Assembly (NCBI GenBank): GCA_934481355.1 | Contig: CAKSPH010000003.1 | Span: forward strand, 1 to 64,000 | DNA: 64,000 bases | Direction: 5' to 3' | Source: an uncultured Oscillospiraceae bacterium | GTDB lineage: Bacteria > Bacillota > Clostridia > Oscillospirales > Ruminococcaceae | Part shown: positions 1 to 64,000 of the stretch, piece by piece | How the letters are laid out: each line of letters begins with the position of its first letter | Numbering within the stretch: the stretch's first letter is position 1 | The notes under the pieces: model-generated | What the model was told of the DNA's origin: nothing | Database searches by the model: none | Seen by the model: only the letters and a program-made list of their open reading frames with translations | Position numbers and translations under genes: made by a program

Positions 1-21
1 ATCCTGATCTTTGCTTTTCAT
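1..21 (-). CDS. possible start of a gene running off the left edge
   Basis: An ATG on the minus strand lies 9 bp downstream of the stop of the preceding membrane protein gene, and seven codons remain open to the window edge. There is only a weak purine-rich stretch upstream. It would be the fourth gene of the TetR operon if real. Nothing can be said about its product. Confidence 0.3.
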
Positions 22-29
22 ACCGGTTT

Positions 30-485
30 TCAGAGGTTCCCTTCAGTATGTCCCTGTGGGTTGGCACCCTTGATAAAATTCACCCAGAACAAAATGCCAG
101 CGGAACCCAGGGCGCAGCCAAGCCCCGTATAGAATACTGCAATAAAGACTTCAGGCGCCAGTCCGGAATTTCTGAGCCATATACCGCCGCTCATCATGAA
201 CGCCATAATGAGATAGGATTTCAGGTCGAAAAAGTTCCAGACGGGTCTTGTTTCCTGGGGATATGAGCGTATCCTTTTCGTATGCCTGACGCTCATCCGG
301 TAGAACATAAACCCGAACACACAGAATACCACAATCGACAGCAGTATGTGTAATGCCGAGATCTCATCAAGCCTGATATAAGATAACACTCCAAGGCGTG
401 CAACGTTGAATCCCGCCGCCAGCCACACGCACCCGGCAATTGCCAGCAGCGCGCGTTTTTTTACATGGTAGAAAGGACGATTCAC
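30..485 (-). CDS. small multi-pass membrane protein, unknown function
   Basis: This 151-residue protein has about four hydrophobic stretches (roughly residues 12-32, 42-62, 90-107 and 113-138) separated by short basic loops, so it is probably an integral membrane protein. I do not recognise a family. The start is a GTG that overlaps the stop of the upstream gene (GTGA), with a GAGG-type ribosome site just before it, which implies translational coupling. It is the distal known gene of a TetR-led operon, so its expression is probably controlled by that repressor. Function unknown; transport or envelope stress are only guesses. Confidence 0.7.
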   Translation of the reverse strand: MNRPFYHVKKRALLAIAGCVWLAAGFNVARLGVLSYIRLDEISALHILLSIVVFCVFGFMFYRMSVRHTKRIRSYPQETRPVWNFFDLKSYLIMAFMMSGGIWLRNSGLAPEVFIAVFYTGLGCALGSAGILFWVNFIKGANPQGHTEGNL

Positions 486-1168
486 CTGTCTGCCTCGCTT
501 TCTTTTCTATCGGCATTCCTCATGGAGTTGAACCCTATCAGTACAGTCCAGACGTAGGCGCAGGTCTTGGGGATCATCAGCATACCGATCAGCGGAACTG
601 CGTCCGCCCAGAGCACCACCGGAATGTAGAATCCGAAACTGAGCACTATTGTGAGCCACAGAAACCGGAATTCACGGTCGCCGTTCTGCCTGGCGCTTCT
701 GAATGTCAGAATTATTATCAGCAAACCGAGGAGCGCAAACGGAATATTGCGGATGATGCCCCAGAAAAGCGGTGCGTCGGGGCTTGTCCATTCGTTCTGC
801 GGCATAAGGCAGAGGATAACACGCAGAGCCGAAAGTCCCCATACAGCCGCCGTTATTCCGCGCTTTCCGGTGATTTTGTATCGGCAGCGCCAGACGTAGT
901 ACAGAAGCACATAGAATGCCGTCATCGTCACAGAGGTGATAAGTTTGCCGATCCCGAGGGCGGCGGTGTAGCTTTCAAGTCCGGTGGTGCACAGAGCGAC
1001 AGCCCGCGGCACCAGGTGGAACGAATCACCGGCGCCGAGCGTCACCGCCATAATTCCGTAGAGGAGATACTGTTTTCTCCACTTGCTTTTGCAGATCATG
1101 ATTACTCCGAGGGTTATCACGGTGCAAAGATAGATGATATCGAATGCGGTTTCAAATATAGCCTGCAT
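482..1168 (-). CDS. seven-helix-like membrane protein, unknown function
   Basis: A 228-residue protein made mostly of hydrophobic segments, about six or seven predicted helices (for example residues 5-24, 33-50, 68-93, 103-120 and 138-155), with a short charged C-terminus. No catalytic motif is evident and I do not recognise the family. The ATG at 1168 is preceded at good distance by AAGGAG. It follows the TetR gene by 17 bp and overlaps the next membrane protein gene by 4 bp, so the three form one operon. A TetR regulator with two small membrane proteins suggests an inducible membrane function, but no substrate can be proposed. Confidence 0.75.
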   Translation of the reverse strand: MQAIFETAFDIIYLCTVITLGVIMICKSKWRKQYLLYGIMAVTLGAGDSFHLVPRAVALCTTGLESYTAALGIGKLITSVTMTAFYVLLYYVWRCRYKITGKRGITAAVWGLSALRVILCLMPQNEWTSPDAPLFWGIIRNIPFALLGLLIIILTFRSARQNGDREFRFLWLTIVLSFGFYIPVVLWADAVPLIGMLMIPKTCAYVWTVLIGFNSMRNADRKESEADR

Positions 1169-1185
1169 AATAATTCTCCTTTTGT

Positions 1186-1743
1186 TCAGCGGTATAATAA
1201 ACGGTCAAGGATTTCAGTCAGTTCGGCGCAGTCCGGTTTGCCGTTTATTATGGAAATCGTGATGGTGTCGAGTATGTGCCCGATAAGGTTTTCCTCGCGG
1301 AATGTTTCTGAAAAAATGCTGCGGTCAACGTTTTTGTCTTTTCGCAGGGCTGCGTGGAGTTCCATGCGGATTTTACCGAAGCAGCGCTCCATCGTGCCGC
1401 GCGCCTTTCCCTTTGCCGACCCGGCGACCGATATAGCGTGCGCCGCAAAGAAATCCGGGTAATCTTTCAGTCCGCTGAGGATACGCGCATAAATCTGCGT
1501 TACATACTGCGAAAATCTGACTCCGCTGTCCGGCACACTTTTTTCAAGAATGTCCTGCCATACACTTTCTATTGCGGCAACGACCAGTTCGTCCTTGTCT
1601 GAATAGTAATTGTACAGCGTTCCCAGCGCAATTCCGCACTCCTTCGCCAGAGTCCGCATATTCAGTGCCGGAAGTCCTTTTTCAGAGACAATTTTCCGAC
1701 TGACTCTCATTATTTCCTCTCTTGATGTATTGGGTGGATTCAT
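1186..1743 (-). CDS. TetR/AcrR family transcriptional repressor
   Basis: The protein has an N-terminal TetR helix-turn-helix (about residues 5-50; the stretch LAKECGIALGTLYNYYSDK is typical) followed by a helical ligand-binding domain of about 130 residues without an obvious subfamily signature. A longer frame begins at a TTG (1758), but the ATG at 1743 has a perfect GGAGGT site 7 bp upstream, giving 185 residues, so I chose that. The gene heads an operon with two membrane proteins. A consensus promoter and a 13-bp inverted repeat lie immediately upstream, so it very likely represses itself and the operon. The inducer is unknown. Confidence 0.85.
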   Translation of the reverse strand: MNPPNTSREEIMRVSRKIVSEKGLPALNMRTLAKECGIALGTLYNYYSDKDELVVAAIESVWQDILEKSVPDSGVRFSQYVTQIYARILSGLKDYPDFFAAHAISVAGSAKGKARGTMERCFGKIRMELHAALRKDKNVDRSIFSETFREENLIGHILDTITISIINGKPDCAELTEILDRLLYR

Positions 1744-1760
1744 CAGATTTACCTCCAAAG

Positions 1761-1773
1761 TGAACGTTGTTCA
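1761..1773. promoter_or_regulatory. probable TetR operator
   Basis: TGAAC-GTT-GTTCA is a perfect inverted repeat with 5-bp arms and a 3-bp centre. It sits between the -10 box and the ribosome site of the TetR gene, around the expected transcription start, which fits autorepression. The link is inferred from position and symmetry. Confidence 0.55.
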
Positions 1774-1779
1774 TTTTGG

Positions 1780-1808
1780 ATTATATCACTTTTTTTCCGG
1801 AATGTCAA
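1780..1808 (-). promoter_or_regulatory. sigma-A promoter of the TetR operon
   Basis: On the minus strand TTGACA (1803-1808) and TATAAT (1780-1785) are separated by exactly 17 bp. Both boxes match the consensus fully. Confidence 0.85.
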
Positions 1809-1866
1809 GAGGGAATTTCTGAATTGATGATGTATAGTCACCTATGATCCTTAACACAATATGGAA

Positions 1867-1882
1867 GTTTTTTAGAGGTCGC
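1867..1882 (+). repeat. solitary GTTTTTAGAGGTNNCC end motif
   Basis: GTTTTTTAGAGGTCGCC resembles the right end of the palindromic element at 15.3 kb. It lies just left of the 175-bp inverted-repeat element, in the gap between the TetR promoter and comEA. Confidence 0.4.
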
Positions 1883-1891
1883 CGAATACTA

Positions 1892-2066
1892 AGGCAATAC
1901 CGCACAAAGATTGTGCGTGTATTGCGCAGTCAGATTTTTCGTCAGATTGTACAATGAGGACGCCGCAAGGCTGACGCCTTGCTAGAACGAATTGTGCAAG
2001 ATGACGGAAAAGATGCAAGCAAGACACGTGCAAAATCCAATAAATGGTCTTTGTGCGGTGTTGCCC
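1892..2066 (+). mobile_element. MITE-like element, copy A
   Basis: A 175-bp non-coding element whose ends, GGCAATACCGCACAAAGA and TCTTTGTGCGGTGTTGCC, form an 18-bp terminal inverted repeat with one mismatch. It is bordered on both sides by the dinucleotide TA. The interior contains further inverted repeats, including GCAAGG...CCTTGC, so the strand could fold into a long hairpin. A second copy, inverted and about 97% identical, lies at 20898-21072. TA flanks and no coding capacity fit a MITE mobilised by an IS630/Tc1-type transposase, but no transposase is present here. It ends 7 bp before the comEA promoter. Confidence 0.75.
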
Positions 2067-2072
2067 TAATAC

Positions 2073-2101
2073 TTGACACAGTATATCCGATATGATATAA
2101 T
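2073..2101 (+). promoter_or_regulatory. sigma-A promoter of comEA-like gene
   Basis: TTGACA (2073-2078), a 17-bp spacer and TATAAT (2096-2101) fit the consensus exactly. The promoter starts immediately after the right end of the MITE-like element. Confidence 0.85.
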
Positions 2102-2130
2102 TAACAAAAAAGTCGAAGAAGGTCAGAATT

Positions 2131-2694
2131 ATGAAGAAACAGCACTCGGTTACTGATATATGTCTGAGTATTCTGCGTGGTGGATTATGTCTGGCAGTAG
2201 CTGTTTCTGTAATAAAGTACATAATAGATACCAGCAGCAGGGACTACATAGTTATAAGCGCTCTGCCCCGGACAACGACAAGTGCGGGCACCGCTGAGTA
2301 TACTCCGGCTGTGGAATCGACCGCTCCCACGGAAACCACTGCAAAAGAATCCGGCGCAGAAGAGCCGGTGGAAATACCGGTAACGGAAATTGGCTCTTCT
2401 GTTTCAGAAGTAACATATAAGGCTGAATCTCCGCAGGAGGTGTACACTTCACACATAACGACCGTTTCCTCTGCTGCTTCAGAAAAACAAAGCGACAGTC
2501 CGGGTCTGGTAAACATCAATACCGCCAGTGCACAGCAACTAATGGAGCTGAGCGGAATTGGGGAGGTTAGAGCGGATGCGATCGTTCGGTACCGTGAGGA
2601 AAACGGTGTTTTCGGATCTATTGATGAAATTCTCAATGTGAAAGGAATCGGCGAAAAAACCTTTGAAAAAATACGCAGCCAGATAACTGTATGA
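2131..2694 (+). CDS. comEA: ComEA-like helix-hairpin-helix DNA-binding protein
   Basis: A membrane-anchored protein with one hydrophobic segment at about residues 9-32, a Thr/Ser/Glu-rich spacer (residues 45-120) that would cross the cell wall, and a C-terminal double helix-hairpin-helix domain (about 126-187). The domain shows VNINTAS, LSGIGEVRADAIV and VKGIGEKTFEKI, as in ComEA. The family binds double-stranded DNA outside the cell and passes it to the ComEC channel during natural transformation. It stands alone here, but a comEC gene is present at 49.6 kb. The start has a weak AAGG-type ribosome site. The assignment of fold is firm; a role in competence is inferred. Confidence 0.88.
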   Translation: MKKQHSVTDICLSILRGGLCLAVAVSVIKYIIDTSSRDYIVISALPRTTTSAGTAEYTPAVESTAPTETTAKESGAEEPVEIPVTEIGSSVSEVTYKAESPQEVYTSHITTVSSAASEKQSDSPGLVNINTASAQQLMELSGIGEVRADAIVRYREENGVFGSIDEILNVKGIGEKTFEKIRSQITV

Positions 2695-2804
2695 ATTTTT
2701 TGCAAATGATGTCAGGTTTTCATCCCGGCCATTGTTTTATTGACAGACGGCAGAATGGGAAATCCTGATCTCGTCTGAATTTCTTATCATCGGGAGGATA
2801 CTAT

Positions 2805-3437
2805 ATGAAAATCTTTCGTTATTCTGTTGCTGTTCTTGGTATGCTGCTATGTCTTGAAGGCTGTGCCGCCACAGTGGAAAGCAGCCGGCAGCCAGAAGCC
2901 AGCCTGACCTCGGATATGAACAATACAGCTCAGGAAAAAAATAATATAAGCGCCGCGGCTCCTTCGTCAGAACCGGAATCGCCAGAAAAAAGCGCCGGCG
3001 ATGTTCCGGATAAGTCAGCGGAGGAAAACGGCAATGGGACGGAATCGCCGTTTACCGCTGAAGCCATAATGTCAGAGGAAACGCAGGACGCTCCGGAAAC
3101 TTCGGAACCTTTCCCTGATATCAACAGTGGAAATTATTATTTTGACAGGAATGTTTGCAGATTCGTTGCCGACAAGGACGGAAATATCCTTGAGCCGGAA
3201 AACGATAATGAACCGCCGCTGAAATATGTTTATGATATGGCGGATTCACAATACATCGGTACCGGAGAGCTCCTCGGCACAAGACCTGACGCTGAACTGT
3301 ACCTGATGAGCGACGGAAATATTCTTTCAGTTTTCCCGTGTGATATTGAGCCGTATTCCGATGCCGAGGAAATGCTCTCGAAATATTCAAGGGACATGAT
3401 ATTTGAAGCGTGCTGCTTCCTGCGGGCTGACAGCTGA
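2805..3437 (+). CDS. lipoprotein of unknown function
   Basis: A 210-residue protein with a lipoprotein signal peptide (hydrophobic residues 8-17, lipobox LEGC with Cys20). An acidic, low-complexity Ser/Glu/Pro linker follows to about residue 105. The C-terminal part (about 110-210) looks folded, with Tyr-rich and acidic stretches, but shows no motif I recognise. The start is preceded by GGGAGGA. A TTGACA at 2740 exists but lacks a good -10, so it may be read from the comEA promoter. Predicted to be anchored on the outer face of the cytoplasmic membrane. Confidence 0.75.
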   Translation: MKIFRYSVAVLGMLLCLEGCAATVESSRQPEASLTSDMNNTAQEKNNISAAAPSSEPESPEKSAGDVPDKSAEENGNGTESPFTAEAIMSEETQDAPETSEPFPDINSGNYYFDRNVCRFVADKDGNILEPENDNEPPLKYVYDMADSQYIGTGELLGTRPDAELYLMSDGNILSVFPCDIEPYSDAEEMLSKYSRDMIFEACCFLRADS

Positions 3438-3454
3438 ATCATACGATCAATGCG

Positions 3455-3486
3455 AAAGCAGCTTTTTACAGAGGCTGCTTTTTTAT
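3455..3486 (+). terminator. intrinsic terminator after the lipoprotein gene
   Basis: AAAGCAGC and GCTGCTTT form an 8-bp stem around an 11-nt loop, followed by a T-rich run. Confidence 0.8.
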
Positions 3487-3507
3487 TGCCCTAAAGTGCC
3501 GTAAAGG

Positions 3508-3536
3508 TTGACATTTCCGGCGTTTGGGGGTATAAT
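3508..3536 (+). promoter_or_regulatory. sigma-A promoter of mutS2
   Basis: TTGACA (3508-3513), 17-bp spacer, TATAAT (3531-3536). Confidence 0.85.
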
Positions 3537-3589
3537 ATTTCCAAGTGTGTTATCCTATATGACCCGACAGATTGAGAAAAGGGGATAAA

Positions 3590-5974
3590 ATGAACAAATA
3601 CTACAAAAAGCTGGAGCTTGACAAGGTGCTCGAGCTTCTTGCGGAGCAGACTTACAGCGAAGCCTGCCACGACCGCGCGCTGAAGCTGAAGCCTTCGTTC
3701 GATGAGGAAGAGATGCGTTCGGAATTAAATAAAACAAACGACGCGTTCAATCTTTCCGCGAAGTTCGGAACTCCGCGCTTCCGTAAGATAAAGGATCTTT
3801 CAATGTCGCTCAGGCGGTGCAAAAGCGGCTCCGCGCTGTCTTTCCGGGAGCTGCTTGACGTTGCTGATATCCTCCGTGAAACCGGAATGCTCTGCGACTG
3901 GTTCAGCCAGTGCGAGAGCATGGAGAATTCCCTTTCCGGGTACTTCAGGGAGCTGTACCCGATAAAGCAGCTTGAACAGCGCATTTCCGAGAGCATAATC
4001 TCCGAGGAGGAGATGTCCGACGCGGCAAGCCCGGAGCTTTCCTCCATAAGGAAGCGCATAGTACGTCAGGGAATGAATATCCGCGAGCAGCTCGACAAGC
4101 TGATAAAGAGCCGCAATACGCAGAAATTCCTTCAGGAGGCCATCGTTACCATGCGTGACGGGCGCTATGTCGTCCCGGTAAAGAGCGAGTACAAGAATGA
4201 GGTCTCCGGTCTGGTGCACGACACCTCCGCCACCGGACAGACGTTCTTCATAGAGCCGATGAGCGTTGTGGAGGCTAACAATGAGATACGCGTGCTTAAA
4301 TCCCGCGAGCAGGCGGAGATAGAGCGCATAACCCGCGAACTTTCCGAGCAGGTAGGGCAGAACGCCGACAGCATAGCGAACAACTTCCGCGTGGCGCAGA
4401 TACTGGAGCTGTATTTCGCCAAGGCGAACCTCGGCGCGAAAATGCGCGGCGTGGCGGCAGATATAGTTTCCGAGCCAAGGGTCGTGCTTAAGCAGGCGCG
4501 CCACCCGCTTATAGACCCGGATTCCGTAGTGCCCATTTCCGTGGAGATAGGAGGCGCTTACGATTCCCTGATAATCACCGGACCCAACACCGGCGGTAAG
4601 ACTGTTTCCATTAAGACCGTGGGACTTCTCACGCTGATGACCATGTGCGGACTTATGATACCGGCGGGAGACGGCTCCGAGATAGGCGTTTTCGGCGGGA
4701 TATACGTTGATATCGGCGACGAGCAGAGCATTGAACAGAGCCTTTCCACATTCTCCTCCCACATGGTGAACGTTGTGAAGATACTCAGCCTTGCAGACGA
4801 CCGCAGCCTTGTGCTGATAGACGAGCTGGGCAGCGGCACCGACCCGGTAGAGGGCGCAGCGCTTGCCGTTTCAATACTCACATCTCTGAAAGAAGTCCAT
4901 GCGAAGGTGTGCGCAACGACCCATTATCAGGAGGTCAAGATGTTCGCCCTGGAGACTGACGGCGTTGAGAACGCCTCCTGCGAATTTGACGTGAACACGC
5001 TGAAGCCCACCTACCGCCTGATAGTCGGGGTACCGGGAAAGTCCAATGCATTCGCGATATCCCAGCGCCTTGGAATGCCGGAATACGTCATAGAGCGCGC
5101 CAAGGAGCTTGTCAGCACCGAAAACAAGCGCTTTGATCAGGTGGTGGACGCCCTCGAGAAATCACGCCAGGAGCTGGAAGCGCTCAAGGAGAGCGCAGCG
5201 GTATCCGAGCGCAACGCGAAGCTCACCGAAAGCGAGCTGAAGCAGAAGCTCTCCGAGCTGGAGCAGCAGAAGGAAAAGGAACTGGAATCCGCAAGACAGC
5301 GCGCTCTTTCCATCGTGGAGGAAACGCGCTTCCGTTCGAATCAGCTTCTTAACGAGCTGGAGGAGCTGAAAAAGGTCAGGGACAAGGAGGCGCTGCGTCA
5401 GGGGCTCAGCAATGCAAAGGGGCGCACAAACAGTGCCCTGAACAAAATGCAGGACGACGCAAATCCCGTTGTGGAGCGCCATATCGAGAGCTATGTACTG
5501 CCGCGTCCGCTTAAGGCAGGCGACACGGTAATGCTTGCGGACACCAAGCGCGAGGGGATCCTCATGACCGTGCCGAATATGTCCGGCGTATGCTATGTTC
5601 AGGTCGGCATGATGAAGATAAAGACCAACCAGAAGAATCTGCGGCTCATCGACAACAAGAAGAAGCAGGCGCCGCAGAAATCAGTCGGCGGCAGCGTAAA
5701 GAAGCAGGTAACATCGAACATGAAGCGCCGCGGCGGCATGGAGCTTGATATCCGCGGAATGATGTCAGACGAGGGCGTGCTTGAGGTGGAGAGATTCATT
5801 GACAGCGCGCAGCTCAGCGGAATAAGCTCAGTCGTGATAATCCACGGCAAGGGCACCGGAGCGCTCCGGGCGGCGGTCCAGCAGTCGCTGAAAACGAATC
5901 CCGCGGTAAAGAGCTACCGTCAGGGAGCCTACGGCGAGGGCGAAGCCGGAGTTACTGTGGTTGAGCTCAAATAA
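3590..5974 (+). CDS. mutS2: MutS2 family ATPase/endonuclease
   Basis: A 794-residue MutS2 protein. The MutS-like core carries Walker A GPNTGGKT at about residue 331, the STFSSHM stretch, Walker B LVLIDELGSGTD at about 406 and the ATTHYQEVK switch. A long coiled coil follows (about 510-620), and a C-terminal Smr domain (from about 718, LDIRG and HGKGTGALR). Members lack the mismatch-recognition domain of MutS; they act on branched DNA and on collided ribosomes in Firmicutes. The frame opens at a TTG (3572), but ATG 3590 has GGGG upstream and gives the usual family N-terminus. Monocistronic, with its own promoter and terminator. Confidence 0.96.
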   Translation: MNKYYKKLELDKVLELLAEQTYSEACHDRALKLKPSFDEEEMRSELNKTNDAFNLSAKFGTPRFRKIKDLSMSLRRCKSGSALSFRELLDVADILRETGMLCDWFSQCESMENSLSGYFRELYPIKQLEQRISESIISEEEMSDAASPELSSIRKRIVRQGMNIREQLDKLIKSRNTQKFLQEAIVTMRDGRYVVPVKSEYKNEVSGLVHDTSATGQTFFIEPMSVVEANNEIRVLKSREQAEIERITRELSEQVGQNADSIANNFRVAQILELYFAKANLGAKMRGVAADIVSEPRVVLKQARHPLIDPDSVVPISVEIGGAYDSLIITGPNTGGKTVSIKTVGLLTLMTMCGLMIPAGDGSEIGVFGGIYVDIGDEQSIEQSLSTFSSHMVNVVKILSLADDRSLVLIDELGSGTDPVEGAALAVSILTSLKEVHAKVCATTHYQEVKMFALETDGVENASCEFDVNTLKPTYRLIVGVPGKSNAFAISQRLGMPEYVIERAKELVSTENKRFDQVVDALEKSRQELEALKESAAVSERNAKLTESELKQKLSELEQQKEKELESARQRALSIVEETRFRSNQLLNELEELKKVRDKEALRQGLSNAKGRTNSALNKMQDDANPVVERHIESYVLPRPLKAGDTVMLADTKREGILMTVPNMSGVCYVQVGMMKIKTNQKNLRLIDNKKKQAPQKSVGGSVKKQVTSNMKRRGGMELDIRGMMSDEGVLEVERFIDSAQLSGISSVVIIHGKGTGALRAAVQQSLKTNPAVKSYRQGAYGEGEAGVTVVELK

Positions 5975-5978
5975 AAAA

Positions 5979-6007
5979 ATGGAGAGGTTCCAGCCTCTCC
6001 ATTTTTT
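5979..6007. terminator. bidirectional terminator between mutS2 and MATE gene
   Basis: ATGGAGAGG and CCTCTCCAT make a 9-bp stem flanked by an A-run on the left and a T-run on the right, so it can end transcription of both convergent genes. The stop codon of the MATE gene lies within it. Confidence 0.85.
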
Positions 6008-7403
6008 ATAACGCGTTATCCGACGCCATTTTCTCGTCATGCCGCTGGAACTGGAGCTTCATCTTTTTATAGCACCAGAAGAACAGCGGGAACAGGAAGC
6101 AGTCCGCGAGCACCCATGCGACAGGGTTTGCAAAGCACACCGCATTGAAGCCTAACACCGGCACAAGCGCCAGGGCCACGACTCCACGGCCGACCATTTC
6201 GAAAACTCCGGCGAAAATCGCGATCTGCGAGAATCCCATTCCCTGTATCAGAAACCGAACGATATTAACGAACGCCAGCGGGATATAAAGCGCTCCGTTC
6301 GTGACTAGGAACTGCTGTGCAAGGTCGAGTATCTGTTCAATATCGCCGCCGTTCGGGTCGTTCACGAAAAGTCCCGCGATGGTCCGTCCGAGGAACAGGA
6401 TTATCAGGAACCCTATTATCGAATATCCCACGCCGAGGCAGGAGCAGTCGAACAAACCGCGCTTTACGCGCTCCACCTTTCCGGCGCCGATGTTCTGACC
6501 GCCGTAGGTCGCCATGGTGCTTCCCATTGCGTCAAACGGGCAGCAGAGGAGCTGGCTCACCTTGCTTCCGGCGGTGACAGCCGCAACATAAGTGGAGCCA
6601 AGTCCGTTTACCGCAGTCTGAATGAGGATAGAGCCGATAGCTGTGATGGAGTACTGAAGCCCCATCGGGATTCCGACCCCGCACAGGCGGCCGATGTACC
6701 AGCCGTTGAACCGGAGCTCATCGCGGCTGAGGTGCAGGATATCGAACTTCTTTATCATATAGAACAGGCAGAGCACGCCGGAAACGAGCTGTGAGATTAC
6801 AGTCGCCCAGCTTGCGCCGGAAACTCCCATGTCAAGCACCTGTATCATGAACAGGTCAAGCCCGATGTTCAGCAGGCTGGAGATAATAAGAAAGTAGAGC
6901 GGCGTTTTTGAATCGCCGACCGAGCGGATAATTCCGGAGAGGATATTGTACAGGAACGTTACCGGAATGCCGAGGAATATCACGAAAATGTAGTCGTAGG
7001 CTTCCTTGAAGCAGTCGGCGGGGGTGTCCATCCATGTAAGAATGTTCGAGCAGAGAATACAGGTGGCTGTCGTGAGCACGGCGGCGAATATCAGCGATAT
7101 CCATATGGTGTTGCCGACGTATTTTCTCATCGAGTGGAGGTCCTTTGAGCCGAACATCTGCGCGACCGGAATCGCGAATCCGGTGCATACGCCCTGCACG
7201 AATCCAAGCACAAGGAAGTTTATCGAGCCGGTGGAGCCTACGCCCGCAAGCGCGTTTATTCCGAGAGTCTGACCTACTATCGCGGTATCGACCATGTTAT
7301 AGAACTGCTGGAACAGCATTCCGAGAAACAGCGGGAGCATGAATCCCAGTATCAGCTTCATCGGAGAGCCGACGGTCAGGTCTTTTGTTGAGCTTTTTGC
7401 CAT
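6006..7403 (-). CDS. MATE family multidrug/cation antiporter
   Basis: A 465-residue protein with about twelve transmembrane helices and MATE signatures: the N-terminal motif FQQFYNMVDTAIVGQ (about residues 27-41) and the paired repeat in the second half. MATE carriers export organic cations and drugs in exchange for sodium or protons. The ATG at 7403 is preceded by a purine-rich AAAGGGAAAGGA tract. It is alone on its strand, with a promoter about 90 bp upstream and a shared terminator downstream. The substrate cannot be deduced. A second, MepA-like MATE gene lies at 52.5 kb and is not a recent duplicate. Confidence 0.92.
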   Translation of the reverse strand: MAKSSTKDLTVGSPMKLILGFMLPLFLGMLFQQFYNMVDTAIVGQTLGINALAGVGSTGSINFLVLGFVQGVCTGFAIPVAQMFGSKDLHSMRKYVGNTIWISLIFAAVLTTATCILCSNILTWMDTPADCFKEAYDYIFVIFLGIPVTFLYNILSGIIRSVGDSKTPLYFLIISSLLNIGLDLFMIQVLDMGVSGASWATVISQLVSGVLCLFYMIKKFDILHLSRDELRFNGWYIGRLCGVGIPMGLQYSITAIGSILIQTAVNGLGSTYVAAVTAGSKVSQLLCCPFDAMGSTMATYGGQNIGAGKVERVKRGLFDCSCLGVGYSIIGFLIILFLGRTIAGLFVNDPNGGDIEQILDLAQQFLVTNGALYIPLAFVNIVRFLIQGMGFSQIAIFAGVFEMVGRGVVALALVPVLGFNAVCFANPVAWVLADCFLFPLFFWCYKKMKLQFQRHDEKMASDNAL

Positions 7404-7418
7404 GATTTTTTCCTTTCC

Positions 7419-7432
7419 CTTTAGAGGTTACC
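7419..7432 (+). repeat. solitary CTTTAGAGGTTACC end motif
   Basis: Matches the end of the palindromic element at 15.3 kb. It lies in the leader of the MATE gene, between promoter and start. The rest of the 320-bp gap 7404-7725 holds the two divergent promoters listed. Confidence 0.4.
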
Positions 7433-7488
7433 TTTATCAATATAGTCAGCCTTATATCAGGCTTATTTCCTTTTGAAAAACAATAGTA

Positions 7489-7517
7489 ATTATACAGTAA
7501 CGACTTTATTTATTCAA
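7489..7517 (-). promoter_or_regulatory. promoter of the MATE gene
   Basis: Minus strand TTGAAT (7512-7517), 17-bp spacer, TATAAT (7489-7494). Confidence 0.75.
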
Positions 7518-7660
7518 GTGGTGAAATGCCCAATCTTATATCCTGCGGCAGGGAATTTATATAGAATAATGCACAAAAAAACTGAAAGTGATTTGTTGTA
7601 TTTCAACATATACGCATGACTTTTGGTATATTCCGCAGAACTAATAAAGCTTCTTCTGAA

Positions 7661-7689
7661 TTGACAAATCTTTGCTGGTGTGATACAAT
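7661..7689 (+). promoter_or_regulatory. promoter of the Eis-like acetyltransferase operon
   Basis: TTGACA (7661-7666), 17-bp spacer, TACAAT (7684-7689); start codon 36 bp further on. Confidence 0.8.
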
Positions 7690-7725
7690 ATCAAAAGGGA
7701 TAAAACAGTAAAAAGGGGTATTTAT

Positions 7726-8940
7726 ATGAGCAGGGACGATGAAGAGAATTACACCATACGGCCGCTTACCATTCAGGATATAGACCAGTACAACGCGCTG
7801 CTGAGATACGCATTTCAGGTGACTGAGCAGGAGCTCTCCGAGACCGGCTGGAAGGACGACGAGATAAAACGCTCCAAGTTCCCGGTAATACAGAGGGCGG
7901 ACGTGCTCGGCTGCTTTGACGGAAAGGATCTGATATCGCAGTTCGCCGTATATCCGCTGGATATGAACATCTACGGGGTGAAATACCCGGTGGGCTTCGT
8001 TACCAGCGTCTGCACCTATCCTGAGCACACGGGCCACGGCATAATGAAGCGCCTGATGGTACAGAGCCTCACCCGCATGAGAGAGAACCACCGCCCGTTC
8101 GCGCTTCTCTACCCGTATTCGATCCCGCTGTACCGGCGGCTGGGCTGGGAGATAATCTCCAACAAGATGACCTACATAGTAAAGGATACGCAGATACCGC
8201 GAAAAATTCAGGAGCCGGGCTACGTACGCCGGGTAGAGTGGGATGACGAGCAGTTCAGGCAGCTCCACACAAAGTTCGCTGAAAAGACCCACGGCTGCCT
8301 TTTCCGCAACAATCTGGCGTGGGAGGAATACTGGCGCTGGGACGAGGACGACACCAGGGTCGCAGTATACTATTCCAGCGATGATGTTCCCTACGGATAT
8401 ATGGTGTATCTCATCAACAACGATGTAATGCACATCAAGGAGATGATATACCTCAACCATGAGGCCCAGCGCGGTCTGTGGGAGTTCATTCACGCGCATG
8501 ATTCCATGATAGACGAGGTGCGCGGGAACAATTATTACAGCGAGTCGATAGCCTTTGAACTGGACGACAGCGATATCAAGGAGACTATCCGCCCGTATGC
8601 AATGGGAAGAATAATCGACGTGGAGCAGTTCTTTGAGAGCTATGTATGCGACCCGGACGAACCCCCTGCGGTATTCCGGTTTGACGTGACAGACGAGCTG
8701 CTGCCATGGAACAACGGCAGCTTCACGGTACGTTTTGAGCGCGGCAGGTGCCGCATCACCGACGAAGAGCCGGATTATACGGCAGGGCTTACGAATGCAA
8801 CTCTGACAACGCTTCTTCTCGGCTACAAGACGGCTGAAAAGCTGTATGTCATGGACAGGATAAAGGCGGAGCATTCCGCGGTGGAGATACTGGACGATAT
8901 ACTTCTCCACCAGATACCGTATGTTTCGGATTACATCTGA
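7726..8940 (+). CDS. Eis-like GNAT family N-acetyltransferase
   Basis: A 404-residue protein with an N-terminal GNAT domain (about residues 8-150; the acetyl-CoA-binding part includes GFVTSVCTYPEHTGHGIMKRL), a second acetyltransferase-like domain, and a C-terminal sterol-carrier-like domain ending near residue 400. That order and length fit the Eis family, which acetylates amines such as aminoglycosides or protein lysines. The true acceptor is unknown. The start has an AAGGGG ribosome site. It is followed 10 bp later by a lipoprotein gene, which probably shares its transcript. Confidence 0.85.
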   Translation: MSRDDEENYTIRPLTIQDIDQYNALLRYAFQVTEQELSETGWKDDEIKRSKFPVIQRADVLGCFDGKDLISQFAVYPLDMNIYGVKYPVGFVTSVCTYPEHTGHGIMKRLMVQSLTRMRENHRPFALLYPYSIPLYRRLGWEIISNKMTYIVKDTQIPRKIQEPGYVRRVEWDDEQFRQLHTKFAEKTHGCLFRNNLAWEEYWRWDEDDTRVAVYYSSDDVPYGYMVYLINNDVMHIKEMIYLNHEAQRGLWEFIHAHDSMIDEVRGNNYYSESIAFELDDSDIKETIRPYAMGRIIDVEQFFESYVCDPDEPPAVFRFDVTDELLPWNNGSFTVRFERGRCRITDEEPDYTAGLTNATLTTLLLGYKTAEKLYVMDRIKAEHSAVEILDDILLHQIPYVSDYI

Positions 8941-8950
8941 CGGAGGACAT

Positions 8951-9919
8951 ATGAAAAAATTCAGAAAACTTTCCGCAGCGGCGCTTGCTGTCGTGTTTAC
9001 CGCGCTCCCCGGCTGCTCGGTGCTGCTTGACGACGATACGTGGACATACGAGGAGCAGAGCAGCTACACGCAGGAGACCTCCAGCCAGGTCACTTATGAG
9101 AGCGCCGCAGGGTACGGCGCATGGAGACCGCAGGGCAGCGCCAAAACCCTTGAGGGAGAATCCGTTATAGTTACTATCCTGCTTGAAACCCCGGACGCGG
9201 ATTTCACGGACGATGAGATAACCTACGCCAACCAGTCGATAGACCGCTCCTGCCGCTATCTTGAAGAGCAGGGGAAGAAATACGGCAAAAGCGTCAGGCT
9301 GTACAACTACGATTCCGAGAACAGCGACCTGCTTTTCCGGATAAGCTGCGACAAACCCGCAACTGACGCTGCGAATTTCAGGGCGGATACCTACACCGGA
9401 TTCAAGGATACTGTGGATTCCCTCATAGCGGACGAGATACCGTTTGACGATATCTATGAGAAATACGGCACGGACAGTATTGGATTTATGGTAATGCTGG
9501 ACGCCGGCGCCTCTGCGTACAGTCAGGTATATTACCCGGACGGCGACTATTACGGATACAACGAGTGGGTGTCTATGTTTGTGCACGATAAGTACGGCAC
9601 AAGATACGAAAACCTCGCCTGCTATGCGCATGAGATACTCCATCTTTTCGGTGCGATAGACCTGTACGCGGCGAAAGCGGCGGCCGGCTTCAGCGAAGAT
9701 ATGGCAGCAGAGATAGCAAACGACCCGGATTACAGCATGGCGCTGATGTACAACACCTACAATCCGGACGGAAGCTACGATTACGAAAATATCCCGCAGG
9801 AGCTCAGCGATATTACTCTTGCGATGATAGGATTCACGGACGGCGCGGAGGTTTTTGAAAAGTATCCCTCGCTTGCCCGGAATTACACCGCCGCTTTTGA
9901 GAACAAGGCCGCATATTAA
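8951..9919 (+). CDS. lipoprotein with metzincin-like zinc protease motif
   Basis: A 322-residue secreted lipoprotein: signal peptide with lipobox LPGC (Cys near residue 22), an acidic Tyr/Ser-rich linker, then a domain with HEILHLFGAID at residues 227-237. This is HExxHxxGxxD, the zinc-binding and catalytic pattern of metzincin-type proteases in which Asp replaces the third His, as in snapalysin. The domain is otherwise divergent, so protease activity is likely but unproven. The ATG at 8951 has GGAGG 5 bp upstream; an earlier in-frame start overlaps the acetyltransferase stop and lacks a site. Probably cotranscribed with the acetyltransferase. Confidence 0.75.
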   Translation: MKKFRKLSAAALAVVFTALPGCSVLLDDDTWTYEEQSSYTQETSSQVTYESAAGYGAWRPQGSAKTLEGESVIVTILLETPDADFTDDEITYANQSIDRSCRYLEEQGKKYGKSVRLYNYDSENSDLLFRISCDKPATDAANFRADTYTGFKDTVDSLIADEIPFDDIYEKYGTDSIGFMVMLDAGASAYSQVYYPDGDYYGYNEWVSMFVHDKYGTRYENLACYAHEILHLFGAIDLYAAKAAAGFSEDMAAEIANDPDYSMALMYNTYNPDGSYDYENIPQELSDITLAMIGFTDGAEVFEKYPSLARNYTAAFENKAAY

Positions 9920-9923
9920 AGCA

Positions 9924-9958
9924 GCAGACCGCAGGCAAAACCTGCGGTCTGCTTATTT
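9924..9958 (+). terminator. intrinsic terminator of the lipoprotein gene
   Basis: A 12-bp GC-rich stem (GCAGACCGCAGG / CCTGCGGTCTGC) with a 5-nt loop, followed by TTATTTGTT. It may also act on the convergent DUF58 gene. Confidence 0.8.
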
Positions 9959-11122
9959 GTTGATGGATTCGATATCCCCGCGAATAGGCATGAAAAAGAA
10001 TTTCTTTCCCTGCGCCTGAGCCTCCAGTTCTGAGGAACCGCCGAGACTGAGCCACACCAGCACCGTTTCTCCCTGAATGGATTCCGCAGCCGTCTGCGCC
10101 GCAAGGATAGTTTCCTCGGTAAGGCGGCAGGTTATCAGAAGTACAGTCGCGGCTCCCGTGCCGCGGACATTCGCCGCGAGGGTGCTTATGTCAGCCGTGT
10201 CCATTCGCGAGGGTATAACGGACATCAGGTCGTAGAATCTCTCGAAATCCTGCATATCCCGGATAACACCGCCAAATTCAGACATTCCGGAGCCGAAGTC
10301 TACCGTAACGCCCGAGCCTGACTTCACTGATGACAGCGCAAATGCAAGAGCGGCTTCTATCAAGGCGTCCGCCTGCTTCATCACGGCTCCCGCGGTGCTT
10401 TCTTCGAAATTGTAGTCGCAGATTATCGCGGTGCGCTGCTCGGTTGCCTCATCGTACTGCTTTATCATCAGGTCGTCCTGCTTGGCGGTGAGCTTCCAGT
10501 GGACGAGCTGCATTATGTCGCCTGGGAGGTACTCCCGGACGTGCGAGAAATCCTCGCGCTCGCCTTTCAGCAGCGGTACCGGGTTGCTGCTGTTTTCACT
10601 GCGGGCTTCCGCCGATATCTCGCCGATATCCACGCGGCGCGGCAGGAATACAAGCGTTTCTTCACCCGCCATTTTTCGCGATATCCGGATTATCCTGAGC
10701 GGGTCGCAGACTGCGATCCTGCTTATTTCCGCAATATAGGAGCCGCGGTAGCGGTGCATTGCAGCGGCGGATATCCGGCACTTTCCGAGCGGCGGCACAG
10801 CGGCGTATATCCTTTTTGTGGAAAACAGCCCGGTGTCACGGTCGGGAATGCTGCACTGCAATTCTATCGGCGCAAACGGAAGAATGGACCTGCTGCGCAC
10901 ATACAGCCACAGCTCGAAGTCCTCGCATTTCTGGTGGACTTCGCGCTTGTTCACGAAACCAGCGTCAGCAGTGCGGCTGGCGATGAACGCCGCTGTCGCC
11001 GCAAGAACGGGATAGCACAGCGCCGCGATGAGCAGCACGGCTGAAATACGGCTCTGATACGCGATAGAGAACGCCAGCAGCCCGACTGCAAGAAAAATAT
11101 ATATTACTCTGTTTCTGCGCAT
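9953..11122 (-). CDS. DUF58 domain protein, MoxR partner
   Basis: A 389-residue protein with two N-terminal hydrophobic segments (about residues 6-22 and 26-48). A beta-rich middle follows, and then the DUF58 core with the signature REYLPGDIMQLVHWKLTAKQDDLMIKQ (split by function: arginine/glycine-rich loop, then HWK) around residues 195-222. The C-terminal part resembles a von Willebrand A fold. DUF58 proteins nearly always follow a MoxR ATPase and are thought to form an AAA-driven assembly or stress complex at the membrane. The gene begins 15 bp after moxR. The transglutaminase-type third gene often seen in such operons is absent. Confidence 0.88.
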   Translation of the reverse strand: MRRNRVIYIFLAVGLLAFSIAYQSRISAVLLIAALCYPVLAATAAFIASRTADAGFVNKREVHQKCEDFELWLYVRSRSILPFAPIELQCSIPDRDTGLFSTKRIYAAVPPLGKCRISAAAMHRYRGSYIAEISRIAVCDPLRIIRISRKMAGEETLVFLPRRVDIGEISAEARSENSSNPVPLLKGEREDFSHVREYLPGDIMQLVHWKLTAKQDDLMIKQYDEATEQRTAIICDYNFEESTAGAVMKQADALIEAALAFALSSVKSGSGVTVDFGSGMSEFGGVIRDMQDFERFYDLMSVIPSRMDTADISTLAANVRGTGAATVLLITCRLTEETILAAQTAAESIQGETVLVWLSLGGSSELEAQAQGKKFFFMPIRGDIESINK

Positions 11123-11137
11123 TTCTGCCCCCTGTCG

Positions 11138-12094
11138 TCAAAGGCTGCGCTTTACCGGCGGTGTGACTGACGAAACGGCGTCCTGAAGCACCGAAGAAAC
11201 TTCCATTCTGCGGAGTTTCATCTCCTGACGGAGCACTATCCTGTGGCTGAACACAGGGATAAGCAGCCGCACGATATCTTCCGGCACGACATAATCCCGT
11301 CCGCTGAGGTAGGCAAACGCGCGCGCCGCCTGCATTATCGCGAGTGAAGCACGCGGGCTGACGCCCATCTCAACGCCGCCGTGGGTCCTTGTCGCGGCGG
11401 AAAGCTCCGCGACATAGCGGCAGAGGCTCTCTGCAAACTGCACGTTCTTTACGTCCTCAATACAGCTCTGGAGCTGCTCCAGCGTCATTACGGGCTCCAC
11501 GTCGTTCACGGGATTGCTGCCCAGTCTGTCCATGAGTATCCCGGTTTCCTCCTCGACTGAAGGGTAGCCAAGGCTGAGCTTTATCATGAATCGGTCGAGC
11601 TGAGCCTCCGGCAGCGGAAAAGTGCCTATGCAGCCCTGAGAATTCTGCGTGGCGATAACGATGAACGGCTCCGGAAGGCGGTGAACGATTCCGTCAACGG
11701 TGACGCGCTTTTCCTCCATCGCCTCCAGCAGTGCGGACTGGGTTTTAGGCGAGGTGCGGTTTATCTCGTCCGCAAGCAGAATATTCGTCATGACCAGCCC
11801 CGCGCGGTATTCGAACCGGTTTTCCTCACGGTTGAACATCGTGAATCCGGTGATATCCGAAGCCATTACGTCCGGCGTGAACTGCGCCCTGCGGAATTCC
11901 AGACCGGTAGCCTTTCCCAGCGCCATTGCAAGCGTGGTCTTTCCCACGCCGGGTACGTCCTCGATAAGGACATGACCCTGCGCCAGCAGCGCCGTCAGAA
12001 TAAGCTGAACAGCCTCGCTCTTTCCCTTTATGACCTTGGATATCTCACCGGCAAGCCTTGTCATGCGCTGCTGGTTTTCGTTCAGATAAGCCAT
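11138..12094 (-). CDS. MoxR family AAA+ ATPase
   Basis: A 318-residue AAA+ protein of the MoxR class with Walker A GVPGVGKT near residue 48, Walker B LLADEIN, the sensor region ATQNSQGCIGTFPLPEAQLDRF and a C-terminal lid. MoxR ATPases act as chaperones that insert cofactors or assemble complexes together with DUF58/VWA partners; here the partner lies directly downstream. The open frame starts at a TTG (12127), but ATG 12094 has AAGGAG at the right distance. A promoter about 105 bp upstream and an intervening hairpin (AAGCGCC/GGCGCTT, 12136-12153) could give attenuation. Confidence 0.92.
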   Translation of the reverse strand: MAYLNENQQRMTRLAGEISKVIKGKSEAVQLILTALLAQGHVLIEDVPGVGKTTLAMALGKATGLEFRRAQFTPDVMASDITGFTMFNREENRFEYRAGLVMTNILLADEINRTSPKTQSALLEAMEEKRVTVDGIVHRLPEPFIVIATQNSQGCIGTFPLPEAQLDRFMIKLSLGYPSVEEETGILMDRLGSNPVNDVEPVMTLEQLQSCIEDVKNVQFAESLCRYVAELSAATRTHGGVEMGVSPRASLAIMQAARAFAYLSGRDYVVPEDIVRLLIPVFSHRIVLRQEMKLRRMEVSSVLQDAVSSVTPPVKRSL

Positions 12095-12198
12095 TATTTG
12101 CTCCTTAGATTTTATATATTTAACCAATTCCCCCGAAAGCGCCGTCAGGCGCTTGTTATGATGTTTTAGATCCTGATTAATATAAATACTCTTTGTTT

Positions 12199-12227
12199 AT
12201 TATAGCACAATCCGTGAGCTAAATCAA
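12199..12227 (-). promoter_or_regulatory. promoter of the moxR operon
   Basis: Minus strand TTGATT (12222-12227), 17-bp spacer, TATAAT (12199-12204). Confidence 0.75.
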
Positions 12228-12269
12228 CCACTTTAACACAAATACTCCGCAAAAACTAAAACGCGGGTT

Positions 12270-13790
12270 TTAAATAATCCCGCGTTTCAGCCTTGCCATC
12301 GGCGTGGTGTAGAAGTAATTTCCGCTGAACATTCCGGCAGGCGGAGCCTCGTTCAGTATCTCGCCATTGAACAGCATACCGCACATATCGGCGCAGCCTG
12401 CGGCAAGTTCCGTGTCGTGGGTTACAAGCAGCACGCACAGCCCGGCTTTCGCCAGCCCCCGCAGCATTTCTGAAAAGCGCTGCTTTGCGGCGGCGTCCAT
12501 GCCCTTGGTAGGCTCGTCCAGCAGGAGCACGTCAGGCTTCTGCGAGAGCAGCTTTGCGAGCGCCAGCCTTTGCCGCTCACCGCCGGAGAGATCCAGCGGA
12601 TTCTTCTCAGAGTGCCCTTCCAGCCTGAATTTTTCGAGATATTCCGCCGGGGCTTCCTCACGCACGGAATCATGCGTAAACAGCATACAGGGCTCCTGCG
12701 GGAGATATGCGAGCGAAGCGCCCTTTTTGGCGCGGAACTTTCCCGCAGAGGGCTTCAGCATTCCGTACAGCACTTTCAGCAGAGTGGATTTTCCGGAGCC
12801 GTTGCCGCCGATAAGCGCGTACACTTCTCCGGAGTACAGCTTCATGGAAATTCCGCGCAACACGTCCGGTGAAGTCCTGCCCCAGCCGGCGTAAAGCTCC
12901 CTTACAGTGATCACAGGCTCGCCGTAGGGCGCATACTGCTTTGTTTCTTCCGCAGGAATGGAGCGCAGGTATTCCAGGCAGAGCGCGGAGTTCCTGCCCT
13001 CTCGCACGGATACCGGAGAATCTCCGGAGCCGCCCGCCGCGCGGAATACGCGCTGAGCCGCCGTCAGGGCGCGCTCCATCGGGTGTCCCGCCGGAAGTTT
13101 TTCCGCAAGCAGGGCGGGGGAGCAGTCCGCAAGGACTTTTCCGCCGTCCAGGACTATCACCCGGTCGGATATGGGGAGAAGCTCCTCAAGCCGGTGCTCG
13201 GCTGTGATCACGGTAACTCCGAAGTCGCGGTTGAGCCGCCGCACCGCGTCGATGAATCCCTGCGCGGCTATCGGGTCAAGCTGCGAGGTAGGCTCGTCCA
13301 GCAGAAGCACATCCGGGTGGAGCGCCGCCGCAGAAGCAAGGCACAGGAGCTGCTTCTGACCGCCGGAAAGCGTATCCGTTTCGCGCTCAAAAAGTTCCGA
13401 CAGCCCGAAGTATCCCGCCATTTCCCCGACGCGCCGGCGTATCTCCGCCTGCGGGAGCCCCACGCTTTCGCAGGAAAACGCGAGTTCGTGCCATACCTTG
13501 TCGGTGACGGTCTGCGCGTCCGGTGACTGCATGACGAAGCCGATTTTCTGCGCCGAATCCCGGTCCGGTTCGGCGGAGATGGCTTTTCCGCTGAAAAGTA
13601 CGCTTCCCGAGAGCTCCCCGCGCGGGAAAAGCCCGGGCTTCATCAGCCGCAGGAGCGTGCTTTTTCCGCAGCCGGAAAGCCCGCACAGCGTGACGAATTC
13701 CCCCGGATTCACGGAAAAACTGACGTCCTGAAGCGCGGAGGCACCGTCCGGATAGGTGAATGAAAGTCCCTGAATGGTTATCTGTTCCAT
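12270..13790 (-). CDS. ECF-type ABC transporter, fused double ATPase
   Basis: A 506-residue protein with two complete ABC ATPase domains. Domain 1 (about 1-235) has Walker A GLSGCGKST, signature LSGGQKQ and Walker B LLLDEPTSQLD. Domain 2 (about 290-500) has GGNGSGKST, LSGGERQR and LLLDEPTKGMD. Such fused ATPases power energy-coupling-factor vitamin and metal importers together with an EcfT protein, whose gene lies 10 bp upstream. Start ATG with a GGAGA site. No S component, which sets the substrate, is encoded next to them. Substrate therefore unknown; thiamine precursors, cobalt or other vitamins are possible. Confidence 0.88.
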   Translation of the reverse strand: MEQITIQGLSFTYPDGASALQDVSFSVNPGEFVTLCGLSGCGKSTLLRLMKPGLFPRGELSGSVLFSGKAISAEPDRDSAQKIGFVMQSPDAQTVTDKVWHELAFSCESVGLPQAEIRRRVGEMAGYFGLSELFERETDTLSGGQKQLLCLASAAALHPDVLLLDEPTSQLDPIAAQGFIDAVRRLNRDFGVTVITAEHRLEELLPISDRVIVLDGGKVLADCSPALLAEKLPAGHPMERALTAAQRVFRAAGGSGDSPVSVREGRNSALCLEYLRSIPAEETKQYAPYGEPVITVRELYAGWGRTSPDVLRGISMKLYSGEVYALIGGNGSGKSTLLKVLYGMLKPSAGKFRAKKGASLAYLPQEPCMLFTHDSVREEAPAEYLEKFRLEGHSEKNPLDLSGGERQRLALAKLLSQKPDVLLLDEPTKGMDAAAKQRFSEMLRGLAKAGLCVLLVTHDTELAAGCADMCGMLFNGEILNEAPPAGMFSGNYFYTTPMARLKRGII

Positions 13791-13800
13791 GATATCTCCG

Positions 13801-14625
13801 TTATCTGAAAATGCGTATCCTGCTGCGTATGATCACGGCTGACGGAAGCAGGCAGAATGCCAGAAATAGTGCGTACAGCGCGATGTCGGCGGTTTCCGCC
13901 GGTATTCCGGATATCTCAGGGTAGAACCTGAATCCGCCCGCGCCGGAAAGAGCAAGCGCGGCGGCGCCTCCTGCGGTAAGCAGCACGGAGCCCAGCGCAA
14001 TGGCGGTTCCTGCGGTGAACCTGTACAGCGAGAAGCTGGTGCGCCTTGCGGTGCCGTAGCCGCGCGCCCTCATCGAAAGCGAGGAATCCATCGCCTGCTC
14101 CGCAGAATAGCCTACTGAAGCCGAGAATGCGCGGAGGTATTCCCGCACCGATCCCGCCGACTGCACCGCGGCAAATTCCCTAGTGCGGCGGACAAACAGC
14201 GGCACGAAGCGGATAGCGCAGGAGAGCACAAGTCCCGCCGCCGGGAAAATGCGCCCGAAAAGCCATATATATTTGTCGCTGGTGACATACCGGACGGCGC
14301 AGGTTCCCCACAGGCAGACCGCCGCAAGCATAAGCCCGATGTGTCCGCCATAGGCGAGTGCTTCCAGCGTGAAAGCGGAGTCCCCGACGAAGAAAAGCAC
14401 GGTGTTCCCGTTGTGCACGAAAACGAAGTTCGCAAGAGCCGCAAGAACTGCGAAAACCGCGCTCCAGCCCAGACCGCGCAGCCTGTCCGAAATGGCGGCG
14501 AGGAGCACCGCTCCGGTAAACGAGATGAGCACGGTGACAGGATTCCCGGAAACGGCGGTGAATATCAGCACAGACAGCAGATAGACAAAGCAGACCGCCG
14601 GGTGCATTCTTTCCAGCGTCCTCAA
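13801..14625 (-). CDS. ecfT: ECF transporter transmembrane component EcfT
   Basis: A 274-residue membrane protein with about five or six helices. Between them lies the cytoplasmic coupling region with SLSMRARGYG (about residues 178-187), the Ala-Arg-Gly type motif by which EcfT contacts the ATPases. The start is a TTG that overlaps the phosphatase stop (TTGA), with GAGGG upstream; an in-frame ATG six codons later is an alternative. It is translated between the phosphatase and the fused ATPase, so the three form an operon. It would serve with S components encoded elsewhere. Confidence 0.85.
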   Translation of the reverse strand: MRTLERMHPAVCFVYLLSVLIFTAVSGNPVTVLISFTGAVLLAAISDRLRGLGWSAVFAVLAALANFVFVHNGNTVLFFVGDSAFTLEALAYGGHIGLMLAAVCLWGTCAVRYVTSDKYIWLFGRIFPAAGLVLSCAIRFVPLFVRRTREFAAVQSAGSVREYLRAFSASVGYSAEQAMDSSLSMRARGYGTARRTSFSLYRFTAGTAIALGSVLLTAGGAAALALSGAGGFRFYPEISGIPAETADIALYALFLAFCLLPSAVIIRSRIRIFR

Positions 14626-15083
14626 ATTAATCCCTCATCGCTGAGCCAGCGGATTAGCCCCCCGCAGCCCTCGCAGACATCGCGGTATGTGGTCTCAAAT
14701 TCGCCGGTGTACCATGGGTCGGCGATGTCGCGGGCGCTGCCGGAAAACTCAAGCAGGCGGTGGATTTTCCGGGCGTATTTCTCCCCGGTTATCCGGGTCA
14801 TGTTTCGGATATTTGCGCCGTCCATGCCGATAAGCAGGTCGTATTCCTCCGCGTCGGAGCGGGTCATCTGCCGGGCGCGCTTTTTCGAGTAGTCTATGCC
14901 CAGCCGGCGCAGCACAGCGGCGGTGCCGTAATGCACGGGGTTTCCTATCTCTTCTGTGGAGGTTGCGGCGGATTCAGCGAAAACTCCGGTAATGCCGCGC
15001 TTTTTCAGCATATCAAGGAATATGAATTCCGCCATCGGCGAGCGGCATATATTGCCGTGGCAGACGAATAGTATCTTGTACAT
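14622..15083 (-). CDS. low-molecular-weight protein tyrosine phosphatase
   Basis: A 153-residue protein with the P-loop CHGNICRS at residues 8-15 (nucleophile Cys8, Arg14) and the downstream general-acid motif DPW near residue 120. Both are diagnostic of the family, which dephosphorylates tyrosine or arginine residues in proteins. The longer frame to 15131 lacks a ribosome site, whereas ATG 15083 has AAAGGAA. It heads an operon with the ECF transporter genes. A TATAAT at 15263-15268 (minus) with a poor -35 may be its promoter. The partner kinase is not in the window. Confidence 0.92.
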   Translation of the reverse strand: MYKILFVCHGNICRSPMAEFIFLDMLKKRGITGVFAESAATSTEEIGNPVHYGTAAVLRRLGIDYSKKRARQMTRSDAEEYDLLIGMDGANIRNMTRITGEKYARKIHRLLEFSGSARDIADPWYTGEFETTYRDVCEGCGGLIRWLSDEGLI

Positions 15084-15296
15084 CGGGTAAATTCCTTTCA
15101 GAAGGCTTGGTATTGCGTTATTTTGCCGCATTTTGCGTACAGGCAGATTTTACGGATTTGCGGTTGATTTCACAGAAACCCGGCAAATCGCGGACGCGTG
15201 TAGTAGTCAGACGGAAGTAAAAAATCCGAAGTTTTACTACCGAGGATAATGCAGATAATTTTATTATAGCACAGAATTTCAGATTTGCATAGTACC

Positions 15297-15326
15297 AAAA
15301 AGAAAACGCCCTGCAAATCGCAGGGC
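15297..15326 (-). terminator. intrinsic terminator (minus strand)
   Basis: GCCCTGC and GCAGGGC form a 7-bp stem (15308-15326), followed on the minus strand by GTTTTCTTTTT. It lies downstream of the pilin-like gene and the palindromic element. The gap 15084-15580 otherwise holds the element and a weak promoter. Confidence 0.7.
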
Positions 15327-15339
15327 AGAATCTGAACAT

Positions 15340-15511
15340 TATATGGTAACCTCTAAAAACCTCCTTCACGGCAGATTTCTATGACTTATATCATCTGCTT
15401 CGTTGTCAAACCTTGAAATACATACAGTATTACTGCGGTTTGACGCCTAGCATCTGATATAAGTCATGTACGAAATCTGCTCGTGTCCCGGTTTTTAGAG
15501 GTTACCATATA
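15340..15511. mobile_element. 172-bp palindromic element with perfect 22-bp ends
   Basis: The ends, TATATGGTAACCTCTAAAAA plus CC and the exact complement, form a perfect 22-bp inverted repeat. The interior is also nearly self-complementary: GCAGATTTC and GACTTATATCA near the left return as TGATATAAGTC and GAAATCTGC on the right, and TCAAACC pairs with GGTTTGA. The whole could form one long hairpin in DNA or RNA. It has no coding capacity. Solitary copies of the end motif occur at 1867, 7419, 16516 and 53872. It may be a MITE or a structured intergenic element. Confidence 0.7.
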
Positions 15512-15580
15512 CTATTTGCGAAAGTTGGTCTAAGGCAAGGCAGTCGTAAAACTCAATAAATGGTTATACGTTGTCCTGAA

Positions 15581-16360
15581 TCAATAAGTTGCGTATGATC
15601 CGGTTTCTTCGATGTTTATGGTGCCGTTCATAATGATAATGACCTTGTCAAAATCCCTTGCAGCGTATTCTACCATGAGCACCTTTCCATTATCATCATA
15701 GCGTATAACGAAAGTGCAGTCATTTTTGGATTTTTCAAAATACTTTTGCGGGGAAAGAAGCTCTTTATCATATCCGTATGGCGTTTTGTCCCTGAATGTA
15801 AATGCGTAGTTGCAGCTGTCGATCTTTTTATTCAGACCTTTTCCCAACCCGTTGTAATTTGCATCGTCGTAGGAATCAAGATATTTCAGGGTTTCCTTTG
15901 CAATGAACGCGTCAATGAATTCTGGATTTTTCGTGTTTTCTAATGTGCTTTCGCTGTATGTTTTAAAATTTGCGTTGTTTTGCTGTGCTGCATAGAAAAA
16001 AGAAACAGTGAGATTGCCACATGATACCTTTTTTGTTCTGTCGTAGACTATGTTTCCGCTGCTGTCGTGCTGAATGTTTCCATCTTTATCGGTCTTGGGG
16101 AGATAGTATCCTGTAGCCTTTTTCTCCCTGTACAGCTTAAAATCTGAGCCATATTCCGCATAGGCTTCTGAGATGGCAGTCTGTGCAGCTGTATAGACCT
16201 GACGCGCTTCGGAGATGCGGCGCTTTTCCTTTGCCTTTTCTATATATCCTACCAGGCTGGGAATAAGCACTGCTGCCAGTATAGCTATTATCACCAGAAC
16301 AATTATTACTTCAACGAGCGTAAAGCCCTTTTTGCTATACCGCTTTTTTTTGCGTGCCAT
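15581..16360 (-). CDS. type IV pilin-like protein with class III signal
   Basis: A 259-residue protein with a short basic leader and the prepilin cleavage motif KKG-FTLVEV (cleavage after Gly12, Glu at +5). A continuous hydrophobic helix follows (residues 13-40) and then a soluble domain rich in Tyr, Lys and Asp. Such proteins are processed by a prepilin peptidase and assembled into pili or pseudopili. No peptidase, ATPase or platform gene is nearby, so it is an orphan. In Ruminococcus albus a pilin-like protein is known to promote adhesion to cellulose; a similar role is only inferred. Start ATG with AAAGGAG; own promoter. Confidence 0.88.
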   Translation of the reverse strand: MARKKKRYSKKGFTLVEVIIVLVIIAILAAVLIPSLVGYIEKAKEKRRISEARQVYTAAQTAISEAYAEYGSDFKLYREKKATGYYLPKTDKDGNIQHDSSGNIVYDRTKKVSCGNLTVSFFYAAQQNNANFKTYSESTLENTKNPEFIDAFIAKETLKYLDSYDDANYNGLGKGLNKKIDSCNYAFTFRDKTPYGYDKELLSPQKYFEKSKNDCTFVIRYDDNGKVLMVEYAARDFDKVIIIMNGTINIEETGSYATY

Positions 16361-16407
16361 TTTTTTCTCCTTTGTTCTACTGGTCGTTGCTAAAATGTTT
16401 CCTGTTT

Positions 16408-16436
16408 ATTTTACACTGATTGCGGCAATATGTCAA
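16408..16436 (-). promoter_or_regulatory. promoter of the pilin-like gene
   Basis: Minus strand TTGACA (16431-16436), 17-bp spacer, TAAAAT (16408-16413). Confidence 0.8.
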
Positions 16437-16515
16437 GTATAATTATAACAGCACCATTTTAAGGAAAATGAGGGAACGCCTGATGAGATGGCATATGGCG
16501 CTTTTACTGCCATAA

Positions 16516-16532
16516 GGTCACCTTTAAAAACC
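16516..16532 (+). repeat. solitary GGTCACCTTTAAAAACC end motif
   Basis: Matches the left end of the palindromic element at 15.3 kb in 15 of 17 positions. It lies in the 175-bp gap between the pilin promoter and the esterase stop; nothing else is evident there. Confidence 0.4.
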
Positions 16533-16617
16533 GGTAAGTGACTTGTACATCTGGAGGTTTCTTTTCATAAACGATGGACACCTGCTGAGAGATTCGAGAA
16601 ATTAAACCTGCCATGAG

Positions 16618-17274
16618 TTATGAGAGCATCGAGAATATTCCATGGCTGAGCCTTTCCGGCACCCTGCTGAAATGTCCTCCCGGCTCGTGCTGGAAAACCA
16701 CTTCGGCGGTGCGCTGTGCAATGCGCTTTACCTCTGCGGTCTTTTCTTCAACGGAGGCCATCAGCGGGTCTGGAGAGTTCTTCTCCTTTCCGCCAAGGCT
16801 CAGGAATATCCTGCCGTGAAGCGGGTGAGCCGCAAGGAACTCCGTCCAGCCGGGAAACCACATTGACCCGGAGCAGCTGGCCGCGCCGGAAATGCTGCCG
16901 TCCCCGCTCAGTGAAGCGGCATATAGTGCGAAAAGCCCGCCGAGGGAATAGCCGCAGTAATACACTCCGGAAAACTTCCCGAAACGCCGTTCCAGTTCCG
17001 CAGTGAATCCCGGCAGGAATCCGGTAAGCCGCTCGGCTCCGCCGCTGAAATGCCGCCCGCCGGAGCCGTCCGCTTCCCATGCGGAATAGTCCCTGTCCCA
17101 GTCTATCCCGCCGAATTCCGCCAGAACAAGGGAATGCTCCTGCTCCGCAAGAAGCCCGCAGGTATTCCCGAAAAGCTCCCGGTCGAAGCCGCTGAACAGC
17201 ACCACAAGCGACGGAACTCCCTTGCCGAGCCGCTCAGCCCGGCAGGAGAATCCATCCAGCGTGAATTCCGTCAT
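16618..17274 (-). CDS. alpha/beta-hydrolase (esterase-like)
   Basis: A 218-residue alpha/beta-hydrolase with the nucleophile elbow GYSLGG (residues 108-113, Ser110) and a likely catalytic His in the C-terminal GGHF (about residue 195). Its compact size and the elbow resemble serine esterases of the putative-esterase class. Substrate unknown. The ATG overlaps the deformylase stop by 4 bp (ATGA), so the two are translationally coupled. It is the last gene of the run small protein-GH3-deformylase-esterase; an esterase beside a beta-glucosidase would suit plant polysaccharide use, but that is inference. Confidence 0.8.
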   Translation of the reverse strand: MTEFTLDGFSCRAERLGKGVPSLVVLFSGFDRELFGNTCGLLAEQEHSLVLAEFGGIDWDRDYSAWEADGSGGRHFSGGAERLTGFLPGFTAELERRFGKFSGVYYCGYSLGGLFALYAASLSGDGSISGAASCSGSMWFPGWTEFLAAHPLHGRIFLSLGGKEKNSPDPLMASVEEKTAEVKRIAQRTAEVVFQHEPGGHFSRVPERLSHGIFSMLS

Positions 17275-17684
17275 ATCAGAATGCCCTCGAGATGGTCGAG
17301 CTCATGCTGTATTATCTCGGCGGTTATGCCGTCGTATTTCTTTTTGCATTTCTTCATGCGCAGGTCGAGAAATTCCACCTCTATCGCGGCGTAGCGGGTA
17401 ACGTCCTGCGCGCCTTCATGACAGAGGCAGCCCTCCTTTATCTCGTAGGTCTCCTCGCTGTGCCATGTAAGCTCCGGATTCAGCATTACGATATACTTGC
17501 TGTTCTCCTCGAACACGATTATGCGTTTGAGCACGCCTATCATGTTCGCCGCCATGCCCACGCACTCCTGAGAATGCGCGGCTATCGTCTCCACCATGTC
17601 CTGCGCGGTCTGGAGGTCGTTCCTGTCTGCGGGCGCGGATTTCCGGCTCAGCAGGAATTTATCCCTGATTATCGGTTTTACCAT
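17271..17684 (-). CDS. def: peptide deformylase-like protein
   Basis: A 137-residue deformylase-fold protein with motif I GMAANMIG (43-50), motif II EGCLC (84-88, metal ligand Cys86) and motif III QHELDHLEG (126-134, ligands His127 and His131, catalytic Glu128). The metal site is intact, but motif I has Met where classical enzymes have the transition-state Gln (GxGLAAxQ). Activity on formyl-methionine is therefore uncertain. ATG 17684 has GGAGG upstream, whereas the longer frame has none. It starts 5 bp after the GH3 stop and overlaps the esterase gene. Confidence 0.85.
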   Translation of the reverse strand: MVKPIIRDKFLLSRKSAPADRNDLQTAQDMVETIAAHSQECVGMAANMIGVLKRIIVFEENSKYIVMLNPELTWHSEETYEIKEGCLCHEGAQDVTRYAAIEVEFLDLRMKKCKKKYDGITAEIIQHELDHLEGILI

Positions 17685-17688
17685 GTTT

Positions 17689-20424
17689 TCAGTCCTCCGT
17701 TTTTTCGCTGACGTATTCAAATCTGATGCTGTGGAGCTTCAGTCCGCTGCCGCCGAAATACAGACGGATAGACATAAAGTGCGACAGGAATGTTCCGTTT
17801 CTCGTCTGGGATACCAGCTTTCCGCTGGTACCGTTGAACGTGTAGGTGCCGCTCGCGCTTCCCAGCGCAAACAGCGAAACGGAGGTCTGCGCAAGCTCCG
17901 AAAGCTCGCAGGAGGCGGTTATCGTTACCCTGTAAACTCCCGCGTGGGTGATGTTAAGTCCGAATACATGGCTGCTTCCCTTGTCGGTCGGGACGCCGCT
18001 GAGGTCAAGGGTCAGCTCCCTGTCTATATCGTAGAATACAACATTGGTGCTGTCGATATCGCTGACGTCTGCCGGACGGTTGATTATTTCGGTCACATCA
18101 TCGCAGCCCATCATTCTCTTTAATGCGTGGGTTTTCAGCAGGAAGCGCAGAATATTCATCGCATTTCGCTGGAGCTCGCCGCGGGTAAGCTCGCCGTTTT
18201 TCAGGCTGTCGAGCACATTGTCCGGGTTGTGCGCTCCGTCCGCTGTTACCATGTAGACGTCGTTCTGCGCCATTGCCATCGCCGCAAAATCGTTCTTGTC
18301 CGGAGCCTGCCCACGGCGGTTAAGATTAGCCCACCAGTCGGTCATTGTGAAGCCGGTATAACCCCAGTCCTCGCGGAGTATCAGGGTGTTCAGGTCGTAG
18401 TTTGCGCCCGTCCACACGCCGTTTACCACGCCGTAAGTGGTCATGATTGAATCCGCGCCGCCCTCGTCCACGGCGATTTTGAAGCCGCGCAGGTATATCT
18501 CCCGCAGCGCCCTCTCAGAGATGACGCTGTCCAGCGTGTGACGGCGGGTCTCGCGGTTGTTTCCGCAGAAGTGCTTGATGGTTCCTGTGACTCCGGCGGT
18601 ATGCATTCCCCGGAGCTCCGCAGCGGCTATCTCGCCGGTGAGCAGCGGGTCCTCGGAGAAGTATTCGAAGTTCCTGCCGTTAAGCGGGTGGCGGTGGATA
18701 TTCATTCCGGGGCCGAGCAGGCAGTCTACCTGATTCGCGTGCATTTCAAGCCCCATATAGCTGAACAGCTCGGTCATAAGCTCACGGTTGAATGTGGAGG
18801 CAAGAAGGGTTCCGTTGGGCAGGCTGAACGCCTTTGTGCCACAGTCCAGACGCATTCCGGAGGGGCCGTCGGAGCAGCAGCCGCAGGGCACTCCCATGGC
18901 TTTCAGCTCGTCTGAAACTCCGCCGAAAGCGGCGGCAGTTCCCGCAGTCACCTTCGGGGAGCCCATGCCCTCGCCGCGTATTATGCAGGACAGGTCGTAG
19001 TCGGAAAGCTGCGCGGTGAACTCCTCAAGTGTGTTCTTCCCGCTGTAAACATCGGCAAGCTTTATTCCCCGGTCGCCGGTCTGCGGGAGTTCTTCCGGGA
19101 GCTTCGCACGGGAATGCGGGTCGGGGTCGTTTGTCAGCGGAACTTCCTCGTATGCCGGCTTTCCGCCGTCGTTCTTCATTCTCCGGAACTCCGTAACGGG
19201 CGCAAGGGCGCTGCGGCACTGCTTTACGACAGTTTCCGGAAGCTCCGCAGTGAATTTCTCCGCAGCAGAGCGCACGTCCGTGCCGACATAGAAGCGGTAC
19301 TCTCCGGCTTCAAGCAGCCAGCAGTATCTGTGCCCGGTAACACCCGAATCATCGTAGGAAGCAAGGCTTTCCACCGGGATAGTTACGGTGAGTCTTTCGG
19401 TCTCTCCCGGCTGGAGGACGCCGGTCTTGGCGAAGCCGCACAGCTCCCTTGCGGGCTTGCCAAGCTTACCCTGCGGCGCGGAGAAGTACGCCTGGACGAC
19501 TTCCTTTCCGGGGACGCTTCCGGTGTTCTTTACCGTGATACCGGCGGTGATGTTCTTACCGTCTGCGGTGAACTCCGAGGAGGTTATCTCGAAAGTGGTG
19601 TAGGAAAGTCCGAATCCGAACGGATAGCGCACCTTATCCTTTGCGAAAGTCTCGAAATAGCGGTAGCCGACATAGATATCCTCGGCGTAGCAGTCGCGGT
19701 CGCCGCTGCCGAAATTGCTGTCAGAGGGGTAGTCGGAAACGCTGTACGCGATGGTGTCCGGGAGCTTTCCGCTCGGTGAGACCGCTCCGGTCAGCACTGC
19801 CGCCGTGCCGGTGCCGCCGACCATTCCTCCCTGCCATACATACATAACCGCTGACGGGGAGTATCTGTCCATGAATCCCATGTCGATAAGTCCGGCGGTG
19901 TTAAGCAGCACAATGGTCTTGGGGAATGCGGAGGTAACGCGCTTTATCATGTCATCCTCGGCGTCTGACAGCAGGAACGCTCCCTTTTCAATGCGGTTGT
20001 CCATTTCCTCTCCGGCTGTCCTGCCGATAACGATTATTGCGGTGTCAGTCTTTGCGGCGGCTCTGCCGACTATCTCATCTGTGAGCGGCATTTCCACCTG
20101 AGCCCACGGCTCGCTTCCCCAGCCCTCGCCGGGGTTGAAGGGATTCTTCTCGTCCCAGTCCTGATAGGTTTTCAGCAGCTCCTCGTCTACCTTATAGCCT
20201 GCCTCGATAAGTCCGTCGGTTATGCCGACAACGCGCGAAACGTTGACCATTCCGCCGCTTCCGGTGCCGCTCTTGTAGTAGTGGAGCTGGATCCTCCCGA
20301 AAACAGCGGCTGTGCCGCCCTTTTTCAGCGGGAGTGCTCCGTCGTTTTTCAGCAGGACAAGTCCCTCGGACACAGCCCTTGCCGATACATCAATATATTT
20401 GTTCCAGTCAAGTATTCTTTTCAT
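17689..20424 (-). CDS. glycoside hydrolase family 3 with swapped domain order
   Basis: A 911-residue GH3 enzyme. The GH3 C-terminal alpha/beta sandwich comes first (residues ~12-250, starting SARAVSEGLVLLKN). A fibronectin-III-like module follows (~290-390), and then the catalytic TIM barrel (~490-800) with GPGMNIHRHP, the IKHFCGNNRETRR substrate-binding loop and the nucleophile Asp in FTMTDWW (near residue 697). This reversed order is known for beta-glucosidases of Ruminococcus albus and Butyrivibrio. No signal peptide, so cytoplasmic; it probably cleaves imported cello- or other beta-oligosaccharides. ATG 20424 follows AGGAG; upstream in-frame codons lack a ribosome site. Confidence 0.93.
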   Translation of the reverse strand: MKRILDWNKYIDVSARAVSEGLVLLKNDGALPLKKGGTAAVFGRIQLHYYKSGTGSGGMVNVSRVVGITDGLIEAGYKVDEELLKTYQDWDEKNPFNPGEGWGSEPWAQVEMPLTDEIVGRAAAKTDTAIIVIGRTAGEEMDNRIEKGAFLLSDAEDDMIKRVTSAFPKTIVLLNTAGLIDMGFMDRYSPSAVMYVWQGGMVGGTGTAAVLTGAVSPSGKLPDTIAYSVSDYPSDSNFGSGDRDCYAEDIYVGYRYFETFAKDKVRYPFGFGLSYTTFEITSSEFTADGKNITAGITVKNTGSVPGKEVVQAYFSAPQGKLGKPARELCGFAKTGVLQPGETERLTVTIPVESLASYDDSGVTGHRYCWLLEAGEYRFYVGTDVRSAAEKFTAELPETVVKQCRSALAPVTEFRRMKNDGGKPAYEEVPLTNDPDPHSRAKLPEELPQTGDRGIKLADVYSGKNTLEEFTAQLSDYDLSCIIRGEGMGSPKVTAGTAAAFGGVSDELKAMGVPCGCCSDGPSGMRLDCGTKAFSLPNGTLLASTFNRELMTELFSYMGLEMHANQVDCLLGPGMNIHRHPLNGRNFEYFSEDPLLTGEIAAAELRGMHTAGVTGTIKHFCGNNRETRRHTLDSVISERALREIYLRGFKIAVDEGGADSIMTTYGVVNGVWTGANYDLNTLILREDWGYTGFTMTDWWANLNRRGQAPDKNDFAAMAMAQNDVYMVTADGAHNPDNVLDSLKNGELTRGELQRNAMNILRFLLKTHALKRMMGCDDVTEIINRPADVSDIDSTNVVFYDIDRELTLDLSGVPTDKGSSHVFGLNITHAGVYRVTITASCELSELAQTSVSLFALGSASGTYTFNGTSGKLVSQTRNGTFLSHFMSIRLYFGGSGLKLHSIRFEYVSEKTED

Positions 20425-20457
20425 TTTATGCTCCTGTATTATATTATTATAAAAAGT

Positions 20458-20497
20458 ATAAAAAGGCGGCGCTTTCCGCGTTGTGTGGAAAAGCGCC
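20458..20497 (-). terminator. terminator between small protein gene and GH3
   Basis: On the minus strand GGCGCTTT and AAAGCGCC pair across a short bulged stem and the hairpin is followed by CCTTTTTATACTTTTT. AT-rich DNA just after it (20430-20457) contains TATAAT boxes but no clear -35, so the GH3 promoter is uncertain. Confidence 0.7.
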
Positions 20498-20506
20498 ATC
20501 AGGACA

Positions 20507-20731
20507 TCACTTCTTGAAAAATCCGCCCAGATCGCCGAGCTTGTCCTTCAATTCGTTGATATTCACCTTCGCCTTTACACCGTCAACTATCTGATTTATC
20601 ACATCGTCCGGCAGGTCAACGCCGAGTATTCCCTCAACGGTCTTGACTGGGTCGCTCTGGAATTTCCTTGCGATATCCGGGTCGCTCTTTACCTTGTTGA
20701 CTATCTCGTCGATTTTAGCCTTAATGTCCAT
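20507..20731 (-). CDS. small acidic protein, unknown function
   Basis: A 74-residue soluble protein, all-helical in appearance, with the core RKFQSDPVKTVEGILGV followed by DLPDDVINQIVDGVKAKV and a Gly-Phe-Lys tail. The layout (a 'DP' turn, then a 'GVDLPDD' segment) faintly recalls leader domains of peptide natural products, but no modification genes are near. ATG 20731 has GAGG upstream; an ATG six codons earlier also has an AAAGGG site. Own promoter and terminator, so probably well expressed. Function unknown. Confidence 0.7.
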   Translation of the reverse strand: MDIKAKIDEIVNKVKSDPDIARKFQSDPVKTVEGILGVDLPDDVINQIVDGVKAKVNINELKDKLGDLGGFFKK

Positions 20732-20776
20732 TTCCGGTACCTCTTTCATGATTATTCCCTTTGCGGGTATGCTTTC

Positions 20777-20805
20777 AGTATAGCACAAACCGCCGCAAAT
20801 ATCAA
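20777..20805 (-). promoter_or_regulatory. promoter of the small acidic protein gene
   Basis: Minus strand TTGATA (20800-20805), 17-bp spacer, TATACT (20777-20782). Confidence 0.75.
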
Positions 20806-20860
20806 GCGGTATGCGGAAAAAACAGAAGCTGGACTGAAGCGTGTTTTTTTCATAAAACGC

Positions 20861-20889
20861 TTGCATTTCCTCTGGTATGCTGTTATAAT
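20861..20889 (+). promoter_or_regulatory. promoter of the cdaA operon
   Basis: TTGCAT (20861-20866), 17-bp spacer, TATAAT (20884-20889). Transcription would start at about 20896, at the left border of the MITE-like element, so the element is in the leader RNA. Confidence 0.75.
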
Positions 20890-20897
20890 AAAAGGTA

Positions 20898-21072
20898 AGG
20901 CAACACCGCACAAAGACCATTTATTGGATTTTGCACGTGTCTTGCTTGCATATTTTCCGTCATCTTGCACAATTCGTCCTAGCAAGGCGACAGCCTTGCT
21001 GCGTCCTCGTTGTACAATCTGACGAAAAATCTGACTGCGCAATACACGCACAATCTTTGTGCGGTATTGCCG
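20898..21072 (-). mobile_element. MITE-like element, copy B, in the cdaA leader
   Basis: The inverted copy of the 175-bp element at 1892-2066. Aligned by eye they differ at about five positions. The same TA dinucleotides flank it (20896-20897 and 21073-21074). It lies between the cdaA promoter and the cdaA ribosome site, so it must be transcribed and can fold into a long hairpin about 15 nt before the Shine-Dalgarno. Reading frames through it, including an apparent extension of cdaA, are chance. Confidence 0.8.
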
Positions 21073-21101
21073 TAGACATTTTTATCAGGGAGGTCACGCC
21101 G

Positions 21102-22469
21102 TTGGATTCATTCAATTTACACACGATAAAGGCTAATTTTATTGCCACTATCCAGAACTTCGGTATATGGGACGTTATAGATATCCTGATTCTGGTGGTG
21201 ATATTCTTTGTTATAATCCGCTTCATGAGGGAAACCAGGGCGGCTCAGCTGTTCAAGGGCATAATGCTGATCATCCTGATCCTGCTTGTGATGTCGATCA
21301 CTCCGCTGAAGGTCACGAGTTTCCTGTTCCAGAATATGTTCCAGATGGGAATACTGGCGGTCGTGGTGGTGTTCCAGCCGGAACTCCGCCGTATGCTGGA
21401 AAAGATAGGAAACGCTCGTGTGGCGAAGATAAAAAGCCAGCCGGAGCAGCGCCGCGCCCGGCTGATACAGGGCGTATCTGACGCCTGCGATCAGCTGCTG
21501 CGGACTAAGACCAGCGCCATGATAATCATTGAACAGGACACCGACCTCACTGATTATATCGAGCACTGCACCGTGATAGACGGCGAGCCGGACCCGCAGC
21601 TTATATGCAACCTGTTCTATTTCAAGGCCCCCATGCACGGGACTGCCGTTGTGATACGCAACGACCGCGTGTACGAGGGCGGCTGCCTGCTGAAAGGCCT
21701 CACTCCGGAATCCACGGAGGAGGAGCGATTCGAGGCTCTGCGAAGCCTTGTGGAGAGCACGGACGCCCTCGCTATCACTGTTTCCGAGCACGCGGGAGAG
21801 ATATGCTTCATGAAAAAGGATAAGGTGATGGATCTTATCTACAACCCCAAGGAAAAGGTAAAGCAGAACCTCGCCGAGAGCATGAGTTTTTCCGGGGACG
21901 ATTCCAGGCGGCACGACTTCGACTTCCTTGCTTCTGCTTCCGCAAGGGAGGAGGCTATCGCCGGCATAGCCAACGCCTGTGAGCGGCTCAGCCGCACAAG
22001 GACCGGCGCGCTTATAGTCATTGAGAGAAACACCAGGCTCGGCAATATCATCGAGCAGTCCACCGTCATAAACGCGAAGCCCGACCCCGATTTTATATGC
22101 AACCTGTTCTATAACAAGGCTCCCCTGCACGACGGCGCCGCGATAATCCGCGGAAACCGCGTGTACGCCGCCGGGTGCTTCCTGCCGCCGACAACGAGGA
22201 ATGACGCGGTAGACAGCAGCCTTGGCTCCAGACACCGCGCCGCGATAGGCATGAGCGAGAATTCCGACGCAATGGTGATCGTAGTATCCGAGGAGACCGG
22301 AATAATCTCCGTTGCCGAGAGCGGTCAGCTTACTCGCTCCGTGGGTCAGCAGGACCCGAAGAAGTGGCTGACGCATATCCTTCAGGACAGAATGCCGGCG
22401 GCTGTGAAGAGAGGATTTTTCGGAAACAGGACTCGCAGGTCGAATAAGAATGGTCAGGAGGAAATATGA
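21102..22469 (+). CDS. cdaA: diadenylate cyclase CdaA with two DAC domains
   Basis: Makes cyclic di-AMP from two ATP at the membrane. The N-terminus has three helices and the CdaA stretch VFQPELRRMLEKIG. Standard CdaA is about 270-290 residues; this one has 455 because the DAC domain occurs twice. DAC1 (about 110-245) is degenerate: the DGA motif reads HGT (near residue 179) and RHR is missing. DAC2 (about 275-430) has DGA at 343-345 and RHR at 377-379, so it should be active. Start is TTG 21102 after GGGAGG; the longer frame runs into the MITE. It overlaps cdaR by 4 bp. Confidence 0.93.
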   Translation: MDSFNLHTIKANFIATIQNFGIWDVIDILILVVIFFVIIRFMRETRAAQLFKGIMLIILILLVMSITPLKVTSFLFQNMFQMGILAVVVVFQPELRRMLEKIGNARVAKIKSQPEQRRARLIQGVSDACDQLLRTKTSAMIIIEQDTDLTDYIEHCTVIDGEPDPQLICNLFYFKAPMHGTAVVIRNDRVYEGGCLLKGLTPESTEEERFEALRSLVESTDALAITVSEHAGEICFMKKDKVMDLIYNPKEKVKQNLAESMSFSGDDSRRHDFDFLASASAREEAIAGIANACERLSRTRTGALIVIERNTRLGNIIEQSTVINAKPDPDFICNLFYNKAPLHDGAAIIRGNRVYAAGCFLPPTTRNDAVDSSLGSRHRAAIGMSENSDAMVIVVSEETGIISVAESGQLTRSVGQQDPKKWLTHILQDRMPAAVKRGFFGNRTRRSNKNGQEEI

Positions 22470-23818
22470 GCAGTGAAAACAATTCTCCGGAGCAGGTCGA
22501 GGGAGTTTCCCGGCGCCGGGGCGTGAAATATTATCTTAAGACATTCGCCGCGATGTGCCGCAACGGCGGCAACATTACAACCCTGGTCATCAGCGTTGTG
22601 CTGGCGCTTGTCGTGTGGATACTGGTAAGAGTGTTCGCCTATCCGGACACGATAAAGAAGATAAACGGAGTCGATATCCAGGCGCAGATAACGCAGTATA
22701 TGAAGGACAACAACCTCCAGATAACCAGCATGAGCGACAAAACGGTGGATCTGGAGCTTTCCGGTAAAAGCGTGGATATCGTGAACTACCGCGCGGACGA
22801 TTTCCTTGCAAGGCTGGATCTTTCCACCGTGCGAAGCGCGGGAACATTCCCGGTGGAGGTGGACGTTTACCGCGCCGATAATCCCGACCAGCGCGCGGAT
22901 ACCTCGGATTACAGCCCGAGAATAGTTACGCTGGTAGTTGAGGAGATAGTAACGAGGGAGTATAACATAAGCGCGGACGCTTCAGGCGTCAGCGTTACGG
23001 ACGACTACCACATGGATACCATCACGGCGGAGCCCTCAACTGTGAAGATAACCGGCTCCATTGAGATACTCAACAAGATAAGCCGTGTAGAGGCGAAGGC
23101 GGACGTCAGCGGAATGCTGACAGAAACGGTGTCCTCCGACACCGGACTTGTGCTGTACGATTCCACCGGGGCAAGGATACAGTCCGACAGCCTTGAGATG
23201 AGCGTACAGAGCGCAGTCGTTAACATTCCGGTATACCCGAAGAAGGAGCTGCCGCTCACGTTCACATTCGGCGGAGTTCCCACGAATTTCGACATCGACA
23301 GCCTCGAATACACAATTCAGCCTGAAAGCATAATGGTGGCGGCGCCGGACGAGAGCATATTCAACCTTTCGGAGCTCAATATCGGCACGGTCAACATTGC
23401 GGATATCAAATTCAACCAGACGACCTCCACGATTCCGATATCGCTGAAGGAGGGCTACAAGAACCTTTCCGGCAACAACAGCGCGCGCATCACATGGAAG
23501 ATATCCGATTACAGCAAGCTGGACTATCAGGCGACAAATATCACGGTTGTCAACGCCCCGAATGATATGGACGTTGACGTAATAACCAACGAGCTGACGC
23601 TCAGCGTTATCGGTCCGTCCTCGGAGATAAGCAGGCTGTCGTCTGCAAACCTGTTCGTCACCGCAGACCTGCTTGGAGTAACGCTCAACGAGGGTTCGCA
23701 GGACGTTCCGGTTTCTGTTATCATCAGCGGAAGCGGTTCGGATAAAACGCAGTGCTGGGCGCTCGGAAGCTATATGATAACGGTAAACGTGCGAAAGCTC
23801 GCCGTCGCGGAGGAATAA
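22466..23818 (+). CDS. cdaR: CdaR / YbbR domain regulator of CdaA
   Basis: A 450-residue protein with one N-terminal membrane helix (about residues 36-57) and an extracytoplasmic part made of several YbbR repeats of about 80-90 residues (for example around 60-145, 150-235, 245-330 and 345-440). CdaR proteins bind and control membrane-bound CdaA and are almost always encoded next to it, as here with an ATGA overlap. Start ATG with GGAGG. The next gene begins directly after its stop. Family and role are well supported by context. Confidence 0.92.
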   Translation: MSSENNSPEQVEGVSRRRGVKYYLKTFAAMCRNGGNITTLVISVVLALVVWILVRVFAYPDTIKKINGVDIQAQITQYMKDNNLQITSMSDKTVDLELSGKSVDIVNYRADDFLARLDLSTVRSAGTFPVEVDVYRADNPDQRADTSDYSPRIVTLVVEEIVTREYNISADASGVSVTDDYHMDTITAEPSTVKITGSIEILNKISRVEAKADVSGMLTETVSSDTGLVLYDSTGARIQSDSLEMSVQSAVVNIPVYPKKELPLTFTFGGVPTNFDIDSLEYTIQPESIMVAAPDESIFNLSELNIGTVNIADIKFNQTTSTIPISLKEGYKNLSGNNSARITWKISDYSKLDYQATNITVVNAPNDMDVDVITNELTLSVIGPSSEISRLSSANLFVTADLLGVTLNEGSQDVPVSVIISGSGSDKTQCWALGSYMITVNVRKLAVAEE

Positions 23819-25402
23819 ATGGCGATAATAGTTTCACAGATAAAGACCACCCTTGACGAGCCAAAGGAAAACGCAGTCGGGAAAGCCCTTGCCGAGCTCG
23901 GAATAAAGCCCGGCGAGGCGGAAGCCCGGCTGTACAAGAGCTCCGTGGACGCGCGGCGGGAGATATGCTTCGTGCACTCGGTATATGTTTCCCTGAAAGA
24001 CCGCCCCCGGGAGAAGCGCCTTGCGGAAAAGCGGCAGAACGTCCGGCTGTTTGAGCCGGGGGAGCTTTCAGTCAGCTTCGGCACTGAACAGCCGCAGGGC
24101 GACATAATCGTTGCGGGGTTCGGCCCGGCGGGAATGTTCTGCGCGCTGACCCTGTGCGAATTCGGCTATAAACCGGTGGTGCTGGAGCGCGGCGCGGATA
24201 TGGACTCCCGCGTGCAGGCAGTCGAGGGCTACTGGAAGGGAGGCACGCTCGACCCGGCGACGAATGTGCAGTTCGGCGAGGGCGGCGCAGGCACCTTTTC
24301 AGACGGGAAGCTCACCACCAGAATAAACGACCCGCTGTGCTCCCGGGTGCTGGAGCGCTTCGTGGAATTCGGCGCGCCCGTGGACATACTCACCAGCGCA
24401 AAACCGCACATCGGAACGGACAGGCTGCGCGGAGTGGTGAAGAATCTCCGCGGCAGGATAACCGGGCTCGGCGGGGAGGTAAGGTTCCTCTCGCCGCTGA
24501 GCGGTATCACGCGCGGTACGGACAGGATAACGTCGGTCAGCGTGAACGGCGCGGATATGCCGTGCGGGGCTCTCGCCCTTGCTGTGGGGCACTCGGCGCA
24601 CGATACGTTCAGAATGCTCCTCGACAGCGGGATAGGGCTTGTGCCCAAGCCGTTTTCTGTCGGCGCGAGAATAGAGCACCTCCAGACGGATATCGACCGC
24701 GCGCTTTACGGAAAGTATGCGGGGCACCCGGCGCTTCCGCCGGCGGAATATCAGCTCTCCTACCACGAGGGCGGCAGGGGAGTGTACACGTTCTGTATGT
24801 GTCCGGGCGGCTATGTCGTTGCCTCCGCCAGCGCCCCGGGGACTGTCGTTACCAACGGAATGAGCTACTACGACAGAGCCGGAAAAAACGCCAACAGCGC
24901 AGTGCTGGTTTCCGTTTCCCCGGAGGATTTCGGCGGCGGACCGCTCGGCGGCGCGGAGTTCATTCAGCGGCTTGAGCAGAAAGCATATCAGCTGGGAAAG
25001 GGCGGCAGGGCTCCTGCGGCGCTGACCCGGGAGTTTATCTCCGGCGGGAGCAGTTTCACCCTCGGCAGGGTAGACCCGACCTATTCCCTCGGCGTTGAGC
25101 CTGCAGGGCTGGACGAGCTCTTCCCGAAATTCGTCACGGCTCCCATGCGTAACGGCCTGCGGTATTTTGACCGCCGCATTTCAGGATTCTCCGACAGCGA
25201 CAGCGTTCTCACGGCGATAGAAACGCGCAGCAGCTCTCCGGTAAGGCTCCCGAGGAACGAGGCGGGACACTCCGAATGCGCGGATAATCTGTTCCCCTGC
25301 GGCGAGGGCTGCGGCTATGCCGGCGGCATAATGTCCGCGGCGGTCGATGGCATCCGCACGGCTATCAGGATAATGGAAAGATTCGCTCCGCCGGGGGACT
25401 GA
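23819..25402 (+). CDS. FAD-dependent oxidoreductase (COG2509-type)
   Basis: A 527-residue flavoprotein with a small N-terminal domain (about 1-95), a dinucleotide-binding motif VAGFGPAGMFCAL near residue 100, a glycine-rich FGEGGAGTFSDGKL loop near 155 and a C-terminal FAD motif GEGCGYAGGIMSAAVDG. This belongs to the group of conserved FAD-dependent dehydrogenases common in Firmicutes and Bacteroidetes, whose substrate is unknown. The ATG follows the cdaR stop without a gap and GGAGG lies within cdaR, so expression is coupled to the c-di-AMP genes. A strong terminator follows. Confidence 0.88.
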   Translation: MAIIVSQIKTTLDEPKENAVGKALAELGIKPGEAEARLYKSSVDARREICFVHSVYVSLKDRPREKRLAEKRQNVRLFEPGELSVSFGTEQPQGDIIVAGFGPAGMFCALTLCEFGYKPVVLERGADMDSRVQAVEGYWKGGTLDPATNVQFGEGGAGTFSDGKLTTRINDPLCSRVLERFVEFGAPVDILTSAKPHIGTDRLRGVVKNLRGRITGLGGEVRFLSPLSGITRGTDRITSVSVNGADMPCGALALAVGHSAHDTFRMLLDSGIGLVPKPFSVGARIEHLQTDIDRALYGKYAGHPALPPAEYQLSYHEGGRGVYTFCMCPGGYVVASASAPGTVVTNGMSYYDRAGKNANSAVLVSVSPEDFGGGPLGGAEFIQRLEQKAYQLGKGGRAPAALTREFISGGSSFTLGRVDPTYSLGVEPAGLDELFPKFVTAPMRNGLRYFDRRISGFSDSDSVLTAIETRSSSPVRLPRNEAGHSECADNLFPCGEGCGYAGGIMSAAVDGIRTAIRIMERFAPPGD

Positions 25403-25425
25403 ATAATTCCACAGGAACGATATAC

Positions 25426-25462
25426 AATAACCCCTGAAAGATTTCTTTCGGGGGTTATTTTT
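25426..25462 (+). terminator. terminator that also carries the next ribosome site
   Basis: A 15-bp stem (AATAACCCCTGAAAG with its complement, one G-T pair) with an ATTT loop and a T-run ends the cdaA operon. The GGGGG of the 3' arm is the only Shine-Dalgarno-like sequence for the ATG at 25463. Confidence 0.8.
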
Positions 25463-25891
25463 ATGGGATTTGTTCTGTTTGTCGGGGACTGCGGAATAAG
25501 CAAAATGCCGTTTGATATTCCGGCAGTATTTGCGGAACGCGTTCAGTCAGTTGACTGCCCGGAATGCGTAGTCGTGCTCGGTTATGGAGCGGAGCTCCCG
25601 GTGGTAAGAAGCGCCGCCGGGGTGCTGATAAACGGCGACTGTGGCGGTGAGCTCCCGGTGGAGCGGCTGGGCGGTGTGCAGCTTATAACCTGCGGCAGGT
25701 GCGGCAAGAATACGGTAAGCCTTACATCGGATTCCGGGGAAACGGTCACGGCGGCGCTCAACCGCGCAGTAACAACGCTGTACGGAGTGTGCGAGCCGCT
25801 GGAATATCCGATGGACCGCCTCCCGGGGACTTCTGAATTCGGCTGCATGGCGGCGTTTGCGGCGGCTGTTCTCCTCGGGAAAATAACATGA
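25463..25891 (+). CDS. hypothetical protein, 142 residues
   Basis: A soluble protein of mixed alpha/beta character with several Cys (VGDCG near residue 9, DCPEC about 31-35, TCGRCG about 77-82), which could bind metal or form disulfides. I do not recognise the family. The start codon follows the T-run of the preceding terminator, and its ribosome site is inside the terminator stem. It would be translated from readthrough only if the stem opens. It ends in a hairpin shared with the convergent ABC permease gene. Codon use fits the neighbours, so it is probably a real gene. Confidence 0.6.
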   Translation: MGFVLFVGDCGISKMPFDIPAVFAERVQSVDCPECVVVLGYGAELPVVRSAAGVLINGDCGGELPVERLGGVQLITCGRCGKNTVSLTSDSGETVTAALNRAVTTLYGVCEPLEYPMDRLPGTSEFGCMAAFAAAVLLGKIT

Positions 25892-25917
25892 GGCGCTGTG
25901 TTCTTACAGCGCCTCAT
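25888..25917. terminator. bidirectional hairpin between convergent genes
   Basis: A perfect 12-bp stem (ATGAGGCGCTGT / ACAGCGCCTCAT) with a 6-nt loop. On the minus strand it is followed by GTTATTTTCC, on the plus strand by a poorer tract. Confidence 0.65.
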
Positions 25918-25934
25918 ATGATATCAAAGCCGGA

Positions 25935-27335
25935 TCATTTCTTTCCTGCCATCTTGATTATTTCGCCTAATTTCAGGCGGCTGCCGTTGTGCAGGATTAT
26001 CATTTCGTAGACCCTTGCAACTACCACGGCAACGAGTACGTCAAACGCCGCGAGGATAAGCACGGCTATCAGCACCTGCGGAAGCGAGAGCGTTCCGAGG
26101 AGGAGCGCAGACGGAAGCGCGAACGGCGAGCTTATCGGAAAGAAGTAGGAGAACATCTGCATTCCGCTGATGGAAGCCGCACCGGATTCAAGGCTGTTCA
26201 TCGTTGTCATAACGGGGAAATACGCGAGGTAGAAGCCCAGAACTCCCAGCAAAGAATAAGGCTGCATTGCCTGCGCCAGATCCTCCATTCTGCTGACGGA
26301 AGCGCCGACGAGGGCGGCTATCAGCGCGAATAACAGGAAGCCGAGAATGAATATCACGAATATCAGGATAAATGTGAGCGGCGACAGCGTGCCGAAGCTG
26401 CTGGTGAGCGCCTGCGCGATATCCGCATTCTCGCCGGTCTGGAGCGCGGGGTTATCCATCATCTTCATGATATCTCCGCCGATGCCGAATGGAGCGGTAG
26501 CCGCGAAGCTTACAACGCCGAGAATGCATATCATCAGGAACTGGAGCAGGGAGACAAGTCCCATCGCCAGAACCTTTCCGATGACCACTGCGAGTGGTCT
26601 TACAGAAGTAAGCAGAAGCTCCATTACCCTGGAGGTCTTTTCTGTCGCGATGGACTGAGCCACGGTCTGACCGTATGCGAATATCAGAATGAACAGTATC
26701 AGCGATACGACCATCGGAACGATGTAGTTTATCATCGTTTCAAAGACGCTCCATTCGCCTGTCCCCGCCTCTATCTTGGAGGTGCTGACATAGCGCTGGG
26801 ATGCTTCATAGTTTTCAGGAGAAACGCCGCAGTTGATCATGTTGCGGTATGTCACCAGTCCTGAAACAAATCCGGCGGCTGCGTCAATGGAAGCGCTGTC
26901 GGTATCCGGCGAGTAGTATACCTTTACAGAATACCCGGAGATGGCGCCGTCGTCCTCGTCTGCTGAAATAAGTATCACCGCCTGGCCCTCTTCAGCCGAG
27001 GAGGTCTCCTCTATCAGTTTATCAATGGCTTTGTCGCTTGCCGTGAAGCGAAGCCCGTAGTTTCCGAGGGCGGCTGTGTCCTCGTCCGTGAGTATCGCGG
27101 CTTCATCGGCAAGATATACCGTGCGGAAATTCATCTCTGCCGAAGTGTCGCCGGAGCCCGTGATGATATCTCCGGCGCCCGTCAGCTTGGGGATTATGTT
27201 GAGTCCGCCCACCAGCAGTATCACGATCACGCCGATTATTACGGAGCTTACGATAAAGGATTTTGATTTCACTAACTGAATGAAGGTGAATCCGAATACC
27301 TTCTGCCAGCCTCTTGCGGCGCTGCTGTTATTCAT
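25935..27335 (-). CDS. ABC-2 type exporter permease, NatB-like
   Basis: A 466-residue membrane protein: one N-terminal helix (about residues 25-48), a large extracytoplasmic domain to about 195, then five or six helices. This is the architecture of NatB/YhaP-type ABC-2 permeases, which with a NatA ATPase export sodium or other compounds. ATG 27335 has GGTGG upstream; a GTG three codons earlier is less well placed. It overlaps the ATPase gene by 8 bp, so the two form a translationally coupled pair. Substrate not deducible. Confidence 0.85.
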   Translation of the reverse strand: MNNSSAARGWQKVFGFTFIQLVKSKSFIVSSVIIGVIVILLVGGLNIIPKLTGAGDIITGSGDTSAEMNFRTVYLADEAAILTDEDTAALGNYGLRFTASDKAIDKLIEETSSAEEGQAVILISADEDDGAISGYSVKVYYSPDTDSASIDAAAGFVSGLVTYRNMINCGVSPENYEASQRYVSTSKIEAGTGEWSVFETMINYIVPMVVSLILFILIFAYGQTVAQSIATEKTSRVMELLLTSVRPLAVVIGKVLAMGLVSLLQFLMICILGVVSFAATAPFGIGGDIMKMMDNPALQTGENADIAQALTSSFGTLSPLTFILIFVIFILGFLLFALIAALVGASVSRMEDLAQAMQPYSLLGVLGFYLAYFPVMTTMNSLESGAASISGMQMFSYFFPISSPFALPSALLLGTLSLPQVLIAVLILAAFDVLVAVVVARVYEMIILHNGSRLKLGEIIKMAGKK

Positions 27336-28227
27336 TTTTTCCACCCGCCTTTTCTATGAATATCTCGTTGAGCGACGGCTCGCGCAGCTCGTATTTTATC
27401 AGCGGAATTCCGCTTTCAATTATTTTGTTCAGCAGTGCGTGAGCCTGCTCCTCGCTCTTTACATTGTAGCTGGAGCCGTTCGGGGTTTCCTCCGTTGCTG
27501 TCAGCCCGCACTCCTGAGCCATTGCGGTGATGTCTCCCTCGCACTTTACCGTGAGTTTGACCCTGCCGTAACCTTTCTTTATCTCGTTGAGGTTGCCCTG
27601 GAGCACCGTCTTTCCCTTGTTGAGTATCACGATGTCCCGGCAGAATTCCTCGATGGTCGCCATCTGGTGGCTGGACATTATCACGAACTTGTTGCGCTTT
27701 ATCTCATCGCGGATAACGCTCTTGAACAGCTCGGCGTTTACCGGGTCAAGACCGCTGAGCGGCTCGTCAAGTATCAGCAGCTCCGGATTCGGCGCCAGCG
27801 CGGCGATGAGCTGTACCTTCTGCTGGTTTCCCTTTGAGAGCTGCTCCGCGCGCTTGTCTCGGTGCTCCTGCACGCCCAGGCGCTCGAACCAGTAGTCTAT
27901 GGATCTCTGCGCGTCCTGCCTGCGCATTCCCTTGAGGGAAGCAAAATACAGCAGCTGATCCATTATCTTGTATTTCGGGTAAAGCCCGCGCTCCTCCGCG
28001 AGATAGCCTATTGATTCGTTCGCGGTGCAGAACGGCTTGCCATGCCAGGTGACGGAACCGCTGTCCGCACTGAGCATTCCGAGTATTATGCGGATAGAGG
28101 TAGTCTTGCCAGCTCCGTTCGTTCCCAGCAGTGCGAAAACCCCCGGCTCGTTCATCTCAAAGCTGAGACCGTCCACTGCCTTGTAATTCCCATAGGTCTT
28201 GACGATATTCTCGACCTTCAGCGACAT
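27328..28227 (-). CDS. ABC exporter ATP-binding protein, NatA-like
   Basis: A 299-residue ABC ATPase with Walker A GTNGAGKTT (about residues 35-43), signature LSKGNQQK, Walker B LLILDEPLSGLDP and the switch His in SSHQM. The C-terminal tail after residue 220 is typical of NatA/YhaQ-type exporters. ATG 28227 is preceded by AAGGAG at a slightly long distance; the open frame extends far upstream, but those codons lie beyond the promoter. Its promoter carries the same palindromic operator as the GntR operon at 33.9 kb, so the YtrA-like regulator probably represses it. Confidence 0.9.
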   Translation of the reverse strand: MSLKVENIVKTYGNYKAVDGLSFEMNEPGVFALLGTNGAGKTTSIRIILGMLSADSGSVTWHGKPFCTANESIGYLAEERGLYPKYKIMDQLLYFASLKGMRRQDAQRSIDYWFERLGVQEHRDKRAEQLSKGNQQKVQLIAALAPNPELLILDEPLSGLDPVNAELFKSVIRDEIKRNKFVIMSSHQMATIEEFCRDIVILNKGKTVLQGNLNEIKKGYGRVKLTVKCEGDITAMAQECGLTATEETPNGSSYNVKSEEQAHALLNKIIESGIPLIKYELREPSLNEIFIEKAGGKNE

Positions 28228-28262
28228 TATCTTCACGCTCCTTTTTAAGCTGTTTATGTGTT

Positions 28263-28299
28263 GTATATACAGTATACACTGTTGGGCTCCGTTTGTCAA
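28263..28299 (-). promoter_or_regulatory. promoter with YtrA-type operator (natAB-like operon)
   Basis: Minus strand TTGACA (28294-28299), 17-bp spacer, TATACT (28271-28276). The inverted repeat GTATA-TACAG-TATAC (28263-28277) covers the -10 box. The region is nearly identical to the GntR promoter at 33929-33965, including the downstream ACACATAAACA. Confidence 0.8.
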
Positions 28300-28359
28300 G
28301 GGGGTTGTGAAATATTTTTCCGTATTTTTCCCTGAAACTGCGCAGCGGGCATAATCTAC

Positions 28360-28388
28360 TTGATTTTTTGGCGATATTGTGGTATTAT
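28360..28388 (+). promoter_or_regulatory. promoter of the methionyl-tRNA synthetase gene
   Basis: TTGATT (28360-28365), 17-bp spacer, TATTAT (28383-28388). The leader is only about 65 nt, too short for a T-box. Confidence 0.7.
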
Positions 28389-28459
28389 ATAGATTATAAA
28401 ATCCGAAGCAAAACGGAAAGGAAACGGAAAAAACTTTCACAGGAAAGGAAACAAATACA

Positions 28460-30481
28460 ATGAGCGAAGAGAAAAAGGAATTCGTAAAGCACGAGATACC
28501 CCGTCCGGAGTTCCCGAAGCGTGCAATAATCACCGGAGGAATGCCCTACGGCAACAAGAAGCTTCATTTCGGGCACATCGGCGGCGTATTCGTTTTCGCG
28601 GACGTATACGCGAGATTCCTGCGGGACAGGCTGGGCGATGAGAACGTAATATTCGTATCCGGCACGGACTGCTACGGCTCGCCCATCGCGGAGAGCTACC
28701 GCAAGCTGTGCGCCGAGCAGGGCTTCGGTGGGACTATCCACGATTTCGTGGAGGAGAACCACAAGGCTCAGAAAAAGACCCTCGACGACTACATGATAAG
28801 CCTGAACATATTCGGAGCCTCCGGCCTTGGCAGGACCGCCGAGATACACAACAAGGTATCCGACTGGTTTATCCGCACGCTATATAAGAACGGCCATCTG
28901 CACCGTATCAGCACCAAGCAGTTCTACGATGAAAAGGCGGGCTGCTTCCTCAATGGCAGACAGGTAATAGGAAAATGCCCGGTAGACGGCTGCCAGAGCG
29001 AAAAGGCATACGCGGACGAGTGCGACCTCGGTCACCAGTATATGCCGGAGAACCTCATCAACCCGAAGAGCACCCTCACCGGTGACACTCCCATAATGAA
29101 GGATGTAGAGAACTGGTATTTCGACCTGCCCGCGTATAACAAGCTGCTCAAGGAATACGTTGCGAAGATATCAAAGCAGAAGAACGTGCGCCAGCTCGTT
29201 TCAAAGACCATATCCGAGTTCCTTGCTGACCCGGTTGTGCACATCAAGAACGAACTCCTCGACAGCTACAACGCCGTAAAGGATCAGCTTCCCGGGCACG
29301 AATTCATCGAGGAAAAGAACAAGCCGAGCTTTACCATCAAGTTCACGGAGCTTGACGAGATGAACAAGGCGACCGAAATACTCTCAGCGAACGGGATACG
29401 TTACCGCACCGGCAAGACGCTGGTTCCGTTCAGGCTTACCGGCAACATCGAGTGGGGAGTTCCCGCGCCGGTTCTTGAGGGCGAGGATCCGCTGACGATA
29501 TGGGTATGGCCGGAATCCCTCTGGGCGCCTATCTCCTTTACGCAGGCGGCGCTCGAAAAGCAGGGCAGGAGCATGGACGAGTGGAAGGACTTCTGGTGCA
29601 GCAAGGACTCCACGGTATACCAGTTCATCGGCGCTGATAACATTTATTTCTACGGCGTGGCTGAAATGGCAATGTTCATGGGACTTATGGAGGGCGAGAA
29701 CACCATCGATCCGCCTGAGGGAGAAATGCAGCTTCCGATACTATGCGCGAACAACCACATCCTGTTCCTGGATAAGAAGGCTTCCAGCTCAGGTGCGATA
29801 AAGCCACCGATGGCGGCGGACCTGCTGGATTACTACACCCCCGAGCAGCTCAGAATGCACTTCCTGGGTCTTGGTCTGGGTCAGCGCAGCGTAAGTTTCA
29901 TGCCGAAGCCCTACAACCCGAACGCAAAGCCGGAGGATCCGGATCCCGTTGTCAAGGACGGATTCCTGCTTTCCAACGTGTTCAACCGCATTATCCGCAC
30001 CTGCATTTATTCCGTCCAGAAGAACTTTGACGGCGTAATGCCGGTCGGAGGGGTAGACGAGCAGGTTCTCGCAGACGCAAAGAAAGCAATTCTGGATTAC
30101 GAGCGCTTCATGTACCGCTTTGAGTTCCATCAGGCGACCTATGTGCTTGACAGCTACATCAGGAAGGCGAGCAAGTACATGGCGAAGAACCTCGGCGACG
30201 CTGACAAGGCTGACGACAACGAGGCGCGCCGTCATGCGCTGATACAGGTGTTCCACATGATAAGGACAGCGGCTGTTCTGCTCCACCCGATGGCTCCGAA
30301 GGGAATCGAGATGATCCTCGAGTACCTCCGGCTCGACAAGAGCTTCTGGAGCTGGGACAAGATATTCGACACCATCGCGGACTTCACCGGCGGAAAGGAT
30401 CACAAGCTGAAATTCCTTGAGCCGAGAGTGGATTTCTTTACCAAGCACCCGAGCCAGTTCAATACAGAAACTGAGGAATAA
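28460..30481 (+). CDS. metG: divergent methionyl-tRNA synthetase
   Basis: A 673-residue class I synthetase. The HIGH motif is HFGH (about residues 36-39) and a zinc-binding knuckle GKCPVDGCQ...DECDLGH lies at about 174-195. The sequence around NWYFDLPAYNKLL and WPESLWAPISF fits MetRS. An insertion of about 60 residues (about 275-335) is unusual. The KMSKS loop reads DKKASSSG (about 437-444), so the second lysine is lost. It probably charges tRNA-Met with methionine, but reduced activity or a different role cannot be excluded. Start ATG has AAAGGAAA. A classical metG may exist elsewhere. Confidence 0.8.
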   Translation: MSEEKKEFVKHEIPRPEFPKRAIITGGMPYGNKKLHFGHIGGVFVFADVYARFLRDRLGDENVIFVSGTDCYGSPIAESYRKLCAEQGFGGTIHDFVEENHKAQKKTLDDYMISLNIFGASGLGRTAEIHNKVSDWFIRTLYKNGHLHRISTKQFYDEKAGCFLNGRQVIGKCPVDGCQSEKAYADECDLGHQYMPENLINPKSTLTGDTPIMKDVENWYFDLPAYNKLLKEYVAKISKQKNVRQLVSKTISEFLADPVVHIKNELLDSYNAVKDQLPGHEFIEEKNKPSFTIKFTELDEMNKATEILSANGIRYRTGKTLVPFRLTGNIEWGVPAPVLEGEDPLTIWVWPESLWAPISFTQAALEKQGRSMDEWKDFWCSKDSTVYQFIGADNIYFYGVAEMAMFMGLMEGENTIDPPEGEMQLPILCANNHILFLDKKASSSGAIKPPMAADLLDYYTPEQLRMHFLGLGLGQRSVSFMPKPYNPNAKPEDPDPVVKDGFLLSNVFNRIIRTCIYSVQKNFDGVMPVGGVDEQVLADAKKAILDYERFMYRFEFHQATYVLDSYIRKASKYMAKNLGDADKADDNEARRHALIQVFHMIRTAAVLLHPMAPKGIEMILEYLRLDKSFWSWDKIFDTIADFTGGKDHKLKFLEPRVDFFTKHPSQFNTETEE

Positions 30482-30485
30482 AACA

Positions 30486-30521
30486 AAATGGCGCTGTATC
30501 CAATGCGGCGCCATTTATTTG
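30486..30521 (+). terminator. terminator of the methionyl-tRNA synthetase gene
   Basis: AAATGGCGC and GCGCCATTT pair around a 13-nt loop and are followed by a T-rich tract. Confidence 0.75.
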
Positions 30522-30524
30522 TAT

Positions 30525-30543
30525 GGGAGGGTCTGCCCCTCCC
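30525..30543. repeat. GC-rich hairpin repeat unit
   Basis: GGGAGGG-TCTG-CCCCTCCC resembles the third hairpin of the GC-rich cluster at 44926-45018. A further small hairpin (CTGTGT/ACACAG, 30552-30573) follows. Confidence 0.45.
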
Positions 30544-30594
30544 CTGCATTTCTGTGTAAAACGGGAAACACAGCAAATTTATTTCCTCATATAA

Positions 30595-30702
30595 GCATCA
30601 AACCCCTGTGATCTCTCACAGGGGTTTGACGCTGGTTTGGTTGGTAATTATATGAAAATGAACGGTGTCAAAATTCAGCAGAAAGCTACATTCCGCTTTC
30701 TG
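30595..30702 (-). ncRNA. candidate structured small RNA, copy 1
   Basis: From a promoter at 30709-30736, the predicted RNA begins with a hairpin (CAGAAAGC / GCTTTCTG, loop of 8). A linker follows that contains a 28-nt sequence shared exactly with 55984-56010 (its core reads ATAATTACCAACCAAACC). The unit ends in a 17-bp hairpin (30595-30632) with a weak T-tract. The copy at 55.9 kb has the same order of parts, while the terminal stems differ in sequence but stay paired. No open reading frame fits. I do not recognise an Rfam family. Confidence 0.6.
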
Positions 30703-30708
30703 TTATAT

Positions 30709-30736
30709 AGTATAACCTGTTCCGGTGTAATTACAA
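30709..30736 (-). promoter_or_regulatory. promoter of small RNA copy 1
   Basis: Minus strand TTGTAA (30731-30736), 16-bp spacer, TATACT (30709-30714), followed by ATATAAC as in copy 2. Confidence 0.6.
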
Positions 30737-30783
30737 TGTTTCAATTGTGAAAATTGTGTGAATTTTTGACTTGATTCGAATGT

Positions 30784-31479
30784 TCACTTCATCGCCATGC
30801 TGTTGTATGCGGTTTCCTTGAAATTGTACCTGCGGTAAGCAAAAGAAGAAATAACGCCTCCAAGCAGTGCGCCCGCGATGGCTCCTCCCGCTGCGATGAG
30901 CGCCCCAGCCCACAGCGGCAGCCCGAATCCGTACGCGGCTGCCTGAGAGCCGGGAGTCACCGACATTATAAGGATAACCCAGAACGGCAGGTAAATCAGC
31001 GCGAACGTGAATCCCCCGAACCGGAACGACATCATAGTGCAGGAAATCACAGCAATAAGCCCGCCGACGATCCCGGTGAGTATCAGCATATCCGCGATAT
31101 TGCAGACATCCCGCCCGGTTGCCAGGATAAATACCGCGTACACTATATTGGTGAGCGCTCCGCCGGCCGCCGGAACTATCGCCGAGAACAGCGGTACTCC
31201 CACGGTGTACATCTTTTCCGCGCATGGAACCGCGCGCATGAAGCGGCTCCCGACATTTTCCTGCCCAATGAATAATATCGGTATCATATCCCAGAACATC
31301 ATCGGCATAAGGGCGCATATCTTGCACATCAGGTAGTCAGCGTCACCGTCTTCGGAGAAGCCCGGGTCTGCATGGAAAATCATCACGGCGGCGAGCATTC
31401 CCACAAACAATAGCGCAATAACCAGTATTGCTATTCTGTGCCTGAAATATCTGCTGAACAGCAGTTTGATTCCCGTCAT
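30784..31479 (-). CDS. ABC exporter membrane protein (second permease)
   Basis: A 231-residue protein with six predicted helices and short loops, of ABC-2 permease type without a family-specific motif. It is the last gene of the GntR-led operon and overlaps the preceding permease gene by 4 bp (ATGA at 31476-31479). A GGGGCGGG stretch lies before the ATG. The open frame extends further upstream within the preceding gene, but without a ribosome site. It likely forms the membrane channel with the other permease and the ATPase. Substrate unknown. Confidence 0.78.
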   Translation of the reverse strand: MTGIKLLFSRYFRHRIAILVIALLFVGMLAAVMIFHADPGFSEDGDADYLMCKICALMPMMFWDMIPILFIGQENVGSRFMRAVPCAEKMYTVGVPLFSAIVPAAGGALTNIVYAVFILATGRDVCNIADMLILTGIVGGLIAVISCTMMSFRFGGFTFALIYLPFWVILIMSVTPGSQAAAYGFGLPLWAGALIAAGGAIAGALLGGVISSFAYRRYNFKETAYNSMAMK

Positions 31480-32159
31480 TTGTCCCGCCCCCACTTTCTT
31501 TCGCAGGCCTTTAACGAGTAGATAAGGCTTGCGGCGTACACTATGGCGGCGATAACGGTCAGGATCACCGCCGCAGTGATATGTCCGGCGATAAGATTTG
31601 CAAGCGAACCTTCTTCCTCGCTGGCTCCTGAAGAAAATCCCGAGATAAAGCCGAATGTGCACAGCGCTATTATTGTCGCCAGCATTCTTGCTGATGTGCT
31701 TTTCAGATATCCTACAAAATTGCACACCGCCGATTCAACGAACAGCACGATAATGCCGAAAAATATGATCCCGCAGTCCAATCCGAGAAGCGAATACACC
31801 ACTGCGGTAATAGCGAGCAGTACGGCGCCGATAAGCAGAAAAAGCGCGTTCGTGGAAACTATGGCTCTACTGAAATGCCCGGCTATATCAGGCACGGAGG
31901 CAAAATGCTTGTATCCAGGGGTCGCTGGGTTTATGTAGGTGTACAGGCTGTTCAGGAAAATAAATCCCGCCATGGGAATCATGAGGGCAAGCATTGAGGA
32001 AATTCCCTTAATGAATCCGGCGAGGAAGTCGTTTTCGCCAATTGTCATGGTTATCGCGAATACAGCGATAAAACCAGTCATGACGCCGAAAAATATCGCA
32101 AGCGATTCCATCGGGCAGCTTCCGAAAAACAGCCGGAATGACTGAACGTACTTTTTCAT
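31476..32159 (-). CDS. ABC exporter membrane protein (first permease)
   Basis: A 227-residue protein with six predicted helices (for example around residues 18-40, 46-68, 100-122, 128-150, 157-172 and 190-215). It overlaps the ATPase stop by 4 bp, as typical for genes of one ABC exporter, and overlaps the second permease by 4 bp. It resembles the paired permeases of YtrABC-type operons in organisation, though sequence similarity is not obvious by eye. Probably part of a heteromeric exporter regulated by the GntR protein. Confidence 0.78.
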   Translation of the reverse strand: MKKYVQSFRLFFGSCPMESLAIFFGVMTGFIAVFAITMTIGENDFLAGFIKGISSMLALMIPMAGFIFLNSLYTYINPATPGYKHFASVPDIAGHFSRAIVSTNALFLLIGAVLLAITAVVYSLLGLDCGIIFFGIIVLFVESAVCNFVGYLKSTSARMLATIIALCTFGFISGFSSGASEEEGSLANLIAGHITAAVILTVIAAIVYAASLIYSLKACERKWGRDK

Positions 32160-33046
32160 CTGTGCTCCTCCGCGTATTTCAGCAGCCCCACGCTCAGCTG
32201 CTGGAGCGTTGGCGCTTCGCTGTCGACGTTCATTGCCGCGAGGGTCTCCGCGTTTTCCGAAAGGGAAAGCCCGTCGAACGTGGTGCGGTTGTGGCTTCCG
32301 CTCAGGAGGTACAGCTTCGCCTTTTCGTAGTTTTCTGCGTCCCCGCGAACGATTATATACTTTTCCTTCAGATCCTCGATGAAGCCCTGTTCGATGACGT
32401 GCCCCCTGTCCATGAAAACCGCGTAGTCCGCGGCGTTCTCCATATCCGCGATATTGTGCGTTGAGAATATTATGGACTTCCTGCCGTCGCCGTCGTCGAG
32501 GTATTCCCTCATGCGGTCGCACAGCCGGTCGCGCATGAGCGGGTCAAGGGAGCTTCCGGGCTCGTCAAGCACCAGCAGCTCGGTATTCCGCGCAAAAACC
32601 GCCGCAAGGCAGGTGCGCATTCTGTTGCCGTCGGACTGCTTGGTCATGGGACGTGGCTTTCTGGTGCGCTCGCTGTCAACCTCGAATTTTTCGCACAGCT
32701 CCGCGAATTTCTGCCGGTCGAAGCTCTTGTATGCTATCTCCATGGAGACCGCGATATCCCTTGCGTTGAAGCCCAGCGGGAAAAACGCATTGCTGGCGCA
32801 GTAGCCTATCCTTTCCCGGAGCGCCGGGTCGCTTATGTCCTGCTCCGCGTTGAAGTAAGTCACCTCGCCGGAGGTCTTGTGGGTAACTCCGCAGAGAATG
32901 TCGATCAGCGTAGTTTTCCCCGCGCCGTTTGCACCGATGAGCGCAGTGGAAAAGCCCATAGGGATATTTAAGTCAAGCCCTCCAAGCGTGAATTTGCTGT
33001 ATTTTTTCGTGAGCTCCCTTGTGCTCACGCAGAAGTTGTTTTCCAT
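32156..33046 (-). CDS. ABC exporter ATP-binding protein (YtrB-like)
   Basis: A 296-residue ABC ATPase with Walker A GANGAGKTT (about residues 37-45) and Walker B LLVLDEPGSSLDP. The switch His lies in FSTHN. The ABC signature is unusual: the LSGGQ position reads MTKQSDGNRMR, so the glycine pair is replaced by Ser-Asp-Gly. This pattern also occurs in YtrB-like ATPases. ATG 33046 has AGGGAG upstream. It precedes two permease genes and follows small membrane protein genes, all under the GntR promoter at 33.95 kb. Confidence 0.85.
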   Translation of the reverse strand: MENNFCVSTRELTKKYSKFTLGGLDLNIPMGFSTALIGANGAGKTTLIDILCGVTHKTSGEVTYFNAEQDISDPALRERIGYCASNAFFPLGFNARDIAVSMEIAYKSFDRQKFAELCEKFEVDSERTRKPRPMTKQSDGNRMRTCLAAVFARNTELLVLDEPGSSLDPLMRDRLCDRMREYLDDGDGRKSIIFSTHNIADMENAADYAVFMDRGHVIEQGFIEDLKEKYIIVRGDAENYEKAKLYLLSGSHNRTTFDGLSLSENAETLAAMNVDSEAPTLQQLSVGLLKYAEEHR

Positions 33047-33075
33047 GATAATTACTCCCTGTTTCCTGCGTTTCA

Positions 33076-33264
33076 TTACAAATGTTCTATTACGAATAAA
33101 AATATGAATACCGGCAGGCAGACGATATCTGCAATTCCGATAATGCGGACTGCGATATCCGGCAGGAATCCTCCGAATATCCCGTTGACCGCCAGCAGAA
33201 GCCCGCTGAGCCCCAGTATAATAAGCGTTATCCAGTACAGGCGCTTTATTGCGATTCTGCCCAT
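33076..33264 (-). CDS. small two-helix membrane protein
   Basis: A 62-residue protein with two hydrophobic helices (about residues 9-31 and 37-59) and little else. It has a strong GAGGTGGGAG ribosome site and sits between the 76-residue protein and the ABC ATPase gene with tight spacing. It may be an accessory subunit of the exporter; no family is recognised. Confidence 0.65.
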   Translation of the reverse strand: MGRIAIKRLYWITLIILGLSGLLLAVNGIFGGFLPDIAVRIIGIADIVCLPVFIFLFVIEHL

Positions 33265-33273
33265 GCTCCCACC

Positions 33274-33504
33274 TCACATACGGTAGGAGCCCGCGCCGCC
33301 CTCGAATGCCGCGAATAACTTTTCCAGATCGTCCATGGCGGTCTTTTCGTCCGCGTAGTATGCGAGAACTCCGTCATAGGTAGTACCGAAGCCACTGGAG
33401 CCTATTATCGCGTATTTTTGTTCCTTTCCGCAGCCGAACACCTTCTGTACCGCGATGGAGACGCAGTCCTGCACCTTTTTCCTGTCCTTTGAGAATATAA
33501 GCAT
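33274..33504 (-). CDS. small soluble protein in the GntR operon
   Basis: A 76-residue protein, probably alpha/beta, with a VFGCGKEQKYAIIG segment and an acidic C-terminal half. No recognised family. Two starts are possible: ATG 33504 (AAAGGA about 12 bp upstream) or TTG 33510, which is better spaced. It lies between gntR and a small membrane protein gene in the same direction, so it is coregulated with the ABC exporter. Confidence 0.6.
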   Translation of the reverse strand: MLIFSKDRKKVQDCVSIAVQKVFGCGKEQKYAIIGSSGFGTTYDGVLAYYADEKTAMDDLEKLFAAFEGGAGSYRM

Positions 33505-33527
33505 AATCAATTACCATCCTTTCTGTA

Positions 33528-33896
33528 TCAGTCCGCGTCGTAGAGTACGCGGAGCATTTCCGCAAGCTCTTCCCGGGAAACTCCCGCCAGCTTTGCCGCC
33601 TCCATAGCGTTCTGGAGATGCTGCTCCAGTAAACGGAGCTGCTGCTCCTTTACCATCTCCCGGTCCTGCGGATTCACGATGTAGCCCTTTCCCTGAACCG
33701 GGGATATCATGCCCTCTTCTGTCAGAAGCTCATAGGCTTTCATCGTGGTTATGACGCTGATTTTCAGGTCCTTTGCAAGTCCCCGTATCGACGGGAGATA
33801 TTCTCCTTCGCGTATCCTGCCGTTCATGATATCGTCCTTGAACTGCGACGCAATCTGCCGGTAAATCGGCACATCGGAGTTCTGAAGTATTTTCAA
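33528..33896 (-). CDS. GntR family regulator, YtrA subfamily
   Basis: A 122-residue regulator with a winged helix-turn-helix (residues about 5-70; PIYRQIASQFKDDIMNG, then LPSIRGLAKDLKIS) and a short two-helix tail. This is the YtrA subfamily, which controls ABC exporters in Firmicutes. The start is a TTG with AAAGGAGG 7 bp upstream; the longer frame to 33914 starts within that site. It heads the operon and its promoter contains the inverted repeat also found before the NatA-like gene, so it probably represses both exporters. Confidence 0.88.
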   Translation of the reverse strand: MKILQNSDVPIYRQIASQFKDDIMNGRIREGEYLPSIRGLAKDLKISVITTMKAYELLTEEGMISPVQGKGYIVNPQDREMVKEQQLRLLEQHLQNAMEAAKLAGVSREELAEMLRVLYDAD

Positions 33897-33928
33897 GCGG
33901 TTTCCTCCTTTCAATGTGTTTATGTGTC

Positions 33929-33965
33929 ATATATACAGTATACACGGATTGTTTCATTTTGTCAA
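33929..33965 (-). promoter_or_regulatory. promoter with YtrA-type operator (gntR operon)
   Basis: Minus strand TTGACA (33960-33965), 17-bp spacer, TATACT (33937-33942). ATATATACAGTATAC (33929-33943) matches the site at 28263 in 14 of 15 positions. The remaining gap 33966-34143 is AT-rich with no other clear signal. Confidence 0.8.
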
Positions 33966-34143
33966 TAGGGTGTGAGCCAAAAACTCAAAATTTAATGTGG
34001 TTTCGGGAAGACGATAGTCTCCCACAAATGAGATAAACGAAACCATCACAGAAATTGCGCAATTAACTTTATCTGAACTAAAAAACATTTTTAACTTATT
34101 TAAATTACACAATTTTCGCTGTGTTTTTCATTTATTCATTACA

Positions 34144-34172
34144 TTGACATTGAATATTTATAGTAGTATAAT
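34144..34172 (+). promoter_or_regulatory. promoter of the solute-binding lipoprotein gene
   Basis: TTGACA (34144-34149), 17-bp spacer, TATAAT (34167-34172). Confidence 0.85.
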
Positions 34173-34218
34173 TATTACAAGGTGAAAACCCTCATGTATT
34201 CTTATCTGGAGGTAATCT

Positions 34219-35736
34219 ATGAAGATCGTAAAATCTGCTCTGGCTGGCATCCTTGCTGCCGGAATGATGCTTTCCCTTGCCGGCTGCGACGAGGAATCCG
34301 CTGTTTCCGGAGGTTCGGGTAATTCCGGGGCTCCTGACGCGAACGCGAACGCCGTTACCACTACTCCGCTTGTTACCACGACATACGACACGGATCCTGA
34401 TGTCGTAGACAAGGCCGGCGAGGCTGTTTCGAGCCTTGATAATCCTGACCTTGAGGTGACCAGGCGCCTTAAATGGATGGCGTGGTGGGATATCGACGAA
34501 ACAACGGCAGCCGCTGAGATGTTCAAGGCAGCCTATGGCGTCCCGAAGGAGGGCGAGGACGCTTCCCGGGAGGGACGCATTTTCGAGTATATCAACGTAG
34601 CCTACGGAGAACGCTACGACAAGCTGGCAACGGCGATCCAGTCCGGAGATTCGCCGGATCTGTTCCCGTTTGAACTCCGCGACTTCCCGTACGGCGTTAT
34701 AAAGGGAAGATATCAGCCGGTTGACGAGATACTGGACCTTGAGGGCGAAAAATGGAACGGCGCCCGTGATGTCCTTGATCAGTTCCGCCTCAACGGAAGG
34801 TATTACTGCGCGATATACGAGATATCCTTTGATTCTCTGCTGTATTACCGCAAGAGCATTCTTGAGGGCGCCGGCCTTCAGGATCCACGCACTCTTTTTG
34901 AGAACGACCAGTGGACGTGGGATACATTCCTTGATATTGCGAGGGAGTTCCAGAAATCCGGCGACAACAAGTTCGTCATAGAAGGCTATAACCCGGAGAA
35001 TGAGTTCGTTGTTTCCACTGGTACGCCTATAATCGCGAACGACGGCACAAAGCTCATCAACAATATGTACAGTCCCGATGTCGAGCGTGTTATGGAGTTC
35101 CTTTCAACGCTTCAGAAGGAGAACCTCCGCTACCCGCTCCATGAGCTGAACGGCTGGTCGGTAAATCCCAAGGCGTGGGCTCAGGGAGATATCCTGTTCT
35201 ATGGAAACGGCGGTACATGGGAATTTGAGGGAGATTCCGGCCTGAACAGATTTGCACAGAAATTCGGCTGGGAAGCTGACGAGATATGCGTAGTTCCCTA
35301 TCCGAGAGACCCGCAGGCGGACAAGTACTACCACTTCATGAAGCAGGACGCATATATGTGGTGCAAGGGCTCCACAAATTCCAGCGGTGTAGCGGCATGG
35401 ATTGACTGCAATGTTACATCGTCGCTTGACCCGGCAGTGGTCGAGGCTTCCAAGAAGCAGGTCAAGGAAAAGAACGGCTGGTCCGATTACAACCTTGATT
35501 TCATTTACAGTCAGACAACGCTGGACGGTACCAGCAAGCTTACTCCTGTGTTCGACTTCAAGAACGGCATAGGCACTGATGTTGCGGACGCAGGCCGTGC
35601 GGAGTCTCCCGTTGAGTGCCTGACAAAGTTCGTATTCCTCACGGGCGAATCCACCTACACTCAGCTAAGGGAGGAAAACTTCGCCACCATCAATGCAAGA
35701 GTCGAGGAGCTTAACGAGGCTATTGCAAAGTTCTGA
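34219..35736 (+). CDS. extracellular solute-binding lipoprotein (sugar type)
   Basis: A 505-residue lipoprotein: signal peptide with lipobox LAGC (Cys near residue 23), a Gly/Ser/Thr linker to about 70, then a two-lobed binding domain of the family 1 (carbohydrate) type. Typical stretches are IQSGDSPDLFPFE (about 137-150) and the C-terminal lobe with AYMWCKGSTNSSGVAAW. It should capture sugars or oligosaccharides for an ABC importer. No permease or ATPase gene is adjacent; a separate promoter and two terminators make it monocistronic. The ATG has TGGAGGTAA upstream. Confidence 0.88.
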   Translation: MKIVKSALAGILAAGMMLSLAGCDEESAVSGGSGNSGAPDANANAVTTTPLVTTTYDTDPDVVDKAGEAVSSLDNPDLEVTRRLKWMAWWDIDETTAAAEMFKAAYGVPKEGEDASREGRIFEYINVAYGERYDKLATAIQSGDSPDLFPFELRDFPYGVIKGRYQPVDEILDLEGEKWNGARDVLDQFRLNGRYYCAIYEISFDSLLYYRKSILEGAGLQDPRTLFENDQWTWDTFLDIAREFQKSGDNKFVIEGYNPENEFVVSTGTPIIANDGTKLINNMYSPDVERVMEFLSTLQKENLRYPLHELNGWSVNPKAWAQGDILFYGNGGTWEFEGDSGLNRFAQKFGWEADEICVVPYPRDPQADKYYHFMKQDAYMWCKGSTNSSGVAAWIDCNVTSSLDPAVVEASKKQVKEKNGWSDYNLDFIYSQTTLDGTSKLTPVFDFKNGIGTDVADAGRAESPVECLTKFVFLTGESTYTQLREENFATINARVEELNEAIAKF

Positions 35737-35754
35737 TAAATATGTCCTTCCGGC

Positions 35755-35790
35755 GCGCACGGTTTGCCGCTATGACGACAAACCGTGCGC
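35755..35790 (+). terminator. hairpin terminator after the binding-protein gene
   Basis: A 12-bp stem (GCGCACGGTTTG / CAAACCGTGCGC) with a 12-nt loop; only a weak T-tract follows. Confidence 0.6.
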
Positions 35791-35880
35791 TTGAAGTATT
35801 TATCGACCCGGCAGAGATAGGTCAATAAATTGATTTCAAAAGTCCGCTTTGCGGGCAGAACTTACTTTTTCGACAGACTG

Positions 35881-35907
35881 CGCCCTCCTCCGGGAGGGCG
35901 TTTTTTT
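35881..35907 (+). terminator. strong intrinsic terminator
   Basis: CGCCCTCC and GGAGGGCG pair around a 4-nt loop, followed by seven T residues. Confidence 0.85.
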
Positions 35908-35935
35908 GCACACAGCAGAGCGCAGGTGTTGATTT

Positions 35936-35946
35936 CCGGACATTTT
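35936..35946 (+). promoter_or_regulatory. candidate TetR site CCGGACATTTT
   Basis: The same 11 bases occur in the inverted repeat before the TetR gene at 43280. Here it is 14 bp upstream of the -35 box of the MMPL operon. A second half-site is not evident. Confidence 0.45.
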
Positions 35947-35960
35947 GTGTATTTTGATTA

Positions 35961-35989
35961 TTGAAAAAATTTCCTTGCGGTGATATAAT
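35961..35989 (+). promoter_or_regulatory. promoter of the MMPL-surface protein operon
   Basis: TTGAAA (35961-35966), 17-bp spacer, TATAAT (35984-35989). Confidence 0.8.
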
Positions 35990-36040
35990 CTATAATGTAT
36001 TTCTTTTTATTTACAATAAACGACGCAACGGAGTGATGAG

Positions 36041-38614
36041 ATGAGTACGCAAAAGAAAAAACAGACGCCGATCGAAAAGATCGCAACGCTTATTGTCGAT
36101 AAGCGCAAGGCGTTCTATCTGTTCTATATCATTGCCGCCATATTCTGTGCCATTGCCACAGGCTGGACCCAGGTAAACAATGATATAACAAGCTACCTGC
36201 CGGATTCTTCTGAGACCCGAATGGGACTCGACCTCATGAACGAACAGTTCGTGACCTACGGTTCAGGCAGCATAATGCTCGACAATATAACCTTTGAAAA
36301 GGCAGAGCAGATAGCCGCCGAGCTTGAAGAGATAGACGGCGTTACCTCCGTAACCGTGGAGAACGACGAGGACAGCTACAAGGACGGCTGCGCCCTGCTC
36401 TCCATAACCTTTGACGGCGAGGAGGACGACCAGATATCCAGGGACGCCATGGCGCAGGTCAAGGAAAAGCTGGAGCCCTACGACGAGTATATTTCCAGCG
36501 CCGTCGGCAGCAGTAAGTCTGAAACGATAGCTGCGGAAATGCAGGTCGTTGTCGTTATAGTTCTTGCGATCATCATCGCGGTGCTGTTCTTCACATCGCA
36601 TACATATATGGAGATACCCGTCCTGCTGATGACTTTCGGCATGGCGGCACTGCTGAACATGGGTACTAACTTCCTGTTCGGCGAGATCTCCTTCGTTTCC
36701 AACTCCATCGCGGTAGTTCTTCAGCTCGCGCTTGCGATCGACTACGCGATAATCCTCTGCAACCGCTACACCGAAGAGCGTGCCACCATGGACGCCCGCG
36801 AGGCGGTAATAACCGCGCTCAGCAAGGCTATCCCGGAGATATCCTCCAGCTGCCTTACCACGCTTTCCGGTATGGTCGCGATGATGCTCATGCAGTTCAA
36901 GCTCGGCTTTGACCTTGGTATAGTGCTCTGCAAGGCTATCTTCTTCAGTATCTTTGTAGTGTTCACGCTAATGCCGGGACTGCTGATGTCTTTCTCCCCG
37001 CTCATCGACAAGACGCATCACAGGAATTTCGTTCCGAACATCACCGCAGTCGGAAAGTTCGATGTAAAGACAAGGTTCATCATACCTCCGCTGTTTGCCG
37101 TACTTCTGGTTGCCGGATTCATTCTGTCCAACCAGACCAACTATGTTTACGGCTATTCCACGCTTTCTACATATACCAAGAATGTCACCCAGATAGCCGA
37201 GGAGAAGATAGACGAGAACTTCGGCACGCAGAATCTGGTGGTTGTCATGGTTCCCGCCGGAAACTACGAGCAGGAGCACAAGCTGCTTGAAAAGCTCGAG
37301 AGCCTGCCGGAGGTGGAATCCTCCATGGGACTTGCCAACATCGAGGCGATGGACGGCTATGTGCTGACTGATTCCCTGACGCCGCGCCAGTTCGCGGAGC
37401 TCACCGATATGGATATCGAGATAGTTCAGCTTGCGTACACCGCCTACGCCGCAAATCAGGAGGATTACGGTCAGATAGTCGGCTCGCTGACAAGCTCGAC
37501 CGTAAGCAGCTATTCCGTGCCGCTGATAGATATGTTCAGCTTTATCTACGATGAAAAGGAAGCCGGCTATGTTCACCTCGACGACGATATGAACGATACC
37601 ATCGACGACCTGCACGAGCAGCTCGACAAGGCGAAGCTCCAGCTCGGAACTGATGAATACAGCCGTATGCTGCTTTATACCAACGTCCCTGAGGAGGGAC
37701 CGGAGACCTTTGAATTCCTTGACAAACTGCACGAGGTCGTTCAGGAGTATTATCCCGAGGGAAGCTACATTGTCGGTGATTCCACATCTGACTACGACCT
37801 GTCGAACGTGTTCTCGACAGATAACCTGATGGTAAGTATCCTGTCGTTCCTGTTCGTACTTGTTATCCTAGTTTTCACGTTCAAGTCTGCGGGACTTCCG
37901 GTGCTGCTGCTTGCGATAATCCAGGGCTCTGTATGGATAAACTTCTCCGTGCCGGTGCTGACTGACACCAACATCTTCTTCCTCAGCTATCTCATCGTAA
38001 GCTCTATCCAGATGGGTGCGAACATCGACTACGCGATCGTTATTTCCAGCCGCTACACCGATCTGAAGAAATCCATGTCCACCAAGGACGCTATGGTGGA
38101 AACGCTGAATCAGGCGTTCCCGACCATCATCACTTCCGGTGCGATACTCGCTATCGCCGGACTGCTTATAGGCTTCCTGTCGTCTGATGTCGCGATATCT
38201 TCCGTTGGTATCTGCCTCGGACGCGGTACGCTGATATCCATATTCCTTGTAATGTTCGTGCTGCCGCAGATACTGCTGCTGGGCGATGTCATCATAGAAA
38301 AGACTTCGTTCACGCTCAAGCGCCGCGACCTTATCCAGAAGCGCTCCGGCTATATCCGCGTAAACGGAAGAGTACGCGGTTATGTTTCCGGTATCGTTGA
38401 CGCGCAGATCACCGGTATTATCCACGGCGAGGTAAGCGCGCAGCTTGATTCCGACGCCGCCGAGGATATGAAGAACAAGGTGGACAGACAGATAATCAAC
38501 CACATAGACGCTGATGGAAAGCACATCGAAGATATAGACGGAATAGCTCCGCCGCCTGCGCCCGGCGGGACAGCCGAGGACGTAGACGATATTATGGACG
38601 AAACGGAGGAATGA
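36041..38614 (+). CDS. MMPL/RND superfamily transporter
   Basis: An 857-residue protein with two repeats. Each has one helix, an extracytoplasmic domain and a five-helix sterol-sensing-like bundle. The RND motifs ALAIDYAIILCNRYTEE (about 231-247) and ANIDYAIVISSRYTDL (about 660-675) carry the Asp that couples to protons. MMPL proteins export lipids or other amphiphiles, or act at the cell envelope. The last 80 residues are a hydrophilic cytoplasmic tail. The ATG has GGAG upstream. It overlaps or abuts the giant surface protein gene, so both are made together. Substrate unknown. Confidence 0.92.
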   Translation: MSTQKKKQTPIEKIATLIVDKRKAFYLFYIIAAIFCAIATGWTQVNNDITSYLPDSSETRMGLDLMNEQFVTYGSGSIMLDNITFEKAEQIAAELEEIDGVTSVTVENDEDSYKDGCALLSITFDGEEDDQISRDAMAQVKEKLEPYDEYISSAVGSSKSETIAAEMQVVVVIVLAIIIAVLFFTSHTYMEIPVLLMTFGMAALLNMGTNFLFGEISFVSNSIAVVLQLALAIDYAIILCNRYTEERATMDAREAVITALSKAIPEISSSCLTTLSGMVAMMLMQFKLGFDLGIVLCKAIFFSIFVVFTLMPGLLMSFSPLIDKTHHRNFVPNITAVGKFDVKTRFIIPPLFAVLLVAGFILSNQTNYVYGYSTLSTYTKNVTQIAEEKIDENFGTQNLVVVMVPAGNYEQEHKLLEKLESLPEVESSMGLANIEAMDGYVLTDSLTPRQFAELTDMDIEIVQLAYTAYAANQEDYGQIVGSLTSSTVSSYSVPLIDMFSFIYDEKEAGYVHLDDDMNDTIDDLHEQLDKAKLQLGTDEYSRMLLYTNVPEEGPETFEFLDKLHEVVQEYYPEGSYIVGDSTSDYDLSNVFSTDNLMVSILSFLFVLVILVFTFKSAGLPVLLLAIIQGSVWINFSVPVLTDTNIFFLSYLIVSSIQMGANIDYAIVISSRYTDLKKSMSTKDAMVETLNQAFPTIITSGAILAIAGLLIGFLSSDVAISSVGICLGRGTLISIFLVMFVLPQILLLGDVIIEKTSFTLKRRDLIQKRSGYIRVNGRVRGYVSGIVDAQITGIIHGEVSAQLDSDAAEDMKNKVDRQIINHIDADGKHIEDIDGIAPPPAPGGTAEDVDDIMDETEE

Positions 38615-38619
38615 TGAAG

Positions 38620-41600
38620 ATGAAGCACATAAATAAAATCATTTCCGTTGTTGCAGCGCTGACGCTGGCTGCCGCCGTCCCTGCGGGAAGTTACGCTGCC
38701 GGCGGGAATACCTCGCAGACTCAGCAGAGCCGCACGGAGATCACTGTTTCCGACGCCGCAGGGCTCAGGCAGCTTTCACAGGACTGCCGTCTGGATTCTT
38801 ACAGCAAGGGGCTTTACGTTACGCTTACGGCGGATATAGAGCTCTCCGGGGACTTCACCCCGATACCTGTGTTTGAGGGAACCTTTGACGGAGCCGGGCA
38901 CACCATCTCCGGGCTGAATCTGTCAGACGACGGCTCCTATTCCGGATTGTTCAGGTATGTCCTCCGGGGCGGACTTGTAAAGGACGTCACCGTGAAAGGC
39001 CATATCACAGCCGGCGGAAGCGCTGATTACATCGGCGGGATCGCGGGCAGCAACTCCGGAAACATCACCAACTGCAAATTCAGCGGAACCATCAAGGGTA
39101 CCGACTACATCGGCGGAATCGCCGGAATAAACGAAAAGAGCGGACTTATCTCCGGCTGCGAGGCTGCGGGCGCAATGCACGGCAGCCACTACACCGGCGG
39201 GATCGCGGGCAGCAGCTCCGGAACTATCCTTAACAGCTCCAGCCGGTGCAGCGTGAATACCACTGCGAGCGAGGCGAAGCTCTCAATTCAGGATATCGAC
39301 TGGGACAGCATAATGTCCTCCGAGGAGCCTGCATCCATGACTGACGCGGGCGGAATCGCCGGATATTCTGACGGCATAATACAGGGCTGCGAGAACCACG
39401 GCACAGTTGGATATCCGCATATCGGATATAATGTCGGCGGTATCGTCGGCAGACAGTCCGGCTATGTGAACAACTGCGTTAACAACGGCGAGATATTCGG
39501 CAGGAAGGACGTAGGCGGTATCGCTGGTCAGCTCGAACCCTATCAGAGCATAGATTTCGACAAGGACACCGTACAGAAGCTGCTGGACGAAATGAACGTC
39601 CTCGGCGACCTGGTTGACAATCTGATATCTGACGCAAAAGGCGCAGGAGACGCAGTAAACGGTCAGGTTCAGGGGCTCACCTATCAGATGAACAACCTGA
39701 AAAATTCCGCGGACGATATTTCCGACCGCACTCAGGAGATATACAATGGATGGACGGACGGCGTAAATGAGATCTCTGCGCGTGTTGACGAGGCGCTCGA
39801 CGGGCTGTCTCCGGCGCTGAACGATTTCCGCGACGGGCTTGATATGCTCAGCGATTTCAGCAGCGCGCTGGAGGAAGTTTTCGACCAGCTCAATGCCTCC
39901 GGCGATGATATGCAGGCGGCGATAGACAGCGCGAAGTCCGGTCTGGATACGCTCAACGGCGCGATAGAGGGAGTGTCCGCAGCGCTTGACGATATAAGCC
40001 TTGCGGCGGATAAGCTCAGCGGCGCAATGGGCGACACTGACAAGACGGAGGCTGCGGTAAAGGACATCATCAAGGCGCTGAATAATGCCAATAGTGAGAT
40101 AAAGACCATTACAACCGCGCTCACCAAGATAGGCGAGGCGTGCGACGACCTTCAGGAGTGGGTAACAGGCAGGGATTTCAAGCAGCTTTCCGAGGGAATA
40201 GTTGACCTGGGCGAGGCGATGCAGGACGTTACCAAGGCGCTCAGCAAGATGAGCAGCGCACTTCAGAAGATCGCGGGTTCCGTTGACGCAGACCAGGTAC
40301 AGACCGGTCTTGACGAGCTTGCAAGCGCCTCCACGGAGCTTAGCAAGGCGGCGGTGCACGCTGCGGCGGCTCTCAAGGCGGCTTCCGGAACTGTGCCTGA
40401 CACAGGCACGGTAGAAAAGGAGCTCTCCGCCGCTGCGGATAACATCATCGCAGCCGCAGAACATATCACCAAGGCGGCGGACGCTCTCAGCAAAGCGGTA
40501 GACACCAGGGAGCTCAGCGACGGCCTGTCCCAGATGGAGACAGCCTCCAGGGAGCTTTCCTCTGCGCTTGACGACGCAGGAAAGGCGATAGACGACATCA
40601 CCGACGCCGTGGATAAGATAAGCAGGTCAAGCGTGCCCGGCGACGTATACGATGAGATATCCGACCAGATAAAGAAGATGAACACCGCATTAGGGAACAT
40701 CTCCGATTCTGCCGACAAGATAAATGCGGCGCTCGATGTGATAACCGATCAGATAGATTCCGGTGCGATACAGGACAGCATTGACGCGGTTTCCTCTGCG
40801 GCTGACAAGCTGGCCGAGGCTGCGGACGAGATAGCTTCCTCCGGCGACAGCTTCGATGAGGCTGCTGATTCCGTAAGCAAGGCTATTGATTCTCTTCAGG
40901 GAGCTTCCGAGTCTGCTTCCGACGCGTCCTCCTATCTTTCGGACGCCTGCGGCAAGTTCTCTGACGGCGCGGATAAGCTGTCCAAACTTGTGAAGAAGCT
41001 CGGCGACAAGCCCACCGTTGAATTTCCGGCGGCTGACGAGGATTTCACTGCGGCTGTTGACAGATTCTCAAACAACTTTTCCGGGATAACCAGCGCGCTG
41101 TCTGCTATCAGCAGCACTGCTGAATCGCAGGGAGATATCCTGCTTGACGACATTCAGGCGATCAGCGATGAATTTGGAAAGATAACCGATATCCTTCAGG
41201 AGCTCAAGGATAAGGCGATGAACAACGACGACAGCAGCGACGGCTTCACGACCGATGTTTCCGAGGACGAATCATCCAGCAGAAACGGCAAGGCAGCCTC
41301 CTGCATAAACTACGGCGGGGTTCAGGGCGACCTGAATGTCGGCGGTATCACCGGCTCCATGGCGATAGACGTGGATTTTGACCCTGAGGACGATATCACG
41401 TCTAACGGAGATCATTCCCTGAGCTTTAGCTATAAGATACGCGACATTATTGAAAACTGCACCAATTCCGGCGAGATAACCGCCAAGAAAAATTACTGCG
41501 GCGGTATAGTCGGCAAGCAGGATATGGGCGTGGTGCGCGGCTCCGTACAGAATGGCAAGGTGACAAGCACCAATGGGAGCTATGCCGGCGGAATCGCGGG

Positions 41601-42612
41601 CAGCTCCACTTCCGCTATAAGGAAGTGCATTTCCAGGGCGACCGTTTCCGCTTCCAGCTATGTCGGCGGAATCGCGGGTCAGGGACTTATCCTGACGGAT
41701 AACGCCTCGATTCTTGACGCTTACGACTACACCGAGTGCGTCGGCGCGGTTGCGGGCTACGTTGATTTCAGCGACGACAATGCCGAGGTGCTGAGAAACA
41801 GCTTCGTTGACCGCGGGATCGCGGCGATAGACAACATAAGCTACTCCGGAAAGGCTGTTCCGGTGGATTTCGCCAGATACCGCGAGATCGCAGGCGCTTC
41901 CGCAGTCATTGACGTTAAGTTCATGGTGGACGGCGAGCTTGCCGACACCATTCAGGTGGATTACGGCGGGAAGCTGCGTGCGGCTGATTTTCCGGAGATA
42001 CCGGCAAAGGAGGGCTGCTTTGCAAAGTGGTCTGAATTTGACAATGAATGCATAACGTTCCCGGTGGTCGTTGAGGCGGTGTACACTCCGTACGTTACGG
42101 TCATCGAAAGCGAAGAACAGTCCGAGAACGGATTTGCGTTAGTCCTCGCGGACGGACTTTTCGACGACGGAAGCACGATAAATGTTTCCACACAGAGCAG
42201 CAGCGTGTTCGCCCCGGATAACAACAGCGAGCTCCGTATAATCAGGATAAGTTCCGATGTGACGGACAACAGTGCAACGCGGCTCAGATTCCTTAAGCCG
42301 GAGGGTAAGGGAAACGTCAACATAATGCAGTTCGTGAACGGCGCATGGAAGTCCGTCAGCTTCACGGACAACGGACATTATCTGCTGGTAGAGAATCCGG
42401 TGCTGGATAACGGCGCAGGAACATTCTGCGTACAGCTCCAGACAATGGACCTGATCCCGATGATAATAGCCGGCGGCTGCGTGCTCATAGCCCTGATAAA
42501 CATTATCCTCTGGACTATCCTTATAAAGAGAAAGCGTGCCGCCAGAAAAGCGGCAAAGGCTGCTGAAACCAAGGACGCCCCCGAGGAAAAGCAGACCATA
42601 GAGAACAAGTAA
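38620..42612 (+). CDS. giant surface protein: GLUG repeats and long helical domain
   Basis: About 1,330 residues: signal peptide (to about 28), GLUG-type beta-helix repeats (about 75-310; recurrent GGIAG with a C, N turn), then about 560 residues of Ala/Ser/Asp-rich amphipathic helix in heptad- or 11-mer-like repeats (about 315-885). More GLUG repeats follow (about 895-1040), a beta-sandwich region, one membrane helix (about 1280-1300) and a basic tail. The helical region recalls YhgE/Pip-type proteins that accompany MMPL transporters. Starts at 38611, 38614 and 38620 are all possible after GGAGG; 38620 has the most usual spacing. Probably an anchored partner of the MMPL protein; exact role unknown. 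Confidence 0.85.
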   Translation: MKHINKIISVVAALTLAAAVPAGSYAAGGNTSQTQQSRTEITVSDAAGLRQLSQDCRLDSYSKGLYVTLTADIELSGDFTPIPVFEGTFDGAGHTISGLNLSDDGSYSGLFRYVLRGGLVKDVTVKGHITAGGSADYIGGIAGSNSGNITNCKFSGTIKGTDYIGGIAGINEKSGLISGCEAAGAMHGSHYTGGIAGSSSGTILNSSSRCSVNTTASEAKLSIQDIDWDSIMSSEEPASMTDAGGIAGYSDGIIQGCENHGTVGYPHIGYNVGGIVGRQSGYVNNCVNNGEIFGRKDVGGIAGQLEPYQSIDFDKDTVQKLLDEMNVLGDLVDNLISDAKGAGDAVNGQVQGLTYQMNNLKNSADDISDRTQEIYNGWTDGVNEISARVDEALDGLSPALNDFRDGLDMLSDFSSALEEVFDQLNASGDDMQAAIDSAKSGLDTLNGAIEGVSAALDDISLAADKLSGAMGDTDKTEAAVKDIIKALNNANSEIKTITTALTKIGEACDDLQEWVTGRDFKQLSEGIVDLGEAMQDVTKALSKMSSALQKIAGSVDADQVQTGLDELASASTELSKAAVHAAAALKAASGTVPDTGTVEKELSAAADNIIAAAEHITKAADALSKAVDTRELSDGLSQMETASRELSSALDDAGKAIDDITDAVDKISRSSVPGDVYDEISDQIKKMNTALGNISDSADKINAALDVITDQIDSGAIQDSIDAVSSAADKLAEAADEIASSGDSFDEAADSVSKAIDSLQGASESASDASSYLSDACGKFSDGADKLSKLVKKLGDKPTVEFPAADEDFTAAVDRFSNNFSGITSALSAISSTAESQGDILLDDIQAISDEFGKITDILQELKDKAMNNDDSSDGFTTDVSEDESSSRNGKAASCINYGGVQGDLNVGGITGSMAIDVDFDPEDDITSNGDHSLSFSYKIRDIIENCTNSGEITAKKNYCGGIVGKQDMGVVRGSVQNGKVTSTNGSYAGGIAGSSTSAIRKCISRATVSASSYVGGIAGQGLILTDNASILDAYDYTECVGAVAGYVDFSDDNAEVLRNSFVDRGIAAIDNISYSGKAVPVDFARYREIAGASAVIDVKFMVDGELADTIQVDYGGKLRAADFPEIPAKEGCFAKWSEFDNECITFPVVVEAVYTPYVTVIESEEQSENGFALVLADGLFDDGSTINVSTQSSSVFAPDNNSELRIIRISSDVTDNSATRLRFLKPEGKGNVNIMQFVNGAWKSVSFTDNGHYLLVENPVLDNGAGTFCVQLQTMDLIPMIIAGGCVLIALINIILWTILIKRKRAARKAAKAAETKDAPEEKQTIENK

Positions 42613-42619
42613 AATAAGA

Positions 42620-42660
42620 ACTCCCGGTGCAGTGGGAACTGAACCGGGAGTCCCTTTTAT
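42620..42660. terminator. terminator of the MMPL operon
   Basis: ACTCCCGGT and ACCGGGAGT pair around a 14-nt loop and are followed by CCCTTTTATTT. It also lies just past the end of the convergent TetR gene. Confidence 0.75.
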
Positions 42661-43244
42661 TTGATGGATCGTCTGTCCGCTTCCTCCAGAGAAGCGGTTA
42701 TTGAGGCGGTGAGCGTCACGGTTATCCAGCGTGTGAGCTTCCCGCGGTCGGAAAGGGATTCACGCTCTATGCATTCCATCAGCGTCCCCGCGACAGCTTC
42801 CGTCAGGAACTTGCTGAGGAATGCGCGGTAGTCCCCGCCGGCTGAAAGCCCGCGATTTTCCGCACAGGTGCACACCAGCCGGTATACAGACTGGTAGATA
42901 TCGTTAAAGAAGAATCTGCTGAGCTCCGACCTTCCTATCGAGTGAACGATGTTCTTAAGCATGGAGTGATTCGCCGAGATGTAATCCAGCGTGAAACTTA
43001 TCGCTTCAGTGTGCTGGGTCACAAGGTCGAATTTGTCAAACTGCGCGATGGCCTCCTGATCGAGCGTCCATTTCAGCAGGGCGTAGATGTCCTCGAAGTG
43101 GTAGTAAAAGGTTTTGCGGTTAAGGCCGCAGCTATCAACGATCTCGCTGATAGTGATGCGGTTCAGGGGTTTGGTTTCCATCAGCTTTTTCAGCGCTGTG
43201 GAAAGGGCCTGCTTTGTGAACTGTGACTGTTCTTTGTGCTTCAT
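42657..43244 (-). CDS. TetR family regulator (DhaS-like C-terminus)
   Basis: A 195-residue protein with a TetR helix-turn-helix (about residues 8-55: LSTALKKLMETKPLNRITI, then CGLNRKTFYYHFED) and a C-terminal domain like that of DhaS-type TetR proteins. ATG 43244 has CGGAGA upstream; the longer frame has no site. It is transcribed divergently from the GH43 gene and convergently to the surface protein gene. The repeat CCGGACATTTT near its promoter also occurs before the MMPL gene, so it may control that operon as well as itself. Confidence 0.88.
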   Translation of the reverse strand: MKHKEQSQFTKQALSTALKKLMETKPLNRITISEIVDSCGLNRKTFYYHFEDIYALLKWTLDQEAIAQFDKFDLVTQHTEAISFTLDYISANHSMLKNIVHSIGRSELSRFFFNDIYQSVYRLVCTCAENRGLSAGGDYRAFLSKFLTEAVAGTLMECIERESLSDRGKLTRWITVTLTASITASLEEADRRSIK

Positions 43245-43279
43245 CCATATTCTCCGTTGCGGTGTGGCTGTCATGTTTC

Positions 43280-43305
43280 CCGGACATTTTCGCTGATTTG
43301 TCCGG
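43280..43305. promoter_or_regulatory. inverted repeat, probable TetR operator
   Basis: CCGGACA (43280-43286) and TGTCCGG (43299-43305) form 7-bp arms 12 bp apart, between the TetR promoter and start. Two more half-sites, TGTCCG (43354-43359) and CCGGAC (43379-43384), lie on the GH43 side. Confidence 0.6.
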
Positions 43306-43312
43306 TTATTCT

Positions 43313-43341
43313 ATTATAACCCATATGCATTACTTTGTCAA
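43313..43341 (-). promoter_or_regulatory. promoter of the TetR gene
   Basis: Minus strand TTGACA (43336-43341), 17-bp spacer, TATAAT (43313-43318). Confidence 0.85.
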
Positions 43342-43388
43342 GCGCAGGGAAAATGTCCGTTTTGTGCTGAAAAAAGTCCCGGACGAAC

Positions 43389-43416
43389 TTGAAAATCTGT
43401 TTTCAGATGATATAAT
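43389..43416 (+). promoter_or_regulatory. promoter of the GH43 gene
   Basis: TTGAAA (43389-43394), 16-bp spacer, TATAAT (43411-43416). The spacer holds a perfect inverted repeat ATCTG-TTTT-CAGAT, a possible operator. Confidence 0.7.
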
Positions 43417-43448
43417 AAGAGTATCATAATTATAAAGGAGAACTCACC

Positions 43449-44924
43449 ATGACATACAAAAATCCGGTAGTAAAGGGATTCTATCCCGACCCCAGCGTAT
43501 GCGGGCACAACGGCAGATATTACCTTGTGTGCAGCTCGTTTCAGTATTTCCCGGGTGTTCCGCTTTTTGAGAGCGCCGACCTTGTAAACTGGGAGCAGAT
43601 AGGCTATGTCCTGACCAGAAAAAGTCAGGTAATGCTTGACAGGATAAACAGCTCCGGCGGAGTTTTCGCGCCGACTATCCGCTGCAATAACGGCAGATTC
43701 TACATGGTAACCACCAACGACACGACTCACCAGAATTTCTACGTCTACACAGACGACATCTACGGCGAGTGGTCTGAGCCCATCTATGTTGATCAGGGAG
43801 GAATCGACCCGTCCCTTTATTTCGAAGACGGAAAGACATACTTCATGAGCAACGGCGCTGACGACAACGGCGTTGGCGGAGTTGTCCAGTGCGAAATAGA
43901 CATCGCCACCGGAAAGAAGCTCTCCCCCAGCCGCTGTATCTGGCAGGGAAGCGGCGGGCGCTACCTTGAGAGCCCGCACCTCTACAAGATAAACGGCACC
44001 TATTACCTCATGGCTGCGGAGGGCGGCACGGAGTACGGTCACATGATAACCTGCGCCCGTGCTTCCTCGGTGTGGGGACCGTTTGAGGGAAATCCGCACA
44101 ACCCGGTGCTCACGAACCGCAACAAGGCTCCGTTCATTATTCAGGGAATAGGTCACGGCGACCTGATTCAGGACGGCTTCGGCGACTGGCACGTTCTTTC
44201 ACTGGGCTTCCGTCAGCAGCACATCTGGAGACCCTATCACCACCTCGGCAGGGAGGTATTCCTGACCCCCGTGTATTTCACGGAGGACGGCTGGTTCCGG
44301 TGCGGCAGGGACGGCACAACGGACGAAAGCTATGAAATGCAGGGCGATTTCACGCAGAACGAGAAGCGTTCGTTCACCTTTGAGAACACCGACTGGAACA
44401 AGGAATGGTGCTTCATGCGCCATCCGCATATGGAGAATTACGAGCTTTCGGAGAATAAGGCGACACTTCACGGAACTGACATTACGCTGGACGACGTGGA
44501 TTCTCCGACATTCGTCGCCATGCGCCAGCGGGATTTCAACATGGAGATGAAGTGCGATGTTGAGATTTCCGGCGGTATCGGCGGACTTACGGTTCTCATC
44601 ACGGAAAACGAGCATTACGATATATTCCTGGAGCAGACTGCGGAAGGCTTCAGCGCGGTTCTCATGCTGAACATCGGCGGAATAAAGCACCGTCAGAATG
44701 CGGTTCCGGTAAGCGGGAACAGGGCGCGGCTGATTATCCGGGCGGATAACTACGGGTACAGCTTCTTTGCGGTTCAGGGAGAAAACGAGGTACAGCTCGG
44801 ATATGGCAGCACAAAGTACCTTTCCAGCGAGGTGGCAGAGGGCTTCACCGGCGTAATGACCGGACTTTTTGCGGTGCGCGGCACGGCGGAATTTACCGGT
44901 TTCTCATGCGATTACACGGAATAA
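43449..44924 (+). CDS. glycoside hydrolase family 43 (xylosidase/arabinofuranosidase type)
   Basis: A 491-residue enzyme with a five-bladed beta-propeller (about 5-300). It shows the general base Asp in GFYPDPS (Asp14), the pKa-modulating Asp in GGIDPS (about 118) and the general acid Glu in YLESPH (about 179). A C-terminal beta-sandwich (about 310-490) is as found in GH43 beta-xylosidases. It should release xylose or arabinose from hemicellulose oligosaccharides. No signal peptide, so cytoplasmic. The ATG has AAAGGAG upstream. Divergent from a TetR gene, whose half-sites reach into its promoter region. Confidence 0.93.
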   Translation: MTYKNPVVKGFYPDPSVCGHNGRYYLVCSSFQYFPGVPLFESADLVNWEQIGYVLTRKSQVMLDRINSSGGVFAPTIRCNNGRFYMVTTNDTTHQNFYVYTDDIYGEWSEPIYVDQGGIDPSLYFEDGKTYFMSNGADDNGVGGVVQCEIDIATGKKLSPSRCIWQGSGGRYLESPHLYKINGTYYLMAAEGGTEYGHMITCARASSVWGPFEGNPHNPVLTNRNKAPFIIQGIGHGDLIQDGFGDWHVLSLGFRQQHIWRPYHHLGREVFLTPVYFTEDGWFRCGRDGTTDESYEMQGDFTQNEKRSFTFENTDWNKEWCFMRHPHMENYELSENKATLHGTDITLDDVDSPTFVAMRQRDFNMEMKCDVEISGGIGGLTVLITENEHYDIFLEQTAEGFSAVLMLNIGGIKHRQNAVPVSGNRARLIIRADNYGYSFFAVQGENEVQLGYGSTKYLSSEVAEGFTGVMTGLFAVRGTAEFTGFSCDYTE

Positions 44925-44925
44925 A

Positions 44926-45018
44926 GGGCGGGAGGGGCAAACACGACGTTTGTGCCCCCGCCCCCAAAGCGCAGCAAGGACGCTGCGCAACCAAGGGCGG
45001 GAGGGGCAAGCCCCTCCC
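44926..45018. repeat. cluster of three GC-rich hairpins with a direct repeat
   Basis: GGGCGGGAGGGGCAA occurs at 44926 and again at 44995. The first copy folds with GTTTGTGCCCCCGCCC; the middle hairpin is GCGCAGC/GCTGCGC (44969-44988); the third is GGGAGGGGC-AA-GCCCCTCCC (44999-45018). A related unit lies at 30525. No coding sequence; probably a dispersed intergenic repeat. Confidence 0.6.
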
Positions 45019-45031
45019 CTACAATAAAAAT

Positions 45032-45058
45032 GAGCTGCCCGGTGGGGCAGCTCAATAT
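45032..45058. terminator. bidirectional terminator after the flavoprotein gene
   Basis: GAGCTGCCC and GGGCAGCTC form a 9-bp stem with a GGTG loop, flanked by A-rich and T-rich tracts, so it serves both the GH43 gene and the convergent flavoprotein gene. Confidence 0.8.
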
Positions 45059-45060
45059 TT

Positions 45061-45684
45061 TTATCTGATGAAACTGGTTCTGACGGGCTTTTCTGGCTCA
45101 GGACAGGCGATGCCGGCAGCCTTTCCTGCTTCAATGCATTTAAGCAGCCACGCCATGTTCTTTGCGAGAATATCCATGGTCTGGAGACCTTCGAGATCCT
45201 GCTCCACCTGCTCTGCGGAGTTTCCGTGCACCTGATTCCAGTACTGTGAGGAAACCACCGGCATATTGTTGATGGTGAAGTACTTGTTGAGCTGGTCGAA
45301 TGCGGCGGAGGCTCCTCCGCGGCGGCAGCTTACAACTCCCGCAGCCGGCTTGTACGTCATCTTCTTTCCGCCGGAGTAGAACGCTCTGTCCATGAAGGCT
45401 CCCATAGCGCCGCCGATTGCCGCATAGTGCACCGGAGAGCCGAATATGTAGCCGTCGAAATCCGCAGCCTTATTTACGAATTCATTCACAACATCGTCAA
45501 TGGCGCACTTTCCGAGGCCCTTTTTGCAGGCTCCGCAGCCGATACAGCCGGAAATCGGCTTGTTTCCTATCCAGAATATCTCGGAATCCACGCCGTACTC
45601 TGCGAGGGACCCGGATACCTGCTTCAGCGCCCTGTCTGTGCAGCCGTGCTCGTGCGGGCTTCCGTTGACTAATAATACTTTCAT
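45061..45684 (-). CDS. NADPH-dependent FMN reductase / iron-sulfur flavoprotein-like
   Basis: A 207-residue flavodoxin-fold protein. NGSPHEHGCT (residues 7-16) binds the FMN phosphate; GSPVHYAAIGG (about 82-92) is the second FMN loop. A Cys cluster (Cys47, 50, 53, 60) matches the compact iron-sulfur site of archaeal-type iron-sulfur flavoproteins. It probably transfers electrons between NAD(P)H or ferredoxin and small quinones or other acceptors. Start ATG after AGGAGG. Monocistronic. Physiological substrate unknown. Confidence 0.85.
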   Translation of the reverse strand: MKVLLVNGSPHEHGCTDRALKQVSGSLAEYGVDSEIFWIGNKPISGCIGCGACKKGLGKCAIDDVVNEFVNKAADFDGYIFGSPVHYAAIGGAMGAFMDRAFYSGGKKMTYKPAAGVVSCRRGGASAAFDQLNKYFTINNMPVVSSQYWNQVHGNSAEQVEQDLEGLQTMDILAKNMAWLLKCIEAGKAAGIACPEPEKPVRTSFIR

Positions 45685-45764
45685 TGTATGACCTCCTGTG
45701 TATGCTCCCCGGAATGGGGTTATTTCCTCATATTATATAACATTTCGCGGAAAAATGCAACCGC

Positions 45765-46724
45765 TCAGAATCCTCCCACAACGGAAATCTCGCCGGAGCG
45801 CAGAGCCTCCGTGCCGTTTTCCGAGCTTATCACCAGCCGCCCGTCATCATCAATGCCGACCGCTTTCCCGGTGTGCAGCGCTCCGTCTTTCAGGAACGTT
45901 ACCTCCCTGCCGAGCACAAGCGAGCGCTCACGGTACTTCCGGAGCAGCTCCGCGTGGTCGCTGCGGGCGGCGCTGTCGAGGAGCCGCGCCGCGATATCCG
46001 CGCAAAGACGGCTGCGCTCCGCGAAAACTCCCACCGCGCCCGCTACCGGCGCGATGTCCTGCGGAAACTCCGTAGTGGAGATATTCAGTCCTATGCCGAC
46101 GATGACCTCCTCAACAGTGCCGCTTTCAAAGTCGCTGATAGCTTCGGTCAGTATGCCGGAGATCTTCCGCCCGCCCAGGAAAATGTCGTTCACCCATTTT
46201 ATTCCCGCGCGAACTCCGCACAGCTCCTCAAGGCTGTCGGTGACTGCGCAGGCGGCTGCGGCGGTTATCAGCGTGCAGTCGGATACCGGCTTCTGCGGTT
46301 TCAGGATAACGCTCATGTAAAGTCCGCTGCGGGCTGGGGAATAGAAGCTCTTGCCGAATCTTCCGCGCCCGGCGGTCTGCTCGTCCGCGGCGATTATCGT
46401 GCCGTGGGGCATTCCGCGCAGCGCCGCGGCCTTTGCCTCCGTGTTGGTGGAGCCCACTGAGCGGTAGACCTTCACGGGAAGCTCGCGGTAGCGCTCCGGC
46501 AGGTTCAGCCGTATCCCGTCGGCGGACAGCACGTCTGTTTCGTTTTCGAGAAGATATCCTCGGTTGGTCGCGGCGGAAATGCGGTAGCCCTCGTCCTGGA
46601 GCTGCTTCACCGCTTTCCATACCGCCGCCCGTGAAACTCCCAGCATATCCGCGAGCTCCTGCCCGGAAACCGCAGTACCGCGCCGCTGCTCCAGCAGTGC
46701 GGCTACCTCGTTTTTTACAGCCAT
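45765..46724 (-). CDS. birA: biotin-protein ligase / biotin operon repressor
   Basis: A 319-residue bifunctional BirA. The N-terminal winged helix (about 1-62, with LADMLGVSRAAVWKAVKQL) binds DNA. The central ligase domain (about 80-260) has GSTNTEAKA, the biotinyl-AMP loop TAGRGRFGKSFYSP (about 117-130) and KWVNDIFL. A small C-terminal SH3-like domain follows. It attaches biotin to carboxylases and represses biotin genes when loaded. The ATG has GGGAGG upstream. It is divergent from the SRP RNA gene; no biotin synthesis genes are in the window. Confidence 0.95.
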   Translation of the reverse strand: MAVKNEVAALLEQRRGTAVSGQELADMLGVSRAAVWKAVKQLQDEGYRISAATNRGYLLENETDVLSADGIRLNLPERYRELPVKVYRSVGSTNTEAKAAALRGMPHGTIIAADEQTAGRGRFGKSFYSPARSGLYMSVILKPQKPVSDCTLITAAAACAVTDSLEELCGVRAGIKWVNDIFLGGRKISGILTEAISDFESGTVEEVIVGIGLNISTTEFPQDIAPVAGAVGVFAERSRLCADIAARLLDSAARSDHAELLRKYRERSLVLGREVTFLKDGALHTGKAVGIDDDGRLVISSENGTEALRSGEISVVGGF

Positions 46725-46822
46725 CTGTCTGCCTCCCTGTAATTACTACGCTCTATTATATACCAAAGTTCCGTTTTTTTCAAGACTTGACGGGGAGGTA
46801 GGCACAATTTTTGCAAAACTAC

Positions 46823-46851
46823 TTGATTTTTTGCGTGAAATAGAGTATAAT
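46823..46851 (+). promoter_or_regulatory. promoter of the SRP RNA gene
   Basis: TTGATT (46823-46828), 17-bp spacer, TATAAT (46846-46851). Confidence 0.75.
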
Positions 46852-46880
46852 ACTAAGGTAAGTACATAATCAAGCAATAA

Positions 46881-47008
46881 ATGCTCTCGCTTATGGGGGC
46901 AGACCCTGTGCAACAGAGTGCTGTGAACCATGTCAGGCGGGGAACCGAGCAGCATTAAGCGGATTTCTCTGTGTGCCGCAGTCAGCCTGTTCCCATAATC
47001 GAGGGCAT
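46881..47008 (+). ncRNA. ffs: signal recognition particle RNA
   Basis: The 5' ATGCTCTCG pairs with the 3' CGAGGGCAT, and CTTATGGG with CCCATAA, giving a long closed rod. The apical part contains the SRP-conserved ACCATGTCAGGC, GGGAA loop and GAGCAGCATTAAGC, which form the helix 8 binding site for Ffh. It lies directly before dnaX, as in many Firmicutes. A T-rich tract follows. The size of about 128 nt corresponds to a small bacterial SRP RNA without a full Alu domain. Exact ends are estimated. Confidence 0.88.
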
Positions 47009-47037
47009 TTATATTTTTATGCACGGGAGGTGCGGCA

Positions 47038-49185
47038 GTGTATCTGGCTCTTTACAGAAAATATCGTCCCAGGACATTCGACGATGTAATATCTCAGCCG
47101 GAGATCGTGACGACGCTGAAAAACCAGATCGCCACGGGTCAGAACGCCCACGCCTACCTTTTCACCGGAAGCCGCGGCACCGGAAAGACCACCTGTGCCA
47201 AGATACTTGCCATGGCGCTCAACTGCAAGCACCCTGCCGGCGGTAATCCCTGCCTTGAGTGCGAGAGCTGCCGCGAGATAGCCAGCGGAGCCGCCACGGA
47301 TATCATGGAGATAGACGCGGCAAGCAACAACAGCGTAAACGACGTCCACACGCTTCAGGAGCAGTTATCCTACACTCCGGTGAGCTGCAAGTACCGCGTA
47401 TATATTCTGGACGAGGTCCACATGATGACCACGCAGGCGTTCAACGCCCTGCTGAAAACCATCGAAGAGCCCCCGCCCCACGTTATATTCATATTTGCCA
47501 CAACGGAGCTTCACAAGGTTCCCGCGACGATACTTTCACGCTGCCAGCGGTTCGAGTTCCACCGAATAGAGATCGCGGACAGCTCTGCAAGATTACTCAG
47601 CATTGCGGAGAAAGAGGGCGTCACCCTCACGCAGGCGGCGGCGGATCTTATCTCGCGTATCTCGGACGGAGGTATGCGCGACGCGCTTTCGCTCCTTGAC
47701 AGGTGCATTGCCGTCAGCAGCGAGGTAACGGACGAGGTGGTTCGCAACTGCGCGGGCGTGGCGGACAACCACTCGCTCTACCGGTTTGCCGAGATGATAG
47801 CCGCCCGGGATATCCCGGGTTGCATACAGCTTCTGGAGAAGCTCTACAAGGACGGCAAGGACGTTGCCCGGCTGATGGACGAACTCAGCGGAGTCTTCCG
47901 CGACCTTATGCTGTATACCAGCGCCCCCGGGGAAATGGGTCTGCTTGAAGCCATGCCGCACGACTACCCCGAGATAGAGCGCCTTGCCGGAATGTATTCC
48001 CTTGACGAGATACTCCACGACCTGACGCTGATCCAGGAGTGCACGGACGGAATCTCCAGAACCCGCCAGCGCCGCACCCTTGCGGAGATGTGCTTCGTCA
48101 AACTGTGCACCGGCGCGGCTACCGCTGCGCAGGCTTCCGCGCAGGGCAAGGCGGCTCCGGTAAGGACTGCGTCTGTTCCCAAGCCGGAATTCAAGCCGAT
48201 GGGCAGCGAGTTCACCCCGGTTTCAGACGACAAGCTGAAACCCGCGCACGCCGCAAACCTCAGCAAGCTGCACGAGCTGTTCAGTGAGCCTGAGTCTAAA
48301 GCAGCGGCTCCCGATACGGCAAAGCCCGGGCACGCAAAGGCAGAGGAAAAGCCTGCAGACCCCCCGAAGCCGACATTAGCGGATAAACGCGCCGCTTCAG
48401 AGAAGAACGCGAATATCAGCAAGATACATGAGATGTTCTCAGAGCCTCCGGAGACAGCGCCTGAGCCTGCTCCAAAGCAGGCGACAGCACCGGAAGCCGC
48501 GGACAATATAAGCAAGCTCCATGAGATAACCGGACAGCACAGCGCGCCGGAGGAATCCGCGCCCATGCCGGAGCTCAACAGCAGACCCGCCGCGCCGGAA
48601 CCATTTGATTTTGCTCCGCCGCCGGAAGAACCGCCGGAGGAATTCATTCCGCCGCGGGAGTTCATGACGGAGCCGGCCGTAACTCCCGCACCGGAGAAAA
48701 AGCCCGCGCCGGAACCCAAACCCGAACTGAAACCTCAGCCGGTAAAATCTGAGCCGATTCACGAGCCTGCTGCGCCGGAGCCTGCAAAGGAGCCCAAACC
48801 CGCTCCGGTGGCAAAGCCAGTCCCGGAGAAGAAAGCTCCGGTAAAGCAGGGAAGCGGGGAATACGAGAAGCTCGCCGGGCTCACCCCGGAGGAGTGGACG
48901 GAGGCTTCAAAGAAGCTGTCGCCGCTTTTCGCCGCGATGTTTGACGGCGCAAAGGTCAGCGTGAACAGCGACGGAGTGCTCGAGATAGTCACCGGAAACC
49001 TCATGCTGCAAGGCAGCGCAGGAAGCCGACAGCTTGACGAGGAGCTCTTCAATGCGTTCGGAAAGAAAGTCCGCGCGATAGTGAAGCCGGAAGAAACGGA
49101 AAATGCAGCCGGGGAGGAGATCTCCGCTGTAAAGGAGCTGCTGCGGAAGGCAGAACAGCTCAATATAGAAGTACAATATAAGTGA
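47038..49185 (+). CDS. dnaX: DNA polymerase III subunits gamma and tau
   Basis: A 715-residue clamp-loader ATPase: Walker A GSRGTGKTT (44-52), a zinc module CLECESC (about 78-84), Walker B VYILDEVHM and sensor SRCQRFEF in the first 360 residues. A long Pro/Ala/Glu-rich linker (about 380-610) contains three related peptides NLSKLHELFSEP, NISKIHEMFSEP and NISKLHEITG (about 405, 459 and 490). A C-terminal tau domain follows. Start GTG 47038 after GGGAGG. It loads the beta clamp and links polymerase and helicase. In an operon-like run with ybaB, comEC and recR. Confidence 0.96.
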   Translation: MYLALYRKYRPRTFDDVISQPEIVTTLKNQIATGQNAHAYLFTGSRGTGKTTCAKILAMALNCKHPAGGNPCLECESCREIASGAATDIMEIDAASNNSVNDVHTLQEQLSYTPVSCKYRVYILDEVHMMTTQAFNALLKTIEEPPPHVIFIFATTELHKVPATILSRCQRFEFHRIEIADSSARLLSIAEKEGVTLTQAAADLISRISDGGMRDALSLLDRCIAVSSEVTDEVVRNCAGVADNHSLYRFAEMIAARDIPGCIQLLEKLYKDGKDVARLMDELSGVFRDLMLYTSAPGEMGLLEAMPHDYPEIERLAGMYSLDEILHDLTLIQECTDGISRTRQRRTLAEMCFVKLCTGAATAAQASAQGKAAPVRTASVPKPEFKPMGSEFTPVSDDKLKPAHAANLSKLHELFSEPESKAAAPDTAKPGHAKAEEKPADPPKPTLADKRAASEKNANISKIHEMFSEPPETAPEPAPKQATAPEAADNISKLHEITGQHSAPEESAPMPELNSRPAAPEPFDFAPPPEEPPEEFIPPREFMTEPAVTPAPEKKPAPEPKPELKPQPVKSEPIHEPAAPEPAKEPKPAPVAKPVPEKKAPVKQGSGEYEKLAGLTPEEWTEASKKLSPLFAAMFDGAKVSVNSDGVLEIVTGNLMLQGSAGSRQLDEELFNAFGKKVRAIVKPEETENAAGEEISAVKELLRKAEQLNIEVQYK

Positions 49186-49200
49186 AAGGATAACACCACT

Positions 49201-49548
49201 ATGAAGGCAAGATTACCCCAGGGATACCAGAATTCTACACCCAACATGAACCAGATGGTAAGAAAGGCACAGAAGATGCAGGAGGACATCGGCAAGATCC
49301 AGGAGGAGCTTGCTGTCAAGGAGTTCACCAAGCAGGTCGGCGGCGGTGCCATTGAGCTGGTAATGACCGGCGACAAGCAGCTCAAGTCCGTTACCATCAA
49401 GCCCGAGGTCGTTGACCCCGAGGATATCGAGATGCTCCAGGACCTCATTATCAGCGGCGTTAACGAGATACTCAAGGAAGTTGACGATTACGGCGCAGCA
49501 GAGATGGAAAAGGTGACCGGCGGCGTTTCTTTCCCCGGCTTCATCTGA
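49201..49548 (+). CDS. ybaB: YbaB/EbfC nucleoid-associated protein
   Basis: A 115-residue protein of the YbaB/EbfC family: an N-terminal helix with MNQMVRKAQKMQEDIGKIQEEL, then GGGAIELVMTGDKQLKSVTI and the VDPEDIEMLQDLI helix. The family forms dimers that bind DNA without strong specificity. It lies 15 bp after dnaX, in the order dnaX-ybaB-recR conserved in bacteria. Its Shine-Dalgarno (AAAGGA) is about 10 bp upstream. Confidence 0.94.
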   Translation: MKARLPQGYQNSTPNMNQMVRKAQKMQEDIGKIQEELAVKEFTKQVGGGAIELVMTGDKQLKSVTIKPEVVDPEDIEMLQDLIISGVNEILKEVDDYGAAEMEKVTGGVSFPGFI

Positions 49549-49570
49549 TAGCCTGAAACATAAAATCTGC

Positions 49571-49597
49571 GGGCGGGTCGGCTGACCCGCCCTTTAA
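49571..49597 (+). terminator. hairpin between ybaB and comEC
   Basis: GGGCGGGTC-GGCT-GACCCGCCC is a perfect 9-bp stem followed by TTTAAAG. The T-tract is short, so it may only attenuate; the comEC start lies 8 bp downstream and has no other ribosome site. Confidence 0.55.
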
Positions 49598-49600
49598 AGT

Positions 49601-51559
49601 ATGAACAAGAATATAAATGCTGTGATGAAGCTCCCGCTGGTGGAGCTGGGGCTGTCGTTCTTTGCAGGCTGTATTGCCGGCAGGAACGTCCCGCTGTCGC
49701 TGTTTCTGATGGCGGCTTGTTTTTTCGCGGTATGCCTTATCATGAAGCGCTGGCGAATGTGGGCGGCGGGGTTTCTGCTCGGAATGCTGTGCATTTCCGG
49801 GTGGGAGGGCTTCTATGCGCAGCCGCTGCGCGGGCTTGACGGCACGGAGCAGCGCATTCAGTGTCATATTATGTCGCAGAACTATTCCTCGGAGCAGTTC
49901 AGCGTGTCAAGGGCGTTCTGTATTATTGACGGAAAACCGGCGGTTATATCGCTCACCGGGCAGTATTCCGCAGAGCCAGGCTCGGATATCGGGGTGCTTG
50001 CGGCGATTTGTCAGGAGCAGCAGAACGGCTTCAGCTACGCGGACGGAGTTCTTCTTTCCGGCGAGGTTTCGGAGATTTACAGCATCACAGAGCCGCGCGG
50101 GCCGTTCTACTGGACGCACGTTATCCGCACGGCGGCTGAGTCGCGCCTTGAAGCGCTCGGCGGGGATGAAGCGGAGCTTGCCAAAGGTCTGCTTCTGGGC
50201 GATACATCGGGATTTCCACTGAAGCTCCGGAGGGACATAAAATACAGCGGCGTGAACTATATGTGCGCGGTTTCGGGAGCGCATATCACGCTCTGCATTG
50301 CGATACTGACGGAACTTTTCTGCCGCAGGAAAAGCAATGCGCAGGCATACATTGCGATCATTTCAGCGCTGATCCTGGCGGTGCTGTTCGATTTCTCGCC
50401 GTCCGTCATGAGGGCGGGATTCATGCTGGTGATCTGCCGATGCGGGGTACTGCTGCGCAGACAGCCGATTACGCTGAATTCCCTGTGCGCGGCGCTGTTT
50501 ATAATGACGGTGTTCACGCCTAATGCCGCGTTTGATCCGGCGCTCCAGATGTCGGCGCTCGGAGTGTTCGGCGCGGCTGAACTGGGTCCTGCGCTGAGCC
50601 GCCTGCGGCGCTTTGGCTGGGAGCGCTTCCGGCTTCTCTCCAGATTAAAGAAAGCCGCGATGATGGCGCTTGGCGCAATGGCGTGCATAGCTCCGGTGAG
50701 CATTTCGCTGTTCGGCGGAATCTCCCTCGCGGAAGTCCCGGCTTCCGTGGCGCTGTCGCCGTTCTTTACGCTGGCAGTGCTTTTCGGGCTGCTGTTCCTG
50801 ATGAGCGGAGTTCCGCTGATTGCCGTGCCCCTTAAATGGTCGCTGACCTGCTTCCGGGATATTCTCGGTTTCTTCGGGGATATTGACGGAGTGTGGCGGG
50901 CAATGGACTTTGATGCCGCCGCTATAATTGCGCTTGGAGCTGCGATTCTGCTGATCGTCGGTGCGTTCGTCCCGGAATGGTCAAAGATCGCTCTGGAGTG
51001 CTGCGTACTGTGCGCGGCGCTTCTGATAACCGTGAGTTTCTGCAATGATTCACAGCGGAGTTATACCGGGTTCATCTCCGATGGAAAGACCGGAGCCGCA
51101 GTGATATGCGAGAAAAACCAGGCCGCCGTGCTGATATCCGGCGGCGGAGATATTTCCGGGGAGCTTTTCGATTTCCTGACGGACAGCGGGATAACTCGGC
51201 TGAAGCTGATAAACGCCCCGCATATGGATAATCTGGGGCTTCACGGAATGAAAGAGCTGACGGAGCTTTTCCCGGCGGATATGTTCCTGTGCCCGGCTTC
51301 ACAGATTGAGGAGGCTGAGGGCTGTATCAGCGCTTCAGGATTCGGGACGGCTGAGGAGATACTGCTGATAAACGGCAGGAGCTGCGCACTTCTGAAATCC
51401 GGGGACGATACTCCCGCGGATATCGCGGTATACTACGGCTATAAAAAGAACACGCCCATTACCGGAGCGGCTCTGCCGCTGTATGCCTCGGCATGGCAGA
51501 ACGAGCTCCCGGAAAACGGCGTGAATATCTATGATACAAGGCTGCGGGCGTTCCTGTGA
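49601..51559 (+). CDS. comEC: ComEC/Rec2 family DNA-uptake channel protein, divergent
   Basis: A 652-residue protein with an N-terminal membrane part (several helices to about 65), a small OB-like region, and the competence domain (about 200-480) with the diagnostic SGVNYMCAVSGAHITL. The C-terminal domain (about 490-652) corresponds to the metallo-beta-lactamase-like nuclease of ComEC. However, the HxHxDH metal motif reads NAPHMDNLGLHG, so it is probably inactive. With the ComEA-like protein at 2.1 kb it could import single-stranded DNA. No convincing ribosome site precedes the ATG. It separates ybaB from recR, which are usually adjacent. Confidence 0.86.
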   Translation: MNKNINAVMKLPLVELGLSFFAGCIAGRNVPLSLFLMAACFFAVCLIMKRWRMWAAGFLLGMLCISGWEGFYAQPLRGLDGTEQRIQCHIMSQNYSSEQFSVSRAFCIIDGKPAVISLTGQYSAEPGSDIGVLAAICQEQQNGFSYADGVLLSGEVSEIYSITEPRGPFYWTHVIRTAAESRLEALGGDEAELAKGLLLGDTSGFPLKLRRDIKYSGVNYMCAVSGAHITLCIAILTELFCRRKSNAQAYIAIISALILAVLFDFSPSVMRAGFMLVICRCGVLLRRQPITLNSLCAALFIMTVFTPNAAFDPALQMSALGVFGAAELGPALSRLRRFGWERFRLLSRLKKAAMMALGAMACIAPVSISLFGGISLAEVPASVALSPFFTLAVLFGLLFLMSGVPLIAVPLKWSLTCFRDILGFFGDIDGVWRAMDFDAAAIIALGAAILLIVGAFVPEWSKIALECCVLCAALLITVSFCNDSQRSYTGFISDGKTGAAVICEKNQAAVLISGGGDISGELFDFLTDSGITRLKLINAPHMDNLGLHGMKELTELFPADMFLCPASQIEEAEGCISASGFGTAEEILLINGRSCALLKSGDDTPADIAVYYGYKKNTPITGAALPLYASAWQNELPENGVNIYDTRLRAFL

Positions 51560-51585
51560 GCCCCGCAGGCAGCAAGGAGAATAAT

Positions 51586-52182
51586 ATGTCTGAATTTATA
51601 TCCGCGCCGCTGGCTCTTGCGGCGGAGCAGTTTGCGAAGCTCCCGGGAATAGGGATAAAGACCGCACAGCGGCTGGCGTACTATATGTTGAATCTCCCGC
51701 CGCACGAAGTGGAAGAATTTGCTGAATCGCTGGTGCGCGCAAGGAACGGCGTGCAGCTCTGCCGCTGCTGCCAGAACTTCACCGACCGCGAGGTCTGCGC
51801 GATATGCGCCGATGACAGCCGCGACAAGGGCGTTATCTGCGTGGTGGAGTCCCCGAAGGACGTTTCCGCTTTTGAGCGCTCCGGCGGATACGATGGCGTG
51901 TACCATGTGCTTCACGGGCTTCTTTCCCCGATGGACGGAGTTACCGCCGAGGACCTCAAGATAAAGGAGCTTCTGAGCAGGCTGCCGGACGCCCGCGAGG
52001 TCATCATGGCGACAAATCCCACGGTGGAGGGCGAGGCTACCGCGGTGTATCTCAGCAGGCTTATAAAGCCGATGGGAATAAAGGTGTCGCGTCTGGCTTA
52101 TGGACTTCCCGCAGGCTCCGCGCTGGAATTTGCGGACGACGTTACCCTTATGAAAGCGCTGGAGAACCGCAGCGAGCTGTGA
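51586..52182 (+). CDS. recR: recombination protein RecR
   Basis: A 198-residue RecR: an N-terminal helix-hairpin-helix (LPGIGIKTAQRLAYY), a zinc finger with four Cys in CRCCQNFTDREVCAIC (about 58-73) and a Toprim domain with VVESPKD and ATNPTVEGEATA. With RecO and RecF it loads RecA on gapped DNA. ATG 51586 follows AAGGAG; an upstream GTG in the same frame overlaps comEC and lacks a site. The C-terminal GLPAGSALEFADDVTL is typical. Confidence 0.96.
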   Translation: MSEFISAPLALAAEQFAKLPGIGIKTAQRLAYYMLNLPPHEVEEFAESLVRARNGVQLCRCCQNFTDREVCAICADDSRDKGVICVVESPKDVSAFERSGGYDGVYHVLHGLLSPMDGVTAEDLKIKELLSRLPDAREVIMATNPTVEGEATAVYLSRLIKPMGIKVSRLAYGLPAGSALEFADDVTLMKALENRSEL

Positions 52183-52213
52183 TTTTACGCAGATTTCCCA
52201 TGGACAAAAAGAT

Positions 52214-52236
52214 CCCGCAGCTTTGAGGGCTGCGGG
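52214..52236 (+). terminator. hairpin after recR
   Basis: CCCGCAGC and GCTGCGGG pair (8 bp, 7-nt loop). No T-run follows, so its use as terminator is uncertain. The rest of the 290-bp gap to 52473 has a TATAAT at 52388 with a poor -35, probably the promoter of the MATE gene. Confidence 0.4.
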
Positions 52237-52473
52237 TAATGAGATATAACGTCCGCACGAAAAAAGGAAGGAAAACGTACGGCCGCATGATGATAACACA
52301 TCATAAAAAAGGGGAGGTTGGTTGTTGGTTTGCCGCGGTCCCGCGGCGCTTGTTCGGCGATGACCTGTATGTCATCTGCTATGATTATATAATACACCAC
52401 ATCTATGAATTTAGCGTAATCGAAATGTGAAATAATGGTGAAAGATAAAAGAGCAAAAGAAAAGAGTGAAAAA

Positions 52474-53871
52474 ATGAGCAATATCCATGAAAACACAAAG
52501 GAATCCCGCTCGGAGCTCCTTGGAAACGCGCCGGTCACTTCGCTGATGGTGAAATTTGCAGTGCCAAGCATTATAGCCATGCTGGTGGGAGCGCTGTATA
52601 ATATCGTTGACCAGCTGTTTATAGGTCAGGCTGTCGGAACGCTTGGAAATGCGGCGACTAATATAGCGTTTCCGTTTTCGACCTCCTGTCTGTCGCTGGC
52701 GCTTCTGTTCGGAATAGGCGGCGCAAGCTGCTTCAACCTGAACATGGGGCGCGGAGAGCGGGAGAAGGCTCCATATTTCGTGGGAAACGCGGCGGTAATG
52801 ATGATGGTCTGCGGAGTAGTGCTGATGGTGATAACAAAGCTGTTCCTCACGCCGCTTCTGAATCTGTTCGGCTCCCCGGCGGACGTCCTTCCGCTGGCGC
52901 AGGAGTATGTCGGGATAACCTTGTGGGGATTCCCGTTCATGATAATCACTACCGGCGGCGGACACCTGATACGCGCCGACGGAAGTCCGCGCATGACCAT
53001 GCTGTGCAATCTCCTCGGAGCAGTGATAAATACCGTGCTTGACGCGGTTTTCGTGCTCTGGTTCCGGTGGGGGATGGCAGGAGCGGCTTACGCCACGATA
53101 ATCGGGCAGATAATATCCGGTACAGTCGCGATAATATACCTGACGCGCTACAAGACCGTTCATGTTGGGCTGAAGCACCTGCGCATACACTGGAAATACA
53201 CCGGCAGGATAATGGCGATAGGCATGGCCAGCTGCATAAATCAGCTGGCGATGATGGTGGTGCAGATAGCGATGAACAATCTGCTGAAGCATTACGGCGC
53301 GCTGTCGGTCTACGGCGATTCAATTCCGATAGCAGTTTCCGGAATCGTAATGAAGGTGAACCAGATAACCTTCTCGATTGTGATAGGACTCGGACAGGGA
53401 GCCCAGCCGATAATCAGCTTCAACTACGGCGCTGAGAAGTACGACCGCGTGCGGAAGGCTTTCCGCTCAGCGATAACGGTGGGAGCCGCTGTTGCGGTGG
53501 CGGCGTTCATTCTGTTCCAGCTTTTCCCGCGGGAGATAATCGCGGCATTCGGCACCGGTTCGGAGGAATACTTTGATTTCGGCGTGAAGTTCTTCCGGGT
53601 GTTCCTGTTCTTCACATGGCTCAACTGCTTACAGCCGATAGCCTCCACGTTCTTCACCTCGATAGGAAAATCGGTCAAGGGCGCGTTTCTGTCGCTGACA
53701 AGGCAGATATTGTTCCTTCTTCCGCCGATGATAGTGCTTCCGCTGTTCATGGGAATAGACGGCATACTGTATTCAGGACCTCTCGCAGACCTGCTTTCGG
53801 GCATCGCGTGCGTTATCATGCTGATAGCTGAATTCAGGATAATGCGCAGGCAGGAGGCAAATCAGGCATAA
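52474..53871 (+). CDS. MATE family exporter, MepA-like
   Basis: A 465-residue membrane protein with twelve predicted helices. The MATE N-terminal motif reads GALYNIVDQLFIGQAVG and the second half has the family stretch GLGQGAQPIISFNYGA, as in MepA-type multidrug exporters of Firmicutes. The frame begins at 52435, but that ATG has no ribosome site; ATG 52474 has a weak GAGTGA. Monocistronic, followed by a terminator. Substrates are probably cationic drugs, unproven. Confidence 0.9.
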   Translation: MSNIHENTKESRSELLGNAPVTSLMVKFAVPSIIAMLVGALYNIVDQLFIGQAVGTLGNAATNIAFPFSTSCLSLALLFGIGGASCFNLNMGRGEREKAPYFVGNAAVMMMVCGVVLMVITKLFLTPLLNLFGSPADVLPLAQEYVGITLWGFPFMIITTGGGHLIRADGSPRMTMLCNLLGAVINTVLDAVFVLWFRWGMAGAAYATIIGQIISGTVAIIYLTRYKTVHVGLKHLRIHWKYTGRIMAIGMASCINQLAMMVVQIAMNNLLKHYGALSVYGDSIPIAVSGIVMKVNQITFSIVIGLGQGAQPIISFNYGAEKYDRVRKAFRSAITVGAAVAVAAFILFQLFPREIIAAFGTGSEEYFDFGVKFFRVFLFFTWLNCLQPIASTFFTSIGKSVKGAFLSLTRQILFLLPPMIVLPLFMGIDGILYSGPLADLLSGIACVIMLIAEFRIMRRQEANQA

Positions 53872-53888
53872 GGTCACCTCTAAAAAAA
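53872..53888 (+). repeat. solitary GGTCACCTCTAAAAA end motif
   Basis: Matches the end of the palindromic element at 15.3 kb, with one difference in the first 15 bases. It follows the MATE stop and runs into the terminator. Confidence 0.4.
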
Positions 53889-53915
53889 TGGCGCTGTGTG
53901 ATGACAGCGCCATTT
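53886..53915. terminator. bidirectional terminator between MATE gene and pyk
   Basis: A 12-bp stem AAATGGCGCTGT / ACAGCGCCATTT with a 6-nt loop, A-run on the left and a T-rich tract on the right. Confidence 0.8.
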
Positions 53916-53918
53916 GTA

Positions 53919-55703
53919 TTACTTACCCTCTTCATCGGCGGGACGACCGCTTGTAACTATGCCCTTTTCAGCGTCGATAGTAACGGCAGTGCCCGAGCGG
54001 AGTATCTGTGTCGCGTTGGAGGCTCCGGTGATTACCGGGATATCCAGCGTCATGCCTACGATGGCAGCGTGGCTGTCATCGCCGCGCTCCTCGGTGATTA
54101 TGCCGGCGGCGGTCTTCATCAGAGGAAGTATCGCGTTGCTGGTGCGCGGGATAACGAGTATCTCGCCGGAATTGAAGTACTTCGCGGCGTCCGCTTCGTC
54201 CTTGCATACGCAGGCGGTGGCGGTCACTGTGCCGGAAGTCGCCCCGTGTCCCGTTACCAGAACGTCGCCGACGATGTGTACCTTCATGAGATTTGTGGTT
54301 CCGGATACGCCAAGCGGAACTCCGGCGGTGATGACAACGAGGTCTCCGTTGTGAAGCAGACCGGCTTCAACAGCCTTCTGTACTGCGTGGTGGATAAGGT
54401 CGTCGGTGGAGGTCATGCGCTCCTCTGCCATCAGCGGGATAACGCCCCATGAAAGCGCCATCTGGCGGAGTGTGGTCTCGCTTGTGGTGCAGGAGATTAT
54501 CGGACACTCCGGGCGGTAGCGGGAGAGCATACGCGCGGTGGTGCCGGTCTTGGTGACGGTGATTATCGCAGTGGCGCCGAGATCCATCGCAGCGGAAACG
54601 GTCGCGTGGGAGATAGCTGTGGAAACGTTCACCACATCGGGATTTTCCAGCTTATAGAAGCGCTTCTTGTAGTCGATAGCCTTTTCGGTGGTCTCCGCGA
54701 TAAGCGCCATCGTGCGTACAGCCTCAACCGGGTGGAGGCCTGCGGCGGTCTCGCCGGAGAGCATTATCGCGCTGGTGCCGTCGTAGATAGCGTTGGCAAC
54801 GTCGGTGGTCTCCGCACGGGTCGGGCGGGGATTCTTTATCATGGATTCCAGCATCTGCGTCGCCGTGATGACCTGCTTGTTTGCGTTGTAGCCCTTCTTG
54901 ATGAGCATTTTCTGGAGCTGCGGAATCTCCTCGAAGGGGATCTCAACGCCCATATCGCCGCGGGCTACCATGATTCCGTCTGCAACGTGCAGGATAGAGT
55001 CAATGTTGCGCACGCCGTCGCCGCTTTCGATCTTTGCGATTATGCGGATATCAGGTCTGCCCTCTTCCTCGAGTATCTTCCTGACCTCAAGGATATCGTC
55101 CGCGCAGGTAACGAAGCTGGCCGCGATGAAGTCAAAGTTCTCCCGAGCCGCAAAGCGGATATCGCTTTCGTCTACGTCGCTGATGTATGGCATTGAGAGC
55201 TTCACGCCGGGGACGTTAACTCCCTTGTTGTCGGAGAGCACGCCGCCGTTGAGTATGGAGCATACGATATCAGAGGTGCCGTCGCCGTTGTCCTTTATTT
55301 CATTGCAGCGGAGCACGATGTTTCCATCGTCAATGAGTATCCGTGTGCCGGCTGAGATATCTCCGGGCAGCCCCTTATAGCTGATGGAAGCTCGCTCGGC
55401 TGTTCCCTCTTCCTCGCGTGTGGTGAGGGTGAAAACGCCGCCGGTCTTTATCTCAGGCTTCACGCCGCCTTTGAACTTACGGAGCCTTACCTCGGGACCC
55501 TTGGTGTCGAGCAGGGTCGCAACGGGCTTTCCGGCCTCCTTGGCAATGCGGATAACGCGCTCGTGGTCTATCTTGTGGCTTTCGTGCGTGCCATGGGAGA
55601 AATTCTGGCGGGCAACGTCCATGCCGCTGTCTATCAGCGCGCGAAGTATTTTATCGTCCTTTGTCGCAGGACCCATTGTGCATACGATTTTTGTTCTTCT
55701 CAT
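53919..55703 (-). CDS. pyk: pyruvate kinase with C-terminal PEP-utiliser domain
   Basis: A 594-residue pyruvate kinase. The barrel has TMGPATKD near the N-terminus, the NFSHG substrate loop, LLDTKGPEVR, the ARGDMGVEI magnesium site (about 245) and TQMLESMIKNPRPTRAE. After the allosteric domain comes an extra domain of about 110 residues (485-594) like the phosphohistidine domain of PEP synthase (GDDSHAAIVGM). This extension is common in Bacillus and Clostridium enzymes. It makes ATP and pyruvate from PEP in glycolysis. The ATG has CGGAG upstream. Monocistronic. Confidence 0.96.
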   Translation of the reverse strand: MRRTKIVCTMGPATKDDKILRALIDSGMDVARQNFSHGTHESHKIDHERVIRIAKEAGKPVATLLDTKGPEVRLRKFKGGVKPEIKTGGVFTLTTREEEGTAERASISYKGLPGDISAGTRILIDDGNIVLRCNEIKDNGDGTSDIVCSILNGGVLSDNKGVNVPGVKLSMPYISDVDESDIRFAARENFDFIAASFVTCADDILEVRKILEEEGRPDIRIIAKIESGDGVRNIDSILHVADGIMVARGDMGVEIPFEEIPQLQKMLIKKGYNANKQVITATQMLESMIKNPRPTRAETTDVANAIYDGTSAIMLSGETAAGLHPVEAVRTMALIAETTEKAIDYKKRFYKLENPDVVNVSTAISHATVSAAMDLGATAIITVTKTGTTARMLSRYRPECPIISCTTSETTLRQMALSWGVIPLMAEERMTSTDDLIHHAVQKAVEAGLLHNGDLVVITAGVPLGVSGTTNLMKVHIVGDVLVTGHGATSGTVTATACVCKDEADAAKYFNSGEILVIPRTSNAILPLMKTAAGIITEERGDDSHAAIVGMTLDIPVITGASNATQILRSGTAVTIDAEKGIVTSGRPADEEGK

Positions 55704-55763
55704 AGGTGTTACACTCCGTTCTTTTGTCAGGTTGTCTGATAGCTCAAAACGCTATTCCTATTT

Positions 55764-55792
55764 ATTATAGCATTTTTTCCCTTATAAATCAA
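55764..55792 (-). promoter_or_regulatory. promoter of pyk
   Basis: Minus strand TTGATT (55787-55792), 17-bp spacer, TATAAT (55764-55769). Confidence 0.8.
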
Positions 55793-55904
55793 GACAGCGT
55801 TTGTAAAATTAGTGATAAGATATTTTTGTAATTATTGCTAGTTCCTTTCGTGCGTTTTTATCTATTTTTCACATTGCGAACGTATATAATTCACGTTCCA
55901 TGGT

Positions 55905-55910
55905 TATAAT
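55905..55910 (+). promoter_or_regulatory. -10 box of small RNA copy 2
   Basis: TATAAT followed by ATAACCG, parallel to TATACT-ATATAACAG at copy 1. The -35 region is poor; an inverted repeat GAACGT/ACGTTC (55878-55898) lies in its place and may bind a regulator. Confidence 0.5.
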
Positions 55911-55912
55911 AT

Positions 55913-56048
55913 AACCGTAAAGCAAAGGGAACAGCAATTCGGGACACAGACCGGAGCTTTACATTAAAATGCTAACCGCACCTTTTCATATAATTACCAA
56001 CCAAACCAGCATCAGACCCCCGCGGGTAAAATCGCGGGGGTCTGATGT
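55913..56048 (+). ncRNA. candidate structured small RNA, copy 2
   Basis: The predicted RNA starts with a stem GTAAAGC/GCTTTAC (55917-55923 with 55956-55962) that encloses a second stem TTCGG/CCGGA. A linker follows with the 28-nt sequence shared with copy 1 (55984-56010), and then a 16-bp hairpin (56009-56048) with an 8-nt loop. Compared with copy 1 the last stem keeps GC(A/G)TCA(A/G)ACCCC but differs further up while staying paired. It lies between pyk and the metK riboswitch, outside any gene. Confidence 0.6.
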
Positions 56049-56100
56049 TTCTGTCGGGCTTTCAGAAAGAAAATATTTTCATGAACAGGTGTTCAAGGTA

Positions 56101-56129
56101 TTGACAAAGTAATTGGTATATGCTATACT
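56101..56129 (+). promoter_or_regulatory. promoter of metK
   Basis: TTGACA (56101-56106), 17-bp spacer, TATACT (56124-56129); transcription would start just before the riboswitch. Confidence 0.85.
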
Positions 56130-56146
56130 AAATATCGACAAAAAAC

Positions 56147-56332
56147 CTTATCAAGAGCGGCTTCGTGCATTTTGCGGGGGACTGGTCCCTATGAAGCCCG
56201 GCAACCTCTCCTGTTGATGTCTGCGTTATCGCGCAGTGCGGAGGGAAAAGGTGCTACTTCCTGCGGCGGTTTATCCGGCCGAAAGATGAGGAGTGATACG
56301 ATCTTCGGCTCACTCCTTGGAGTGAGTTTTTT
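56147..56332 (+). promoter_or_regulatory. SAM-I (S-box) riboswitch with terminator
   Basis: The aptamer (about 56147-56290) has the S-box features CTTATCAAGAG, GACTGGTCCCTATGAAGC, CCGGCAACC, GGTGCTA and GAAAGATGAG at the 3' side of P1. The expression platform is a terminator CTCACTCC-TT-GGAGTGAG followed by six T (56309-56332). Bound S-adenosylmethionine should favour termination and lower metK expression. Confidence 0.95.
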
Positions 56333-56371
56333 GTTTATTGGAAGTTAAGGATACAGAGAAAGGAAAAACGA

Positions 56372-57544
56372 ATGAGCAAATACTTCTTCACCTCTGAGAG
56401 TGTAACAGAGGGTCACCCTGACAAGATCTGCGACAACATCTCTGACGCAGTGCTTGACGCAATTCTCGCGCAGGATCCCATGGGCAGAGTTGCCTGCGAG
56501 ACCATCACCACCACAGGTATGGTAACGGTAATGGGCGAGATAACCACCACAGCACAGATAGATATCCCGGCTATCGTCCGCAAGACGATAAAGGACATCG
56601 GATACTCCAGTTCCGAGTACGGCTTTGACGCCGACAGCTGCGCGGTATTCACGACCATTGACAAGCAGTCCCCGGATATTGCCATGGGCGTTAACAATGC
56701 GCTCGAGGGCAGGGAAGAGAATGCGCACGACACCGGCGCAGGCGATCAGGGAATGATGTTCGGCTATGCCTGCACGGAAACTCCCGAGCTCATGCCTATG
56801 CCGATAAGCCTCGCGCACAAGCTCGCAAAGAAGCTCACCGAGGTGCGCAAGGACGGCACTATCCCGTACCTGCTTCCTGACGGAAAGACCCAGGTGACGG
56901 TAGAGTACATCGATGGCAAGCCCGCCCGCGTTGATACCGTTGTAGTATCCTCCCAGCACAAGGCTTCCGCAACACTGGAGCAGATACGCGCAGACATCAT
57001 CGAAAAGGTGATAAAGCCCACTATCCCGGCGGAGCTTCTCGATGACGAGACCAAGTATTACATCAACCCGACCGGACGTTTCGTTGTCGGCGGACCTATG
57101 GGAGACAGCGGACTAACCGGCAGAAAGATAATCGTTGACACCTACGGCGGATATTCCCGTCACGGCGGCGGAGCCTTCTCCGGCAAGGACCCGACAAAGG
57201 TTGACCGTTCCGCGGCTTATATGGCTCGTTATGCGGCTAAGAACGTTGTTGCCGCCGGTCTTGCCGACAAGGCGGAGATCGAGGTCGCTTACGCTATCGG
57301 CGTTGCAAAGCCCGTATCAATTTTCGTTGATACATTCGGCACTGGTAAGGTATCCGACGAGGCCATCTCCGAAGCAGTAGCTAAGGTATTCGATTTCAGA
57401 CCGGCTGCGATAATCAAGGCTCTTGATCTCAGAAAGCCCCAGTACAAGGCGCTTGCCGCTTATGGACACATGGGCAGGGAGGATCTCGGCGTAAAGTGGG
57501 AGCAGACCGACAAGGCAGAGGAGCTCAGGGCTGCTGTAAAGTGA
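56372..57544 (+). CDS. metK: S-adenosylmethionine synthetase
   Basis: A 390-residue MetK with [16 protein letters not shown] at the N-terminus (His and Asp for ATP and metal), [12 protein letters not shown] (about 119-130), and [18 protein letters not shown] (about 265-282, the ATP phosphate site). Makes S-adenosylmethionine from methionine and ATP. The ATG has AAAGGAAA upstream. Its S-box leader gives feedback control by the product. Monocistronic. Confidence 0.97.
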
Positions 57545-57558
57545 TTGTCTGAATTTAA

Positions 57559-57588
57559 GGGGCTGTCTGTGAAGTCAGCCCCATTATT
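57559..57588 (+). terminator. terminator of metK
   Basis: GGGGCTG and CAGCCCC pair around a 10-nt loop, followed by ATTATTTAT. Confidence 0.65.
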
Positions 57589-57592
57589 TATG

Positions 57593-57628
57593 CATAAGAA
57601 AATCCCCGGAGTTCTGCTCCGGGGATTT
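57593..57628. terminator. terminator of the small membrane protein gene
   Basis: A 12-bp stem AAATCCCCGGAG / CTCCGGGGATTT with a 5-nt loop. On the minus strand it is followed by TTCTTATG; on the plus strand by TATGTATTTT. Confidence 0.75.
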
Positions 57629-57641
57629 ATGTATTTTCTGA

Positions 57642-57908
57642 TTACTTGATGATGGTGATGTTGCCGAGAAGCGGAACACGGTTCTCCTGACCCTGGCAAG
57701 CGCCAACGAAAGCGATGATCCAGCATACGAATATGAATACGCTCCAGAGCCAGCCAACGAACGGAATAGCACTGAGCAGAGAGAACAGAACCAGAACCAG
57801 CGCCTGATTGATGTGGAACTTAGCGCCTTCCTTATCGCCTGCCAGATAAGCTACGAGGAGTCCTATCCATGTAAGGTAAGCAACGATACCTGTTGTTTTT
57901 GCGTCCAT
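57642..57908 (-). CDS. small membrane protein, DUF4870/Tic20-like
   Basis: An 88-residue protein with three hydrophobic segments (about 6-23, 34-52 and 54-70). The KEGAKFHINQALVLVLFSLL segment matches the charged helix pattern of the DUF4870 (Tic20-like) family, whose function is unknown. ATG 57908 has CAGGAGGTAA upstream. Its leader can fold into a long hairpin (AAGCGCTGCAT near 57969-57979 with the complement near 57930), close to the ribosome site. Own promoter and terminator. Confidence 0.8.
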   Translation of the reverse strand: MDAKTTGIVAYLTWIGLLVAYLAGDKEGAKFHINQALVLVLFSLLSAIPFVGWLWSVFIFVCWIIAFVGACQGQENRVPLLGNITIIK

Positions 57909-57988
57909 AAAAATTACCTCCTGAAATGTAAGCGCCCTGCATTTGACTGCCACAAGTCTTTGTGAATTTTATGCAGCGCTTTAATATA

Positions 57989-58017
57989 ATGATATAATAA
58001 AAAATGACTTTTGTCAA
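57989..58017 (-). promoter_or_regulatory. promoter of the small membrane protein gene
   Basis: Minus strand TTGACA (58012-58017), 17-bp spacer, TATCAT (57989-57994). Confidence 0.7.
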
Positions 58018-58054
58018 CAAAATACTCGTTATATTTCAGGTACCTGAAAGGATT

Positions 58055-59476
58055 TTATACAAAAAAGCTAAAAATTTCTTTTTTGTTATCAATTATATCG
58101 GTAAATCTGTCCAAATATTCGTAAGGATATTTAGGGTTCATAAGACGGACTATCCTTCCGTTCTGCCGGTCGACCAGCTTTGTGGAGGCTCCCGCGCCCA
58201 CCGCAAGTATAGTCTGGAGCTCTTCCATGATGTAGGTGTTATAAAGGCTTTCGCAGCCCGGCTTCGAATATCCGGTGTTCTCCTGATTGTCGGCGGTGTT
58301 TTTCTGCCGGTAGAGGTAATAGGGAACGTATCCGCATTCCGCAAGCTTTTTGTGGGAGTAGTCTATCATGCGCTCAGCAGCGCCGGATTCGCCGTCGCAG
58401 CCCTCGTGGAACAGCCTTGCCGCGCGTTTCAGCGACAGGCTGTGCACCGTGATGTTCTCCGGGGAAAGCGCGCACACCCGGTCAAGGCTCGCGGTGAAAC
58501 TCTCGTATGTGTCCGTGGGGAGTCCAGCGATGAGATCCATGTTTATCACGTCGAACCCGACTTCCCGCGCCATCAGGAACGCCTGCTCGGTCTGTGCGCT
58601 GTCGTGAGCCCTGCCTATGGCTTTCAGCACATCGTCGTTCATAGTCTGAGGGTTCACGCTGACGCGCCCGGCTCCGGCCGCCTTTATCGCCTCGAGCTTT
58701 TCAATGGTTATCGTGTCCGGTCGTCCGGCTTCAACGGTGAATTCCCGGATATGCGACAGGTCGAAGCAGTCCAGTCCGGCAAACAGCCGCTTCAGCTGCT
58801 CCGCTGAAAGCACCGTTGGGGTACCTCCGCCGACATATATTGTATCTGGAATAAGCCCGAGATGCCGTGATATCGAAGCAAGCTGCTTCATTTCCTCGAT
58901 CATTCTGCCGAGGTATTCGTCAAGCCGCGCCGCCGCCTGCTGGACAGAATGCGACACAAAACTGCAATAACTGCACCTTGTCGGGCAGAAAGGAATGGAG
59001 ATGTACAGGCTGAACGAATTTGCGGGAATACTCGCTTCAAGCGGTTTCTGGACTTCCTCTATCCTGCGGGCGAGGGCGAGTTTCCTGCTGCTGACAAGGT
59101 ACCCCTGAACCGCCTGAGCGTCCGTCATTCTGGACAGCACCTTTACCGGACGCACTCCGGTGAGAATGCCCCAGGGCAGGTCGCGCCCGGTGAACTCCCG
59201 GAGAGCCTTGTACAGCAGAATGCACATTTCGCGCTCCTGATCCTTTTCCGGCATATCGGCGGGGACGCTCCGGCTCATGGAGTAGCGTTTTCCGCCGCAG
59301 ACCAGCTCCACAAGCAGGGTGTATCCGCCGCTGTTTTCCGTGCGCTCGGTCAGGCAGTATTCGCCCTGTGCGTCCGCCCTTTCAGTTGAGAGCTTTATCT
59401 GGACCGGCGGGAAGAAGTTCCTGAAAAGCCGTTCCGCCTCGTATTGAAATTTGTGATTGCTGAAAATAAGTGTCAT
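58055..59476 (-). CDS. hemZ: radical SAM coproporphyrinogen dehydrogenase HemZ
   Basis: A 473-residue HemZ-type protein: an N-terminal region of about 155 residues special to HemZ, then a radical SAM barrel with CPTRCSYCSF (three Cys for the 4Fe-4S cluster, about 168-177), YVGGGTPTVL, the glutamate in FTVEAGRPDT and a HemN-like C-terminus. Related enzymes act on coproporphyrinogen III, but HemZ proteins may have other substrates. It is the last gene of the PHP-PRTase-HAD operon, overlapping the HAD gene by 4 bp. ATG 59476 has AAAGGA. Confidence 0.88.
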   Translation of the reverse strand: MTLIFSNHKFQYEAERLFRNFFPPVQIKLSTERADAQGEYCLTERTENSGGYTLLVELVCGGKRYSMSRSVPADMPEKDQEREMCILLYKALREFTGRDLPWGILTGVRPVKVLSRMTDAQAVQGYLVSSRKLALARRIEEVQKPLEASIPANSFSLYISIPFCPTRCSYCSFVSHSVQQAAARLDEYLGRMIEEMKQLASISRHLGLIPDTIYVGGGTPTVLSAEQLKRLFAGLDCFDLSHIREFTVEAGRPDTITIEKLEAIKAAGAGRVSVNPQTMNDDVLKAIGRAHDSAQTEQAFLMAREVGFDVINMDLIAGLPTDTYESFTASLDRVCALSPENITVHSLSLKRAARLFHEGCDGESGAAERMIDYSHKKLAECGYVPYYLYRQKNTADNQENTGYSKPGCESLYNTYIMEELQTILAVGAGASTKLVDRQNGRIVRLMNPKYPYEYLDRFTDIIDNKKEIFSFFV

Positions 59477-60231
59477 TTCGTATATCCTTTTTGCTGCTTG
59501 AAAAAATACTCCGTCACGAATTCCGGGAACCTTTCCCGGGGAGAGGTGACCTTTCTGCGCGCCGTTATCATGTCCTCCGGCATATCGTCGGGGAACAGCG
59601 CCGTATCTGCGATATTCAGCAGGGGCACGTCCATAGGGCTGTCTCCCGCGCATATTATCTCTTGCCCGGGAGCCGCCCTGTCGGCAAGCCGTTTTGCGAG
59701 TGTACCCTTACAGAGCTTTTCCGGCAGGGCGTAAAGCTTCGCTCCGGTGCAGAAGCATTTCACGCGCTCTCCGGCGGCGCCCCTGAGCGATTCCAGCGAG
59801 ATTTCCGGGCGCTGCGACTTTGTGAAGAGGAACAGCCCGTCAACCATGCGTATCTCAAAGCTGCGGTGAGGGTCGCGCTCCATGGCTTCGCGGCAGCGGG
59901 AGAGCTCCGCGCGGCATTCCTGCGTGAAGCTGCGGGTGAGCTCCGCCCATTCCGGGTCGGGAGTACCGTTCACCAGCAGAGTGCCGCCGTTGTCCGCGAG
60001 GGCGTATTCCGGCGCGAAGCCCTCCGGGAAGCTTATCCTGCGGTACTGCTCAATGCTCCGGGTGGTCACCGGGATCACCGTAATCCCGGGCAGAAGCTCC
60101 GCCTGCCTTGCCGTAATGCAGGATATTTCAGCGCCGTCCTTGTATTCGCATACAACGTCCCCGGGAAGCTTTTTCCCGGCGGAGAAAATCAGCGTGCCGT
60201 CAAGGTCAGAGAAGAAAACCGCGTCACACAT
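59473..60231 (-). CDS. HAD family hydrolase (Ter-associated type)
   Basis: A 252-residue HAD phosphatase: FSDLDGTLI (nucleophile Asp9, Asp11), a Cof/sucrose-phosphatase-like cap, TTRS for the second motif and AGDSPMDVPLL for the metal-binding acid pair. Its place directly after a PRTase/StiP gene, overlapping it by 8 bp, fits the HAD enzymes of Ter-associated stress gene sets, which are thought to dephosphorylate a nucleoside-like intermediate. That role is inference from context. Confidence 0.85.
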   Translation of the reverse strand: MCDAVFFSDLDGTLIFSAGKKLPGDVVCEYKDGAEISCITARQAELLPGITVIPVTTRSIEQYRRISFPEGFAPEYALADNGGTLLVNGTPDPEWAELTRSFTQECRAELSRCREAMERDPHRSFEIRMVDGLFLFTKSQRPEISLESLRGAAGERVKCFCTGAKLYALPEKLCKGTLAKRLADRAAPGQEIICAGDSPMDVPLLNIADTALFPDDMPEDMITARRKVTSPRERFPEFVTEYFFKQQKGYTK

Positions 60232-62413
60232 TGTCCATCACCCTGATTATGCCGCAGGCCTCGTAGCACCTGAGCGGGTACTCCCGGACTTCAACGCCCT
60301 TTTCCTGCGCCAGCTCCACTATGTGCCGGGTAAGCGGGCTGTTTTTGTCCCGCAGGAGTATCAGCTCCGGAATGCGCCGCAGGAGCACCCGGGTAGTTTC
60401 GCCGATCCCCGGTTTTACCAGCTTGATGTCCTTCACGCCGAATTTCTCAGCGATATCCCGCGCCTCCGCAAGACCGCCGCCGGATATTGCCAGAGGGAGG
60501 GGAGCGGCTTCATAGCTCATTTCGCGCTCTATCGCCGAGATGAAATCCATCGTCCGGTCGGAGCCCGCAAGCTCCCCGAAGTACGCCGCCCCGTGGAATC
60601 CGTCCGGACTTATCAGTCCGTCTTTCAGCACGGTGCGGCTGAAAAGCCCGGAAACCACGCTGTTAAGGCAGGCGCAGGGGATAAACATATCCTTGTGAGT
60701 CCCGCACAGCCTGCAAAGCCCGGCAGGGTCAGCGAGCACGGCGATCTCGCACAGCCTGTCGAGCCTGTCCCTGCCTATCCCGTATTCATACAGCGGGAAT
60801 TGCTCCATAGCGCTGCGGAGGGTGCGGGTTATCATGCCCTTTCCCGTCCAGCCGTCGATGAACTGGATCCCCCCGGCGGGGTGCCGTGCGAGGATATATT
60901 CCATAGCCCGGCGGTCTATTCCGCGCCCGACGATTATCGAAATTGAGTAGTGCGGCAGGGAAACGCCGTATTTCTTCCGGATATAGCGCTTTATCAGCAC
61001 TCCTGCCGGAGTGCCCGCCCGTGCGAGGGAGACAAGCACGGCGCGCCTGCCCTTTTCCGCCCATATCGCTTCTGCAACTGTGCGTACCGCGTCTGCGTTC
61101 GGCTTCGCCCAGAGCTTCAGCCCGCGCTCATATTCCTGAAAATACGCCGGGGACGGCTCGTATTCCGCCGGGAGGAGCTCGCTGTAATGCGTCCCGCCCT
61201 GTATCAGCTTTTCGCGCTCCTTTGCGGGCAGCGGCGGGAGCTTTCCGGTGACGTCGGTCAGCAGAAGCTGAACGTCCTCCGGCGGGTAGCTTGTCGGGAG
61301 CTTCTTCCCGTGCCAGTGGATAACGACCGCCTTTCTGCCACCTGCGGCTCCGCAGAGCGCCCGCAGCGCGGATTCGTCCGGCGATTCCGCGTCCGTCATG
61401 ATGACGCTGAGGTCGCACGGCTGGCTGTTGTAGAGGTGCACGGTGCGCTCCGGGTCGTAAACGCTCGGAAGCTTCGCGCGGTTCACTATCGGGTATTCTC
61501 CGGGCGCGGGGAGCTCAAAACCGCCCCTGCCGGATTCCGCCGGGAGCATAGGACTTCTGGTGGTGCAGTGAACCACGACCCGTCCGAATTTCTTCGAGAG
61601 CATTTTCCCCAGAAGAAGCGGCGCATAGCAGAATTCCTCCGTGCCGATTATCTCCAGCACCTTGCCGGGGGAATCAGGAAATTCCGCCGCAAGCCGGGCG
61701 CAGAAGCCGCGCGTTTCCGTGATGAAGCTGTCTGAGATTACGCCGAGCCGCGGGTCGAATATCGCGTTTATGTGCCGTATCTCTCCGGCGCTCCGAGGCT
61801 GCGTTTCCCTGTCGGGAATGAAGCTGTCCGGGATCGTGCGGTTGGTCATATCATCAAGCCGGGCGAGATAAACCGGGGTCATTCCATTGTCGGAGAGAAG
61901 CTCAAGGCTCTCCGCCGAAGCCGCCAGAGCCGCCGCGAATATATCGCACCCCGGCGCAAGACAGCCGTCCAGGGCGTTTTTGAGGTTTACGGCGGTGCGC
62001 CCGGTTGTGAATTCATCGTCCACAAAAATCACCTGCGAAGCCCTGCGGAGCGCGTCCTCGTCCCGCACGCACAGGAAGTGCTGCTTGGCGTGGCTGTGGC
62101 GTTCCTCAAATGAAATTGCCGGAGCCCAATCCGGGAGCTTTTCCCTTGTGGTGGTCAGCAGAAAGCAGTCGTGGAAGAATCCGGATACCACCGCGCCTAT
62201 CGCCGTGGCAGTCTCCGCGAATGCGACAACAACGGTGGGCTTTTCCGAGCGCCCGTCCTGCGCGAGCTTCTGCCCGAGCTGCTCCATCAGCTCCAGCGAA
62301 GCCGCCGGGTCGGACGGAAAATGCTTAGCCTGCCGCGTGTTCAGGATTATGTGGGCGCGGTTGGGATTGTTCTCGCGCTTTGCGAGAAACAGGTGCGATA
62401 CGTTGCTTTTCAT
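60224..62413 (-). CDS. fused phosphoribosyltransferase-TRSP-StiP protein
   Basis: A 729-residue protein that joins modules usually on separate genes. The N-terminal PRTase_2 part (about 10-200) has the PRPP loop VIFVDDEFTTGRTAVN near 135-150; a TRSP-like domain follows (to about 390). The C-terminal half (about 410-729) matches the StiP/PRTase_1 family (SLARAGTPAGVLIKRY, GWTGKGMITR). These families occur in Ter-associated pathways predicted to make a nucleoside-like compound. ATG 62413 has GGAG; an ATG six codons earlier has no site. Operon with PHP, HAD and hemZ. Confidence 0.82.
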   Translation of the reverse strand: MKSNVSHLFLAKRENNPNRAHIILNTRQAKHFPSDPAASLELMEQLGQKLAQDGRSEKPTVVVAFAETATAIGAVVSGFFHDCFLLTTTREKLPDWAPAISFEERHSHAKQHFLCVRDEDALRRASQVIFVDDEFTTGRTAVNLKNALDGCLAPGCDIFAAALAASAESLELLSDNGMTPVYLARLDDMTNRTIPDSFIPDRETQPRSAGEIRHINAIFDPRLGVISDSFITETRGFCARLAAEFPDSPGKVLEIIGTEEFCYAPLLLGKMLSKKFGRVVVHCTTRSPMLPAESGRGGFELPAPGEYPIVNRAKLPSVYDPERTVHLYNSQPCDLSVIMTDAESPDESALRALCGAAGGRKAVVIHWHGKKLPTSYPPEDVQLLLTDVTGKLPPLPAKEREKLIQGGTHYSELLPAEYEPSPAYFQEYERGLKLWAKPNADAVRTVAEAIWAEKGRRAVLVSLARAGTPAGVLIKRYIRKKYGVSLPHYSISIIVGRGIDRRAMEYILARHPAGGIQFIDGWTGKGMITRTLRSAMEQFPLYEYGIGRDRLDRLCEIAVLADPAGLCRLCGTHKDMFIPCACLNSVVSGLFSRTVLKDGLISPDGFHGAAYFGELAGSDRTMDFISAIEREMSYEAAPLPLAISGGGLAEARDIAEKFGVKDIKLVKPGIGETTRVLLRRIPELILLRDKNSPLTRHIVELAQEKGVEVREYPLRCYEACGIIRVMDNV

Positions 62414-62435
62414 ATTTACTCCAAACCTCATTGTC

Positions 62436-63131
62436 TCAGAGCTTCATCGTTCTCTCCCTCGGGTAGACCTTGCCCTCCCTCAGCAGCCGGAGATAGTCTG
62501 CGGGGCAGTTTATCGGCTCCGGGACGTCTATCCCGCCGCCGAAAAGCTTGTCGAGATGGTGGCTGTCGGAGCCGCCGGTCTTTATCAGTCCGTAGCTGTC
62601 CGCGTAGAGCTTCGCGCGCTCGTTGTACAGCTTGCGCGGGTCGTGGCTTGCGTTGATTACCTCCACGGCGTCAACATCGCAGGGATAAAGGCTTATGTGG
62701 TGGATATAGGAATCATAGCGGAAAGGGTGCGCGTGCACTATGAAGCACCCCAGCTCCTCGCGGAGTTTTCTGAACAGAATGCGCTCGTCCGTGTGCATGA
62801 GAAGTTCCTCGTTCTGCTTCATCCAGTCCTTTTCCATGCCGTAGATGAGGAAATCCGCGTTGTAAACCGTGAACTCACAGCCGAACCAGACCTTGAGCCC
62901 TATCTCGTCGCCGATCTCCCTGGCGTGCTCATAGCCGAGGAAATAGCGGTCCACACGTTCCTCCCAGGGCAGGTCACGGGGGACCGCCGTGTTCGCGTTG
63001 AAGAAGTGGTCGGTGATGAAAATGCCGTCATAGCCGAGTTCCTTGTGGGCTCTCGCCATGTCCGCCGCCGGTGCGGAGGCGCAGGCGCTGCCTTCCCTTG
63101 TGTGGAGATGCGTTTCATATTTGTACATCAT
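62436..63131 (-). CDS. PHP domain metal-dependent hydrolase
   Basis: A 231-residue PHP-fold protein: THLHTREGS (6-14, first metal ligands), ITDHF, HAHPFRYD and KTGGSDSHH near 190. The set of His and Asp residues for a metal centre is present, so phosphoesterase activity is likely. Start ATG 63131 (or the next codon) after GGAGG. First gene of the PHP-PRTase/StiP-HAD-hemZ operon. It could remove a phosphate in that pathway; the substrate is unknown. Confidence 0.85.
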   Translation of the reverse strand: MMYKYETHLHTREGSACASAPAADMARAHKELGYDGIFITDHFFNANTAVPRDLPWEERVDRYFLGYEHAREIGDEIGLKVWFGCEFTVYNADFLIYGMEKDWMKQNEELLMHTDERILFRKLREELGCFIVHAHPFRYDSYIHHISLYPCDVDAVEVINASHDPRKLYNERAKLYADSYGLIKTGGSDSHHLDKLFGGGIDVPEPINCPADYLRLLREGKVYPRERTMKL

Positions 63132-63171
63132 TTGTACCTCCAAAGGTATGCACATTAAATCATACAGGGAT

Positions 63172-63200
63172 ATTGTATCACAAAGGACGGATTTTTGCAA
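63172..63200 (-). promoter_or_regulatory. promoter of the PHP operon
   Basis: Minus strand TTGCAA (63195-63200), 17-bp spacer, TACAAT (63172-63177). Confidence 0.7.
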
Positions 63201-63261
63201 TATGAAAATACGGGAATTTACCGCCGTTTATCCGCATAATATGGCAGTATGGGGTGATCAT

Positions 63262-63552
63262 ATGGTTTACAGCTTCAACGACCTGAAGTGCAAGGAGATA
63301 ATCAATATCCGCAACGGATGCCGCATAGGATTCCCGGACGATATCGAATTTGAGAACTGCACCGCGAAGATATGCAGGCTGATAGTATTCGGCAGGGCGC
63401 GCTTCTTCGGGCTGTTCGGGCGGGAGGACGATATTTGTATAAAATGGTGCGACATAGAGGTCATCGGCGAGGATACCATACTCGTTTCCTGCGAGGATTC
63501 GTCAGGATCGACAAAAAAACGTGGGAGGCTGTTTGGAAATTTGTTAAAGTAG
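63262..63552 (+). CDS. YlmC/YmxH-like PRC-barrel protein
   Basis: A 96-residue protein with the YlmC/YmxH pattern: LKCKEIINIRNGCRIGFPDD, then a beta-barrel with FGLFGREDDICIKWCDIEVIGEDTILV. Such small PRC-barrel proteins are common in spore formers, often of unknown role. The ATG has GGGGTGAT upstream; several longer starts in the same frame lack a site. A Ser/Lys/Arg tail of about 20 residues follows the domain. The gene is divergent from the PHP operon and precedes rpsB. Confidence 0.85.
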   Translation: MVYSFNDLKCKEIINIRNGCRIGFPDDIEFENCTAKICRLIVFGRARFFGLFGREDDICIKWCDIEVIGEDTILVSCEDSSGSTKKRGRLFGNLLK

Positions 63553-63567
63553 ACAGCAGGTTTTGTG

Positions 63568-63596
63568 TTGAAAAAAGCGGCTGTTTGTGGTATAAT
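63568..63596 (+). promoter_or_regulatory. promoter of rpsB
   Basis: TTGAAA (63568-63573), 17-bp spacer, TATAAT (63591-63596). Confidence 0.8.
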
Positions 63597-63640
63597 ATTT
63601 CAGTAAGTGTGCGGTAATACTATGCACAAATACACACACG

Positions 63641-63687
63641 GCCTGGCAGTTCCGCCGGTGCGCTCACGCGTCCGGAACACAGCAGGC
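63641..63687 (+). promoter_or_regulatory. structured leader before rpsB
   Basis: GCCTG (63641-63645) pairs with CAGGC (63683-63687), and inside it GTTCCG (63649-63654) pairs with CGGAAC (63673-63678). A nested two-helix fold in the about 125-nt leader could be a site for feedback by ribosomal protein S2. This is inference. Confidence 0.4.
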
Positions 63688-63727
63688 GTGGAGGAAAAAA
63701 TCAACCAAATTTCAGGAGGAAACACAA

Positions 63728-64000
63728 ATGGCAGTAGTATCTATGAAGCAGCTTCTCGAAGCCGGCGTACATTTCGGTCACCAGACAAGAAGATGGAACC
63801 CTAAGATGGCTCCCTACATCTTCACAGAGAGAAACGGCATCTACATCATCGACCTTCAGAAGACCGTAAGAAAGCTCGACGAGGCTTACAACTTCATTCA
63901 CGAGGTTGCAGCCAACGGCGGCGAGATCCTGTTCGTAGGCACCAAGAAGCAGGCTGCTGATTCCATCAAGGAAGAGGCTACCCGCGCAGGCGCTCATTTC
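63728..64000 (+). CDS. rpsB: ribosomal protein S2, N-terminal part
   Basis: The first 91 codons of S2, cut by the window end. [24 protein letters not shown] (here split: [14 protein letters not shown], then RRWNPKM), IYIIDLQKT and FVGTKKQA are characteristic. S2 is part of the small ribosomal subunit and assembles late. ATG after CAGGAGGAAA. Confidence 0.97.

What the first reader, a model, noticed from the sequence alone, without database searches (positions are those of the whole stretch)
30595..30736. Two-copy family of a structured small RNA (copy 1; copy 2 at 55905-56048)
Seen: two intergenic units 25 kb apart in opposite orientation share a -10 region followed by ATATAAC or ATAAC, a 5' hairpin with an AAAGC/GCTTT stem, an identical stretch of about 28 nt (core ATAATTACCAACCAAACC) and a 16-17 bp 3' hairpin. 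The 3' stems differ in several pairs yet remain complementary, a sign of covariation. Neither overlaps a gene. Inferred: a small RNA with the CCAACCAAACC linker as a possible anti-Shine-Dalgarno-like seed, since its complement contains GGTTGG.
Basis: partly seen in the sequence, partly recalled or inferred. Interest (0 to 1): 0.75.

Follow-up and report, generated by a model that had tools for sequence, protein, structure and literature searches.

The report
Candidate start-site-blocking small RNA family
These two short sequences look like small RNA genes of uncultured gut bacteria, apparently switched on by a stress-sensing regulator and shaped to stick to the start sites of other messages, a type of control so far known to us from streptococci and Listeria.

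Summary
Anatomy: promoter, variable 5' hairpin, unpaired linker, 18-bp terminator-like hairpin with strong covariation (13 of 18 pairs change on both sides). Two things were missed. The promoter carries TTCAC repeats at an 11-bp period, fixed relative to the -10, as at OmpR/PhoB-type activator sites; the same box precedes an alarmone synthetase, Hpt/FtsH, a MarR regulator, HtrA (in relatives) and a second, anti-Shine-Dalgarno sRNA at 52389-52205. And the linker is the antisense of a translation start: its complement reads GG-7 nt-AUG-AAA-AG. Best explanation: a stress-induced sRNA that blocks translation initiation, probably of envelope proteins; it works like streptococcal csRNAs but is not one (no CiaR box, no csRNA nonamer). 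Predicted pairing favours membrane/secreted genes more than in any of 100 shuffles, but AT-rich spacers may explain part of that, and no single conserved target was found. Expression, regulator and targets are untested.

The parts
30590..30704 (-). sRNA copy 1, predicted transcript (start near 30704-30701, end uncertain)
   Evidence: sequence; homologues; model R1
30709..30762 (-). copy 1 promoter: TTCAC at 30762-30758 and 30751-30747, -10 TATACT at 30714-30709
   Evidence: 54.1 bits; copy is in the training set
30679..30702 (-). copy 1 5' hairpin
   Evidence: z -4.57
30634..30678 (-). copy 1 linker; core ATAATTACCAACCAAACC at 30651-30634; anti-start CAU within UUUUCAUAUA
30593..30633 (-). copy 1 3' hairpin, terminator-like, weak U tract
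55916..56050 (+). sRNA copy 2, predicted transcript
   Evidence: sequence; homologues
55868..55910 (+). copy 2 promoter: TTCAC at 55868-55872 and 55890-55894, -10 TATAAT at 55905-55910
   Evidence: 40.5 bits; copy is in the training set
55917..55962 (+). copy 2 5' hairpin
   Evidence: z -2.38
55963..56007 (+). copy 2 linker; core at 55990-56007
56008..56048 (+). copy 2 3' hairpin
52205..52389 (-). second, unrelated sRNA candidate with the same promoter type; linker CCAACCTCCCC, then CCTTCCTT, terminator at 52236-52205
   Evidence: promoter matrix hit 52452-52389, 24.2 bits, not in the training set; homologues in G001-G004; no Rfam match
30784..33914 (-). GntR regulator, ABC ATPase and membrane protein; a cluster on the same strand that ends just before copy 1
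   Evidence: last-gene family directly upstream in 11 of 33 members
60224..62431 (-). PRTase_2/TRSP/StiP/PELOTA gene; predicted target in the window (start used: ATG near 62413)
   Evidence: pairing energy -22.2 and -21.3 kcal/mol for the two linkers; domains

Best explanation
Each unit is a trans-acting small RNA gene of about 110-135 nt. An OmpR/PhoB-type response regulator (identity unknown) binds TTCAC repeats at an 11-bp period and activates transcription. The product is a 5' hairpin, an unpaired linker and a terminator hairpin. The linker is the antisense of a translation initiation region (SD, 7-8 nt, AUG-AAA-A), so it pairs over the ribosome binding site and start codon of target mRNAs and blocks initiation. 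The regulator's other genes (FtsH and an alarmone synthetase here; HtrA and a SurA/PPIC foldase in relatives) and the pairing preference suggest a brake on envelope proteins under envelope stress. Shown: the family, promoter anatomy, hairpins, complementarity. Inferred: expression, regulator class, translational block, the stress signal, the target class.
For: 33 members with the core and ten divergent ones. Covarying 3' hairpin, 5' hairpin. TTCAC at -37 in 25 of 33 and at -48 in 20 of 33; box-plus-(-10) pattern 105 hits, 2 control, in 27 bearing genomes; recurrent genes downstream; HtrA-type and PPIC genes in relatives. Complement of the linker reads as SD-spacer-AUG-AAA; CAU and its distance to a C-rich block are kept in divergent members. 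GGTAATTATATG: 32 non-sRNA sites in 27 bearing genomes (control 6), 5 in 30 others (control 2). 16 of 22 gene-start sites are membrane/secreted, background 169 of 554. Pairing preference for such genes beyond all 100 shuffles for both linkers.
Against: No expression data. No excess of long complements (15 non-sRNA hits, 11 control) and no single conserved target. Permuted AT spacers average 10.9 hits per variant, but the two commonest reach 24 and 25 in the listed, cut-off part, so 32 is only moderately high outside G001-G004. Among background genes with an all-AT 7-nt spacer 10 of 20 are membrane/secreted, so AT richness may explain part of the bias. A stricter signal-peptide split was not significant (p 0.2 and 0.12). 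Mean pairing to all starts is no better than shuffles. Non-bearing genomes were not matched for G+C. The divergent members L068 and L083 lack a clear box.
Confidence: 0.65

Rival explanations
1. A trans-acting sRNA with the same pairing chemistry but a different job: a few specific targets (transport, metabolism) rather than envelope proteins as a class.
For: No clear class in the raw target list; hpt and an alarmone synthetase in the regulon; the best window target is a stress-type PRTase/StiP gene.
Against: Membrane/secreted bias of predicted sites; HtrA, FtsH and PPIC genes behind the same box.
Confidence: 0.2
2. An RNA that acts by binding a protein or another sRNA (decoy or sponge), the linker being a protein site.
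For: Unpaired linker of near-constant sequence; purine-rich 5' loops in many members.
Against: The linker reads as an ordered anti-start sequence, and its C-rich half changes while the layout stays.
Confidence: 0.08
3. A cis element: leader, attenuator or plain terminator of a neighbouring gene.
For: In 11 of 33 members it directly follows the last gene of a GntR-ABC cluster on the same strand.
Against: Own promoter with fixed repeats; next gene convergent in 16 of 30; several unrelated neighbourhoods; conserved linker without function in a terminator.
Confidence: 0.04
4. A mobile repeat, or an mRNA for a small peptide.
For: Two copies per genome in the window's clade.
Against: One copy in 6 of 10 bearing genomes tested, recurrent neighbourhoods; SD-preceded ORF across the core in 1 of 33; divergent members have linker indels not in threes.
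Confidence: 0.03

Closest known systems
csRNAs (CiaR-dependent sRNAs, Streptococcus); passages of PMC3091779 and PMC4507080
   Same: Response-regulator direct-repeat box before the -10; two stem-loops flanking an unpaired region complementary to SD and AUG; several copies; HtrA in the same regulon
   Different: Box is TTCAC/TTTCAC-N5, not TTTAAG-N5-TTTAAG; csRNA nonamer absent; linker sequence different; mostly one or two copies; different bacteria
LhrC1-5 (Listeria, LisRK); passages of PMC4132741
   Same: Multicopy sRNA controlled by a two-component system under envelope stress; blocks translation of a surface protein mRNA
   Different: LhrC uses repeated UCCC motifs; the window copies have none in their transcripts (read)
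RoxS/RsaE and FsrA type C-rich sRNAs (named in a passage of PMC4132741; the rest recalled)
   Same: C-rich unpaired block that faces Shine-Dalgarno sequences
   Different: No anti-AUG block recalled for them; different regulators
Envelope-stress sRNAs of Gram-negatives (sigma-E, Cpx; recalled only)
   Same: Stress regulator induces sRNAs that lower envelope protein synthesis
   Different: Unrelated sequences; Hfq-type biology; targets chosen one by one

Membership tests
csRNA | CiaR box TTTAAG-N5-TTTAAG before the -10 | tested here: not met
   best match in 33 upstream stretches: 2 mismatches in 1, 3 in 1, 4 or 5 in 31; TTTCAC-N5-TTTCAC has 0-1 mismatch in 27
csRNA | Unpaired region complementary to SD and AUG between two stem-loops | tested here: met
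csRNA | Conserved nonamer [A/C]UCCUAAA[A/C] | tested here: not met
   no exact match in 33; one member with 1 mismatch, 32 with 2-3
csRNA | Expression dependent on CiaR | not testable with these tools
   no expression data
LhrC | UCCC motifs | tested here: not met
   none in the predicted transcripts of the two window copies (read)
LhrC | LisR-dependent induction by envelope stress | not testable with these tools
   regulator not identified
Any Rfam 15 family | Score at or above the gathering cut-off | tested here: not met
   second sRNA; only sub-threshold matches
Pho regulon | Same box at phosphate-uptake (PstS) genes | tested here: not met
   PstS-like matches, all below cut-off, in 5 of 10 genomes; no matrix hit above 11 bits in those ten loci

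The most novel reading that the evidence does not exclude
The linker is a generic antisense of export-type translation starts (SD, AT-rich spacer, AUG-AAA as in Met-Lys signal-peptide starts), so under envelope stress one RNA lowers synthesis of envelope proteins as a class, helped in the window's clade by a second anti-SD sRNA under the same regulator: a counterpart of the sigma-E/Cpx sRNA logic aimed at the signal-peptide start itself.
Probability: 0.27. Interest if true: 0.8.

Novelty: new variant of a known kind. Interest (0 to 1): 0.62.

Why it matters
If true, it gives a concrete stress circuit (readable promoter box, readable seed, predicted target class) in a large uncultured group of gut and rumen bacteria for which my searches (listings only) showed no comparable sRNA. 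It would also suggest, by inference, that the csRNA way of working (activator box plus anti-start RNA) arose more than once.

Tried and rejected
Viral scan with the core: 8 stretches, all with flanks lacking the TTTTCAT block and the hairpin; taken as chance.

Pho regulon: no box at the PstS-like loci. Rex/CRP-like inverted repeats (consensus recalled): only some members have an upstream GTG half, while the direct repeats are general. Leader, mobile repeat, peptide: see rivals.

Long complement as a route to one conserved target: no excess. Strict signal-peptide split: not significant. Spacer TAATTAT in 3 of 156 GG-N7-ATG starts against 0.05 expected by a column model is post hoc, and another spacer also occurs 3 times.

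Distribution: order 18 of 394 genomes, family 17 of 297, class with the broader model 11 of 391, G001 counted each time. Many matches are terminator-like only. By eye I kept ten new sequences: L066, L067, L244 (3 genomes) and L068, L069, L070, L073, L078, L083, L084 (5 genomes); the rest, including the third match in G003 (L065), were left out. L009 is cut by its contig end and is not in the alignments; A4 holds 28 of the 42 others. L330 and L331 were dropped as doubtful starts; with them 16 of 24, p 0.0005; with one of two near-identical orthologues dropped 15 of 21, p 0.0002.

Second sRNA: exact motif only in G003 of 297 family genomes; the seven 1-mismatch hits do not exceed the reversed-pattern control.

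Full report
CHECK OF THE OBSERVATION. Both units exist as described. The 18-nt core ATAATTACCAACCAAACC is found exactly twice in the window; 0.01 expected with up to 3 mismatches. No Rfam family reaches its gathering score there; SRP RNA and a SAM riboswitch are the only two matches in the window.

THE FAMILY. A scan of genome contigs for the exact core gave 42 stretches. 31 lie in MAGs titled Clostridia, Oscillospiraceae or Ruminococcaceae (27 genomes, four with two), and all 31 carry TTTTCAT just before the core; the other 11 lie in unrelated organisms and lack it. With the window this makes 33 members. Invariance inside the 18-mer is by construction; the TTTTCAT block, the hairpins and the promoter were not part of the probe. 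A covariance model of linker plus 3' hairpin (32 of the 33) finds two copies in G001, G002, G003 and G004, the window's closest relatives by DNA, and one in each of six other bearing genomes (a third, weak match in G003 was not counted). Searches of the order (18 of 394 genomes) and the family (17 of 297) add ten sequences that look real: three with TTACCAACCA and seven with ATTTCCCCAAAGC or similar. The class-level search added none that convinced me.

STRUCTURE. The 3' hairpin has 18 pairs, 13 with changes on both sides; 96.4% of cells pair, 75.1% after shuffling and 35.7-49.0% after sliding. The 5' hairpin has no conserved sequence but folds better than dinucleotide shuffles in many members (mean z -2.26; 20 of 33 with p<0.05). 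Between them lies the linker.

PROMOTER AND REGULON. Aligned at the -10 without gaps, TTCAC stands at -37 in 25 of 33 and at -48 in 20 of 33; degenerate repeats follow near -26 and -15. The pattern TTCAC-N6-TTCAC-N32-TAWAAT with at most one mismatch gave 105 hits against 2 for the reversed pattern, in 26 of 27 bearing genomes. Of the 105, 26 are this sRNA (13 read, 13 assigned by position) and 5 the second sRNA (two of them at contig ends of G001, perhaps one site). Of the 90 read, the largest protein groups are a RelA/SpoT-domain small alarmone synthetase (18), hypoxanthine phosphoribosyltransferase (17, plus 3 with FtsH as the first ORF found) and a MarR regulator (11); many singletons have no clear theme. 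Family names rest on one representative each. A shorter box pattern (36 hits, 0 control) also lies before an M23 peptidase (L117) and a PBP1A gene (L121; L132 similar by eye), among many hits that do not look like promoters. In 100 genomes of the family, mostly without a detected copy, 56 have a hit (88 hits, 10 control). Of 19 new loci read, L368, L376, L378 and L379 stand before trypsin-like proteases, three of the four with PDZ domains (L378 is cut by its locus end), and L371 before a SurA/PPIC protein. So the box probably predates the sRNA and its genes recall extracytoplasmic-stress regulons (CiaR and HtrA; others recalled).

A SECOND sRNA. The promoter matrix gave three window sites above 11 bits: the two copies, which trained it, and one at 52452-52389 on the minus strand (24.2 bits, not in training). 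Downstream lie two small hairpins, a linker with CCAACCTCCCC, a CCTTCCTT stretch and a strong terminator. Homologues occur in G001-G004.

HOW IT PROBABLY WORKS. The complement of the linker is GGTTTGGTTGGTAATTAT-ATG-AAA-A(G): G-rich SD, 7-nt spacer, AUG, AAA. In the divergent type it is GGGG, about 8 nt, AUG-AAA-A. The C-rich block changes while CAU and its distance remain. Tests of targets are mixed. A 19-nt complement with up to 3 mismatches shows little excess (15 non-sRNA hits, 11 control, 10 genomes). The exact 12-mer GGTAATTATATG has 32 non-sRNA sites in 27 bearing genomes (control 6) and 5 in 30 non-bearing ones (control 2), not matched for G+C. Sixteen permuted AT spacers average 10.9 hits (174 in all), but the two commonest reach 24 and 25 in the listed part of a cut-off list; in G001-G004 the contrast is 12 against 0.9, elsewhere 20 against 10. 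Of the 32 sites 24 start an ORF of at least 70 aa; two were dropped as doubtful; 16 of 22 encode membrane or secreted proteins by a simple hydropathy rule, against 169 of 554 background genes (p 8e-5; 5e-4 with the two kept) and 32 of 101 genes with AT-rich spacers, but 10 of 20 with an all-AT spacer. The background is 723,848 bases of G003 (about a quarter) plus the window, with home-made gene calls. Over those 554 starts pairing favours membrane/secreted genes by 0.93 and 1.00 kcal/mol for the two linkers, more than any of 100 mononucleotide shuffles each; in the best 40 starts, 22 and 17 are such genes (0 and 5 of 100 shuffles reach that); mean pairing to all starts is ordinary. A narrower signal-peptide split was not significant (p 0.2, 0.12).

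COMPARISON. Passages of PMC3091779 describe csRNAs: two stem-loops, an unpaired region complementary to SD and AUG, the box TTTAAG-N5-TTTAAG, CAU in 53 of 61. Abstract and passages of PMC4507080: comC, four transporters and a DNA-binding protein as targets, additive action. LhrC: passages of PMC4132741. The present family works like these on paper but is not a csRNA: box and nonamer were tested and not met. Searches for earlier reports saw listings only: 20 of 95, 9 of 9, 12 of 19, 4 of 4, 10 of 29; a search for the letters CCAACCAAACC found 27 papers, 5 listed, none on a bacterial sRNA by title. None described this family. The library holds open-licence papers only, and the candidate set of PMC8040213 (passages) could contain it in supplements that I could not read.

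VERDICT. A real sRNA family not in Rfam 15; anti-start pairing and an OmpR-type activator box are well supported by anatomy; envelope stress and the target class are plausible and unproven.

Noticed in passing
window 52389-52205 (-): Second sRNA candidate with the same promoter type and two anti-Shine-Dalgarno stretches (CCTCCCC, CCTTCCTT), next to recR; homologues in G001-G004.
   Followed up: partly
loci L154-L243: The TTCAC box stands before a small alarmone synthetase (18 hits), hpt or ftsH (20) and a MarR regulator (11) in the 27 bearing genomes: a possible stress regulon.
   Followed up: partly
L368, L376, L378, L379 and similar hits: In relatives, TTCAC at -48, -37 and -15 plus a -10 precede HtrA-type proteases.
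   Followed up: partly
L350 and L351: Two genomes share another possible RNA (TATATATCCATACCCAAACAAAAGGGCACC plus hairpin) with a different layout.
   Followed up: no
window 60224-62431 (-): Fused PRTase_2/TRSP/StiP/PELOTA stress-type gene whose start pairs well with both linkers.
   Followed up: partly
window 56145-56292 (+): SAM riboswitch before metK, just downstream of copy 2; copy 1 faces the end of metG. Probably coincidence, since most other members have other neighbours.
   Followed up: partly
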